DNA from: Proteocatella sphenisci DSM 23131 | Lineage (GTDB): Bacteria; Bacillota; Clostridia; Peptostreptococcales; Filifactoraceae | Length of the DNA: 47,896 nucleotides | Assembly: GCF_000423525.1 (NCBI RefSeq) | Contig: NZ_AUID01000021.1 | Span: 1 to 47,896, forward strand | Direction: 5' to 3' | The notes under the pieces: generated by a model | Database searches by the model: none | What the model saw: the letters and a program-made list of their open reading frames with translations, nothing else | Told to the model about the DNA's origin: nothing | Part shown: piece after piece, positions 1-47,896 of the stretch | Numbering within the stretch: the first letter of the stretch is position 1 | How the letters are laid out: the number at the start of each line of letters is the position of its first letter | Made by a program: the position numbers and the translations under genes

Positions 1-66
1 TTTTTTTTGCATTAAAAAAAGCGAACTAGTCGCTTTTTTCTTTGGGGGCTATTTCCCGACAGCCCC
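1..66 (-). mobile_element. Outer end of an IS1182-like element, left copy
   Basis: Read on the minus strand this stretch starts with GGGGCTGTCGGG and continues into a GCGA/TCGC hairpin followed by a T-run. It matches 47552-47617 at 65 of 66 positions. At the right copy the same sequence leads into a transposase, so this is taken as the same end of a second copy whose body lies left of the window. The GGGGCTGTC terminus is typical of IS1182-type ends. The hairpin can also serve as terminator for genes reading into it. Confidence 0.75.
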
Positions 67-78
67 ATTTTTGTATCA

Positions 79-3000
79 TTATTTATTAATCAGTTTTGAT
101 TGAACCAAAATATTTTTAATCGCCTGTACTGATTCTGCAGATGTCAGATTTGATTTTGGTGAAATAGTTGTTTTGCTACTTCCATTAAAAACGTGGGCTG
201 CTAATACTTCTTTTATACTACTTTTTGCCCAGTCGTTTACTTTTGTAAAGTCCGTGTAGCTTTGATAACGATCTTTATCACTTCCAGTTAGTTTTGTTAC
301 CTTCATGACTCTTTGATACATAACCATAGCCTCTTCACGAGTAATAAGTGCATCTGGTCTAAACCTTCCATCTGGATATCCTGCTACAATTCCATACTCA
401 TTTGCTATTAGAATCGCACGTGTTCTTTCGTCTGCGCTGCTTACATCCTTGAACTTATTCTCATGAGTAGGTCCTTCTCTGTAAAGTCCCAGTGCTCTAA
501 CAATATATTCTGCAAAATCTGCTCTTGTAATAGCTTTGTTCGGATCAAAATTTTCAGGATTAAAAATTACGAGTCTTGATGCCATATCATTGACAACATC
601 CTTAGCCCAATGATTCTCTACAGACTTCACAGTAACCGAATTCCAAATTACAGAGTAGTTTGAGTTTGTCAAAGAATTCAAGCTCGCATACCACTTACCA
701 TCCTTTTGGTATAATGACGTTGGTACGTGGCTATACGTTCCATCTGCGTTGAACACAATACCAGTTGTTATTTTGCCTGGGTCTACACCTGAAGGAATCT
801 CCATAACTCGCTCTACATAGTTGTTAAACTTACTTATCAAAGCTTCTCCAGTTGTCCCATCTGATTTTATGGTTTTAGCTACTACTTCAAAAGATACCGG
901 TGGTAATATCAGATCCAAGCCGTTAGCTTCCGCAACTTTTTTGTACTCCTTAATAACTTTTTCATCCAGTTTTGTAATTTTCACTTCTACTTTTATGTCT
1001 ACCAGATCCGTTTCTGATACACCAAGATTTTTTGCTACTTTACTTATGGCAAATTCTTCTGCCGGGATTATATATTCCATGTTATTTTGTTTAACTGAAA
1101 TATTAAATTTACTAGCTTCTAGTTTCTTAACTATATCACCAGTAAGTTCCACCTTAGCAATATCTGAGGTCTTGTCCCCTACGATCACTTGGATGAAATT
1201 TCCAGTCCCTGTTTTGTTGTTTTTAATAGCTTCATCAATTTTACTTTCAATTACTTTATTGTCGACTTCCACAGTTGAAGTTGATTTTCCGCTCTCTGTT
1301 GTCTTTGTTTCATTACCCGCGTTTTGCTCCTTACCGTTTACAATTACGATGCCACTACCTATAGTCGGCTTGCTGATTCCATTAGAAGAACTTCCGCTGC
1401 CCGAACCGCTACTTGGCGCTACGCAGGCCGTTATATCTATCTTAACTACTGTGCTGACATTTCCAGCTGCATCTTTTACCTTAATGTAGATATCCTTTGC
1501 TCCTGCTGTCAATCCTGTCGGATTGGTTATGGTTGTTTCTGCTGTTGTACAGACTGCTCCAGCTCCGCTTGTATTAATTGCCGGCGCTGCGGATCCATCT
1601 GCTACAATTGCGTAATAGTAAGTTCCTGCTTCGTTTGAAGTAAACTTTACTGTTCCTGCTGTGTCACTGGTTCTGGTAACGGCTCCAGTTGTAAGACTTG
1701 GCGCTGTTGTGTCTGGCTCTTTGTATGCTTCTATTTCTATCTTTATGGCAGAACTTACATTTCCTGCAGCATCTTTTACTTTGATATAGATGTCTTTTGC
1801 TCCTGCTGTAAGTCCTGCCGGATCAGTCATTGTAGTTTCTGATGTAGTGCAGGATTCTCCGGCTCCGCCTGTCTCTATATAAGGTTCACCTGCTCCGGCT
1901 TCAACCACTTCATAGTAGTAGCTTCCGGACTCATTTGAGGTGAATTTTACACTTACCGCCGTATGGCCGGTTCTTACTGCTGCTCCGGCTGTAAGGAATG
2001 GAGATACTGTGTCCGGTGCTTTGTATGCAGCTATTTCTATCTTTATGGCAGAACTTACATTTCCTGCAGCATCTTTTACTCTGATATAGATGTCTTTTGC
2101 TCCTGCTGTAAGTCCTGCTGGATCAGTTATTGTAGTTTCTGATGTAGTGCAGGATTCTCCATCTCCTTCTGTATCTATATAAGGTTCACCTGCTCCGGCT
2201 TCAACCACTTCATAGTAGTAGCTTCCTGATTCATTTGAGGTGAATTTTACACTTCCCGCCGTATGGCCTGTTCTTACTGCCGCTCCGGCCGTAAGGAATG
2301 GAGACTCTGTGTCCGGTGGATCCGGGACAGTAAGCTGCACTACCTGATTTTCGCCGGTTCCACTGTTTTTTACAGTGTAATTTAAATCATCACTGCTAAA
2401 ATTGACGCTGTTATCCGCACTGTTATTTCCCGTGATATCAACCGGCTGCGATTCATACAGGCTCTGATCCATTGTCACTCCAATCCTTGAACCAGAATCC
2501 AATCCCGCTGTATCCACGGTGATTATATTTGAGGAATAAACATTGTATGGTGCACCTGTATCTGTATTTATGTTATCACTTATATTAATAAGTCCGGAAA
2601 CGCTCAATGTACCATAATTAAGAATTCCTCCGGCATATTTACCTGTATTTCCGCTTATTGTTCCACCCTCTATAGTAACATTGTCGTAATTGCAAACCCC
2701 GCCGGCGAGTGCACCCTTGCTCCCAGATATGCTTCCCCCTTCCATTATAAAGGTTCCGAAGTTCACCACTCCGCCGGATCCATTTGCTTCAATATTTTCT
2801 GCATTTTTAATCTCAGATCCAGGCTTCATTATAAAATCACCTGCCCCGTTGCTAACAGCTGCGGCACGATTTCCACCTTCATCTATCCTCGAATTTTGAA
2901 TCACTGCGCCGCTTTCCATGATAAATGAACCGGCTTGTTTATGAATAATAGTACTTGTAGCAGTAATATTTTCCCCATTTCCATCAAGAACAATGTTTTT

Positions 3001-3537
3001 AAGCGTTAAGGAATTGCCTTCATAATATATTCCAAAGAAACCTCGCTTCTCATCATTAGCACGAGTTATGGTATAAGTCCCGCCTGCGCCACTCTGAATT
3101 ATAATATTCTTTCCGTCTTCAATATTCTTTCCGTCTCCAATATTAATTCCATCGCCATCTTTTGAGAAATCACCGGTTATTTCTATAGTCTGCAATGTTC
3201 CATCAGTTGGTGCATTTTCTACAGCTGTTTTGAGATTACTCCAGCTGTCAACAGATACTACTGAATTTGGAATGTCTACATCTTCATCAACCGAGCTATC
3301 TTGCACGTTATTAAAAGTAGTTAAACCCGAATCTACCACGCTAAAATCAGTATTTGTTGATCCATCATAGGCTTGTAAGATACATATTTTGTCACTATTC
3401 GCCGTATCATCTTCAATAACAATTGGCCCATCTTCAATATTCAACGCTATACCCTCTGAATCTGCGAATACTCCTATCGGTATCAGAGTCACTATCATAC
3501 ACAGCGTAAGTATTGTACTAAGTATCTTTTTTTTCAT
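79..3537 (-). CDS. SLH-domain surface protein with beta-helix region and three tandem repeats
   Basis: Secreted cell-surface protein of 1152 residues, no enzyme function assigned. Residues 1-25 form a signal peptide (basic MKKK, hydrophobic core, cleavage near VFA). Residues about 165-340 carry glycine- and asparagine-rich short repeats (GGSISG, GGTISGN types) typical of a right-handed parallel beta-helix. Residues about 408-707 are three consecutive repeats of about 100 residues, each with FTSNE, YYY and KDAAGNVS signatures, followed by a Ser/Gly linker. The last 190 residues contain SLH modules (ENHWAK, ITRADFAEYIVRALG, GYPDGRFRPDALITREEA), which normally bind pyruvylated wall polymers. AGGAGGAGAAAAG precedes the ATG. 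The gene ends just before the IS end and is probably monocistronic. A role in adhesion or S-layer decoration is inference. Confidence 0.85.
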   Translation of the reverse strand: MKKKILSTILTLCMIVTLIPIGVFADSEGIALNIEDGPIVIEDDTANSDKICILQAYDGSTNTDFSVVDSGLTTFNNVQDSSVDEDVDIPNSVVSVDSWSNLKTAVENAPTDGTLQTIEITGDFSKDGDGINIGDGKNIEDGKNIIIQSGAGGTYTITRANDEKRGFFGIYYEGNSLTLKNIVLDGNGENITATSTIIHKQAGSFIMESGAVIQNSRIDEGGNRAAAVSNGAGDFIMKPGSEIKNAENIEANGSGGVVNFGTFIMEGGSISGSKGALAGGVCNYDNVTIEGGTISGNTGKYAGGILNYGTLSVSGLINISDNINTDTGAPYNVYSSNIITVDTAGLDSGSRIGVTMDQSLYESQPVDITGNNSADNSVNFSSDDLNYTVKNSGTGENQVVQLTVPDPPDTESPFLTAGAAVRTGHTAGSVKFTSNESGSYYYEVVEAGAGEPYIDTEGDGESCTTSETTITDPAGLTAGAKDIYIRVKDAAGNVSSAIKIEIAAYKAPDTVSPFLTAGAAVRTGHTAVSVKFTSNESGSYYYEVVEAGAGEPYIETGGAGESCTTSETTMTDPAGLTAGAKDIYIKVKDAAGNVSSAIKIEIEAYKEPDTTAPSLTTGAVTRTSDTAGTVKFTSNEAGTYYYAIVADGSAAPAINTSGAGAVCTTAETTITNPTGLTAGAKDIYIKVKDAAGNVSTVVKIDITACVAPSSGSGSGSSSNGISKPTIGSGIVIVNGKEQNAGNETKTTESGKSTSTVEVDNKVIESKIDEAIKNNKTGTGNFIQVIVGDKTSDIAKVELTGDIVKKLEASKFNISVKQNNMEYIIPAEEFAISKVAKNLGVSETDLVDIKVEVKITKLDEKVIKEYKKVAEANGLDLILPPVSFEVVAKTIKSDGTTGEALISKFNNYVERVMEIPSGVDPGKITTGIVFNADGTYSHVPTSLYQKDGKWYASLNSLTNSNYSVIWNSVTVKSVENHWAKDVVNDMASRLVIFNPENFDPNKAITRADFAEYIVRALGLYREGPTHENKFKDVSSADERTRAILIANEYGIVAGYPDGRFRPDALITREEAMVMYQRVMKVTKLTGSDKDRYQSYTDFTKVNDWAKSSIKEVLAAHVFNGSSKTTISPKSNLTSAESVQAIKNILVQSKLINK
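1417..2316 (-). repeat. Three tandem 300-bp coding repeats
   Basis: Three in-frame units of about 300 bp encode the 100-residue repeats of the SLH protein. The two upstream units (about 2017-2316 and 1717-2016) are almost identical at DNA level, including silent sites, while the third (1417-1716) has clearly diverged. This pattern points to a recent duplication of one unit and predicts length variation between strains. Confidence 0.8.
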
Positions 3538-3692
3538 CTTTTCTCCTCCTATGTGTTGTTTTTAGTTTCTTAATATAAATAATAAATATTAATTTATACA
3601 TATTTTACATCATAACAAATATAAAAGATTAACACCGTTTGTGGGGTAATTGCTATTATTTTAGGTATAATTGCCTGTTTTTCACAAAAAAA

Positions 3693-3715
3693 GACTGCCT
3701 TTTATAGAGACAGCC
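3693..3715 (-). terminator. Intrinsic terminator after the two-component genes
   Basis: On the minus strand GGCTGTC pairs with GGCAGTC (two G-U pairs) around a 9-nt loop and is followed by TTTTTTT. It lies 30 bp past the sensor kinase stop and ends that transcript. Confidence 0.7.
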
Positions 3716-3744
3716 ATTCACAACATATTTATTTATAAATAATA

Positions 3745-5049
3745 TCACTTCTCATTTAGTACAACTTGAGTTACAAATCTTCCATCTATTACTGAAAAGC
3801 CCGCCGTACCGTCGTAACGTTCGGCGGTATATAGTATACTTTTAGTTCCCGTTCCGCCACCGGTTTTTTGTGTCAAAGGCATTTCGCCTTGAAATTCAAT
3901 GTCTGATTTACAGGTATTTTCTACCTTCACCCGTAAACGACGGTCGAAATATTTAACAGTGACAGTAATTTTCTTTTCCTCGCTCTCTAGCATCCGAAGA
4001 CAGCCTTCAAGCGCGTTTTCCAATGCATTTCCAAGTACACAAGTGAGATCGATGTTATCGATGCCAATTCGATTGGGCAGATTTACATTAAAAACAGTTT
4101 TTATATTTTCCTCCTCTGCTCTACTTGCATAGAGGTTTAAAATGCTGTTAGCAATTGGATTAAGGCAATATGAGTTGGAATTATTAGCCTCAAGTGCTGC
4201 ATCAAAACTTGTCATATAATCTTTCAGGTTGTCAAAATCCCTGCTTTGCAAAAGCCCCATTATAACCGAATTATGGTGATGCATATCATGCCTTTGCTGA
4301 AAAGTCAGTGCTGCTGTAGCTTTTTGTCGAATAAGTTCCGATTCCCAGAGTTTCTCCTGCTATGCCATCAATAATTGCCGTTTTTCAAGTGCATACTTTT
4401 CCACTATGGCATTTGCCTGTATGTACAAGAGGTAGTACACTGCCAAGAACAATATGTAAACAGTGATAATAATAAATCTAGACCAAGTGGCATTAGTCCA
4501 ATACCAGTAAGGAGTCGGGTAATATATTACCATTATTTGCATTATTAAAAACATCAATGGCACCAATGTAGCCGGTCGCCACTCCTTATCCAAAGTCTCC
4601 ACTAATCTCCGAAAACGCACTCTTACATATTTATACAACAGCGGAAGAATAATCATATATATCAAAGTGCGTATCACGATTCGCGCTCCAATAAAAGCAC
4701 TCCCATCGAAAGCGAAAGCCAGATTATCACTCACATAGCTTATTGATACATAGATATTAACGAAAGTAAGGAAACTAAAGAGCGATACAAAAAAACTATC
4801 ATCTGTGCAAATCAAAAACCACGAAATCGATATTGCCAAAATAATAAAGATTGAAAAACTGTCTAACGGATGAGCTCCCTGAGTAAACAGTATATAAGAA
4901 AGAAGACTTATGCCTAAAAACATTATAAAAAATCCTGTAACGACTCGTTTTTTGATGGGCTCCCGAAATTTCATAGTTGAAGATGACATCAGTATAAAAC
5001 CAATAATTGACTCTGTAAATGATAAGAATACTAAAATATTGTAAATCAA
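3745..5049 (-). pseudogene. GHKL (AgrC/VirS-type) sensor histidine kinase interrupted by an amber codon
   Basis: Two reading frames in the same phase are separated by one TAG (4360-4362): residues 1-229 are a multi-helix membrane sensor, then the stop, then 25 codons and a 179-residue kinase domain. Removing the stop gives about 434 residues, the usual length for this family. The H-box (QQRHDMHHHN, with the phospho-acceptor His in RHD) lies in the 25-codon bridge, so a product restarting at the downstream Met would lack it. N-box (NALENALEG) and G-box (GGGTGTKS) are intact. The stop sits in LLMA-stop-QEKLWESEL, where a Gln (CAG to TAG) would fit. It follows the LytTR regulator by 18 bp. It may be a recent nonsense mutation, a sequencing error or a suppressed codon; the rest shows no decay. 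Confidence 0.85.
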
Positions 5050-5067
5050 ATTGGTTTCCTCCGTTTC

Positions 5068-5799
5068 TTATTCCCCCGTGGACATTTGAAAACACAGAAA
5101 CTGTTCTTTAAGTTCTTTATACACACGGTAAGGGTACGCCAAGTGTTCACCCGAATCCAAGACGATTGTATCTTTCCTGATTTGCCTGATGTATTTTAAG
5201 TTTAAGTTTATCGAAGCACCACATTTTACGAAATATTTGGCCGGTGTCAAGTGTTCAAAAAGTTCTGAGGCAGTCATTCTCACTTCCAGTCTTTCACCTT
5301 GAATCGTGTGAACGATCTGATAATTATTTCTACCCGTTTGAGTAAATACCACATCTCTCGTAAAAAGACGAACCATTCCCTCTGATGTCTTGAGTGTAAT
5401 TATGTGACGTCTTTCTACTTTTAAGCGACCTAGCACTTTGTCTAAAGCTGAAAAAATAGTATTTTCTGTATATGGTTTAATCAGATACTTTGCAGCATCT
5501 ACTTCAAACGCGTCAATAGCGTGGTCTCGTGAGGTTGTAAGAAATATAATTTCTCCGCTGTCATCAAGCTGGCGCAGTTCGCGCGCCGCATCTGTACCAA
5601 GCATCCCAGCCATGTAAACATCTAAAAGAAATACATCAAAGGATCCATGCTCTTCCACATAAGATAACAACTCTAAGGGCGCAGAAAATGAAACTATTGT
5701 TATTTCATATTGTGGATGCTCTTGTATGTATTTTCCAAGAAAAATCTGAGCGCGCTCAAGTTCTTGAGGTTCGTCATCACAAATTGCAATATTAATCAT
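5068..5799 (-). CDS. LytTR-family (AgrA-like) response regulator
   Basis: Cytoplasmic transcription regulator of 243 residues. The N-terminal receiver domain has the acidic cluster (AICDDE), the phospho-acceptor Asp in FLLDVYM near residue 57 and the conserved Lys in KYLIKPY. The C-terminal LytTR domain (about 135-240) has the usual VVFTQTGRNNY and CGASINLNLKYI patterns and binds DNA through beta strands. A start 15 bp further upstream is possible, but GGAAGG sits 7 bp before the ATG at 5799, which puts MINIAICDDE at the N-terminus as in the family. It should pair with the downstream sensor kinase, which is disrupted, so it may now be unphosphorylated or served by another kinase. No agrB/agrD peptide genes are adjacent. 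Confidence 0.85.
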   Translation of the reverse strand: MINIAICDDEPQELERAQIFLGKYIQEHPQYEITIVSFSAPLELLSYVEEHGSFDVFLLDVYMAGMLGTDAARELRQLDDSGEIIFLTTSRDHAIDAFEVDAAKYLIKPYTENTIFSALDKVLGRLKVERRHIITLKTSEGMVRLFTRDVVFTQTGRNNYQIVHTIQGERLEVRMTASELFEHLTPAKYFVKCGASINLNLKYIRQIRKDTIVLDSGEHLAYPYRVYKELKEQFLCFQMSTGE

Positions 5800-5914
5800 A
5801 AATTCGCCTTCCATTCATCAAGTTGTTCACTAATTATCCTGTGTTTTTTTATACATTGATTGTACCATTTTTGTATCAAATATCATAGTGTAAGAAGAGT
5901 TACATCTGCAGATA

Positions 5915-5943
5915 TTGACACCTCTGTCTAATGGTGTTAGACT
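5915..5943 (+). promoter_or_regulatory. Promoter and BlaI-type operator for the blaI-M56 operon
   Basis: TTGACA (5915-5920), a 17-bp spacer and TAGACT (5938-5943) form a sigma-A-type promoter. A palindrome GTCTAA-N5-TTAGAC (5926-5942) covers the spacer and -10 box, and a second GTCTAA half-site follows at 5951-5956. This placement is that expected of an operator for the winged-helix repressor encoded 40 bp downstream; the motif differs from the TACA/TGTA core of the staphylococcal bla operator. AGGAGG lies 8 bp before the ATG at 5982. Confidence 0.65.
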
Positions 5944-5981
5944 GAATATGGTCTAATGATATACGACAGGAGGATTATAAT

Positions 5982-6344
5982 ATGGAAAAATATAAATTGG
6001 GCGAGATGGAGCAGCGATTTGCCGATCTGATTTGGGAAAATGAACCCGTCAGTTCCCGCACACTTACCGAGCTTTGCGAAAACGAATTTGCCTGGAAACG
6101 CTCCACTACCTATACCATGCTCAAACGTTTGTGTGAAAGAAAAATATTTCAAAACAATAATGGTACTGTGACTTCTCTTATGTCTAAAAATGAATTTGGG
6201 GCGGCAAAGGGAGAACAGTTTTTGAGTGAGGCATTTGATGGATCTCTTCCAAGATTTTTAGCAGCCTTTACACGTAGAAAAAAACTCAGTGAAAATGAAA
6301 TAAAAGAGATACAAAAGCTCATTGATGATCACAAGGAGGAATAA
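5982..6344 (+). CDS. BlaI/MecI-family transcriptional repressor
   Basis: Winged-helix repressor of 120 residues, the usual length for the family. The LGEMEQRFADLIWENEPVSS start and the RSTTYTMLKRLCERK recognition helix are characteristic; the C-terminal part should form the dimer interface. In characterised systems the repressor is cleaved or released when the partner M56 membrane peptidase senses its signal. It is 2 bp from the M56 gene and has an operator-like palindrome in its own promoter, so autoregulation is likely. No beta-lactamase or PBP gene is adjacent, so the regulated output is not evident here. Confidence 0.88.
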   Translation: MEKYKLGEMEQRFADLIWENEPVSSRTLTELCENEFAWKRSTTYTMLKRLCERKIFQNNNGTVTSLMSKNEFGAAKGEQFLSEAFDGSLPRFLAAFTRRKKLSENEIKEIQKLIDDHKEE

Positions 6345-6346
6345 AC

Positions 6347-8044
6347 ATGCTTGATAAAATATTTCTGCAGGTTTTGAATATGAGCTTTACAGGAGGCCTT
6401 GTTATAGCTTTTGTCCTGGCAGCAAGACTCTTTTTGAAAAGAGTTCCCAAGGCATTTTCCTATGCCCTTTGGTCTGTGGTAATATTCAGGCTCTTGTGTC
6501 CTTTTTCCTTTGAGAGCATGTACAGCCTTTTGCCTGCGCGGACAAATCCCATTTCACAAGATATAATCTACATGAATGCGCCAAAGATAGATACCGGAAT
6601 CGCATCCGTAAACAATGCTATAAATTCTGTTCTCCCTTCAGCTACTCCATACGCAAGCGTAAATCCTATTCAGATCTGGATTTTTGCCGGAAGCCTGCTC
6701 TGGATTATCGGCATAGCTCTTTTGCTGATATACAGCATTTTCTCTCTGGTGCATCTGCAAAAACGCCTGAAAGATGCCACGCTTTATGAAGATAATATAT
6801 TTCTTTCAGACAGAATCAGCACCGCCTTTGTTGTTGGCGTTTTCCATCCGCGAATTTATATGCCCGCAAATCTGAGCAGTGCACAAATGAAATATATATT
6901 ACTTCATGAACAAACTCACCTCAAAAGATTTGATCATATAATCAAGATCCTAAGCTTTTTGGCATTATGTATTCACTGGTTTAATCCACTTGTGTGGGTT
7001 TCATTTTTCGCCAGCAGTAAAGATATGGAGATGGCCTGTGATGAAGCCGTGATCAAACAGCTCGGAAACGACATAAAAAAAGATTATTCAGCTTCACTTC
7101 TCACCCTCTCAACAGGCAGACGAATCGCAGGAGGTGCTCCGCTTGCTTTTGGTGAAGGAGATACAAAAGAAAGAGTCAAAAATGTACTCAACTACAAAAA
7201 ACCTTCATTTTGGGTAATCAGCGTTACACTTATAATTGTTGTAATCATTGGAACAGGCCTGCTTTCAAATCCCAAAAATGAACCTGTTATACTTACGCCT
7301 GATGATAAAGTGTCCAGCATAAGAATAGAACAGATTAATGAGGGAATAAGCCTTGGGGCCATTGAAATCTCAGATAATAAAGATATTCAAACTGTGCTGA
7401 ATGCTTTTGAAAACACAAATAAAACGCTCAAAGATTCGGTAAATGACTCTCCAAGCGTTAAAAACTATTTTAAAATAGACATCCTTGGTTCAACTACGCA
7501 AACATTTTATTTATACAATGACGGCAGAAAAAATTACATCGAACAACCTTATTCTGGCATTTACAAGATAAATGCAGGGGACAGCGATTCTATTTCCAGT
7601 CTCTATAAATCAAATGCAGGCGAATATTTGCAATATAATGTTATAGATTTGTGGAATGCCCGCACGCAATATATTGGAGATAATAACGCTGTTTCAACAC
7701 TGCTTGGACTGCTTCCCGTTCCAGAAGGTTTGCAGTATGACCATCTTGAACTCCAGACCGCTTCTCAGCCATACAGCATCAAAATTGTGTATTCAGTTAC
7801 AGCTGAATCTATTGAAAAATATGGTGCTCCAGATAACCCCGCAGCTGATATGTTTAGAAAAAACGCATTGCTATTAATGGCTCTGGTAGATAATGCAGAT
7901 GCTGTTAATGCCCTACTAAAAGACGGCAGCCGTGAAGTATCATTTACCAATACTCGTGAGTGGGCAGATCATACTGCAGGCAGCGATGTCCGCAGCTTTG
8001 CAATAAGTCCAGAAAAACTGATGGAATTGATCAAACAAGAATAG
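6347..8044 (+). CDS. BlaR1-like M56 family membrane metallopeptidase
   Basis: Membrane signal-transducing zinc protease of 565 residues. Transmembrane segments lie near residues 8-28, 37-55, 104-128 and 288-306. The zinc motif HEQTH (about residue 187) and a downstream EMACDEAV segment supply the catalytic Glu, two His and the third ligand. The 250-residue C-terminal part is outside the membrane but does not look like the penicillin-binding domain of BlaR1, so the signal is probably not a beta-lactam; many clostridial M56 proteins have such unassigned sensors. It is co-transcribed with the repressor. The gene ends 1 bp before the convergent asdA gene. Confidence 0.85.
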   Translation: MLDKIFLQVLNMSFTGGLVIAFVLAARLFLKRVPKAFSYALWSVVIFRLLCPFSFESMYSLLPARTNPISQDIIYMNAPKIDTGIASVNNAINSVLPSATPYASVNPIQIWIFAGSLLWIIGIALLLIYSIFSLVHLQKRLKDATLYEDNIFLSDRISTAFVVGVFHPRIYMPANLSSAQMKYILLHEQTHLKRFDHIIKILSFLALCIHWFNPLVWVSFFASSKDMEMACDEAVIKQLGNDIKKDYSASLLTLSTGRRIAGGAPLAFGEGDTKERVKNVLNYKKPSFWVISVTLIIVVIIGTGLLSNPKNEPVILTPDDKVSSIRIEQINEGISLGAIEISDNKDIQTVLNAFENTNKTLKDSVNDSPSVKNYFKIDILGSTTQTFYLYNDGRKNYIEQPYSGIYKINAGDSDSISSLYKSNAGEYLQYNVIDLWNARTQYIGDNNAVSTLLGLLPVPEGLQYDHLELQTASQPYSIKIVYSVTAESIEKYGAPDNPAADMFRKNALLLMALVDNADAVNALLKDGSREVSFTNTREWADHTAGSDVRSFAISPEKLMELIKQE

Positions 8045-8045
8045 A

Positions 8046-9677
8046 TTACCGTTTGCTTTCTCTCCATTTTGTAGCATACATTTCCAAGACATTCAGGAGA
8101 TTTTCTCCAATTGTAGAATATGCTTTATCATTAAGATTTGCAAGAGATATCCTTATTGACCACTTAGGAGCATTAAATCCGCCGCCGTCTAATAAAACTA
8201 TGGAAGACTTTTCCGCTAACTGTATTAAAATATCTACCGGTTTGTAATTTTCCTGAAGATACTTTACAAACCCATCATTATAGTTTCTATTTGCCCATTC
8301 AAGCAGGTCAAATTGAGTGTAGTAAGATGCATCATAAGGATCTTCCTTCATCTTAATACCCAGTCCATCAAACAAAAGCTGCTTGCGGCGGCGGCATATA
8401 TCGTTTGTCAGTTTCTTATATCGGTTTTCTTTATCAACTATTGCAAACAGTGAAAAGAATGCCATCTGTACCTGCTGAGGAGTCGAAAGCCCTGCAGTAT
8501 GGTTTAGGGCAACCTGACGGCTGTCTGCAACAATTCTGTCTATAAAAAGAATTTTATCAGGGTCAGTTGAAAGTCCGCAGTAGCGCTTTCTGGCCCTTTC
8601 CTTTTTATCCTCATCCTGCTCTCTTAACAACTTGTCAAAAACATTGTCCTCATAAAGTGCTATAGTTCCAAGGCGCCATCCAGTAACCCCAAAATATTTT
8701 GAATATGAATAAACCCCAATAGTATTGTATGGCAGATCAGCCATTATGGAGCAGAAATTATCCACAAAAGTACTGTAGACATCATCTGAAATAATCATTA
8801 AATCCGGATTGGAATTATCAACTATATGCTTAAGCTGTTTTACACTTTCAGGCCTCATCGCAACTGAAGGTGGATTGTTTGGATTGACTACAAACAAAGC
8901 TTTTATAGAAGTATCTCTCAATTTATCCATTTCACTCTCAGGATACTGCCATGTGTGTCTTCCCTCTTCATCCATTTCATCCGCGCAAATATTGACTACT
9001 TCAAAATTATATCTCGGCAAATGAGGAATCTCCAGATATGGAGTAAAAATCGGTGTCATCAGTGCTATTTTATCGCCTTTGGATAATATATTGTTCGCTA
9101 TAAGGGAATCAAAAATATAGCACATTCCTGCAGTTGCACCTTCCACCGCAAATGTATCAAACTTGCCTTCAAGAGGTTCATTATAACAGAGCTCCTGAAT
9201 CAGGTAGTCATTAACTACAAGTTCCACATGACGAAGCATTCTGTCTGGATGAGGGTAGTTGTCACCTATTATTCCATCCACAAGTTCATGAATCCAGTCA
9301 TCTGCATTAAAACATTTTACTGTAACCCCGTAATTTATCATCTTCATCAGAAGTTCAATCCCCGGCGCATCGGGATTGTTTTTTATGTACGCCTTAAATC
9401 GCCCCGCTATTCCTTCCTTCTTTGGCATTCCCGCAAGATCGCCTTCGTTCCATACCCTGCGACTTTCAGAAACCGCAAACTGTCCAAAAGTAAAAAACGC
9501 TTCCCTTGGCGTTGCGGCTATCCAGTTGGGATTTCCCCTGCCTGCATCCAGTAAGGAATGCGCACTTCCCTTTCTCGAATCCTCTGCAAGATTTATCAAT
9601 TTATCTTTAAGCTCAAAGGGACTTATCTTTCCATAAACCCTTTCAATTTCTTCACGTTGAATACTTGAATTATACAT
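8046..9677 (-). CDS. asdA: Aspartate 4-decarboxylase (bifunctional aspartate aminotransferase)
   Basis: PLP enzyme of fold type I, 543 residues, matching the usual 530-550 of aspartate beta-decarboxylase, which converts L-aspartate to L-alanine and CO2 with side transaminase activity. The N-terminal extension (LLDAGRGNPNWIAATPREAF) is diagnostic against ordinary aminotransferases. Further motifs are VNPNNPPS, ISDDVYSTF and the Schiff-base lysine in YSYSKYFGVTGWRLG. The protein is cytosolic and large oligomers are known in the family. It starts 16 bp after the YhcG-like nuclease gene with a good GGAGG site, so it is likely read from the same transcript although the functions differ. In fermenters, aspartate decarboxylation coupled to aspartate/alanine exchange can conserve energy; no exchanger is adjacent here. 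Confidence 0.9.
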   Translation of the reverse strand: MYNSSIQREEIERVYGKISPFELKDKLINLAEDSRKGSAHSLLDAGRGNPNWIAATPREAFFTFGQFAVSESRRVWNEGDLAGMPKKEGIAGRFKAYIKNNPDAPGIELLMKMINYGVTVKCFNADDWIHELVDGIIGDNYPHPDRMLRHVELVVNDYLIQELCYNEPLEGKFDTFAVEGATAGMCYIFDSLIANNILSKGDKIALMTPIFTPYLEIPHLPRYNFEVVNICADEMDEEGRHTWQYPESEMDKLRDTSIKALFVVNPNNPPSVAMRPESVKQLKHIVDNSNPDLMIISDDVYSTFVDNFCSIMADLPYNTIGVYSYSKYFGVTGWRLGTIALYEDNVFDKLLREQDEDKKERARKRYCGLSTDPDKILFIDRIVADSRQVALNHTAGLSTPQQVQMAFFSLFAIVDKENRYKKLTNDICRRRKQLLFDGLGIKMKEDPYDASYYTQFDLLEWANRNYNDGFVKYLQENYKPVDILIQLAEKSSIVLLDGGGFNAPKWSIRISLANLNDKAYSTIGENLLNVLEMYATKWRESKR

Positions 9678-9693
9678 ATTTCCTCCAGATTAA

Positions 9694-10746
9694 TTATTTT
9701 TTTATATTTTCTGATTCTTGTATTTCCCCAATATCATTTATAACCGACTGTACTTGCTGAATAAGCTCATCTTTATTAGGAATATAGTAAACATATTTCG
9801 ATGCAAAAATCTGGTTCTCAAGACCACCAAGTGCATATTCTGCAACAATTTCCGAAGCATCTGCACATAGAATTATACCTATCGGTTTATCGTCACCGTC
9901 GTCATTTACCTCATTTGCATAATAATTTACATACATATTCATCTGTCCAATATTTTCTGGTTTGAGACTCCCCATCTTCAAATCTATCAAAACATATGCT
10001 CTTAGGATTTTATTGTAAAACACCATATCTACATAGTAATGCGTATTTCCCAAAGTGATTCTCTGCTGCGAGCCTACGAACATAAAACCTCGACCCAGCT
10101 CAAGAAGAAACTTTTCTATTTTTACAATTAAGGCCTTTTCCAAATCTTTCTCAAGCATTGGTTTGTTTTCTGGAATACCTAAGAACTCAAATACATAGGG
10201 ATCTTTCAATATATCATTCGGTTTAGCATAAATAGCACCTTGCTTTGCAAGAGATAGTACCTTTTCCTTATTAACATCTCCATTAGAGAGTAAAAGTCTC
10301 TCAAATAAAGATGTATTAATCTGTCTTTTCAACTCACGTACAGACCAATTTGAGTTTTGTGCCTCCTGCTCGTAGAAAGATCTAGCATTTTTATCTGACA
10401 CCGAAAATAATTCACAGTAATGCGTAAAACTTAATTTGCCAGACAGTGACTGGCAAATTGGATAGTTTAAATATAACAGTCTCATATTTTGTAGATTAGA
10501 GCGCGAAAAACCTTTGCCAAGCTCCCTGGTCAGTTCTTTAGATAGCGACTTTAGTAATTGCTTGCCATACTCTGCCTTTTCTGAACCTGCTTGTTCGCTT
10601 TCTACAATAACTCTCCCGATATTCCAATAAGCTAATAAAAGTTCATTGTTTACGGTTCGCGCAACTTTTTCTCTTGCTTCAGTTAATATTTGCTTGATTT
10701 CATTTATAACAGATTGATTTTGAAGATCTAACATAACAATTCCCAT
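9694..10746 (-). CDS. YhcG/DUF1016-family PD-(D/E)XK nuclease
   Basis: Predicted nuclease of 350 residues. The N-terminal DUF1016 helical domain (YWNIGRVIVESEQ, GFSRSNLQNMRLLY) is followed by a PD-(D/E)XK core with YYVDMVFYN and YVLIDLKMG, in which the Asp and the D-x-K triad are intact, and the conserved GQMNMYVNYY helix. Family members are often found with restriction-modification and other defence genes. It lies 65 bp downstream of the PLD-helicase gene on the same strand, which supports a shared role in handling foreign DNA; that role is inference. An alternative start is the Met at MLDLQN four residues in. No methyltransferase is nearby. Confidence 0.82.
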   Translation of the reverse strand: MGIVMLDLQNQSVINEIKQILTEAREKVARTVNNELLLAYWNIGRVIVESEQAGSEKAEYGKQLLKSLSKELTRELGKGFSRSNLQNMRLLYLNYPICQSLSGKLSFTHYCELFSVSDKNARSFYEQEAQNSNWSVRELKRQINTSLFERLLLSNGDVNKEKVLSLAKQGAIYAKPNDILKDPYVFEFLGIPENKPMLEKDLEKALIVKIEKFLLELGRGFMFVGSQQRITLGNTHYYVDMVFYNKILRAYVLIDLKMGSLKPENIGQMNMYVNYYANEVNDDGDDKPIGIILCADASEIVAEYALGGLENQIFASKYVYYIPNKDELIQQVQSVINDIGEIQESENIKK

Positions 10747-10811
10747 CCTTTTAGTATTTCTAAAAAATTATTTTAGTTATCGCAGTTATTAAAATCATAT
10801 AAATTAAAAAT

Positions 10812-13800
10812 TTAATTCACAGATGTTTTCATTAAATACTTGGCTGGAGTTGGTTTTTCTAGTTTCCAAATAATGCTCATAGGTTTTGAGTCTTTGTGAC
10901 TTACATAGTCTGCTTTTCCTAAGAATGTGTACGGCATAGCCCCCAGAATATCGTTCTTTTGTTCTCTTACGAACAGTAACACTTGACTGTTCATTTTTTT
11001 ATGGTTTATATATCTTTGTCCAGTTTGCGAATTTTCAGCCGTCTTGCTTTGGCTCTGCCAGTGGAATAAGATATTATTTATTGAATAGTCTTCATACATG
11101 GTAGTTGGCGAGTAATGCTTTTCGCTTTTATTAAGCGTAATGAAGAAAATGTCAACATTTTTATCTTCTAAATATTTTACTCCTTGTACCATGCTTAATG
11201 GTTTCATATAGTCCATAGCTACCAAAATTTGATCTCTTGAGTAGTTACAATAAAGGTCCAACGGACACTCGAATCCAAGTTCGATCTTTTCATCTATAAA
11301 GTCTATTTCTTCATATCTGTATTCTAATAATTCTATAAACTCAGCTAACATATTTGGATTGTTTTTAAATATATCTAAAGCTTCTTTATGATTTGAAAAT
11401 CCGCATTCTTCTAATGGTTTTTGCCAGATTGTAAATTGAAGCATTTGGAGCATCCTTATCTCTCCTTGACTAAATTTTCTTAAGTCGAGGCCTTCTATAT
11501 CACTCAAAATGTTAATAATAAATTTAATCCATCTTCTTGAGTCTATATGACATATTCTCTTAAGTGCTTTTTCCATCACTTGTTCCAATTCTTCATTAAA
11601 ATCATCTTTAAGTCCTGCTCTTACGCATAATCTCGAGAACGTTCCCCATCTGTATATTTCTTTTTCGCTGAAGTGATAGTAATCTAAGAAATTTTTAAGA
11701 GTAATTGGAATTTCAGCATCTTCGCCATATGAAATTATTTTTGATACTATTCCCGCTGTAGTTCCGAGTGAACTTTTTATATTTTTCAGTATGGCTTCTT
11801 TCGCCTTTTTTTCAAGATGTATATAACATCCTTTTGGTACTGAAATAAAATCATCCTTTATTTCTCTTTCTACACTTCTGGAACTGTTTGATAAAAGTGA
11901 TCCTAATTTGTCTGAAAAATTATATTTTTTGTTTGCCATACCTATAAAATCTAGTACTGTAAGGCAGTCTTTGTTTTCTGCAAGTCTAAGTCCTCTTCCC
12001 AATTGCTGAAGAAATATTGTTATGCTTTCTGTAGGCCTCAGAAATAAAACCGTATTGATTTCCGGAATATCTACACCTTCATTATAAATATCTACTACAA
12101 AAATAAATTTAACATCTCCCCTTACAAGCTTTGCTTTAGCTGTATTTCTATCTTCTGTACCAGAATTCCCAGTAAGTGCAATAGAACTAATACCGCACTT
12201 ATTAAAATACTCTGCCATATATTGTGCATGATCTACTGTTACGCAAAAGCCTAAGCCTTTTACATCTCTCATATCCGCTATATATCTATCTAAAGAATTT
12301 ACAATAAGCTGTGCACGTTTTTGTGCAACTACGTTTTCGAGTTTTATTATACTACCGTCTTCGTCGTTCTTATATCCGGTATACAACTCCGAGAGTGCTT
12401 TTTTTTCATATCCACCTTTTGCCCATTTTAATGAATCCAAGTCTACAGTATCACTTACTCCAAAATATTGGAAAGGAGAAAGTAGTTTTCTCTCTATAGC
12501 TTCTGGAAGCCTTATTTCTGCTGCTATCCTGTTATCAAAATAATCAAGAATGCTCTCTCCGTCCATACGTTCTGGCGTAGCTGTCAGCCCAAGTAATATT
12601 TTAGGAGTAAAATGATCAAATATTACTTGATACGAATCTGCCTTGGCGTGATGAGTTTCATCAATTATTATGTAGTCATAAAAATCCTTTGAAAATTTAT
12701 CCCATAACTTTTGAGAATTAAGCGTCTGCACTGAAACAAAAAGGTGCTTTACATCCTTTGGCTTATATTCTCCTACAAATAATTCTCCAAAGTTGTTATC
12801 TTTCAAAATTCCCCTAAAGCAATTCATCGCCTGTTCAAGAATTTCTTTTCTATGAGTAACAAATAGTAAATTATTTTGTTTTTCTGGATTTTGAATGCAA
12901 TGATTTTTGTAATCAAAAGCTGAAATTACGGTCTTACCTGTTCCTGTCGCTGCCACAATGAGATTTTTGTAACTACCTCTTACAATTCTTTCTGTTTGCA
13001 ATTTATCCAGAATTTCTTGTTGGTATGGGTATGGTGTTACATCAAAATTGAACACCATACTATTTTTTTCCTTATAGTACCTCTCGGCCTCTAAAGCCAT
13101 TTCCAATTTCGCCTTACTCTCTCCTGTATAATCTTCAAACTCGTATGAATTCCAATACGATTCTAAAGTTGCTTCAATTTTTCTTATCGTTTGTTTGGAA
13201 TCTTTTTCTGTAAGCTTTACATTCCATTCCAGTCCACCTGATATCGCTGCATTCGATAAATTCGATGAACCAACATACGCTGTAGTAAATCCTGTGTCTC
13301 TATAAAAAACATATGTTTTAGCATGTAATCTCGTTCTTTTTGTATCATAAGATACTCGTATTTGAGTGTTTTGAAGCTTTCTGAGTTCTTCAACTGCTTT
13401 TAAGTCTGTGGCTCCCATATATGAAGTAGTTATTATTCTCAGCTCTCCACCATTTTGCGTAAACTCTCTTAATTCTTCTATTATCTTTACCAAACCACTC
13501 CATTTTATAAAAGAAACCAACATATCTATTCGATTACTTGAAACTATCTCTTTTTTCAATTCTGTATACATACTCGGTTCGTGTCCTGAGCCTGTAAAAA
13601 GAGAAGTCATAGACATTGAAGTCTCCGGCCTGACTACTTCTGTAGAATTGGTAATTGCATTAATATTGTTTTTAGAATCCAATATAGCTAGTAACTGTTC
13701 AGCTCTTTCATCTACAGCAAAATCATCGAAATCTAAGTCTCCAACTGTCTCTGAAATCACATTAACTATCTTATTAACTAATTCTATTTTACTTTTTACT

Positions 13801-13985
13801 ACTTCTTTTCCGTCATTGATTTGATTTAGACCCTTTTCAATTATTTCTGTTATGTATTTTGCTAATATAGTTGAGGACTCTGCTTCATCTATCTTCTCAA
13901 CCGTCTTGATAATATCTTTATTATCGTCAAGCGCTCTACCTATATCCCTACTTATTACCTGCTCATAAATTCCCCGTTTCAACAT
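10812..13985 (-). CDS. PLD-nuclease/superfamily II helicase with DUF3427 C-terminus
   Basis: Protein of 1057 residues with three parts. A phospholipase-D-like nuclease domain occupies about residues 130-290 (HAKTYVFYRD with the HxK motif, then GSSNLSNAA). The helicase core follows: Walker A ATGTGKT near 347, DETHH near 445, LTATPERMD near 467, and QQLGRGLR near 662. The last 350 residues are the DUF3427-type region. It should use ATP to translocate on nucleic acid and cleave through the PLD site; the architecture is known from bacterial defence islands. The start at 13985 has AAAGGTGGG 6 bp upstream; an upstream Met 36 bp earlier has no such site. The region before it is AT-rich with no neighbouring gene in the same direction. 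Confidence 0.85.
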   Translation of the reverse strand: MLKRGIYEQVISRDIGRALDDNKDIIKTVEKIDEAESSTILAKYITEIIEKGLNQINDGKEVVKSKIELVNKIVNVISETVGDLDFDDFAVDERAEQLLAILDSKNNINAITNSTEVVRPETSMSMTSLFTGSGHEPSMYTELKKEIVSSNRIDMLVSFIKWSGLVKIIEELREFTQNGGELRIITTSYMGATDLKAVEELRKLQNTQIRVSYDTKRTRLHAKTYVFYRDTGFTTAYVGSSNLSNAAISGGLEWNVKLTEKDSKQTIRKIEATLESYWNSYEFEDYTGESKAKLEMALEAERYYKEKNSMVFNFDVTPYPYQQEILDKLQTERIVRGSYKNLIVAATGTGKTVISAFDYKNHCIQNPEKQNNLLFVTHRKEILEQAMNCFRGILKDNNFGELFVGEYKPKDVKHLFVSVQTLNSQKLWDKFSKDFYDYIIIDETHHAKADSYQVIFDHFTPKILLGLTATPERMDGESILDYFDNRIAAEIRLPEAIERKLLSPFQYFGVSDTVDLDSLKWAKGGYEKKALSELYTGYKNDEDGSIIKLENVVAQKRAQLIVNSLDRYIADMRDVKGLGFCVTVDHAQYMAEYFNKCGISSIALTGNSGTEDRNTAKAKLVRGDVKFIFVVDIYNEGVDIPEINTVLFLRPTESITIFLQQLGRGLRLAENKDCLTVLDFIGMANKKYNFSDKLGSLLSNSSRSVEREIKDDFISVPKGCYIHLEKKAKEAILKNIKSSLGTTAGIVSKIISYGEDAEIPITLKNFLDYYHFSEKEIYRWGTFSRLCVRAGLKDDFNEELEQVMEKALKRICHIDSRRWIKFIINILSDIEGLDLRKFSQGEIRMLQMLQFTIWQKPLEECGFSNHKEALDIFKNNPNMLAEFIELLEYRYEEIDFIDEKIELGFECPLDLYCNYSRDQILVAMDYMKPLSMVQGVKYLEDKNVDIFFITLNKSEKHYSPTTMYEDYSINNILFHWQSQSKTAENSQTGQRYINHKKMNSQVLLFVREQKNDILGAMPYTFLGKADYVSHKDSKPMSIIWKLEKPTPAKYLMKTSVN

Positions 13986-14114
13986 AATATCCCACCTTTT
14001 TGCATAAATTTGAACGCACAATTGTCTTCCTTAAGTATAACATATTAGAAATTTATTTAAACAGCATATTAGTTTGAAATTCATATAAGTAAAAACAAGA
14101 GAAAAAGACGCAAT

Positions 14115-14147
14115 AAAAAATCAGCGTCTCAACGGCGCTGATTTTTT
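14115..14147. terminator. Bidirectional intrinsic terminator
   Basis: AAAAAATCAGCG and CGCTGATTTTTT form a perfect 12-bp stem with a 9-nt loop, with A- and T-runs on both sides. It lies past the permease remnants and is the likely end of transcription coming from the btu operon. The stretch 14022-14114 holds nothing else recognisable. Confidence 0.75.
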
Positions 14148-14181
14148 ATAAAATACACATGAATTTTTATATTTTTATCTT

Positions 14182-14424
14182 TTATTTCGTAAATTTGCTT
14201 TTTCTTGAATAGTATATAGCCAGTCCTATTACTGTAATAACAAGTCCTATAGCTGCATTGAGCGGCTGAGTGAACAAGGTGTTTATAACTATATATGCTC
14301 CACCTGCTATTGCTATTATAGGTATGATTGGATATAGTGACACTCTGTATGGTCTGTGTAGATCTGGCTGTTGTTTTCTAAGTATGGATACTGATATTAC
14401 AGCAAGCAGGAGTCCTGCGTTTGC
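14182..14424 (-). pseudogene. 3' remnant of an APC amino-acid permease
   Basis: This segment is a second copy of the C-terminal end of the permease at 18333-19691: long runs are identical (for example the part encoding NTLFTQPLNAAIGLVIT), and both end at the same TTA stop context. Relative to the intact copy exactly 90 bp are missing, bounded by ACTGATA direct repeats (14390-14396 here; 18541 and 18631 in the intact gene), which suggests slippage deletion. The first 370 or so codons are absent. It is clearly broken and non-functional. Confidence 0.9.
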
Positions 14425-14575
14425 ATATCTGCTTGTACTTGTTCTGGGTAAGTTTTACATTATAAGTACGGTTGCATGGCAGGTGACTCTTTGGATAATA
14501 CTTGTGTGCCAGGGGTATCTTGCGATAGGTCCGCTGTTTGCCATCCCAAGGACTGCGACGGTTCTTTTTTACTCA
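14425..14575 (+). pseudogene. Internal remnant of a brnQ branched-chain amino-acid transporter
   Basis: Translating the plus strand gives about 45 residues ending in YLAIGPLFAIPRTATVLF, which carries the GPLFA-PRTATV signature of the BrnQ/LIVCS family (sodium- or proton-coupled Leu/Ile/Val uptake). There is no start, the preceding helices are missing, and it is fused at about 14424 to the antisense permease remnant. After the signature the reading frame runs directly into the 3' end of the btuF gene. It is a gene fragment, not a working protein. Confidence 0.75.
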
Positions 14576-15678
14576 AGTGATTCCAAGGGTCCAAATCCAC
14601 CGAACGTGTCTTTCATCTGCTGGTAGAATGACTTTCCCAGAAGCGTCTCATATATCTCGTCTGCTTTTTCCTCTGGATCCAGGTCTGCAAATGCTTCCGG
14701 ATATACGGTCTTGCCTGTGAAGTATGCGTTTACCATGGCTGTATCTATGTTTGTAGTAAGGAAGTTGTATGGCATCTGCCCGTATACTTTGTGATTCCTG
14801 AATGCACTGAGCGATTCATAAAACTCTTTGTTGTTCATGTAGTCTTCTTTTACGTGAACAAGTCCATTCAGATCCAGGAAGATAAACTCGGGGTCCCATA
14901 CGAAAAGCTGTTCTTTGTCTATCATAAGGCTTCCTGTTTTTCCGGTTTCATCTGCTACGTTGTCTACATTGAGCGAGTCAAATATCACAAAGCCTCCCCT
15001 TGTGCTTTCTATGCCTTTGGCTCCCTTGCTTCCCAGTGCTCCTACATATGCCTGTGCCCTATCTTGTGTCTCTATGCTCTCAGTCCGCTCTTTGAGGTCC
15101 TTTGCGCACGACTGCATGTATGAAACTACTGTTTCTGCTTTTTCCTGCGTTCCCATTACTTCTCCGATTATATTTAGCGACTGGTATACCTGCTCGTCAA
15201 AAAGCCCGTTTGCTCCGTATCCTATTGCTATTACAGGTATTCCCAGCGTGCTTTGCAGCTCGTCTGGATTTTCATATGTCGTAAATATCACGTCCGGTGA
15301 TACTCCAAGGATCTTTTCAGGGTCGTTTCCGCCATTTGGTCCACCCTGTCCGATCACAGGAAGAGATCTGAAGATCTCCTGATTTATCTGTGTGTATGGT
15401 CTTCCCGGTGCGTCTTCATGCTCTACGGCCTCTACACCTGCAAGTTTTTCAAGATCAGCTGAGTATGCGTAGAGTCTCAGTGCGCCTACGCCTGTAACTG
15501 CGACTTTTGATACTGAACCGAGAATTTCTACTTCACGTCCCAATATGTCAGCGATAAGCTTTTTTTCCGTTGAATCTGGCTGTGATTCTGCTGAACCTGC
15601 GCTTCCTGTACAGCCTGTAAGCGTCATGAGGGACGCTAATAATGTAATGATGAGTAAGCAGTTTATGATTTTTTTCAT
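14569..15678 (-). CDS. btuF: Periplasmic-type binding lipoprotein of cobalamin ABC importer
   Basis: Solute-binding lipoprotein of 369 residues. Residues 1-23 are a signal peptide with lipobox LTGC. The mature part has the two-lobe class III fold signs of the BtuF/FepB family: VAVTGVGALRLYAY in lobe 1, PDVIFTTYENPDELQ before the rigid helix, and the C-terminal lobe with NHKVYGQMPYNFL. It captures the corrinoid outside the membrane and passes it to BtuC. It is the last gene of the riboswitch operon, 8 bp after btuD. The family also handles siderophores and heme; cobalamin is chosen because of the riboswitch 2.3 kb upstream. The 3' end abuts the brnQ remnant. Confidence 0.82.
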   Translation of the reverse strand: MKKIINCLLIITLLASLMTLTGCTGSAGSAESQPDSTEKKLIADILGREVEILGSVSKVAVTGVGALRLYAYSADLEKLAGVEAVEHEDAPGRPYTQINQEIFRSLPVIGQGGPNGGNDPEKILGVSPDVIFTTYENPDELQSTLGIPVIAIGYGANGLFDEQVYQSLNIIGEVMGTQEKAETVVSYMQSCAKDLKERTESIETQDRAQAYVGALGSKGAKGIESTRGGFVIFDSLNVDNVADETGKTGSLMIDKEQLFVWDPEFIFLDLNGLVHVKEDYMNNKEFYESLSAFRNHKVYGQMPYNFLTTNIDTAMVNAYFTGKTVYPEAFADLDPEEKADEIYETLLGKSFYQQMKDTFGGFGPLESLE

Positions 15679-15686
15679 TTTTCCTC

Positions 15687-16439
15687 CTATTTAGGTACTA
15701 CCACTGTATGATTTTCACATTTTATTATGTTCACCGGCACTGAGTATATTTCTTCTATATTCGAGGCCGTTATTATCTCTTTTCCGCCGGCTGCAAAAAC
15801 TCCCTTGTCCTTCATGAGTATGAATCTGTCTGCATAGCGCAGGGCGAGGTTTATGTCGTGCATTGCCACTATGGCTGTAAGATGATTTTCTCTTACTGCT
15901 TTTTTGATTACGTCAAGTACATCGAGCTGATTCCTCAGGTCGAGATGATTCGTTGGCTCGTCCATAAGTATGACTTTGGGATTCTGTGCTATGGCTCTCG
16001 CTATCATTACCATCTGCAGTTCGCCGCCGCTCAGCTCGTCTATGTACCTATTTTCATATCTTTTCAGCCCCAGGCTTTCTATTGCTCTGTGTGCTATCTC
16101 TATGTCTTCTCTTGTGGCATCCCATTTTATATAGGGTTTTCTTCCAAGAAGTATGGCATTGAATACTTTTATCCGGTTGCTGACTTTCCTCTGTTCTACA
16201 TAGCTCATCTTTTGGGCAAGCTCTTTGCGGGAATGGTCTCTGGTGCATCTGTTTTCTATCAGCACGGTCCCTTTTTCCGGTTCGAGGATCAGATTTATGC
16301 ATTTCAAAAGAGTGGTCTTGCCTGTCCCATTTGTTCCAAGCACTGCAACGAACTCTTCCGGTGCCGCCCTGAAGCAGATGTCTTCGAGTACGGGATTTCC
16401 TGGATATGAAAATTCTACTCCTTCGATACTTAATCTCAT
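15687..16439 (-). CDS. btuD: ATP-binding subunit of cobalamin-type ABC importer
   Basis: FecE/BtuD-type ATPase of 250 residues. Walker A is GTNGTGKTTLLK (residues 34-45), the signature is LSGGELQMVMIARAI, Walker B is VILMDEPTNHLD, and the switch His is in VAMHDINLAL. It dimerises under BtuC and powers import. Its ATG overlaps the btuC stop by 4 bp (ATGA), implying translational coupling. Confidence 0.88.
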   Translation of the reverse strand: MRLSIEGVEFSYPGNPVLEDICFRAAPEEFVAVLGTNGTGKTTLLKCINLILEPEKGTVLIENRCTRDHSRKELAQKMSYVEQRKVSNRIKVFNAILLGRKPYIKWDATREDIEIAHRAIESLGLKRYENRYIDELSGGELQMVMIARAIAQNPKVILMDEPTNHLDLRNQLDVLDVIKKAVRENHLTAIVAMHDINLALRYADRFILMKDKGVFAAGGKEIITASNIEEIYSVPVNIIKCENHTVVVPK

Positions 16440-17488
16440 TTCTGTTTTGCTCCTTTCATAAGAAGATACAGGAACAGCGGTGCCCCCAGAAAGGAGGTTA
16501 TGGTCCCTACGGGAAGCACTATAGGTGCTATGATTGTCCTTGCTGCCGTGTCTGATACGAGAAGTATGAGGCTTCCTGTCAGAACTGCTGATGGTATAAG
16601 CAGCCTGTGATCCTCTCCTGTCAGCCTTCTCATTATCTGAGGCGCTATAAGTCCTACAAATCCTATTATTCCCACGAATGAGACAGTGACTGCTGTTATG
16701 AGCGATGCCAGGAACATCCCTGTAAATCTCAGATTTTCTACGTTTACCCCGAGGCTCTTTGCAGTTGCTTCTCCGCTGTCAAGGGCATTATAGTTCCATC
16801 TGTTGAACAGAAAGTAAAGTGTTCCGGCTGCTACTGTAATACTCATTATCCCCAGTTCTTTCCAGGTTATCCTCCCCAGGTCTCCAAATGTCCAAAACAC
16901 CATGGATGCTATCTGGACGTCGTCGGCAAAGTACTGTAGAAGGGTTGATCCTGCAGTAAAAAGAGAGCCTATTGCAACTCCTGCAAGTACTACTGATTCC
17001 GGGGTAAATCCTCTGTTTCTGGCCAGGGCCAGTATCCATGTCATAGCTATCATAGAGAATGAAAATGCAAATATGCTCACCATATACGGGTTCTCGATGA
17101 ATATGGGATTTGCTGAGGAGCTGTTGTATCTCCCTTCTCCTGCCAGAACAATGGAGAGGTTGGCTCCAAATGCGGCTGCATTTGATATACCCAGCGTGGA
17201 TGGTGATGCTATAGGATTTTTGAGGCTTGTCTGCATTATGCATCCTGAGACGGCAAGTCCTGCTCCTGCAACGATACCTCCCAGGATTCGAGGCAGCCTT
17301 ATCTTCCATATTACGATATCTGCAAATTTATCTCCCTGAAGGATCAGGGTTTTTAATACGCTGCCAATATGTGCCTGGGCCGAACCTGTGTTTAGTGCGA
17401 TATATGCACAAACCATGATTGCCAGAGCCAGCGCCGAGAGTATATATCTGTTTCTCTGTGTCTGCTGTTCATAGGCGTTCTTTATCAT
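16436..17488 (-). CDS. btuC: Permease subunit of cobalamin-type ABC importer (FecCD family)
   Basis: Membrane permease of 350 residues with about nine to ten hydrophobic segments, the normal size of the BtuC/FecCD family. The motifs IRLPRILGGIVAGAGLAVSG near residue 65 and GFVGLIAPQIMRRLTG near residue 270 (the loop contacting the ATPase) are conserved. It forms the translocation path for the substrate. It overlaps trmO upstream and btuD downstream by 4 bp each, so trmO, btuC and btuD form a tightly coupled unit. Siderophore transport cannot be excluded from the protein alone; the cobalamin riboswitch decides the assignment. Confidence 0.87.
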   Translation of the reverse strand: MIKNAYEQQTQRNRYILSALALAIMVCAYIALNTGSAQAHIGSVLKTLILQGDKFADIVIWKIRLPRILGGIVAGAGLAVSGCIMQTSLKNPIASPSTLGISNAAAFGANLSIVLAGEGRYNSSSANPIFIENPYMVSIFAFSFSMIAMTWILALARNRGFTPESVVLAGVAIGSLFTAGSTLLQYFADDVQIASMVFWTFGDLGRITWKELGIMSITVAAGTLYFLFNRWNYNALDSGEATAKSLGVNVENLRFTGMFLASLITAVTVSFVGIIGFVGLIAPQIMRRLTGEDHRLLIPSAVLTGSLILLVSDTAARTIIAPIVLPVGTITSFLGAPLFLYLLMKGAKQK

Positions 17489-17907
17489 GATTCTTGCTCA
17501 TTCTTTTCATTTTCCAGGCTGTCCATTGCAGGTATATATATCTTTATGTCCAGAAGCGGGCTGTTGTCTAAGGCATCAAGTCCTACGACTTCAAGTTTTT
17601 CCTCATCTATGCTCATTATTTTTGCTACGTTGAGAGCAAGCGGGTTTGGACGGTTTGGAGAACGGGTCGCAAAAACTCCGTATTCCCTGTCTTTTCCCGG
17701 TGGAACTGTCCTCAGAGCTGCCCTGTCTGCCCTATCTCCCCAGTAGATCACCACTATGTTCTGGCCTTCTTCGAGTCCGTACATGGCATCTCTGAATTCA
17801 GGAAACATCTCCAGGATCATAGTTTCTTTTGACAGCTTTCCCTGTCTTGGCGCTTCCCCTTTTACCTTGTAAGGGCTTTTGATTTTTCCAATCTCTTTTA
17901 ATATCAT
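17485..17907 (-). CDS. trmO: TrmO/TsaA-family SAM-dependent methyltransferase
   Basis: Protein of 140 residues with the UPF0066 beta-barrel fold. VFATRSPNRPNPLALNVAK holds the family's RSPxRPNP SAM-binding motif, and the N-terminal IGKIKSPYK strand and the LDALDNSPLLDIKIYIP end are typical. TrmO N6-methylates t6A37 of tRNA-Thr in enterobacteria; short stand-alone members in anaerobes often accompany Fec/Btu-type transporters and may have another substrate. The ATG at 17907 has GGAGG 6 bp upstream; the frame stays open further upstream but that part is the riboswitch. As first gene after the B12 riboswitch, its expression should fall when cobalamin is plentiful. A link between this enzyme and corrinoid metabolism is inference. 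Confidence 0.83.
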   Translation of the reverse strand: MILKEIGKIKSPYKVKGEAPRQGKLSKETMILEMFPEFRDAMYGLEEGQNIVVIYWGDRADRAALRTVPPGKDREYGVFATRSPNRPNPLALNVAKIMSIDEEKLEVVGLDALDNSPLLDIKIYIPAMDSLENEKNEQES

Positions 17908-17928
17908 ATTTTCCTCCAAAAAAATAAA

Positions 17929-17949
17929 CATCCCTGTGACACAGAAATG
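17929..17949 (-). terminator. Riboswitch-controlled terminator
   Basis: A 9-bp stem with two G-U pairs and a GTC loop is followed by TTTATTTTTTT, which runs directly into the GGAGG of trmO. It forms the off-state of the cobalamin riboswitch. Confidence 0.8.
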
Positions 17950-18171
17950 CTTAAAGTTACAGACAGATTTATCCGCCTTTGCTTTACACAGATCCCGTCT
18001 CTCGCAGGATTGCGTGTTGTTTATAAGCAGGTCTACCGGCTCAAGCTTCATCATTGTTTCAACCTTCCCGGTTTCCCAGTGGCATACTGAAACAACTCTT
18101 CTTTTACGGTGGCGGGACCGCGTGGGCATTTAACCCAACTTCCCTTTTAAGCCCTTTGTAATACATAGGGC
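17929..18171 (-). ncRNA. Cobalamin (B12) riboswitch with terminator expression platform
   Basis: On the minus strand the conserved core appears in order: a GCCC...GGGC stem (from 18171), TTAAAAGGGAA, the GCGGTCCCGCCACCGT block, GCCACTG, GGGAAGG and the B12 box GAGCCGGTAGACCTGC (ending at 18027). These match the Rfam RF00174 pattern as I know it. The aptamer is followed at 17949-17929 by a 9-bp hairpin (CATTTCTGT/ACAGGGATG) with a T-rich run that reaches the trmO ribosome site, so binding of adenosylcobalamin or a related corrinoid should stop transcription before trmO-btuCDF. Confidence 0.92.
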
Positions 18172-18228
18172 ACTTATATACAGAGATATAATCTCAAACA
18201 CTATTCAATTTTCATAATTTTCGTTTTT

Positions 18229-18257
18229 AGCATATCACAATTACTTTTCGATGTCAA
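18229..18257 (-). promoter_or_regulatory. Promoter of the trmO-btu operon
   Basis: On the minus strand TTGACA (18257-18252) and TATGCT (18234-18229) are separated by 17 bp, placing the start of transcription about 50 bp before the riboswitch stem. An AT-rich imperfect palindrome at 18256-18276 (half-site AATTGAAAATG) resembles a Fur box and touches the -35 element. Confidence 0.75.
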
Positions 18258-18261
18258 TTGA

Positions 18262-18306
18262 AAATGACTCTCAATTCAGGGTTCTTATCTGAAATGAGAG
18301 TCATTT
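18262..18306. terminator. Long hairpin between the permease and the btu operon
   Basis: AAATGACTCTCA and TGAGAGTCATTT form a 12-bp stem that extends inward through TTCAG/CTGAA. It is the likely end of the permease transcript on the minus strand, although the T-run after it is short. It overlaps the Fur-like palindrome before the btu promoter. Confidence 0.6.
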
Positions 18307-18332
18307 GGTTTTTATATTATTTTATCAATGGT

Positions 18333-19691
18333 TTATTTCGTAAATTTGCTTTTTCTCACATAGTATATAGGCAGTCCTATTACTGTAATCACAAGTCCTA
18401 TAGCTGCATTAAGTGGCTGCGTGAACAAAGTGTTTATAACTATATATGCTCCACCTGCTATTGCTATTATAGGTACGATTGGATATAGTGGCACTTTGTA
18501 TGGTCTGTGTAGATCTGGTTGTTGTTTTCTCAGTATAAATACTGATACAAATGTCATTGTATAGAATATCCAGATTACGAACATTACAAGGTCTGTAAGC
18601 TGATCAAATTTTCCTGAAAATATCATTACTACTGATATTGCTGCAAGCAGTAGTCCTGCGTTTGCTGGTGTCTGGAATTTTGGATGAAGCTTTGCAAAAA
18701 ATTCACTAAATGGCAGTTTATTTTCTTTTGCCATAGCGTATGGAATTCTCATTCCTGTCATTATATATCCGTTAAGTGCTCCAAATATTGATATAAGGAT
18801 TCCTACTGTTATTACTTTTCCACCGCTTGCTCCAAACAACACATTTGCAACGTCTGCTGCTGGTGTAGGTGTTCCTGCAAGTTCTGGCGCTGTAAGTACG
18901 AACAGATATGCAACGTTTACCAGAAGATATACTCCCATTACGAGTGTAAGTCCTCCAACTATTGCTTTCGGAAGGTCTTTACCTGGATTTTTCATCTCTC
19001 CTGCTATTGCTCCAACGTTTATCCAGCCGTCGTATGCAAACATTATCCCTATCAGTGCTGAACCAAGGCTCGTTACAAAGGGATGATCAAGTGCCGTGAT
19101 TGGTACCAGTCTTACTATACCACCACCGTCAGTCATGAGTCCTGCTATTATAATTCCAAAAAGTGGTACTAATTTACCTATAGTTGCAAGTGTCTGTATG
19201 ATTCCGCCTGTTTTTGACCCCAGTATATTCATGAATATAAGGAAGAGCATTATTGCTATTGCTATCGGGGTAATGAGTGAATCTGACAGCGTCATCAGTG
19301 ATACTGCCTGTGTTGCAAATATTATAGCCTGAGCTGCAATCGTTGCGGGGAAATATATTACTGTCTGTGCCCAGCCAAGAAGATACGCCCACACTGGTCC
19401 GTATGTTTCTTCGAGGTACGTTATCATTCCACCTGTTCTTGGTATTGCTGCTGCTATTTCTGCTACAGTAAGACCTCCACATATAGTTATGACCCCACCT
19501 ATTATCCATGCTATAAGTCCAAGTCCAGGAGCTCCTGTAGCTGTAAATACGGCTGTGGGTTTAAAAAATACTCCTGATCCTATTACCATTCCTACTACTA
19601 TTGCAAGTGCCGGAACAAGGCCAAGTGTCTTTTTAAGCTCGCCTGCAGTTGATACTTCTGCATTGTTTACTTTTGATACTTTTGATTCCAT
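18333..19691 (-). CDS. APC-family amino-acid permease (SteT/LAT-like)
   Basis: Integral membrane transporter of 452 residues with twelve hydrophobic segments. The first helix region VVGMVIGSGVFFKPTAV has the GSGIF-type motif that binds the substrate amino and carboxyl groups. Helices 2-3 carry AEIAAAIPRTGGMITYLEETYG, typical of the L-amino-acid exchanger branch that includes SteT (Ser/Thr exchange) and the LAT light chains. The start at 19691 has AAAGGAG 8 bp upstream; an in-frame upstream Met has no such site. A divergent XRE-cupin gene probably regulates it. A damaged paralogous 3' end lies at 14182-14424. The exact substrate cannot be read from the sequence. Confidence 0.85.
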   Translation of the reverse strand: MESKVSKVNNAEVSTAGELKKTLGLVPALAIVVGMVIGSGVFFKPTAVFTATGAPGLGLIAWIIGGVITICGGLTVAEIAAAIPRTGGMITYLEETYGPVWAYLLGWAQTVIYFPATIAAQAIIFATQAVSLMTLSDSLITPIAIAIMLFLIFMNILGSKTGGIIQTLATIGKLVPLFGIIIAGLMTDGGGIVRLVPITALDHPFVTSLGSALIGIMFAYDGWINVGAIAGEMKNPGKDLPKAIVGGLTLVMGVYLLVNVAYLFVLTAPELAGTPTPAADVANVLFGASGGKVITVGILISIFGALNGYIMTGMRIPYAMAKENKLPFSEFFAKLHPKFQTPANAGLLLAAISVVMIFSGKFDQLTDLVMFVIWIFYTMTFVSVFILRKQQPDLHRPYKVPLYPIVPIIAIAGGAYIVINTLFTQPLNAAIGLVITVIGLPIYYVRKSKFTK

Positions 19692-19887
19692 AAATAAATC
19701 TCCTTTATTCTGTCTAATATATTGTTTCTTTAGTACGTTATTTTGTACCGACAACGTTTTATATTATATCATGTGGTTTTGCAGTGTACAACATATTTTT
19801 ATCCGAAAAATTAGTGTATTGAGTGATGCTAATATTTGTGATAAAATTATTTATAGACATTTTTTTTACATAAAGGAGTCGACGCGT

Positions 19888-20442
19888 TTGGATAATATCA
19901 ATAAAATCATAGGAAACAATCTTAACAGGTATCGAAGAAATATGGGGCTGAGTCTGGATAAGGTTTCCGAAATGACTGGTGTCAGCAAGGGGATGATCGG
20001 CCAGATTGAACGTGGTGAGACCAATCCTTCTGTGTCTACCTTATGGAAGATATCAAGCGGACTCCATATATCTTCTACTTCGCTTTTTGAGGAAAAGCCT
20101 GAAGAACTTGTAATAATCAAGAAGGGAGACTTGCAGCACATTACTGACATGAATTCGAAATACACCATATATCCTACATTTAAATATGATCCCAGGAGGG
20201 ATTTTGAGGTCCTTATAGTGGATCTGGAGTCTGATTGTGTACACAGGTCTGAGTCTCATGGAAGCGGTGTTGATGAATACATATATGTATGTTGTGGCAG
20301 TTTTGAACTGAGTATAGATGGTCAAATCTACCTTTTGTCTGAGGGTGATTCTATCAGATTTCATGCTGATAAGGCTCACGAGTACAGAAATTCGTCATCA
20401 TCTCCTTGCTCGCTTCACTCGATTATTTATTACAACAGATAA
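19888..20442 (+). CDS. XRE-family regulator with C-terminal cupin domain
   Basis: DNA-binding protein of 184 residues. Residues 1-65 are an HTH_3 domain (LNRYRRNMGLSLDKVSEMTG, then SKGMIGQIERGETNPSVSTL); residues about 105-180 are a cupin fold (ESHGSGVDEYIYVCCG, EGDSIRFHADKAHEYRN) that probably binds a small ligand. The start is TTG at 19888 with AAAGGAG 9 bp upstream; the reading frame is open further up but without start signals. It is divergent from the APC permease, an arrangement seen for PuuR-like regulators of amine or amino-acid uptake. The 190-bp gap should hold both promoters. Confidence 0.85.
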   Translation: MDNINKIIGNNLNRYRRNMGLSLDKVSEMTGVSKGMIGQIERGETNPSVSTLWKISSGLHISSTSLFEEKPEELVIIKKGDLQHITDMNSKYTIYPTFKYDPRRDFEVLIVDLESDCVHRSESHGSGVDEYIYVCCGSFELSIDGQIYLLSEGDSIRFHADKAHEYRNSSSSPCSLHSIIYYNR

Positions 20443-20448
20443 GTTTAG

Positions 20449-20510
20449 TACAAAAACAAGAAGATATCCACAATTTTGCATAATTTTGTGGATATCTTCT
20501 TGTTTTTGTA
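20449..20510. terminator. Bidirectional terminator with a perfect 25-bp stem
   Basis: A 25-bp perfect inverted repeat (starting TACAAAAACAAG, ending CTTGTTTTTGTA) around a 12-nt loop lies between the convergent XRE and GGDEF-EAL genes, 7 bp and 14 bp from their stops. It is unusually long and perfect for an intrinsic terminator. Confidence 0.85.
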
Positions 20511-20523
20511 TATATAATATTTT

Positions 20524-23127
20524 TTACACTTCATATTTGTGATTATATATGGCTTCTGCGTCTTTTGCCTCAAGAGGTTTGCTGAAATAGTAGCCTTGTA
20601 TTGTGTCACAGTTTCCATCTTTTAGTTTTTCAACTTGTTTCAGGTCTTCTATTCCTTCTGCCACTACTTTGAGATCCAGGCCGTGTGACAGTGATATAAG
20701 GCTTTTTATAACGCTTATATCTTCAACTTCAAGGAATTTCATGCTCAGCATACGGTCAAATTTTATACAGTCTATGGGCAGGGTTGTAAGGTAGCTCAGT
20801 GATGAAAACCCTGTCCCAAAATCGTCTATGGCTATCTTTATTCCATGTGATCTAAGTTCTTTGAGTAGATATATGGTGGTGTCTTTATGCTCCAAAAATA
20901 TTCCTTCTGTTATTTCTATTGTTATCATTTGCGGATCTATTTCGTTTTCTTTGAGCAGGCTCATAAGGTAGCTCTTGTAGCCTATATCATGTATCTGGAC
21001 TGCTGAAAAGTTTATGGCCACGGGCTTTGGCTCAAGTCCTCTGTCACTCCATGTTTTCATCTGTTCTATGGCCATTCTGGTAACAAGTCTGCCTATTGGT
21101 ATTATGGTCCCATTTTCTTCTGCTACTGGTATAAATTCTCCAGGTGATATATTGTGATTTTTCAGTCTCACAAGGGCTTCAAATCCAACTATTTCCCCAG
21201 TTTTTAATTCTACCTGGGGCTGATAGAGTATCTTGAATGCTTCTGATTCTATGGCTTCACTCAAGATTTTCTTTATCTCCATGTTCCTTTTAAGGTTTTG
21301 TGCCATTGGTATGTTAAAAAAGGCGTAGTTGTTCTTGCCAGAGTTTTTCACTGTGTACATGGCAATATCTGCATACATCATGAGTTCATCTACGTCTGAG
21401 CTGTCTTTAGGAAATACTGATACCCCTACACTAATCTCTATTTTTATCTTGTTTTGCTCTATCTCAAATTCTTTTTCCATCGCTACGAATATATTGAGTA
21501 TATAGCTTACAAGGTCGTGAATGTCATCTTTGTATTCATAGAGTATGAGAAATTCGTCTCCTCCAAATCTTGATACGAAGGTTAGTTTATCAGATATCTC
21601 AGTCAGTCTTTGAGCTACTGTGCTTATTACCTTATCTCCATACATATGGCCCATGGAATCGTTTATTCCTTTGAAATCATCTATGTCTATTAGGATTACT
21701 CCACCCTTTGCCCCTGAATTTATAACTTCCTGGAGTTTTTCATTGAATCTGATTCTGTTTGGAAGCTTTGTCATAATGTCATTATGTGCAAGAAAGTGTA
21801 TGTGCTCATTTTGTGTTTTTATTTTTTCCACATATTTATTGACTCTTCCAAGAAGATCGTTTACAGAGTCTGCTACTCTTGAAAATGGGTTTTCTTTTGA
21901 CATTGTGAGCTTGTTTAATCCACTTTCGCTGATATCTATATTCTTGATTTGAAGATCCATATCATAAATATTGTTTTTCAACTCGGTAAAGTTTTTTTGC
22001 ATTCCACTCATTGCTCTGGATATTTCCCCTATTTCATCCTTCCTTATATTGTATTCTTCGAGACTGCGATTTTCGTAATCTTCGAAGTCAAAAGATGACA
22101 TCTTGTTTATCATTTTTGATATTTTAAGTATGGGTTTTGTTATATAGCCTGAAAGGAATATTATTATAAATACTGTTATGAGTATTATCGAGGTGATTGT
22201 GATTATCAAAAAGCTTACCCATCTGGTTACTTCATCCATTACTTCGCTTTTGTCTATTACTGATATATATTTCCAGCCACTGTAAGGGGATTCATATGTG
22301 CTTATTACCTTTGTGCTTGTTCCCGATTCTCCTTTAAACTCACTTTCATAAAAATCTCCGTCTACACTCCTATATTCTCCATACACCTGAGGAAGGACTT
22401 CTGATGATTGTTTCATAAGCCAGTCTGGATTTGCGGGCGAGTTTATAAAGACTCCTTCGCTGCTAAGTATGCTCACATATCCGGTTTTCCCGTATTTTGT
22501 CATTTTAAGGCTTGATATGAATTTTTCTATGTTTATGGTCAGGCTAATTACACCGACCGTCTTTCCTTCATTTATTACTCTTTTGTCAACGCTTACCACT
22601 ATCTCGCCACTAACTTTTGTAAGGTAGGGTTCTGATATGGATACCCCTTCTTTTTCCAGGGCATTTTTGTACCAGTCTCTACTTCTTGGGTCGTATGACT
22701 CTTTTGGATTGAACTGCGGATATTCAACATAACCTCCATCTGAAGTCCCAAATGATATGAAGGTGATATTTTCGTTATTCTCTGTTATATTTTTGAATAA
22801 GTCATAGATTTCTTTTTCTTTTTGGGATGGTTCCTGAGAGAGAATTTGAGGTGAAAATTCTGTATATTTTTTTATACTGCCGCTTGCTGTCATAAGTCTT
22901 TCTTCTTGTGAAACCGCACCGACAATGCCTTCCATATTTTTCAAAATTACTCCATCAACATAAACTGCCATCTGCTCAAGCATGATTTTGTTGTTATCTA
23001 AATTGTTTTTGTACATCCAGTTTCTTGAACTGTCAACAATATAAATGCTTCCTATGAGACTTGGTATCATTCCTCCCAGTATTATTCCTGCTATTAATTT
23101 TCTTCTTATGGAACTGTTTTTAAACAT
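20524..23127 (-). CDS. dCache-HAMP-GGDEF-EAL cyclic-di-GMP enzyme
   Basis: Membrane protein of 867 residues. A transmembrane helix near 9-29 is followed by an extracellular dCache sensor (about 35-300; YDPRSRDWYKNALE is typical and often binds amino acids or amines), a second helix near 305-327 and a HAMP segment. The GGDEF domain (about 440-600) has an intact RFGGDEF, so diguanylate cyclase activity is expected; the RxxD inhibitory site is absent. The EAL domain (about 615-860) has FEALVRL, NFSA, EITEG, DDFGTGFSSL and VAEGIED, all residues needed for phosphodiesterase activity. Which activity dominates is unknown. It is transcribed alone, divergent from the sigma-54-controlled antiporter. 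Confidence 0.9.
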   Translation of the reverse strand: MFKNSSIRRKLIAGIILGGMIPSLIGSIYIVDSSRNWMYKNNLDNNKIMLEQMAVYVDGVILKNMEGIVGAVSQEERLMTASGSIKKYTEFSPQILSQEPSQKEKEIYDLFKNITENNENITFISFGTSDGGYVEYPQFNPKESYDPRSRDWYKNALEKEGVSISEPYLTKVSGEIVVSVDKRVINEGKTVGVISLTINIEKFISSLKMTKYGKTGYVSILSSEGVFINSPANPDWLMKQSSEVLPQVYGEYRSVDGDFYESEFKGESGTSTKVISTYESPYSGWKYISVIDKSEVMDEVTRWVSFLIITITSIILITVFIIIFLSGYITKPILKISKMINKMSSFDFEDYENRSLEEYNIRKDEIGEISRAMSGMQKNFTELKNNIYDMDLQIKNIDISESGLNKLTMSKENPFSRVADSVNDLLGRVNKYVEKIKTQNEHIHFLAHNDIMTKLPNRIRFNEKLQEVINSGAKGGVILIDIDDFKGINDSMGHMYGDKVISTVAQRLTEISDKLTFVSRFGGDEFLILYEYKDDIHDLVSYILNIFVAMEKEFEIEQNKIKIEISVGVSVFPKDSSDVDELMMYADIAMYTVKNSGKNNYAFFNIPMAQNLKRNMEIKKILSEAIESEAFKILYQPQVELKTGEIVGFEALVRLKNHNISPGEFIPVAEENGTIIPIGRLVTRMAIEQMKTWSDRGLEPKPVAINFSAVQIHDIGYKSYLMSLLKENEIDPQMITIEITEGIFLEHKDTTIYLLKELRSHGIKIAIDDFGTGFSSLSYLTTLPIDCIKFDRMLSMKFLEVEDISVIKSLISLSHGLDLKVVAEGIEDLKQVEKLKDGNCDTIQGYYFSKPLEAKDAEAIYNHKYEV

Positions 23128-23237
23128 CTAACACCTGCTTCTATGTTGATTTCTAATTTTTTATCATCATAGAAGTACTATCGACAATTTTATAAAATAG
23201 TTTAAGATATTGTGAGTAATTGTTGATAATTATTTTA

Positions 23238-23288
23238 TTGCCACATTGGGGTTGATTGCTGTGGCAATTTGTCATCTACTCTTGTCAA
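23238..23288 (+). promoter_or_regulatory. Candidate activator sites upstream of the nhaC-type gene
   Basis: TTGCCACA (23238-23245) and TGTGGCAA (23260-23267) form an inverted repeat, followed by TTGTCA at 23269 and TTGTCAA at 23282. The same TTGnCA/TGnCAA halves occur at 30207-30306 near the sigma-54 activator gene, so they are likely its enhancer sites. Confidence 0.6.
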
Positions 23289-23298
23289 TTGTGCCTTT

Positions 23299-23315
23299 TT
23301 GGCACGATTAATGCT
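23299..23315 (+). promoter_or_regulatory. Sigma-54 (-24/-12) promoter for the antiporter gene
   Basis: TTGGCACGATTAATGCT has GG and GC separated by exactly 10 bp, fitting TGGCACG-N4-TTGC. Transcription would start near 23326, leaving a short leader with AAAGGAGG before the ATG at 23351. The core GGCACGATTAATGC is identical to that at 30064-30080. Confidence 0.85.
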
Positions 23316-23350
23316 TATATATAGTAAAAATACAAAGGAGGAAAAAAATT

Positions 23351-24982
23351 ATGGATGTTTCTTATGGAATCTTATGCCTGCTTCCACCCGTGGTTGCAAT
23401 ATCTCTTTGCTTTATCACAAAGCAGGTTCTTATTTCACTTTTTGCTGGACTTTTTACTGGGGCTCTTGTTATTTCGGGATGGAACCCCATAGCTGGAGTT
23501 GGATATTCACTGGCGGTCATTATTGAAAACATGACGGACCCGTCTAATGCTATGCTGCTTTTATTTACCATGTTTATGGGAGTTGGTATTTCTTTTATAT
23601 GGAGACTGGGCGGAAGTTTTGCACTTGCTGAGGCTGCTAAAAAGAGGTTCAAGACTCGACGCTCTGTATGTCTTGCTACATGGGGACTTGGAATGGGAAC
23701 GTCTATAAATGACTGTCTTGTTGCCGCGGTTGACGGAAACGTATTTCGTGATATCTGCCGTGAATACAGGATTTCATCTGAAAAGTTTTCTTATGTACTG
23801 GATTCTACTGCGGCTCCAGCGGCTGCTATATTTATTTCTGACTGGATAGCCTATCAGATAGGAATGATAGGTCAGGGACTCGACGTTGCCGGAATAACCG
23901 AGATACAACCTGTTGCTGCCTACATAAGAAGTATACCCTTTAACATGTATTCGATTCTTACCCTTATATTTGTAGGAATCCTTATGTATACAGGAAAAGA
24001 TTACGGACCAATGCTTAAGGCTGAGATGAGATGCATGACTACAGGAAAATTTACGAGAGACGGCGCAAACCCTATGCTTAATGTTGGTTCTGACCTTGGT
24101 GAACCAAAAAAGACAAAGCCCATGATAAAATCATTTGTGCTTCCTATAGTGCTTTCACTTGCCACTATATTAATTGGTATATACTGGACTGGAAGAGAAG
24201 CTGCACCCCAGGGCATAATGGCAGTTCTTGAGACGTGTGATGCAAGGTCTGCTCTGCTATGGGGTTCTTTTGTAATGGCTCTTACTGGAATTGTAATCGC
24301 TCTTTCAAGCAAAATAATGAATTTTGATGAAACTATGACATGTATAGTTGATGGATTTAAGCTCATGGTACTTACCGGTGCCATCCTTATAATGGCGTGG
24401 TCTCTTGGATCTATAACAAAGGAACTTGGACTGGCTCAGTATGTTATTCATCTGATTGGTGACAATATCCCCTTTGGACTGCTTCCACCGCTTATACTTC
24501 TTCTTTCTATTGGAGTTGCTTTTGCAACTGGTACTTCATGGGGAACTATGGCTATAATGACTCCACTCGCTATACCTCTTGCTTATTCGCTTACTGGAGA
24601 TGTAAACGTTGCCATAGCAATGTCTGGCGCAGTGCTTTCTGGAGCTATACTTGGAGATCATGCTTCTCCTGTATCTGATACAACTGTTATGGCTTCCATA
24701 TTTTCAGGGGCTGACCATATAGATCACGTACAGACTCAACTTCCTTATGCACTTACCGTTGGTGGTGTCATAGCTGTGCTTTACACTATATATGGATTTA
24801 CAAGAGTGAGTCCTTTTGTACTTCTTCCTATTGGAGTTGCAATTCTAGTTGTACTCCAAAACGTTCTTCACAAGTACTATATAAAGAAATATGATATGGA
24901 TGAAGATTATGCGAATTCTATGATCAAAGATATTGTAGAACACAATTTCCAGGATATAGAAGATTCTGAAGCGCAGGTTTAA
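23351..24982 (+). CDS. NhaC-family Na+/H+ antiporter-type transporter
   Basis: Polytopic membrane protein of 543 residues with about twelve segments. The repeated helix motifs GTSINDCLVAAVDG and GTSWGTMAIMTPLAIPL and the downstream GAVLSGAILGDHASPVSDTT, with GDxxSP, mark the NhaC/YuiF ion-transporter superfamily. Members exchange Na+ for H+ or for organic substrates, and several beside amino-acid genes are probably uptake or exchange systems. It is a single-gene unit driven by a sigma-54 promoter of the same sequence as that of the neighbouring SDR-gcvP-like operon, so it probably moves that pathway's substrate, product or coupling ion. AAAGGAGG precedes the ATG. Confidence 0.85.
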   Translation: MDVSYGILCLLPPVVAISLCFITKQVLISLFAGLFTGALVISGWNPIAGVGYSLAVIIENMTDPSNAMLLLFTMFMGVGISFIWRLGGSFALAEAAKKRFKTRRSVCLATWGLGMGTSINDCLVAAVDGNVFRDICREYRISSEKFSYVLDSTAAPAAAIFISDWIAYQIGMIGQGLDVAGITEIQPVAAYIRSIPFNMYSILTLIFVGILMYTGKDYGPMLKAEMRCMTTGKFTRDGANPMLNVGSDLGEPKKTKPMIKSFVLPIVLSLATILIGIYWTGREAAPQGIMAVLETCDARSALLWGSFVMALTGIVIALSSKIMNFDETMTCIVDGFKLMVLTGAILIMAWSLGSITKELGLAQYVIHLIGDNIPFGLLPPLILLLSIGVAFATGTSWGTMAIMTPLAIPLAYSLTGDVNVAIAMSGAVLSGAILGDHASPVSDTTVMASIFSGADHIDHVQTQLPYALTVGGVIAVLYTIYGFTRVSPFVLLPIGVAILVVLQNVLHKYYIKKYDMDEDYANSMIKDIVEHNFQDIEDSEAQV

Positions 24983-24992
24983 TCCTTAAAGT

Positions 24993-25043
24993 AAAACCCC
25001 TGATATCAAAAGGAACATGTGATCCTTTGATATCAGGGGTTTT
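24993..25043. terminator. Bidirectional terminator between convergent genes
   Basis: AAAACCCCTGATATCAAAAGGA-type left arm and TCCTTTGATATCAGGGG right arm form a stem of about 20 bp with one bulged A and an 8-nt loop, with A- and T-runs on the two sides. It ends the antiporter transcript and reaches the stop codon of the COG3199 gene. Confidence 0.85.
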
Positions 25044-26153
25044 TTATTCTGCTTTGTAAATGACATATTCTTTGTAGCCTGTAACTACGTTCATGTATCC
25101 CCCGAATTTTTCGTCGGTAGCCTTGTCTCCTGTATCTAATATAAATGCTCTGCCTCTAATCTCTGCCAGCTTGTTTTTTGATGCCATGACGATTATGTTT
25201 TTTTTCTCGATGTGCATTAAAATCCTGCTGCTTATCTGCTGATTACCTCTGCCCAGGATTATTCCCTGACCTCCAATTGGGGTAAGGATGAGCTTTATTT
25301 TCTGAGCTGGAAATTTATCCATTAGCTCCAGTATTCCTTGTTCTGAAAGGTCCTGTGCAATGAGGTTTTTGTTCATCACTGCATCTATTCCTATCAGTGT
25401 GTATGGAAGCTCAAGAGTCTTCATTATATAGCTTGTCGTGGATCCTGGTCCCACCAGATATATAACGTCTTGCTCCATGAAATCCGTTATATCCCAGGCC
25501 ATGGACTGCTGATTAGCTGCTTCTGATGGAAGGCTCCCTGATTTTTTGCCCTGGAGCAGCTTGTTGTCAAAAGGCACCGTCATATATCCGTAGAGTTTTG
25601 ATGATACAGTCCCTGCCCGGTAGAGTTCTTCGTCTATATCCATTACTTCTGCAAGTCTTGTGCCTCTTAGTTCTCCTAAGATAAACTTTCTCAGCAGCTG
25701 ACCTGCATATTCGGGTTTTTGTGAAAATACTGCGGAGTGAATCTTCACTCCAGCTGGTATTCCAACTACTACAATCTGGTCCTGTATTATATCTAGTATG
25801 TCTCTTGCGGTACCGTCCCCACCTGCAAAAATGATTGCGTCTACCTCATTTTTTAAAAATTCCCGGCAGAGATTTCTGGTGTCTTGTGCATTGTTTTGCG
25901 CCTCTATGTTTATTAGCTCTGGAGAAAGTCCTGCCAAAAGCGCTTCATCCTCACCAAGCGCTCCACTTCCGCAAAGGATTGAAAACTCTGATTTTATTTC
26001 TGTAAGAATCTCAAGGGCCTTGACTGCTCTGCCTGGAGAGTTTGGTTTTGCTCCTCTTTTAAGGGCCTCTTCAAGCATCCCGTCTGTGCCTTTGAGCCCT
26101 GTGCTGCCACCCATTCCTGCTATTGGGTTTACTATAAGGCCTATTTTTTTCAA
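25044..26153 (-). CDS. ATP-NAD kinase-like protein (COG3199/AcoX family)
   Basis: Cytosolic protein of 369 residues. The N-terminal LKKIGLIVNPIAGMGG and the nucleotide motif IFAGGDGTARDILD near residue 113 are those of the NAD-kinase/diacylglycerol-kinase fold; the C-terminal part is the extra domain of COG3199 proteins. AcoX of acetoin operons belongs to the same group, and none has a firmly known reaction; supply of NADP+ or phosphorylation of a pathway intermediate are options. The TTG at 26153 is preferred: AAAGGAG lies 7 bp upstream and VNPIAG then falls at the usual place. It is the last gene of the sigma-54 operon, 83 bp after the gcvPB-like gene. Confidence 0.8.
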   Translation of the reverse strand: MKKIGLIVNPIAGMGGSTGLKGTDGMLEEALKRGAKPNSPGRAVKALEILTEIKSEFSILCGSGALGEDEALLAGLSPELINIEAQNNAQDTRNLCREFLKNEVDAIIFAGGDGTARDILDIIQDQIVVVGIPAGVKIHSAVFSQKPEYAGQLLRKFILGELRGTRLAEVMDIDEELYRAGTVSSKLYGYMTVPFDNKLLQGKKSGSLPSEAANQQSMAWDITDFMEQDVIYLVGPGSTTSYIMKTLELPYTLIGIDAVMNKNLIAQDLSEQGILELMDKFPAQKIKLILTPIGGQGIILGRGNQQISSRILMHIEKKNIIVMASKNKLAEIRGRAFILDTGDKATDEKFGGYMNVVTGYKEYVIYKAE

Positions 26154-26236
26154 TGTAAAATCTCCTTTTTGGATAAACAAAAGACATAGACTTTGCTATG
26201 CCGTTTGTTTTTATTTGTTTATTTTATCTGCATTTT

Positions 26237-27793
26237 TTATTTATACTTTTTATTGTAGCTTCTCCATGTGATTGCCCATTTTTGTGGATCGTCCATGCCT
26301 GATTCATCTACCTGATGCGATACACTTCGGTGTGGTGCATCTTTGAATATCTCTGGATTTTCGTATGCTTCGGTCAATACATGCTTTAATATTGCAACGT
26401 ATTCATCTATATCCGCCTTTGAAGGAGACTCTGTAGGCTCAAGTGTTGCCGGCTCTGGAATATGATAAGGGTGATGGCTTGTCCAGTAATGGGTTCCAAA
26501 ATCCATCATTCTTCTTTGTATATCTCCTGTGCTTATTCCTGTATCATCAAACATCTTTTCAAGTGTGTATCTTACCTGCTCTATACGCTGTTTTCCTTCT
26601 ATATATGGTGCGTCTACGCAGTCGATTTCCATAAGTTTCCTGAACATATAGTTGTTGTTCAGCACAGCTACTTTTGCAACTTCGTAAAGTCCTTCTGCTC
26701 CAAGAGTTCTGATCCAGGTATATGCTTTAAGTACAACCGGTGCCACTCCACTGAAACTTCTTATTTTTCCTATGGAGTCTGGGCGATCGTAATCGAGGAT
26801 GTATGATTTTCCGTCAAATTCTACTACCGGTGCAGGCAGGAATTTTTCTATTTCTTTTGTTACTCCAAGCGCTCCACATGCCGGTCCACCGCATCCATGA
26901 GGGGTTGAGAAGGTCTTGTGAAGGTTGAAGAAACACATGTCAAATCCCGCTTCTTTTGCTCTTGTAACTCCAAGAAGTCCATTTGCATTTGCCTGATCGT
27001 AACAGCAAAGTCCGCCGTTTTCATGTACAAGTTTTGTGAATTCGAGAATGTTTTTGTTGTATACTCCAGTGTCTTCTGGGTTTGCTACAAAGAAACCTGC
27101 TGTACGCTCTGATACTGCTTCTTTGAAGGCTTCCAGATCTGGATATCCGTCTTTGTCAGGGTAGATGTACTTTATCTTGTATCCTGCCACTGCCGGAGCT
27201 GCTGCATCCGATGGATGTGAATATATGGTTGTTATAATCTCGTCCTTTATACCTGCATTTCCATTTTTTTCATGATATGCTCTAACCAGGGCAGCCATTG
27301 CATATATTGCCTGGCTTCCTCCTGATGGCTGGAATGTAAATCTGTCCATACCTGATATTGCCTGAAGGGATTTGTCCATCTTGTAAAAAACTTCTAGGAT
27401 TCCCTGTGTTGTTGATGGATCCTGCTCTGGATGAAGCTCTGTCATCTTTGAGCTTCTTGCTATTACTTCATTTATTTTAGGACTGTATTTTACAGTACAT
27501 GTACCCTGGCCTATCTCAAGGTTTACGTCTGCTCCAAGTGTTTCCTGTGAAAGTCTTGTATAGTGTCTAAGTACTCTGTGCTGTGCAACTTCAGGAAGAG
27601 CCGGTGCCTGTTTTCTCCTCAGATTTTCTGGTATTGCAGATACTGCATCACCTACCTGTGATTCTATTTCACGTCCTGGTCCTGGTACGATTATACCTCT
27701 TTCGCCGGGAGTGCTCAGTTCAAATATTATCGGCTCGTCCCATTTTGCCTGATGAAAGTCCCTTACTATGTTGCTTCTGTCTATTTTTTTCAT
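26237..27793 (-). CDS. Divergent glycine dehydrogenase (decarboxylating) subunit 2-like PLP enzyme
   Basis: Fold-type-I PLP protein of 518 residues, homologous over its full length to GcvPB (normally 480-520). The Schiff-base lysine is in NLHKTFSTPHG (about residue 293) and DYDRPDSIGKIRSFSG and LEPTESPSK match the family. Positions that shape the glycine site differ: the usual AHGTNPA loop reads SHPSDAAAP, NPNTLG reads NPEDTG, YYDGANLN reads CYDQANAN and HGGGGPGAG reads HGCGGPACG. It starts 1 bp after the subunit-1-like gene, so a heterodimer is expected. Without gcvT or gcvH nearby and with these changes, a related substrate (another amino acid, or a different acceptor) is plausible; plain glycine decarboxylation is not excluded. 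Confidence 0.8.
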   Translation of the reverse strand: MKKIDRSNIVRDFHQAKWDEPIIFELSTPGERGIIVPGPGREIESQVGDAVSAIPENLRRKQAPALPEVAQHRVLRHYTRLSQETLGADVNLEIGQGTCTVKYSPKINEVIARSSKMTELHPEQDPSTTQGILEVFYKMDKSLQAISGMDRFTFQPSGGSQAIYAMAALVRAYHEKNGNAGIKDEIITTIYSHPSDAAAPAVAGYKIKYIYPDKDGYPDLEAFKEAVSERTAGFFVANPEDTGVYNKNILEFTKLVHENGGLCCYDQANANGLLGVTRAKEAGFDMCFFNLHKTFSTPHGCGGPACGALGVTKEIEKFLPAPVVEFDGKSYILDYDRPDSIGKIRSFSGVAPVVLKAYTWIRTLGAEGLYEVAKVAVLNNNYMFRKLMEIDCVDAPYIEGKQRIEQVRYTLEKMFDDTGISTGDIQRRMMDFGTHYWTSHHPYHIPEPATLEPTESPSKADIDEYVAILKHVLTEAYENPEIFKDAPHRSVSHQVDESGMDDPQKWAITWRSYNKKYK

Positions 27794-27794
27794 T

Positions 27795-29195
27795 TTAGCA
27801 CTCTCCTTTCACTGATTCTTTTATCGCGTTTACAAGGCAGTCTATATCTTCTTTTGTATGGATTTCTGTCACACAGTATAGTGCGCATTGTCCAAGCTCT
27901 GGGAACTCTTTTGAAAGGTCTTTTCCTCCAAATATGTTCTTTTCAATTAACTTTTTGTTTATTTCACTTACAGTCTTTCCTGTCTTTCCAAAATCTACGA
28001 CAAATTCCTTGAATCCAAAACTGTCAAATCTAAGGGATAAATTGTCTATTTTTGAAAGCTCCTGCTTTGTATAAAGGTTTTTCTGAATTATATTATTTCC
28101 AACGTCTTGCATTCCTTTTGGTCCCATGATCGCAAGATATACTCCCGCTGTTATTCCCCAAAGACCGGTCTGAGTTCCTACGTATTCTTTTCCCTTTTCT
28201 CTGTTGTTTCCAAAGGAAGTCCTGTCATATGCAACGTCTCCAAATCCGTACTCACCCGCTTTTGAGGTTGGTGCTATACCAAAAAGTCTGGATGGATATT
28301 CCATTACGTATTTTTCTTCGTCCATGGTTGCCATAAATCCGCCCTGGCCTCCTCCATAATTCATGTGGATTCCAAGCGGCTGAAGATCTCCACATATTAT
28401 GTCTGCTCCCCACGTTCTTGGTGATTCAAGCACTCCCAGTGATATTGGGTCTACTCCTACCACAAGCTCTGCTCCTGCATCATGCGTTATTTTGGAAATT
28501 TCACTTCCCTGAGTTTCAACAAATCCAAGATACGATGGATATTCAAAATATACTGCGGCTGCATTTTTTGTCAGCTTGGATTTTAAATCTTGAAGGTCCA
28601 TGAGTCCTGTTTTTGAATCATAGGCTATTTTTATGATGTTAAGATCTAATTTACAGTAGTTTATGATTTCACTCAGTCTGTCTGGAGCTATTGTTCCCGA
28701 TACGAAAACGTCTTTTTTCCCCGTTATTCTTCCTGCCATCCTTATAGATGTAGCTGCTGCCTGACCCCAGTCCATAGTTGGCACATTGACAACTTCCATG
28801 TCAACAAGCTCTGCAATCATACTCTGATATTCAAACAGCGTCTGGAATCTTCCAAAATCGTTGTATGGCTCTCCACCATAAGCTGTAAGGAACTCGCCTC
28901 TGCTGTTTACCTCATCACAGATTGCCGGTACATAGTGAGGCCAGCATCCCGCTCCAAGGAAACAAAGATTTTCTGTGCAGTCCATGTTTTTTGAAAGAAT
29001 TGACATCATGTGTCTCTTTAGTTCATATTCAGATGGTATGGCTTCTTCCATATCCATCGGTGCTTTCAGTTTTATCTCTTCTGGAATCTCCTCGTGAAGT
29101 TCCTCTAAAGAGCTCAGTCCAATGTATTCCAGCATTTCTTTCTGGATTGCAGGATCTGAGTTTGGTATATATGGGTGATTCTTAAATCCCTTCAT
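27795..29195 (-). CDS. Divergent glycine dehydrogenase (decarboxylating) subunit 1-like protein
   Basis: Partner of the preceding subunit, 466 residues against about 440-450 for GcvPA. Conserved landmarks are FLGAGCWPHYVPA, GEFLTAYGG, FEYQSMIAEL and VDPISLGVLESP. Segments that are nearly invariant in glycine enzymes are replaced: the TPYQPE-SQG loop by GGEPYNDFGRF, the YDGATA motif by MDWGQAA, and the SNI-T-Q segment by KEYVGTQTGLWGI. It would complete the PLP site at the dimer interface. It follows the SDR gene by 27 bp with GGAGGAAAG before the ATG. The assignment to the GcvP superfamily is firm; the substrate is not. Confidence 0.8.
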   Translation of the reverse strand: MKGFKNHPYIPNSDPAIQKEMLEYIGLSSLEELHEEIPEEIKLKAPMDMEEAIPSEYELKRHMMSILSKNMDCTENLCFLGAGCWPHYVPAICDEVNSRGEFLTAYGGEPYNDFGRFQTLFEYQSMIAELVDMEVVNVPTMDWGQAAATSIRMAGRITGKKDVFVSGTIAPDRLSEIINYCKLDLNIIKIAYDSKTGLMDLQDLKSKLTKNAAAVYFEYPSYLGFVETQGSEISKITHDAGAELVVGVDPISLGVLESPRTWGADIICGDLQPLGIHMNYGGGQGGFMATMDEEKYVMEYPSRLFGIAPTSKAGEYGFGDVAYDRTSFGNNREKGKEYVGTQTGLWGITAGVYLAIMGPKGMQDVGNNIIQKNLYTKQELSKIDNLSLRFDSFGFKEFVVDFGKTGKTVSEINKKLIEKNIFGGKDLSKEFPELGQCALYCVTEIHTKEDIDCLVNAIKESVKGEC

Positions 29196-29222
29196 TTATC
29201 TTTCCTCCTCTGTTAATCTTAT

Positions 29223-30017
29223 TTAAGCGATTCCGCCTCCGTCTACCACAAGTGCTGCTCCAGTAACCCAGCTTGAAAGATCGCTTGCAAGGTATAAAAC
29301 TGCGTTGGCAATGTCTTCTGGCATTCCTATTCTTGCCAGTGGTCTTCCTGTTCCACAGTCCTCCAGATATGCATTTTGGGAGTTCTCATCTTTGACAAGC
29401 CCTGTCTGTACTCCCTCATCCCTTAGCATTGCTGTATCTGTATCTCCCGGATTTACTGAGTTTACTCTTATTTTTTTTGCTCCGTGATCTATTGCCATTG
29501 CTCTTGTAACATTGACAATTCCGCCTTTGACTGCGCAATACGCCGCTGCCATGTCTCCGCCTTTTAGGCCCCAGCCAGAACCGGTATTTATTATGCTTCC
29601 GCCTCCAAGCTCTTCCATTACTGGTATTGTATATTTAGAGAACAGGAACAGTCCTTTAAGGCCTACATCGAGAACAAAATCCCATTCTTTTTCTGAAAGC
29701 TCTGGAACTGTCTTTCTTACAGTAACTCCGGCATTGTTGAAAAGTATATCTATTCTTCCAAATTTTTCTTTTACGGCTTCTACTGTAGCTTTTACCTGAG
29801 CTTCGTCTCTTACATCACATTTGAAAAATGCTGCCTGTCTTCCTTCTTTTCTTATCTCTTCAGCTTTTTCTTCTGCTGCATCACTAACGTCTACCATTGC
29901 TACGGCTGCACCGTAGGCAGAAAGAAGCTGAGCCGTTCCCAGACCTATTCCTGAACCTGCTCCTGTTATTATGGCAACTCTACCTGTTAAATCAAGCAAA
30001 TCTTTTTTGTATAGCAT
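29223..30017 (-). CDS. Classical short-chain dehydrogenase/reductase
   Basis: Cytosolic oxidoreductase of 264 residues, normal for the SDR family. The cofactor motif is ITGAGSGIGLG (Asp at the end of strand 2 in MVDVSD suggests NAD(H)), followed by NNAG, the catalytic Ser in NTGSGWG, and Tyr/Lys in AYCAVKGG. The C-terminal DGGGIA end is typical. It is the first gene of the sigma-54 operon, 47 bp after the -12 element, with AGGAGG before the ATG. The substrate is unknown; in this setting oxidation of a beta-hydroxy or 2-amino alcohol compound before or after the GcvP-like step is a possible role, by inference only. Confidence 0.87.
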   Translation of the reverse strand: MLYKKDLLDLTGRVAIITGAGSGIGLGTAQLLSAYGAAVAMVDVSDAAEEKAEEIRKEGRQAAFFKCDVRDEAQVKATVEAVKEKFGRIDILFNNAGVTVRKTVPELSEKEWDFVLDVGLKGLFLFSKYTIPVMEELGGGSIINTGSGWGLKGGDMAAAYCAVKGGIVNVTRAMAIDHGAKKIRVNSVNPGDTDTAMLRDEGVQTGLVKDENSQNAYLEDCGTGRPLARIGMPEDIANAVLYLASDLSSWVTGAALVVDGGGIA

Positions 30018-30063
30018 ATTTAATTCCTCCTATGTAATTTTATTTTTCATGTAATATATTTAA

Positions 30064-30080
30064 TGCATTAATCGTGCCAA
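30064..30080 (-). promoter_or_regulatory. Sigma-54 (-24/-12) promoter of the SDR-gcvP-like operon
   Basis: On the minus strand TTGGCACGATTAATGCA has GG (30078-30077) and GC (30066-30065) 10 bp apart. It shares 16 consecutive bases with the promoter at 23299-23315. The start point would fall near 30053, 36 bp before the SDR ATG. Confidence 0.87.
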
Positions 30081-30206
30081 CATTGCCACTTTTCTGTTTT
30101 TTTATATAGGAAATTAAATTCCTTATATGTAAGCGCTGCAAACAATGACATTTGTAATTTTTTTAAATGATTTGTCTATCCAAAAAAATCCTTTACAGGC
30201 GGGAAT

Positions 30207-30277
30207 TTGTCATATCCCACAATTTATTTGTCAGTTTTTATGGCAAACACTATATGCTTTGACAATATTTGTGGCAA
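30207..30277. promoter_or_regulatory. Enhancer-like sites for the sigma-54 activator
   Basis: Two inverted repeats have the same 6-7-6 layout: TTGTCA-N7-TGGCAA (30228-30246) and TTGACA-N7-TGGCAA (30259-30277), with a further TTGTCA at 30207. They lie 130-200 bp upstream of the SDR operon's -24 element, the usual distance for enhancer-binding proteins, and just upstream of the activator gene's own promoter. Confidence 0.65.
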
Positions 30278-30290
30278 GCAGGTTTTTTAC

Positions 30291-30319
30291 TTGTCAACAT
30301 TGACAATTCATTATATAAT
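30291..30319 (+). promoter_or_regulatory. Sigma-A promoter of the activator gene with overlapping palindrome
   Basis: TTGTCA (30291-30296), 17 bp and TATAAT (30314-30319) form the promoter. The -35 element is part of the palindrome TTGTCA-N4-TGACAA (30291-30306), the same half-sites as the enhancers, so the activator probably represses its own gene. Confidence 0.72.
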
Positions 30320-30361
30320 GACCCAATAGTCTGAAAATTTATTATGTAAGGTGGTGTAAGA

Positions 30362-32077
30362 TTGTATATTCTGGAAGAAGTACGTTCATCAGTGCAAAGA
30401 ATCACCCAGGCAGTTGCTAATGCAATGAAGGTTGAAATTGCCGTTTTTGACAACAGTGCAGCGCTTTTTTACTCTACTCCTGTATATCTCAAGCGAAAGG
30501 GAAGGACCGTTCATGAACCTTCTATAAATGAGGTGCTCAGTTATGGAAGTGTGCTTGTCAATCGGCCGGGTGAGATGGCATCGTGCGTTGGCTGCCGCTT
30601 TAAGGACAACTGCCCTTCTACAATTGAAATCCTCAGCTGCATAAAGGCTGATGGGATTGTTATGGGAGTTATTGCAATGACTTCATTTACAAAGGAAGGT
30701 CATCAGAGGATTTCTTCAAATATAGATATGTATCGAGATGTTTTAACGGAAATTTCTGGCCTTATAGGGGAAAGCATCGTTAATCAAAACGGACAGGGAC
30801 ACGCCTTCAAGGCAGAGCACTATGTAAACGGAATATTTGATGTATCCAGGTCTTCTATGCTCCTTACTGACTCCAACGGAGTCATAACTCAGTGTAATTC
30901 CATAGCTGTAAAGAACATGCCTTCGTGTGACCTGATGTCTTCTTCATTGTGGCATATCCTGCCTGATAATATAGTAAAGCGAGTACTAGCGGGGGAGGAG
31001 TTTTTTGAAAATGAGATATCCATGGAAAATTATCGTGCAAGGCTTACTACCAGCAATGTTGTCATAAATGAGGTCGTGGTGGCAATAGTGCTGAGGTTTT
31101 CCAATGAAATATTTGAAGATGACAAAAAGCGTGACTATCTCGACCGCATGGTCGGAGCCAGCAGTGAGACAAAAAAAATCCACTCACTTGTCAAAAAGCT
31201 TGCCGACAGCCCTACCCCAATTCTCATAACAGGTGAAACAGGGACGGGAAAAGAGCTTGTCGCGAGAGCTGTCCATGAAAGAAGCAGTCGCAGGACCTAT
31301 CCTTTTGTGGCCATAAACTGCTCCAGCATTCCTGAAAATCTTTTTGAAAGTGAGCTTTTTGGATACGAAGAGGGCTCTTTTACAGGTGCCCGCAAAGGTG
31401 GAAAAACAGGAAAGATAGAGATGGCTCAGGGCGGAACTCTGTTTCTTGATGAGCTTGGAGAGATGCCCCTGCATGCCCAGCCAAAGCTGCTCAGAGTCCT
31501 TCAGGATTATGAACTCGAGCGGGTTGGCTCTACTGAAAAGATTTCACTCAACATAAGAGTTATAGCAGCCACCAACAGAGATCTATCTGATATGATGACA
31601 TCAGGCAAGTTCAGGCAGGACCTTTATTACAGGATAGGGGTAATCAACCTGGAGCTTCCTCCTCTGCGAAGCCGGACTCAAGATATAATGCCTATAGCCT
31701 CTGATTATCTGCGAACTCTCAAGAATCGCATGGACACAAGTCTTGAGGGTTTTGATGAAGATGTCACGAATTTCATGCTCAGGTATTCATGGCCCGGAAA
31801 CATAAGAGAGCTGCAAAATGTCATAGAATATGCGACCAATCTCTCAGATGGGCGAATGATGTCTATAGGCGACCTGCCTCCTGCCCTTACTCATGCCGCT
31901 TTAGAAGTCTCTGGTCAATCTTTGGAATGCAATCTGGATACGCTTGAGCACCAACATATACTTGAGCTTCTTGATGAATATGGCTGCTCTCTTGAGGGCA
32001 AGAATAACATTTCAAAAAAAATGGGCATAAGCCTGCGGACGCTTTATAGGAGAATGGAAAAATACGGGATCTCATGA
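30362..32077 (+). CDS. Sigma-54-dependent transcriptional activator (Fis family)
   Basis: Enhancer-binding protein of 571 residues. An N-terminal sensory region (about 1-150) holds a cysteine cluster CVGCRFKDNC plus a further Cys ten residues on, which could bind metal or sense redox; a PAS-like segment follows. The AAA+ domain (about 262-490) has Walker A GETGTGKE, FLDELGE and RVIAATNRD. The loop that contacts sigma-54 reads GSFTGA rather than the usual GAFTGA. The C-terminal Fis-type HTH is SKKMGISLRTLYRRMEK. The start is TTG with AAGGTGGTG upstream. It is divergent from the SDR operon and should activate it and the antiporter gene. Confidence 0.9.
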   Translation: MYILEEVRSSVQRITQAVANAMKVEIAVFDNSAALFYSTPVYLKRKGRTVHEPSINEVLSYGSVLVNRPGEMASCVGCRFKDNCPSTIEILSCIKADGIVMGVIAMTSFTKEGHQRISSNIDMYRDVLTEISGLIGESIVNQNGQGHAFKAEHYVNGIFDVSRSSMLLTDSNGVITQCNSIAVKNMPSCDLMSSSLWHILPDNIVKRVLAGEEFFENEISMENYRARLTTSNVVINEVVVAIVLRFSNEIFEDDKKRDYLDRMVGASSETKKIHSLVKKLADSPTPILITGETGTGKELVARAVHERSSRRTYPFVAINCSSIPENLFESELFGYEEGSFTGARKGGKTGKIEMAQGGTLFLDELGEMPLHAQPKLLRVLQDYELERVGSTEKISLNIRVIAATNRDLSDMMTSGKFRQDLYYRIGVINLELPPLRSRTQDIMPIASDYLRTLKNRMDTSLEGFDEDVTNFMLRYSWPGNIRELQNVIEYATNLSDGRMMSIGDLPPALTHAALEVSGQSLECNLDTLEHQHILELLDEYGCSLEGKNNISKKMGISLRTLYRRMEKYGIS

Positions 32078-32087
32078 TCCCGTATTT
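32060..32087 (+). terminator. Terminator overlapping the activator gene stop codon
   Basis: AAATACGGGATC and GATCCCGTATTT form a perfect 12-bp stem with a TCAT loop followed by TTG; the TGA stop lies at the loop. It ends the activator transcript 20 bp before the next convergent gene. Confidence 0.85.
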
Positions 32088-32107
32088 TTGTTTGTGATAT
32101 TATTTTT

Positions 32108-32674
32108 TTAAGAAAATACATCGCTGTAATTTATCTCATCTGAATCTATGATGTAGCTTCCTGCGTTTTCTTTTATTACCTGGAGCACTCCAGAGTCTGT
32201 TATTTTTTCGGATCCGTTATCTGAGTCTATTGCATAGTATTCGATCCTGTAGTCATAGCTTATTTCGTCTTCTTTTTCATCGCTGCCTTGGCTTGCACTG
32301 ACGGTTATTATGATATTGAGTATCTTTTGTATATCATTTTCTCTAAAATATCCAAGTCTTCTGGCAAATATTTCTTCACTGACAAAAAGCTCATAGCCTG
32401 AATCTGTAAAATATTTTCCAAATTCACTCTGGATATATTTTTCTGATTTAAGTCTGCTTGCCTGATCTTCTCCAGGGAAATCCTCTTTGGATTTTTTAAA
32501 ACTTTCGCTGAGAACCTTGCCCAGGTACTCTTTTGTAAAGTTTTGTACTGAGTCTTTTACAGGCAATACCGCACACGCTGTCGTCAGGTATGAAGATACT
32601 ATAATCAGGGTCAGTAGTGCGAGAAATCTTTTATATAGTGACCTGGATCTTCTATGTTTTGATACAGTTTTCAT
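32108..32674 (-). CDS. Secreted/membrane-anchored protein of unknown function
   Basis: Protein of 188 residues with a basic N-terminus and one hydrophobic stretch (about 15-35) ending in TTACA, a poor lipobox, so a lipoprotein or a signal-anchor is possible. I do not recognise a named family. Residues about 85-185 align with the last 100 residues of the protein at 40446-41528: both have a GY-LF/SF segment, (I/E)-ARRL-FFREN/RARLKFFKENN, YDYRIEYYAID/YDYTITYTAE and a D-G-LQ/GQL-L end. It starts 52 bp after hydF on the same strand with GGAGGGG before the ATG, and may be co-transcribed without being functionally linked. Confidence 0.65.
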   Translation of the reverse strand: MKTVSKHRRSRSLYKRFLALLTLIIVSSYLTTACAVLPVKDSVQNFTKEYLGKVLSESFKKSKEDFPGEDQASRLKSEKYIQSEFGKYFTDSGYELFVSEEIFARRLGYFRENDIQKILNIIITVSASQGSDEKEDEISYDYRIEYYAIDSDNGSEKITDSGVLQVIKENAGSYIIDSDEINYSDVFS

Positions 32675-32726
32675 AATTACCCCTCCAGATGTTAATCAAA
32701 TGATACTCATTTTAGAGTTATACTAT

Positions 32727-33971
32727 TTAATATACCACATCTGAGAGGATTCCACTCATGTGAGCGATAAAAACTCCGTAGTTGGTAACTGGTATTTTCT
32801 GGTCTTTGCACCTTTGTATCCTTGATATTACATTCTTTCTATTGAGCATGCAGCCCCCGCAATGAATTACTAAATCAAAGCTTGAGACGTCTGCTGGTAT
32901 GTCATTTCCACTCTTCCATGTGAATTTTATATTCTCTCCAAAGCGTTTTTTGAGCATTGCTGGAATTTTTATTCTTCCTATATCTCCATCAAGGGGATTG
33001 TGACTGCAGGCCTCGAGTATGAGTATACTGCTTTTTTCACTGAGAGAGTCTATGGCCGCGGCCCCTCTTACAAACTCGTCTATGTCGCCCTTGTACCTTG
33101 CCATAAGCACCGAAAACGATGTAAGCAGGGTCTCTTTGGGGCATCTGTCCTTTACATATTTAAATACCTGAGAGTCGGTTATTATAAGCTTTGGTGGATT
33201 TTTGTAAAGCATGAGGCTTTCTTCGAGCTTGTCTGTAGTAACTATTGATACTATGGCCTTGTGGTCCAGAAGGTCTCTTATAGTCTGTATCTGAGGAAGT
33301 ATAAGCCTTCCTTTTGGAGCCTGTATGTCTTGCGGCGCTACGAGCAGCACATGATCTCCCTTGTTTATAAGGTGGGCTGTTATGGAGTCGAGTTCATACT
33401 CCGAAGGCGCAAGTTCTATGAGTTTTTGCCTGAATTTTTCGATGTTGGTATTTTCTCTTGCACTTATATATACTCTCTCAAGGCCTTCAAGCTCCTGGGG
33501 AAGATTAATGGCAGAGCGCTCATTCGGTTTCGCCTCATGGACGCCTGACCCCAGTGGCAAAGTCATAACAGTGTCCAGTTTATTTATCGTAAGCAGTACT
33601 GGTATTTTTTTTTCGTCCAGAAACGCCAGCCACTCAAGTTCTTTTGAAAAATCGCTCTGACCTGCTACTACTGCCATTACTGCGAGATCTGTCTTTGAGA
33701 TGACTTCTCTGGTCTTTTCAACCCTCATAAGTCCGAGCTCGCCCTCATCATCAAAGCCTGCTGTGTCAATAAGTACACATGGTCCAAGGGGATGTATCTC
33801 TATTGGCCTGTATACTGGGTCTGTGGTCGTTCCAGCCACATCGCTCACGAGCGCTGTATTTTGATTTGAGATGGCATTTATGAGTGATGATTTTCCGCTG
33901 TTTCGCCTTCCAAATATGGCTATGTGAAGCCTTAGGGCATTTGGGGTAGCGTTTAGTTCGTTTACTGCCAT
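32727..33971 (-). CDS. hydF: [FeFe]-hydrogenase maturation GTPase HydF
   Basis: Scaffold protein of 414 residues on which the 2Fe subcluster is assembled and then passed to apo-HydA. The N-terminal GTPase domain has FGRRNSGKSSLIN (P-loop), DVAGTTTDP (switch I), IDTAGFDD and NKLD; a dimerisation domain follows. The C-terminal domain carries the [4Fe-4S] ligands in ACSHNP (Cys and His) and HCGGC. It is the last maturation gene, 34 bp after hydG. All residues known to be required are present. Confidence 0.95.
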   Translation of the reverse strand: MAVNELNATPNALRLHIAIFGRRNSGKSSLINAISNQNTALVSDVAGTTTDPVYRPIEIHPLGPCVLIDTAGFDDEGELGLMRVEKTREVISKTDLAVMAVVAGQSDFSKELEWLAFLDEKKIPVLLTINKLDTVMTLPLGSGVHEAKPNERSAINLPQELEGLERVYISARENTNIEKFRQKLIELAPSEYELDSITAHLINKGDHVLLVAPQDIQAPKGRLILPQIQTIRDLLDHKAIVSIVTTDKLEESLMLYKNPPKLIITDSQVFKYVKDRCPKETLLTSFSVLMARYKGDIDEFVRGAAAIDSLSEKSSILILEACSHNPLDGDIGRIKIPAMLKKRFGENIKFTWKSGNDIPADVSSFDLVIHCGGCMLNRKNVISRIQRCKDQKIPVTNYGVFIAHMSGILSDVVY

Positions 33972-34005
33972 GTCGCCTCCTTTATTCTATAACTATCTAT
34001 GCTAT

Positions 34006-35427
34006 CTATACTCTAAAGTCTCTTTCTCCGTTTTTTATCCTCTCGAGCCACTGGGCTGTTTTTTGCTTCATCTCCGGATTTGGTATCTTTTGAGCCTGGT
34101 CTCTTATAACTTTTTCTCCAATTTCCTTTGTCTCTGGCGAAGCGTAGTCCATAAGGTATTCCTGAAGTGTAAGCAGGGCATTGGGCTGACACACGTTTCC
34201 TATCTGGCCTACTTTTGCAAGGGCCATGAATCTGTCACCTGTTCTGCCCTCTCTGTAACATGCTGTGCAAAAACTTGGAATGTAGCCGTTTTTTGCGAGA
34301 TCAAGAGTTATTTCGTCAAGCGTTCTGTGGTCTTCTACATCAAACTGTGATGTGTTTGCCTTTTCCAGTTTTGCCATCTCATCATATCCGCCTACGCCTG
34401 TGCATGAGCCTCCGCTAAGCTGTGATACTCCAAGTTTCAAAAGGTCCGCTCTGCTTTCCATGGTCTCTCTTGTGGAGATTATAATGCCTGTATATGGGAC
34501 TGCCAGCCTGAATATGGCTACCAGATTATAAAATTTTTCGTCTGTGATTCCAGTGTATTGCGACATCTCCACGTCACTTGCTGCTCTGATTCTTGGAAAG
34601 CTCATTGTGTGAGGTCCTACTCCAAAGGTATCTTCGAGATGTTTTACGTGAAGCATCATGCCTACTGCATCATAGTGGTAGTCGTCATGAAGCCCCAGAA
34701 GTACGCCTATTCCAACATCATCAAGTCCAGCCTCCATGGCTCTGTCCATAGCCTCTGTATGGTATGCGTAGTTATGCTTTGGACCTTTTGGATGCATGTA
34801 TCCATAAGTATCTTTGTTGTATGTTTCCTGAAAGAGGATATAGGTTCCGATTCCCGCTTCCTTGAGCTTTAAATAGTCTTCCACGCTTGCCGCTGCTATG
34901 TTTACATTTACTCTTCTTATTTCTCCGTTCTTATGTTTTACAGAGTATATTGTCTTTATGCTTTCAAGAAGGTATTCCAGTGAGCTGTTTTCGGGGTCCT
35001 CTCCAAGCTCTAACGCAAGTCTTTTGTGTCCCATATCCTGAAGGGCGATTACTTCTTTTTTGATTTCTTCCTGAGTAAGTTTTTTTCTTGTCATCTCTTT
35101 GTTGGAATGGTGGTATCCACAGTATCTGCACTCATTTATGCAGTAGTTTGACAGATAAAGAGGGGCAAACATAACTATTCGGTTTCCATATATATGTTCT
35201 TTTATCTTTGCTGCAGTCTCATGGATTTTTGCAATTGTTTCTTTGTCCTCTGATTCAAGAAGCACTGCTACTTCTGTATGGTCTAATCCTTCAAATTTTG
35301 AAGCTTTTTTTAGTATTGAATCAATAAGCTCGGCGTTGTCTTTGTTTTGCTTTGCATATTCGATGGTTTTCAGTATCTCATCGTGATTTATAAATTCTTC
35401 TGCTATTTTTGATTTTGAATTATACAT
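34006..35427 (-). CDS. hydG: [FeFe]-hydrogenase maturation radical SAM tyrosine lyase HydG
   Basis: Enzyme of 473 residues that cleaves L-tyrosine to p-cresol and dehydroglycine to give the CO and CN ligands bound to iron. The radical SAM motif is CINECRYCGYHH (near residue 100); the C-terminal auxiliary cluster motif is CTACYREGRTGDRFM, which holds the dangler iron site. Length is as usual. It follows hydE by 13 bp. The related thiazole enzyme ThiH lacks the C-terminal cysteine motif, so the assignment is clear. Confidence 0.96.
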   Translation of the reverse strand: MYNSKSKIAEEFINHDEILKTIEYAKQNKDNAELIDSILKKASKFEGLDHTEVAVLLESEDKETIAKIHETAAKIKEHIYGNRIVMFAPLYLSNYCINECRYCGYHHSNKEMTRKKLTQEEIKKEVIALQDMGHKRLALELGEDPENSSLEYLLESIKTIYSVKHKNGEIRRVNVNIAAASVEDYLKLKEAGIGTYILFQETYNKDTYGYMHPKGPKHNYAYHTEAMDRAMEAGLDDVGIGVLLGLHDDYHYDAVGMMLHVKHLEDTFGVGPHTMSFPRIRAASDVEMSQYTGITDEKFYNLVAIFRLAVPYTGIIISTRETMESRADLLKLGVSQLSGGSCTGVGGYDEMAKLEKANTSQFDVEDHRTLDEITLDLAKNGYIPSFCTACYREGRTGDRFMALAKVGQIGNVCQPNALLTLQEYLMDYASPETKEIGEKVIRDQAQKIPNPEMKQKTAQWLERIKNGERDFRV

Positions 35428-35440
35428 ATTTTCTCCTCTT

Positions 35441-36463
35441 CTAAACGGGAATTCTATCTAACGACTCTATATATTTTTCAAGTTCTGTTCTTGCGGTTTT
35501 TATGTCTTTTTCTTCACCAAAATTTGTAGGATAAATTTCGTATTTGGTTCTTTCGCTCCAGGGAGTCACTTTTCGCATTATTACATTGGCTCCGTTTTTG
35601 AATATAAGATCAAGCTGAGAACTGTCAATTACCCCGAGTGAAGTCGTTGCCGGAAGGTTGGCATCTGGAAGCAGAAGCCTTGCTATTGCTACGGTCCTTC
35701 TTGTAAGCAGTGGATCTCCACTTTTTTGACCTCTGAGCGGAGTATCTTCATGGGATATGAATGGTCCTATTCCTGCCATCTCGCAGCCAATTTCTCTTAT
35801 GAGAAGAAGGTCTCCTGCAATCATTTGAAGGGTCTGCCCTGGTATTCCTATCATGAACCCTCCTCCAGTCTCATAGCCCAGGGATTTGAGATTTTTCTGA
35901 GTGTCTACTCGGTCTTTTAGAAGATCACCTTTGTGGATCTCTTTATAAAAATCTTCGTCTGAGGTTTCATGCTTGAGTAAAAATCTGTCCGCCCCTGCTT
36001 TTCTCATGGCGCTGAGCTCTTGGTATGGGCGCTCTCCTATGCTCAGGGTTATTGATATGTCTGATTGCGCTTTTATTTTCCTTACTATCTTGCATATCTT
36101 TTCTTCTGTATAAAAGAGATCTTCTCCTGATTGAAGCACTATTGTTCTGTAGCCTGCCTGAGCAGCCTCAAGAGTCGTCTTTACTATGTCTTCTTCAGAT
36201 AGTCTGTATCTGTTTACATTTGGGTTTTCGGCGCTCAGACCGCAGTATGTACACCTGCATCTGCAGTAGTTTGAGAATTCGAGTATAGCTCTTATATCTA
36301 CTTTTTTGCCTTTTCTTTCAAGGGTCATTTCATTCGCTTTTTGGAAAAGATACTCGTCTATGCCGCCCTCAAGAAGGGTTATGAGTTCTTCAGGCTCTGG
36401 TAAGTATCCTTGGGACAAGCTGTCTATAAGGTATGATTTTTCTTTGGTGGCATTTCTATCCAT
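35441..36463 (-). CDS. hydE: [FeFe]-hydrogenase maturation radical SAM protein HydE
   Basis: Radical SAM enzyme of 340 residues acting in assembly of the dithiolate-bridged di-iron precursor. The cluster motif is CRCRCTYCGLSAEN, i.e. C-x3-C-x2-C, near residue 60; GGGFMIGIPGQT and GPFISHEDTPLRG are typical HydE segments. The start at 36463 has GGGAGG 5 bp upstream and is preferred over a Met six codons earlier. It lies between the TM1266-like gene and hydG in a tight operon. Confidence 0.94.
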   Translation of the reverse strand: MDRNATKEKSYLIDSLSQGYLPEPEELITLLEGGIDEYLFQKANEMTLERKGKKVDIRAILEFSNYCRCRCTYCGLSAENPNVNRYRLSEEDIVKTTLEAAQAGYRTIVLQSGEDLFYTEEKICKIVRKIKAQSDISITLSIGERPYQELSAMRKAGADRFLLKHETSDEDFYKEIHKGDLLKDRVDTQKNLKSLGYETGGGFMIGIPGQTLQMIAGDLLLIREIGCEMAGIGPFISHEDTPLRGQKSGDPLLTRRTVAIARLLLPDANLPATTSLGVIDSSQLDLIFKNGANVIMRKVTPWSERTKYEIYPTNFGEEKDIKTARTELEKYIESLDRIPV

Positions 36464-36485
36464 ATTACCTCCCTTCTGCACTATT

Positions 36486-36740
36486 TTATTTTTCTCCTGT
36501 TTTAGATACTGTTACCTTTACATTTATTCCTTTTATCATTCCAAGTTTTCCAGAAAGGCTGCTGATAACATTTTGCGGGGCATCTACAACTACTGATATG
36601 ATCCCTATTCCTCTTTGCCTGTAGGGTATGCCCATACGTCCTACTATGTAGTTTGAAAATTCGTGAAGCAGGTCATTTGTTGGGGCGCTGCTCTCAGAGT
36701 CTTCGACTATTATGCTAACTATGGCTATTTTGGTATCCAT
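36486..36740 (-). CDS. TM1266-like putative iron-only hydrogenase system regulator
   Basis: Small protein of 84 residues with an ACT/NikR-C-like ferredoxin fold pattern (AIVSIIVEDSES, YIVGRMGIPYRQRGIGIISVVVDAP, LSGKLGMIKGINVKVTVSK). This family (TIGR03959, hyd_TM1266) occurs almost only beside [FeFe]-hydrogenase maturation genes and is named a regulator from context; it has no DNA-binding domain. It is the first gene of the hydE-hydG-hydF operon, 22 bp before hydE, and follows a long structured leader. GGAGG precedes the ATG at 36740; an in-frame extension upstream is not supported. Confidence 0.87.
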   Translation of the reverse strand: MDTKIAIVSIIVEDSESSAPTNDLLHEFSNYIVGRMGIPYRQRGIGIISVVVDAPQNVISSLSGKLGMIKGINVKVTVSKTGEK

Positions 36741-36785
36741 CTTTTCCTCCAAATTTTTATTTTTATATCTCTTTATTTTTTGTGA

Positions 36786-37013
36786 AATAAAAAACACACC
36801 ATTTCTGATGTGTTAAAAGGCAGATTTATAATCTCTGTAAGTTAACTTTATCCCAGGTTTTTACCCCTTGGGCCATCAGAAAAATTTCACACTATTTAAT
36901 TTTTACCATAAATCATATTTGTATTACCGAAATTACAGCTGATCCATCAGGGTCAGGTACTCCTTTACCTTCAGGATCAGCATTTTTCAGTGTAAAAATA
37001 ATAATTTTGGATT
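36786..37013 (-). ncRNA. Candidate attenuator/riboswitch leader of the hydrogenase-maturation operon
   Basis: The 300-bp gap before the TM1266-like gene holds a leader of about 230 nt up to the terminator. GCTGATCC and GGATCAGC (36981-36974 with 36945-36938) close a stem containing an inner GGTA/TACC hairpin. Further on, TTTCTGATG (36882-36874) can pair with CATCAGAAA (36810-36802), which forms part of the terminator stem and loop, so the two structures exclude each other. That is the layout of an antitermination switch. I compared it by eye with TPP, FMN, glycine, c-di-GMP, Moco, THF, preQ1 and fluoride classes and found no match. The ligand or factor is unknown. Confidence 0.6.
36793..36814 (-). 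terminator. Intrinsic terminator in the hyd leader
   Basis: AACACATC and GGTGTGTT form an 8-bp stem with a 6-nt loop followed by six T, 50 bp before the TM1266-like ATG. It must be bypassed for hydEGF expression. Confidence 0.75.
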
Positions 37014-37019
37014 TATACC

Positions 37020-37048
37020 ATTCTATATCATTGTCAAAGTTTTGTCAA
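37020..37048 (-). promoter_or_regulatory. Promoter of the hydrogenase-maturation operon
   Basis: On the minus strand TTGACA (37048-37043), 17 bp and TAGAAT (37025-37020) form a strong sigma-A promoter. The -35 element overlaps the stop codon of the upstream FMN-oxidase gene, so the hyd operon is probably its own transcription unit. Confidence 0.78.
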
Positions 37049-38067
37049 TGGGTTTTTCTCACATGCTTTTCATTTATTGAAGCAAGGTCTTTGCAGCCAG
37101 TCATCAGCATGGCATTTTTAAGCTCCGATCCAATCTGATTGTAAAGCAGCTCCACGCCTTCTTCTGCGCCGCCGTATACTGCCGTAACAAATGGTCTGGC
37201 CATAAGCACTGCGTCTGCGCCAAGAGCTATAGCCTTGAATACATCGAGTCCGGTTCTTATTCCGCCGTCTATAAATATCTTTACTTTTCCTTTTACTGCC
37301 TGCACTATCTCGGGAAGCACGCTCAGCGTTGACGGTGTATCATCAAGCACTCTTCCTCCGTGATTTGATACGATTATTGCATATGCGCCAGCTTCTGCCG
37401 CTTTGAGGGCTGCTTCTGCTGTCATTATTCCCTTTACTATAAATGGAAGCTCTGTTGAAGATATTATCTGTCTAAGCACTTCTTCAGATACCGGATATAC
37501 AGGTTTTCCCTGTACTGCAAGTATTGCAAGGCCTGCCGCATCAACATCCATTGCTACCGCGAAAGAACCTGCTGCTTCGGCAGTTCTTATTTTTTCAATC
37601 ACTTCATCTTTGCTCCACGGCTTGATTGTTGGGATTCCGTGTCCTCCGCATGCCTTGATGGCATCTGCCGTACCGTCAAATACTGATGCTACAACTCCAT
37701 CCCCTGTAAAGCCTATGCTTCCTGCATTTTTGCTTCCTTTTATTATAATCTCTGAATATTTAAGATCATCGTAAAGATCGCTGTAGTGAAGCTGCACTGC
37801 GCCTACCGGTGCTGCAAATACCGGAAGGTCGAATTTTTTTCCAAAAAGCTCTATGGATATGTCCGGATCTACTACATCATGCAGAGTATCCATGTTTAGT
37901 GATACCGCCTTGAAGGCCTGATAATTTCTGATAAATCCGATTCCGCTTGCTTTTCCTCCAGGTCCTGGAATAACGCCCTTACATGCTATACCGTTACACT
38001 GCGGACATACCTTGCAGTGTGGTCCTATATTTTTTTTTGCGTTTGCAATAACTTCTTGATAGTTCAT
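37045..38067 (-). CDS. FMN-dependent alpha-hydroxy-acid oxidase/dehydrogenase-like protein
   Basis: TIM-barrel flavoprotein of 340 residues related to lactate oxidase and glycolate oxidase. The catalytic His lies in IIVSNHGGRVLDDTPS, and FMN-phosphate binding is seen in FIDGGIRTGLDVFKAIALGADAV. The N-terminus carries four cysteines (HCKVCPQCNGIACKG), a feature of clostridial members that suggests a metal or Fe-S site and a redox partner other than O2. The substrate is not evident; lactate or another 2-hydroxy acid is likely. GAGGT precedes the ATG. It lies just upstream of the hyd operon, but that operon has its own promoter. Confidence 0.8.
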   Translation of the reverse strand: MNYQEVIANAKKNIGPHCKVCPQCNGIACKGVIPGPGGKASGIGFIRNYQAFKAVSLNMDTLHDVVDPDISIELFGKKFDLPVFAAPVGAVQLHYSDLYDDLKYSEIIIKGSKNAGSIGFTGDGVVASVFDGTADAIKACGGHGIPTIKPWSKDEVIEKIRTAEAAGSFAVAMDVDAAGLAILAVQGKPVYPVSEEVLRQIISSTELPFIVKGIMTAEAALKAAEAGAYAIIVSNHGGRVLDDTPSTLSVLPEIVQAVKGKVKIFIDGGIRTGLDVFKAIALGADAVLMARPFVTAVYGGAEEGVELLYNQIGSELKNAMLMTGCKDLASINEKHVRKTH

Positions 38068-38142
38068 TTTTTACCTCTTTTCTTTATATTATTCTTGTTC
38101 TATAATTATATCATATCAAGATACTCAAGGGCTATCGAGCTT

Positions 38143-38203
38143 GCACAAAATGCAATCTGAGCAGCACAAAATGATTGTATGTGTGCTTTTTTCACTGTAT
38201 ACT
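38143..38203 (+). promoter_or_regulatory. Promoter of the MFS operon with direct-repeat operator candidates
   Basis: TTGTAT (38175-38180), 17 bp and TATACT (38198-38203) form a promoter. Two exact copies of GCACAAAATG begin at 38143 and 38164, 21 bp apart (two helical turns), the second ending 1 bp before the -35 box. Their position suits an activator. The element lies in a divergent gap and could also act on the FMN-oxidase gene. Confidence 0.55.
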
Positions 38204-38225
38204 GAATGGAAAAAGGAAGTAATAT

Positions 38226-39449
38226 ATGAGTGAAATTTTAAAATATGATTCACAGGCATGGAAAAAAAGAACGGGAATTTTTATTGCAAGTCAGATGTTT
38301 TCTATATTTGGCTCTTCCATAGTAAGTTACGCAATAATATGGCATATAACGCTTGAGACTTCATCTGCTAAGGTAATGGCGCTTTCTATAATAACGTCGT
38401 TTCTTCCTCAGATAGTAATATCACTCTTTGCAGGGGTCTGGGCCGATCGTTACAACCGAAAAGTTATAATAATGCTGTCAGATCTTATGTCTGCTCTGGC
38501 AAGCCTTTTTCTTGTGATATTTCTCGCAGGGGGAAACTTCAGCCTTGGCATGATATTTCTCGTAAATGCAATCAGGTCAATAGGTACGGGCATACAGCTG
38601 CCTGCAGTGAGTGCAATCCTCCCTCAACTGGTTCCTAAGGACAAACTCACGAGGGTAAACGGCATCAACTCTTCACTCACGTCAGTGCTTCTGATAGCTT
38701 CGCCTGCCGCAGGAGGGATACTTCTGGGAACCATGGGTTTTGCTTCTACGCTTTACGTGGATGTGTTTTCTGCTCTTGTAGCCATCCTTATAATGGCTGC
38801 CCTTAAATATGAAAATGTACATCAAAAAAAACCGTCAGAAGCTGACCAGGCCAAGGTTTCAACCTTGGCGTTCATGAAAGAAGGTTTTATATATATAAAG
38901 AGCAATCCACTTATTCGCAGTCTGCTTGTATTTTACATGTTGTTCTTTTTTCTTGTAACTCCTGTCGCATTTCTGTCTCCGCTTCTTGTAAAAAGAAGTT
39001 TTGGATCCGAGGTATGGAAACTGACAGCGAATGAAATTTTATGGACCGCGGGCTCCATAATCGGGGGAATAATCATCTCGTTATGGGGAGGATTTAAGAA
39101 CAGACTCGCAACTATGACACTAAGCTGCGTAGGATTTGGAATCACTTTGACACTTATTGGATTCGCGAGCAACATTTGGGCGTATCTTATTATAATATTT
39201 ATTTCGGGTATCTTCATGCCTCTGTTTGCTACCGCTGAAACTGTACTTATACAGGAAAACGTAGCAGAAAATATGCTGGGAAGAGTGTTTTCCATAGTTC
39301 AGATTATAATTTCTTCTGTGATGCCTCTTGGGATGCTCCTGTTTGGACCCCTCGGTGATGCGGTAAAGATAGAATATATAATAATGGTTACGGGTATATG
39401 TATACTGATCATTTCACCTTTTATAATGAGGATAGGGAAAACTGAATAG
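38226..39449 (+). CDS. MFS transporter, EntS/multidrug-exporter type
   Basis: Membrane carrier of 407 residues with twelve predicted helices. The loop motif GVWADRYNRKVIIMLSD between helices 2 and 3 is the MFS motif A; RSIGTGIQLPAVSAILPQLVPKDKLTRVN is typical of the MFS_3 group that includes the enterobactin exporter EntS and macrolide exporters. It probably pumps a small molecule outward using the proton gradient; the substrate is unknown. AAGGAAG precedes the ATG. Two small envelope genes follow within 32 bp each, suggesting one operon. Confidence 0.85.
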   Translation: MSEILKYDSQAWKKRTGIFIASQMFSIFGSSIVSYAIIWHITLETSSAKVMALSIITSFLPQIVISLFAGVWADRYNRKVIIMLSDLMSALASLFLVIFLAGGNFSLGMIFLVNAIRSIGTGIQLPAVSAILPQLVPKDKLTRVNGINSSLTSVLLIASPAAGGILLGTMGFASTLYVDVFSALVAILIMAALKYENVHQKKPSEADQAKVSTLAFMKEGFIYIKSNPLIRSLLVFYMLFFFLVTPVAFLSPLLVKRSFGSEVWKLTANEILWTAGSIIGGIIISLWGGFKNRLATMTLSCVGFGITLTLIGFASNIWAYLIIIFISGIFMPLFATAETVLIQENVAENMLGRVFSIVQIIISSVMPLGMLLFGPLGDAVKIEYIIMVTGICILIISPFIMRIGKTE

Positions 39450-39460
39450 GAGGTATTCTA

Positions 39461-39946
39461 TTGTATAAAAAAATTGCCATGTACCTTTTCGTCATTGTTT
39501 TTGTTGCCTTTTCGCTCACTGGATGCGGGCCTTCAAAAGAGGTTCAGTCCGCTCTGGATGAGATAGTCATAACAAATACCATCCCGAAGATTGAGCTCGA
39601 TGATGATATCAGCCTTGGAGAAGCTCAGTCTCATATAGAAGTTCTTGAAGATTCTTTTAATGAACTTATACTGGAAATTGAAGACAAGTATGATTACACC
39701 GACTATATCAGGAACTACGAATATCCATCCAGGCTGCTTGCCGGAGAGATGAAGAGCATTTCTTCTGCCTATAAGAAAGTTAAGGACAAGGCACTAGAAT
39801 CAGCTGAATCCGATTTTGAAGTCAGCACCAAAGCTGTGATAGAGAGGATTGAGAACTATTCTGATGCTCAAAAAGAGGAGCTGTGGAAGTCAGTTTATGA
39901 TGAAACTGTGGCTCCCGGCAAAAAGCTTATATCTGATTTTGAATGA
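39461..39946 (+). CDS. Small predicted lipoprotein
   Basis: Protein of 161 residues with a signal peptide ending in the lipobox LTGC (Cys near residue 22), then a mostly alpha-helical, charged domain with no motif I recognise. The start is TTG with AGGAGG 7 bp upstream. It lies 11 bp after the MFS exporter and is probably co-transcribed. A role in envelope sensing or as an exporter accessory is only a guess. Confidence 0.7.
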   Translation: MYKKIAMYLFVIVFVAFSLTGCGPSKEVQSALDEIVITNTIPKIELDDDISLGEAQSHIEVLEDSFNELILEIEDKYDYTDYIRNYEYPSRLLAGEMKSISSAYKKVKDKALESAESDFEVSTKAVIERIENYSDAQKEELWKSVYDETVAPGKKLISDFE

Positions 39947-39980
39947 TGCTCAAAATATATTTAACAGGGAGGCTTACACA

Positions 39981-40367
39981 ATGAAAAATCTAAATCTGCG
40001 TCAGCTTATTATTAGTAGTTTTGTGAGTGTATTATTGTATATGTTCTTTCTGTCAATATACATTAAAGATGAAATGGCGCCAATTTCTAAAGTTGCTCCG
40101 TTATATATCCTGAGTTTCACATTGCTGATTGTTACATATCTGTCTGTGAAAAATGTTGAAATCAGAAAGAATCAAATCATATTAAGCCTGATAATCTTTG
40201 GAATTCAGTTTGGACTTGGTTTATTCCTGATGAGCGTATGGTTCAGACCAAGAAGTGATTATGTTCTTGCTCATCAGGCATGGCTTACACACCTGAGAGT
40301 CCTGGCCAGCCAACATTATTTCGGAGGGATTTTTATACTATTTAGCGTTTTATTTAAACGCCTATAA
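39981..40367 (+). CDS. Small membrane protein of unknown function
   Basis: Protein of 128 residues with four hydrophobic segments (about 8-28, 38-58, 70-90, 108-125) and no recognised family. The ATG at 39981 has GGGAGG 8 bp upstream; the frame is open further up into the previous gene but that part overlaps it. It lies 34 bp after the lipoprotein gene on the same strand. Confidence 0.7.
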   Translation: MKNLNLRQLIISSFVSVLLYMFFLSIYIKDEMAPISKVAPLYILSFTLLIVTYLSVKNVEIRKNQIILSLIIFGIQFGLGLFLMSVWFRPRSDYVLAHQAWLTHLRVLASQHYFGGIFILFSVLFKRL

Positions 40368-40445
40368 TCAAATCCAATTAAGAACCACCCTACATAGTAA
40401 ACGATACACTCTGAGTAATATCTTAACTGAACCGAGGTGAAAATT

Positions 40446-41528
40446 ATGAATCTAAACAAGCGTATTTGTAGTTTTTTATTAGCAGTATTTTTTATTTTTT
40501 CTCTTATCTTTTTTAGTGGCTGTACAAATCAGACTTTAACAGTTCCAAAGTACCCCCTCGACATTACTACTGTTGAATCCGCATTACAAGAAGCCGGTCT
40601 TTCATGGACTGTGGAAGAACAAGAACCTGTTGTTGAGGGCCAAACTATATATAATCTTAGAAAAGATGATGAATTAATTGGTAATGTTATAAGTGGTTTA
40701 AAAGATGGAGAAACATTTCTCAATGTTTCAGCAGCTTTGTACTATAACAATGAATATTCATTACCAAAAAGTGAATGGGAAAATTTTATTGTTTTTGCTA
40801 CTATTCTAAACGGTGGATTTAAAAATAAGCATCAGCTTTATAATGTTTTTTCAAAAGAATATGATACTGTAAACACTACTAAATTTCCAAGTGAAAGAAC
40901 ATCAGGAGATCGTTTTGGTTTTGAAGAGAGATCTTCCTGGGAAAATAAAATTAATGATTATTATATTCAAATTGATTTAGTTAAGCCATATATTAATTCT
41001 TCAGAAGAGTATCTAAGCATTATTTTAATATCAACTAACCTGGATACTTTCCTTCCCAATAATCAGGATCATTCAATTCCGTCTGATGAAATGTCCTTAG
41101 AGTATCTTGAGACGCTCTTATATATAGATCTAGCTACCATAGATACAGGCGGCTTTGGCGAAGATGAGTTTGAAAAAAAAGTGACCGTAATGTATAAATA
41201 TTTGTATGATAATTATAAGCAATACTTTACCAAAGAAGGGTATGCAAGCTTTTTGAATAATGAAATTTACAGAGCACGCCTTAAGTTCTTTAAAGAGAAT
41301 AATATAGTTTCTATAAAAAACATGGATATAGATCTTAAATTAGCTAAAAAAGAAGATGACGCTATTGCATATGATTATACAATTACTTATACTGCTGAGA
41401 CCGAAGACAGCAGGAGCTTTGAATTTTCAGACAAGGGACAGCTACTGTTAAGGAAAACTGCGGATAATGATTTCAAAATAGAAGAGGACTATATACGATA
41501 TTACGACATAAAATTCATATCGCCCTAA
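40446..41528 (+). CDS. Predicted lipoprotein, related to the protein at 32108-32674
   Basis: Protein of 360 residues with a signal peptide and lipobox FSGC (Cys near residue 26). Residues about 35-200 form a separate domain of unknown type. The last 110 residues (YFTKEGYASFLNN, IYRARLKFFKENN, AIAYDYTITYTAE, DKGQLLLRKTA) align with the C-terminal part of the secreted protein downstream of hydF, so the two share a domain. GAGGTG lies 7 bp before the ATG at 40446, preferred over a GTG three codons earlier. It has 78 bp of upstream space and may have its own promoter. Confidence 0.7.
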   Translation: MNLNKRICSFLLAVFFIFSLIFFSGCTNQTLTVPKYPLDITTVESALQEAGLSWTVEEQEPVVEGQTIYNLRKDDELIGNVISGLKDGETFLNVSAALYYNNEYSLPKSEWENFIVFATILNGGFKNKHQLYNVFSKEYDTVNTTKFPSERTSGDRFGFEERSSWENKINDYYIQIDLVKPYINSSEEYLSIILISTNLDTFLPNNQDHSIPSDEMSLEYLETLLYIDLATIDTGGFGEDEFEKKVTVMYKYLYDNYKQYFTKEGYASFLNNEIYRARLKFFKENNIVSIKNMDIDLKLAKKEDDAIAYDYTITYTAETEDSRSFEFSDKGQLLLRKTADNDFKIEEDYIRYYDIKFISP

Positions 41529-41568
41529 TCCCGCATTACATTGAATTAAGGTAATATGAATTTTATGT
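41506..41568. terminator. Inverted repeat spanning two convergent gene ends
   Basis: ACATAAAATTCATAT (41506-41520) and ATATGAATTTTATGT (41554-41568) form a perfect 15-bp AT-rich stem with a 33-nt loop. It covers the 3' ends of both the lipoprotein and the BTAD-regulator genes, whose stops are 18 bp apart, so the arms are partly coding. A T-run follows on the plus strand; it may act as terminator or protect the mRNA 3' ends. Confidence 0.55.
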
Positions 41569-42688
41569 TTTCAATATTCAGATCTATTATGTGCTTGTAT
41601 ATTCCATAAGATATCTTGTCCATATCCTTAAAATTCTCAATCCTTATCTCCAGTAAATTATTCTTGCAGGCCTGCTTTATGAAACATATGCAGGCTTTTA
41701 CTGTTCTCACCTGAGGCACGGCAAAGATTTCATCATATTTTATATTATCTTCCCATATATCTGGGACAATATATGAAATATCTCTTAATACATATTCTTC
41801 AAAAACGGGTGGATTGAAATTCTTATTTCTTGTTATATTTTCGATAACCTCCGCTATCCAGAAGAACTCTATATCTTTCATGCAGTATGTGCTGATGTCA
41901 ACGCGGCTCATTGAAATATGGCTGGTGGCTTTTGATACAATTTCTGCTTTTTCTGTTTTTATATCGTTATATTTTGAAACTAAATCAGATGATGGCCTTA
42001 TTCCAAGGTCACTTACGAGTTTGTTAGAAAAAATTTTGTAAAATTTTACGGCTCCGGCTCTGTCGTTTTTTAAGTAGTGTATATCTAAAGCCTTTACAGC
42101 TGTTTCTTCGCTGTAGGGATCAAGCTTGAATATATCATTTAGTATACTAATGCATTCTTCGTATTTTTCAAGATTTTGATATACATTTACCATCTTTTTT
42201 AATAATTTTATTTTTTTATTTTCAAAATTATTTCTTTCAAATAATATGAGTTCATTGAATTCGTCGCAGTTGTTAAAATAATGCCCCTCAAAAAAATCTC
42301 CTCGTAAAATACCTTTTATTTCTAAAAGCTCTTTAATGTCATATTCTTTGTTTTCATCAAAATGCAAAAGTTCTAATATGTCGCATTTGAACCTGTATTT
42401 GGAATTTATTCCACAGTATTCTTTGTCTATGTTTAAAAATTTTTCTTTTTTAGAGTCTTCTCCTATAAGTTTTTTCAGCATCCAGAAGGTATATCTCAAG
42501 TTGTATTTTGCAGATTCTTCATTGCTGTCAGGCCAAAGATAGGAAGTTGCTTTTTCCCTGCTCATATTTTTATTTTCTCGCAGCATTAAAAGCGCCACAA
42601 GTGCAGCGGTCTTTGCTCCTATTTTATCTGTTATTTCAAAGCCATCATATTCAAAATATAGTTTCCCCAAAAAAGATATTTTTAACAT
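41546..42688 (-). CDS. BTAD-domain (SARP-like) transcriptional regulator
   Basis: Cytosolic regulator of 380 residues. Residues 1-95 form an OmpR/PhoB-type winged helix (KISFLGKLYFEYDG, TAALVALLMLRENKNMSREK, LWPDSNEESAKYNLRYTFWMLKKL). Residues about 100-245 are the bacterial transcriptional activation domain with TPR-like helices (YEECISILNDIFKLDPYSEETAVKAL, GIRPSSDLVSKYND). The remaining 130 residues are not recognised and may sense a signal. It is divergent from the nhaC-amidohydrolase operon, 199 bp away, and is its likely local activator. Confidence 0.82.
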   Translation of the reverse strand: MLKISFLGKLYFEYDGFEITDKIGAKTAALVALLMLRENKNMSREKATSYLWPDSNEESAKYNLRYTFWMLKKLIGEDSKKEKFLNIDKEYCGINSKYRFKCDILELLHFDENKEYDIKELLEIKGILRGDFFEGHYFNNCDEFNELILFERNNFENKKIKLLKKMVNVYQNLEKYEECISILNDIFKLDPYSEETAVKALDIHYLKNDRAGAVKFYKIFSNKLVSDLGIRPSSDLVSKYNDIKTEKAEIVSKATSHISMSRVDISTYCMKDIEFFWIAEVIENITRNKNFNPPVFEEYVLRDISYIVPDIWEDNIKYDEIFAVPQVRTVKACICFIKQACKNNLLEIRIENFKDMDKISYGIYKHIIDLNIENIKFILP

Positions 42689-42782
42689 ACATTCACCTTC
42701 ATCCTAAATTATCCTACTTGCCAATTTTGTAAATTATCCTTATTGTATCACATGTCGACACAAAAAGTTGTTGAGAAAGGTG

Positions 42783-42847
42783 TTGAATCAAAAAAATAGT
42801 ATTTTTATATGTTATAAGAAAAACAACGGGTCAAAGAACACTCTTTG
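42783..42847 (+). promoter_or_regulatory. Promoter and palindrome before the second nhaC gene
   Basis: TTGAAT (42783-42788), 17 bp and TATATG (42806-42811) is a plausible promoter. Downstream, CAAAGA-ACAC-TCTTTG (42832-42847) is a perfect palindrome of 6-bp arms that could bind a regulator such as the divergent BTAD protein. No -24/-12 element is present here. Confidence 0.45.
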
Positions 42848-42887
42848 TTTATAATATAGAAAAATACACTACAAAAGGAGAACTAAA

Positions 42888-44342
42888 ATGAATGAAGATT
42901 TTAAAAAGCCCTCTTTAGGGATATCCCTGGCCATAGTACTGTTTTTATTTGTCAGTTTTGCAGCACAGATAATTACTATAGGCTCGCCAGATGTACATAT
43001 GACTTTGATTTTTGCAGCAGTATTTGCAATAGTGATGTTATGTGTATTCAACAAAACCCCGCTTTCTTTGGTTGAGGAAGGTATTATTCATGGCTCTAAG
43101 ATAGCCACTATCTCCATGATGATTTTGATGTTTATTGGAGTTATGATTCCGGCATGGATTGCTGCTGGAACTATTCCCTCACTTATTTACTATGGGGTTC
43201 AGATTATATCTCCAACTTACTTTTTATTAACGGCTACTCTTGTGTGTTCGCTCTCATGCCTGGCAACGGGAACTTCGTGGGGAACTGCTGCTACTTTTGG
43301 GGTTGCATTGATGGGAATAGGGGGAGGCCTTGGAATTAACCCTGCTATGACTGCAGGAGCGGTTGTCTCTGGAGCTATCTTTGGCGACAAACTATCTCCT
43401 ATTTCAGACACTGTAAACCTTTCATCTGCAACTTGCGAGGTAAATGTATTTGACCACATAAAGAGTGTAGCTACTGCAACAGTTCCCGGCTATATAATTG
43501 CTCTTGTAGTCTCCGTTTTTCTGGGAATGAAATATTCCAGTGGGCAGATAAACGATCAGCAAATCGGACCACTTCTTAATATTTTAAGTGATAATTTCAA
43601 CATAACTCCCATGTATGCTATAATCAGCTTAATCCCCATGATACTGGTTGTTGTGCTTGCTCTTAGAAAGTTCAATGCGCTGGCAACAATTGTAATAAGT
43701 GCACTTACAGGTATGTTAATTGCCATTATATTTCAAGGCTATAACCTTGTCGACATGATGAGCTATATGAATTACGGCTATGTAATCGACACTGGAAATT
43801 TTGACGTAGATAAACTCCTTAACAGGGGTGGGCTTCAGTCTATGATGTGGACCGTTTCTATAGGATACCTTGGGCTTTCCTATGGCGGAATTCTTGAAAA
43901 AACAGGGGTGCTGGATACCTTGCTATTTAGTGCCCGGGCTTTTACAAGCAATTCAAGAAACCTTATAATCACCCAGATGATTGCAGGATTTGCAACTATT
44001 GCGGCTACCGCAAGTCCCTATGTAAGTATCTTGATTCCAGGAAGGATGTTTATAGCTGGATATGACAAGTTAGGTATAAAGAGAACTGTTGCCTCAAGAA
44101 CTTTAGAACATTCGGGTATATGCCTTGACCCGCTTCTTCCATGGTCTCTTGGTGCGGTTTATTTTTCAGGAGTTTTAGGGGTTAGCCCGCTTGAATACGC
44201 TCCATATGCAATATTGTGCTGGGCAGTTCCAGTAATAGCCTTCTTCTATGCAATTACTGGTATGTTTGTGTGGAAGGTAGACTCTCCTTCTGATAATATT
44301 AATGATACTGAAGAAATATATACGGATGAGGTGACAAAATGA
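42888..44342 (+). CDS. nhaC: NhaC-family Na+/H+ antiporter
   Basis: Membrane antiporter of 484 residues with about twelve helices, closer to classical NhaC than the protein at 23351. SCLATGTSWGTAATFGVALMGIG, GAVVSGAIFGDKLSPISDTVNLSS and the second-half HSGICLDPLLPWSLG are family motifs; the Asp residues in GDKLSPISD are expected in ion binding. AAAGGAG precedes the ATG. It overlaps the next amidohydrolase by 4 bp (ATGA), so it probably serves substrate or product movement for those enzymes. Confidence 0.87.
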   Translation: MNEDFKKPSLGISLAIVLFLFVSFAAQIITIGSPDVHMTLIFAAVFAIVMLCVFNKTPLSLVEEGIIHGSKIATISMMILMFIGVMIPAWIAAGTIPSLIYYGVQIISPTYFLLTATLVCSLSCLATGTSWGTAATFGVALMGIGGGLGINPAMTAGAVVSGAIFGDKLSPISDTVNLSSATCEVNVFDHIKSVATATVPGYIIALVVSVFLGMKYSSGQINDQQIGPLLNILSDNFNITPMYAIISLIPMILVVVLALRKFNALATIVISALTGMLIAIIFQGYNLVDMMSYMNYGYVIDTGNFDVDKLLNRGGLQSMMWTVSIGYLGLSYGGILEKTGVLDTLLFSARAFTSNSRNLIITQMIAGFATIAATASPYVSILIPGRMFIAGYDKLGIKRTVASRTLEHSGICLDPLLPWSLGAVYFSGVLGVSPLEYAPYAILCWAVPVIAFFYAITGMFVWKVDSPSDNINDTEEIYTDEVTK

Positions 44343-45961
44343 AATTAGATCTATTGCTAAAAAACGGAAATATATATACAATGGAATATGAAGGCAAAAA
44401 AGTTGAGGCACTGGGTATAAAGGACGGAAAGATCGTCTTTGCGGGAACAGACAAGGCTGCTGAGGATTATGAAAGCAGGCATACAGTTGATTTGGGTGGA
44501 AAAGCTCTAATCCCTGGCATGGCTGATTCTCACATGCATATGTACGCATACTGCCAAAACCAGACTTTTGTCAATCTCGAACATGCCAGAAGCATAGATG
44601 AGCTTGTTGCTACCATGTCCATAAAAGCTCAGGAAACTCCACAAGGAAACTGGATTAAAGGTGTGAATTTTGACCAGACAAAGTTTGTAAAAAACATATT
44701 TCCAACAAGACATGATTTAGATAAAATAAGTACTAAACACCCTATAGTTGTAAAGCGCTGCTGTCTTCATGCGGTAGTTGCAAATACGTCTGCTTTGGAA
44801 ATTACCGGGGTAGGTCCTGGATATGATCCAGGTTCTGGCGGTATAGTAGAGTTTGAAGAAGATGGATACCCTAATGGTATCTTGAAAGAACAAAGCACAA
44901 GAGTATTTGACGATATAATCCCTGATCCTCTTTTAGATGAGGCTCAAAAAAGAAAGATTATGCTTGAGGTGCTTGGTCATATGTCTTCTAAGGGCGTTAC
45001 CAGCATTCACACCTACGCCGCAAAAATCTGGCAATATAATGAAGATATAGATACTTATAGAGACCTCGATGCTTCTCGAGAACTTCCCGTAAGAGTAACT
45101 GTGTATATGGATGAACTTTTCAACCCGGAAAAGCTTACTGATAAGCAAAAATCCGATCCATACAGATTGACCCAGTTTGGCGGATACAAGATCTTCTCTG
45201 ATGGTTCTTTGGGGTCCAGGTCTGCGGCTCTTTATGAAGATTATTCAGATGCGCCCGGGGAAAAAGGCTTTGTTCTCTACTCTCAGGATGAATTTACTTC
45301 AAATGTTCTCAAAGCTTATGAAAGTGGGCTTCAGCCAGCAATTCATGCTATTGGAGACAGGGCTCTTGATATGACCCTTACTGCTATTGAACAGACACTT
45401 GAAATTTCAAGATCAAAGGGAATGACCCAAAAAGAACAGACAAATCGCCTGCCTTTTAGAATAATCCATGTACAGATGATAAATGATTCTTTGTTAGAGA
45501 GAATGAAAAAACTACCTGTAGTGCTTGACATCCAGCCAATATTTTTGTGTACGGATTATCGCTGGATTGAAGACAGAATTGGACCAGAAAGAGCAAAAAA
45601 TGCTTATGCATGGAAAACGCTTAAAGATGCCGGACTTATTCAGACAGGAAGCTCTGATTGTCCTGTTGAAAGCTTTGATCCTATATCTGGAATATACGCA
45701 TCTGTTGCCCGCGCTGATAAAGATGGAAATCCCCCTGGCGGTTACGGCCCTGAGCAAAAATTGTCTGTATATGAGGCTGTTGAAATCTTTACAAAAAATG
45801 TCCACTACGCTACCGGTCAGCAGGATTTTTTAGGGACACTCGAAGTTGGAAAGTTTGCAGATATAGTGGTTCTTGACTCTGATCCATTTAAATCAAGTGA
45901 ATCCGATCTGAAAGATATCAAAGTCAACCAGACTTATATAGCTGGAAGAAGAGTATTTTAG
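44339..45961 (+). CDS. YtcJ-like metal-dependent amidohydrolase
   Basis: Amidohydrolase_3 family protein of 540 residues, a cytosolic TIM barrel with a beta-sandwich. Metal ligands are visible in order: DSHMHM (HxH, near residue 62), the bridging Lys in GGYKIFSDGSLGSRSA, His in IHAIGDRA, His in RIIHVQMI and Asp in GSSDCP. Relatives hydrolyse N-acyl or N-formyl amines and related amides; the substrate here is unknown. It is coupled to the NhaC gene upstream and followed after 42 bp by a second amidohydrolase. Confidence 0.85.
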   Translation: MKLDLLLKNGNIYTMEYEGKKVEALGIKDGKIVFAGTDKAAEDYESRHTVDLGGKALIPGMADSHMHMYAYCQNQTFVNLEHARSIDELVATMSIKAQETPQGNWIKGVNFDQTKFVKNIFPTRHDLDKISTKHPIVVKRCCLHAVVANTSALEITGVGPGYDPGSGGIVEFEEDGYPNGILKEQSTRVFDDIIPDPLLDEAQKRKIMLEVLGHMSSKGVTSIHTYAAKIWQYNEDIDTYRDLDASRELPVRVTVYMDELFNPEKLTDKQKSDPYRLTQFGGYKIFSDGSLGSRSAALYEDYSDAPGEKGFVLYSQDEFTSNVLKAYESGLQPAIHAIGDRALDMTLTAIEQTLEISRSKGMTQKEQTNRLPFRIIHVQMINDSLLERMKKLPVVLDIQPIFLCTDYRWIEDRIGPERAKNAYAWKTLKDAGLIQTGSSDCPVESFDPISGIYASVARADKDGNPPGGYGPEQKLSVYEAVEIFTKNVHYATGQQDFLGTLEVGKFADIVVLDSDPFKSSESDLKDIKVNQTYIAGRRVF

Positions 45962-46003
45962 GTTCTTAGTTTAACAATATGGGAAATGGCTGGAGGGAAT
46001 AAA

Positions 46004-47533
46004 TTGAAAGCAGATATATTGATAAAAAATGCAAAGTGTTTAACCATGAAGGATGGATTTGTTGGTGATTGGATTGCAATAAAAGGTAAAAACATTCTTT
46101 CTCTTGGTCTAAGTGGAGAAGAAGATAACCTGATTGGCAAAAACACCACTATTATTGATGCTCAGGGCAATACCGTGCTTCCTGGATTTATTGACAGCCA
46201 TTTCCATGTTGTTCAGACTGCACTTAACGCAAAGAGTATGGATTTAAACAAGGTAAAGAGCTTTGATGATATAGGACGTGAGATAGAAAATGCCCTACTC
46301 AAAAATCCAGGAAAAAGTATCATGGGCATAGGTCTTCAAATGGATCATCTGGAAGAAAAAACCTTCCCCGACAGACTTCTCCTTGATAAATATTGCAAAA
46401 ATGTGCCCTTGTGGATAAACAGTCTGGATTATCAGGTAAGCATGCTTAATACTTATGGTCTTTTGTATTATAAGATACCTTTTAATATGGATGGTATTGA
46501 AAAAGATGCCAATGATGTTGCAACTGGAGTTATAAGGGGCAAGGCAAATGCTGTATTAAGAAAAACTATTTTGGATACCATAACTGATAAGTATAGAAAA
46601 GAAGTGGTGTCTGATATGATCCCTGCTCTGCTGTCGACTGGAATTACTACCGTCAACGCTATGGAAGGCGGTTATATGTACAGCGATAAAGATGCGGATT
46701 TTATACTTGAATATGAAAGTGATTTCCCTGTAGACATGGTCTTGTTTTATCAGTCTCTGGACTTGGAAAAAGTCAAGCTCAATAACCTGAAGCGTGTTGG
46801 CGGAAGCCTTTATGTGGATGGTACCATGGGCGCTCGAACAGCGGCCCTTTCCTTTGAATATGCAGATTGTCCGGGAATAATGGGAAGTCTAAGGTATACG
46901 CAAAATGAGCTCAATGATTTTGTGGCCCAGTGCTATAAGAATAAATTGCAATTATCTCTTTATACAATAGGAGACCGCGCTATAGGTTCAGCACTGGCTG
47001 CCCATGAATATGCGCTTTATCATACTGGAATAACGGGACTTCGCCATAGACTTGAACATGTTGAACTCGCTACTATAGACCACATAAAAAAAGCAAAAGA
47101 ATTAGGAATCATCTTTTCTATGAACCCAACTTATGAGACATATTGGGGCGGGCCGGACAAGATGTATTTTGAACGTCTGGGACAAAATTATGTAAAGACT
47201 AATATGTTCAGGGAAATAATAGATTGCGGCGTACTTCTTGTGGGAGGCTCTGACAGTGATATTACGGATTACAATCCCTTGGTAGGAATTTCAGCTGCGG
47301 TAAACCATCCCGTGGAAAAACACAGAATCACAGTATACGAGGCACTTGAAATGTACACTTCAAACTCTTCATATGCCATATTTGAGGAAAATATCAAAGG
47401 AACACTGGAATCTGGAAAACTGGCTGATATTATTATTCTTGACAGAGACATACTTTGCGTAGACCAGTCCCTTATAGACCAAATAAAGGTAGTTACTACA
47501 ATAAAATCTGGAGATATTATCTATAAAATTTAA
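46004..47533 (+). CDS. Second YtcJ-like amidohydrolase with altered metal site
   Basis: Amidohydrolase_3 homologue of 509 residues. DSHFHV keeps the HxH pair, LRHRLEHVEL keeps a His and GGSDSDITDYNP the Asp. Two expected ligands are replaced: the bridging Lys position reads GGSLYVDG (Ser) and the HAIGDRA His reads YTIGDRA (Tyr), compared with the enzyme encoded just upstream. It may hold one metal, use other residues, or be a non-catalytic partner. The start is taken as TTG at 46004, where GGAGGG is 7 bp upstream; an ATG 18 bp earlier is possible but poorly spaced. It is the last gene of the operon. Confidence 0.82.
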   Translation: MKADILIKNAKCLTMKDGFVGDWIAIKGKNILSLGLSGEEDNLIGKNTTIIDAQGNTVLPGFIDSHFHVVQTALNAKSMDLNKVKSFDDIGREIENALLKNPGKSIMGIGLQMDHLEEKTFPDRLLLDKYCKNVPLWINSLDYQVSMLNTYGLLYYKIPFNMDGIEKDANDVATGVIRGKANAVLRKTILDTITDKYRKEVVSDMIPALLSTGITTVNAMEGGYMYSDKDADFILEYESDFPVDMVLFYQSLDLEKVKLNNLKRVGGSLYVDGTMGARTAALSFEYADCPGIMGSLRYTQNELNDFVAQCYKNKLQLSLYTIGDRAIGSALAAHEYALYHTGITGLRHRLEHVELATIDHIKKAKELGIIFSMNPTYETYWGGPDKMYFERLGQNYVKTNMFREIIDCGVLLVGGSDSDITDYNPLVGISAAVNHPVEKHRITVYEALEMYTSNSSYAIFEENIKGTLESGKLADIIILDRDILCVDQSLIDQIKVVTTIKSGDIIYKI

Positions 47534-47578
47534 AGATTTATAATATAAAAAGGGGCTGTCGGGAAATAGCTCCCAAAG

Positions 47579-47603
47579 AAAAAAGCGACTAGTTCGCTTT
47601 TTT
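47579..47603 (+). terminator. Terminator hairpin inside the IS end
   Basis: AAAAAAGCGA and TCGCTTTTTT form a perfect 10-bp stem with a CTAGT loop. It lies between the IS tip and the transposase promoter and should stop transcription from the amidohydrolase operon from entering the transposase gene. The left copy has the same hairpin. Confidence 0.8.
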
Positions 47604-47680
47604 TAATGCAAAAAAAACAAAAAAAAATGACAAAATAATATTGCCATCTTTTCCCGTTATATTTTATAATATAACTGCCC

Positions 47681-47896
47681 ATGAAACAATATTATAACCA
47701 ATTTTTTGAAAAAGGACAACAGGTTATTAATTTTAATCTTTACACAATAGGTTTACCTGCTGACGATCCAGTCTATACCCTAATAAATGTATTGGAGGAT
47801 TTCGATTTTTCTAGCTTACTGGCTAGATACTCAAACAAGGGAAGAAAAGGCTATAACCCTATTATGTTATTTGCAGTATTGCTTTACGCAAATATG
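47681..47896 (+). CDS. IS1182-family transposase, N-terminal part
   Basis: The first 72 codons of a transposase cut by the window end. FNLYTIGLPADDPVYTLINV and GYNPIMLFAVLLYANM correspond to the N-terminal DUF772 region of IS1182/IS5-like DDE transposases; the catalytic part lies outside. TTGCCA (47641), 18 bp and TATAAT (47665-47670) put the transcription start only a few bases before the ATG, and no ribosome site is seen, so the mRNA may be nearly leaderless. Confidence 0.82.
   Translation, partial: MKQYYNQFFEKGQQVINFNLYTIGLPADDPVYTLINVLEDFDFSSLLARYSNKGRKGYNPIMLFAVLLYANM

Follow-up and report, generated by a model that had tools for sequence, protein, structure and literature searches.

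Is the RNA in front of a set of hydrogenase-maturation genes a regulatory switch and, if so, of which kind and in answer to what? The question is raised by a locus of Proteocatella sphenisci DSM 23131, in the window (the whole stretch of DNA that was analysed, 47,896 nucleotides). Here a 270-nt leader on the minus strand (37048 to 36741) precedes the genes TM1266, hydE, hydG and hydF, with a gene for an FMN-dependent dehydrogenase on its 5' side. An initial annotation had described its layout as fitting a riboswitch or a protein-dependent antiterminator. The general part of that description stood: this is a switch-like attenuation leader, with two exclusive folds and no Rfam class.

The end of the dehydrogenase gene (FMN_dh, 37045-38067, minus strand; PF01070, E 1.3e-71) overlaps the -35 region of the promoter, TTGACA-17-TAGAAT (37048-37020, minus strand). 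It had been annotated as strong, and indeed it has 11 of 12 consensus matches. It is also kept in a congener (locus L008, genome G010). A promoter scan was overall not above chance (3 sites, vs 3.1 in shuffles), so the support for this promoter is its own score and its conservation in the congener. The first gene (36486-36740, minus strand) belongs to the TM1266 family, a putative iron-only hydrogenase system regulator (TIGR03959) with a NikR-sensor fold in its model, and has GGAGG 5 nt 5' of its ATG (36740). It is followed on the same strand by hydE (35441-36481; TIGR03956, 310 bits, cut-off 255), hydG (34006-35427; TIGR03955, 772 bits, cut-off 312) and hydF (32727-33971; HydF_dimer, HydF_tetramer).

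An intrinsic terminator, expected about 50 bp before the first gene, is present 48 nt 5' of the ATG at 36740: AACACATCA-GAAA-TGGTGTGTT forms a 9-bp stem (36814-36793) with a T run at 36794-36789 (36789-36814 with its U run, minus strand; hairpin -9.6 kcal/mol). The alternative pairing said to break it is there too, as nine perfect pairs on the minus strand between TTTCTGATG (36882-36874) and CATCAGAAA (36810-36802). Of 1000 dinucleotide-shuffled versions of the leader, 0.7% contain an equally long complement to the terminator arm and 1.5% an equally stable duplex with it. From the pairing and the comparison with L008 we assign the antiterminator a 5' half, UUUCUGAUG (36874-36882, minus strand), and a 3' half, CAUCAGAAA (36802-36810, minus strand), which doubles as the terminator 5' arm and loop. 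The terminator and its exclusive antiterminator are features of riboswitches. A further stretch, CUGAUG (36950-36945), in the 3' strand of the hairpin described next, could by direct reading pair with CAUCAG of the terminator, but UUUCUGAUG is the longest partner. Two more helices belong to this part of the leader: helix A, CCC-A-AGG-GGUAAAAA-CCU-GGG (36852-36872, minus strand; five pairs the same in L008, one with a one-sided change), and helix B, GUUAA/UUAAC (36812-36846, minus strand; three the same, one compensatory, one one-sided), the second arm of the antiterminated junction. The computed energies are -55.3 kcal/mol for the antiterminated fold vs -54.9 for the terminated one, a difference of 0.4.

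The closed stem of the initial annotation, GCTGATCC/GGATCAGC, is located at 36981-36974 / 36945-36938 on the minus strand. This stem, P2 (GCUGAUCC/GGAUCAGC, 36938-36981, minus strand), is the middle of a long hairpin. Outside it lies P1, a 7-bp outer stem ACUGAAA/UUUCGGU (36926-36991, minus strand); inside it, 3-bp stems with symmetric purine-rich internal loops between them. A descriptor described below matches a core here, UCC[UGA]AGG[UAA]AGG-AGUA-CCU[GAC]CCU[GAU]GGA (36943-36976, minus strand), which resembles the hairpin (H2) that precedes TM1266 in other Clostridia. As a whole the leader has a more stable fold than its shuffles (z -3.1).

In the congener the leader, 71% identical, likewise stands in front of TM1266 and hydE. 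In P1 six pairs are the same and one is compensatory (A-U to G-C); in P2 six are the same, one is compensatory (A-U to U-A) and one is broken; the inner AGG/CCU stems of H2 are invariant. When all 41 pairs of the antiterminated fold are compared, 34 are the same, three are changed on both sides, two are changed on one side and two are broken. Of the three helices that had been put forward for covariation, only the closed stem shows it between these two leaders, with its one compensatory pair next to the broken one; in the terminator two pairs are changed on one side, and one pair of the antiterminator is broken. We infer that terminator and antiterminator cannot covary freely, because they share a strand. 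L008 retains the terminator and eight of the nine antiterminator pairs. There the antiterminator pairing stands out less from shuffles, of which 3.4% do as well by length and 13.7% by energy, and the terminated fold is preferred, at -69.5 vs -67.9 for the antiterminated one.

The gaps between the two leaders are 1, 2, 3 and 14 nt long, which argues for an RNA and not a protein. One rival reading is attenuation by a leader peptide, in which translation of a short ORF would control the fold. The hairpin does contain an ATG-started ORF of 16 codons, but no Shine-Dalgarno sequence is seen before it, its stop is not kept in L008, it has no run of regulatory codons, and changes fall on all codon positions. 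We rejected the leader peptide on these points and regard it as hardly credible.

Another rival reading is a fixed terminator with a chance complement and no regulation at all. It would agree with the terminator scan, which taken alone is at chance (1 found vs about 1.1 expected in the 1.1 kb scanned), and with the energy of the complement in L008, which is not rare. The conservation in L008, the rarity of so long a complement in shuffles of the window leader and the stability of the leader as a whole argue against it, as do the leaders with terminator and hairpin that precede TM1266 in many other genomes. We consider it very improbable, and the window leader is very probably a transcription attenuator of TM1266-hydE-hydG-hydF. 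The nascent RNA would first form the long hairpin (P1/P2/H2). Then there would be a choice: either the junction is closed by UUUCUGAU/AUCAGAAA, giving the antiterminated form with the genes on, or the 9-bp terminator forms and the genes are off. The direction of this switch in the window leader is our inference.

The leader belongs to no family of Rfam 15 (best match E 0.31, 20 bits vs a cut-off of 79), and we reject the known Rfam classes for it since none reaches the gathering score; the claim that it matches no known class is upheld to this extent. In the whole window the only family at gathering score is a cobalamin riboswitch (18009-18192, minus strand, 100 bits). The genes in a row after this riboswitch on the same strand (ORFs 14569-17488) are by our own reading a FecCD-like permease, an ATPase and a binding protein. 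The leader has one copy in its genome, and a mobile repeat was rejected for that reason. When R1, a model built for leaders of the window type, was run on 393 genomes of the order with Infernal's stricter filters, the two congeners were all that it matched. Four short DNA matches (83-96%) in other members of the family were dropped, being AT-rich sequence 3' of the terminator.

TM1266 is present in 95 of 148 related genomes, and the regions upstream of 90 out of 100 TM1266 places in the order were analysed. Many have a terminator 20-90 nt before TM1266 and, before the terminator, a recurring pair of hairpins. Cores were listed in 39 upstreams and 35 were taken, leaving out the distant L114, L119 and L121 and a stray match in L124. 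Alignment A3 holds 27 of the 35 leaders (seven were without a clear first hairpin and one had a long linker). In A3, 98.2% of the cells are paired, double changes occur in 8 of 19 pairs, and the computed covariation is 0.239, vs at most 0.082 for slid structures. At its base H2, the second hairpin of the pair, joins CU or CC to GG. Above this come a short variable stem and an AGR/YCU stem, the latter flanked by A and GA. Ten more distant hairpins (alignment A5, from 17 distant cores, of which three aligned out of register were dropped and four were unused) share this plan; their internal loops are of 3 nt and their middle stem covaries. They are 100% paired with a covariation of 0.286, vs at most 0.083 for slid structures; by the number of further pair types they do not stand out from shuffles (279/500).

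A descriptor of H2 matches 42 of the 90 upstreams in the order, vs 0-2 of 90 in ten shuffled sets (seven matches in 10 x 90, a chance rate of about 0.8% of shuffled leaders) and 0 of 90 on the opposite strand; it was drawn after seeing the window and the order sequences, and a few of the 42 matches (L070, L108) look like chance. For a held-out set we took 70 of the better-scoring TM1266 places among the matches listed, outside the order but in the class, and dropped six short loci. Ten of the remaining 64 upstreams match, vs two matches in 20 shuffled sets and none on the opposite strand; one of the 64, L213, had already matched R2, a covariance model trained on TM1266 upstreams. In type B, a sister form, the top stem is GGG/CCC; this form is found in 4 of 90 order and 9 of 64 class upstreams, with none in 20 shuffled sets of each. 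Either form occurs in 46 of 90 and 18 of 64 TM1266 upstreams; neither was found in the other 44 of the order and 46 of the class. The upstream region of L216 has both forms. By eye L046 and L047 seem to have two copies each, putatively tandem binding sites.

The initial annotation had suggested collecting TM1266-hydE leaders and examining them for covariation and Rfam families. For the wider class this turned out as hoped: 27 leaders covary, and on 39 TM1266 loci no Rfam 15 family reaches the gathering score in the leader, with weak matches below cut-off overlapping a few of them. For the window leader, a place in this covarying class is probable and not provable. Accepted Rfam matches in the 39 loci lie outside the leaders: 5S rRNA in L054 and TwoAYGGAY in L051. 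The TwoAYGGAY RNA (L051:200-355, plus strand; 44.1 vs a gathering score of 43) is on the side away from the TM1266 leader. In the upstreams of L081, L090 and L241, palindromes like GTTAA..TTAAC are seen near the presumed transcription start; they resemble Rex operators.

The 5' arm and loop of the terminator can pair with the AAAGG strand of H2 and what follows it in 29 leaders that have a terminator (L078 and L099, where the script found no terminator, are left out of this set). The mean pairing energy of the leader strand is -9.7 kcal/mol with its own terminator, -8.7 with swapped terminators and -6.9 for a shuffled strand. Own and swapped terminators differ with a permutation p of 0.0015 (n = 29), although the real mean is equalled by 18% of the shuffled antiterminator strands. 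The same AAAGG closes H2, so that the terminator is set free when H2 is stable. In the class the base of H2 would thus be mutually exclusive with an antiterminator pairing, AAAGGUAAGAGGGU to the terminator arm and loop. Whatever stabilises H2 would turn the genes off, so that an effector-bound RNA presumably means off.

Does the window leader belong to this class? It lies upstream of TM1266, on the same strand and before a terminator. Both it and L008 have the core, that is a CC/GG base, a 3-bp stem, an AGR/YCU stem followed by GA, and purine internal loops, although the descriptor was drawn with these two leaders in view. A significant covariance-model score was not obtained: R2 gives the window leader 9.4 bits in the wrong register and L008 at most 2.4 bits. 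A model trained without the window and L008, R3, has its best match within the 401-nt leader in the right register (5.8 bits, E 0.26); over the whole window a match elsewhere scores higher, at 12.7 bits, and over the whole genome the best match is on another contig (E 0.68). Also, the antiterminator of the window leader is shifted to a different strand (UUUCUGAU), unlike in the class, which counts against membership.

These points, together with R1 finding two congeners only, would be accounted for by an attenuator specific to the genus, with a merely coincidental likeness of the hairpin; such an attenuator would be compatible with either kind of effector discussed below. Set against it are the low rate at which the descriptor matches shuffled leaders, the position of the match before the same gene and upstream of the terminator, and the register of the best R3 match in the leader. 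Further, within the family of the window organism there is a descriptor match before TM1266 in G006 and a weak R3 match there in G001 (E 0.15). A genus-specific origin is unlikely on this evidence. The window leader would rather be a rewired member of the TM1266-associated leader class of Clostridia, and we regard its membership as probable. Probably, then, its RNA is part of an undescribed family of RNA switches that stands before the same small regulator gene in many Clostridia.

What does the RNA of this class go with? R2 has 55 matches in the order, and the context of 14 outside known TM1266 loci was examined (the weak matches in G011 and G111 excepted). Away from TM1266, R2 matches lie before hydE-hydG-hydF (G143, G208), before hydG (G208, G212, G095) and at an ABC transporter operon (G100, G090) whose binding protein passes the SsuA-family cut-off. 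In G208 and G212 TM1266 itself lies between the ATPase and binding-protein genes of an SsuA-type transporter, and in G208 it is at the far end of one of the two RNA-led rows, the one in which hydE follows the RNA. The TM1266 gene is on another contig than the RNA in G212 and G095, is a divergent neighbour in G143, and stands behind its own copy of the RNA in G090 and G100. In two draft genomes with no HydF match (G043, G072), TM1266 with the hairpin precedes a transporter whose binding proteins are more distant (43 and 50 bits, below the SsuA-family cut-off).

The model also matches 10 of 20 HydE loci tried (of 36) at E < 0.001, on the hydE strand. In 391 genomes of the class it has five matches; the four with examined context precede TM1266 and the fifth (G012) is in the order set. 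Named carriers of the RNA include Clostridium frigidicarnis, C. tetanomorphum, C. rectalis, Fervidicella metallireducens and Christensenella hongkongensis. Three R2 matches (L171, L178, L179; E 3.6e-4, 0.008, 0.009) were put down to chance, having no hyd, TM1266 or SsuA-type transporter context.

Some loci extend the surroundings of TM1266. It is found inside or beside an SsuA-type ABC operon at L195:659-2742, L196:171-2208, L190 and L191 (two draft genomes without a HydF match). With a transporter as its neighbour where HydF is not matched, TM1266 should perhaps not be counted strictly among the hydrogenase genes. At L192:5265-5792 (minus strand, G664), TM1266 with the RNA is followed by the S component of an ECF transporter (PF12822) instead of hydE.

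When the 148 genomes searched for both are counted, TM1266 is present in 41 of 41 with a clear R2 match. This count sets aside G011 and G111 (E above 0.008); with them it is 42 of 43, since G111, a weak match (E 0.0096), lacks TM1266. In the genomes that have HydF, the RNA occurs in 40 of 92 with TM1266 vs 0 of 22 without it (Fisher 2e-5). The RNA tracks TM1266 more than the maturases. As TM1266 upstreams were what R2 was trained on, part of this association is built in; its independent part is small. A regulator gene wherever the RNA occurs is what a TM1266-dependent attenuator would have.

There are two candidates for what stabilises the RNA. The first is the TM1266 protein, acting on the RNA in response to its own ligand. 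The second is a metabolite or an ion, bound directly by the leader as a riboswitch, with TM1266 merely a regulated gene; the ligand could be an H-cluster precursor, iron, or the substrate of the SsuA-type transporter. Conserved hairpins, a terminator, an antiterminator and a mixed regulon of maturases and an ABC transporter are as expected of a riboswitch, and the RNA precedes hydG (G212, G095, G208:C2) and transporter operons (G090, G100) with no adjoining TM1266 in the stretches examined. What speaks against a riboswitch is that TM1266 is found in every genome with a clear match, which is in part built in. Further, the conserved core consists of one small hairpin whose internal loops are purines, in our judgement simple for an aptamer, and no ligand can be named. 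Direct ligand binding, the riboswitch half of the initial annotation, is a possible reading, held with some doubt; the RNA is linked to TM1266 and, in some genomes, to an SsuA-type transporter as much as to the maturases.

The TM1266 protein has 84 residues, and comparing its structural model with known structures gives 2nzc first and then NikR sensor domains. This fold and the co-occurrence make us rank TM1266 slightly above a free ligand, and we name it tentatively as the effector. In alignment A6 the TM1266 proteins seem to form two sets, ending ..SGKLG..Y.. and ..TGKLG..SALTK, with that of the window nearer the first. Our fullest explanation, an attenuator that is a class member and has TM1266 as effector, is likewise put forward with less than even confidence. 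Still more guardedly, TM1266, as a NikR-type sensor with no DNA-binding half, could read widespread attenuator RNAs of Clostridia and coordinate H-cluster assembly with an SsuA-type transporter, the window leader being a rewired member. For the leaders that precede TM1266 in general, the best reading is a new class of attenuators controlled by TM1266 or by a ligand.

A list by Weinberg et al. 2017 reportedly holds 224 candidate RNAs; that the motif is absent from this list is judged from Rfam 15 alone. Among the papers listed by the literature searches, none is about such an RNA. In this literature TM1266 is named just as a putative regulator, and no cis-RNA control of hydE, hydG and hydF, which serve [FeFe]-hydrogenase active-site assembly, is described; within that literature such control would be new, as the initial annotation had supposed. 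The main text of the RNA discovery and review papers PMC6429828, PMC2864571, PMC8632094, PMC11109978, PMC8040213 and PMC11477304 has no hyd terms, and the riboswitch passages of PMC3543383 deal with the molybdenum cofactor and cobalamin rather than with hyd genes. An RNA that covaries in front of TM1266 across many Clostridia provides this protein with a testable target, and points to the transporter as a possible partner of the H-cluster assembly pathway. What it promises is a riboswitch ligand that would be new or, alternatively, a new kind of sensor that binds RNA.

How does this compare with known systems? In the Rex regulon of Clostridium thermocellum, too, the TM1266 homologue is a target according to site prediction, and hydG according to DAP-seq. 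Control there is at initiation, by a DNA-binding protein, and leader RNA goes unmentioned in the passages on these targets (PMC8457756). Riboswitches that terminate transcription share with our class the 5' leader, the exclusive terminator and antiterminator, the conserved hairpins and the defined gene set. They differ in that our leader has no Rfam 15 family and that the main type is two hairpins with no complex junction. In the protein-controlled attenuators L10(L12)4-rplJL leader and TRAP-trp, an RNA-binding protein likewise brings about attenuation in an operon leader, L10 acting on its own operon; in contrast, TM1266 has a NikR-type sensor fold and its binding to RNA is our proposal. With NikR itself the likeness is in the predicted structure: the TM1266 model aligns with the C-terminal sensor domain at a TM of up to 0.83. 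The difference is that TM1266 is that sensor domain alone, in 84 residues, without the ribbon-helix-helix part with which NikR binds DNA.
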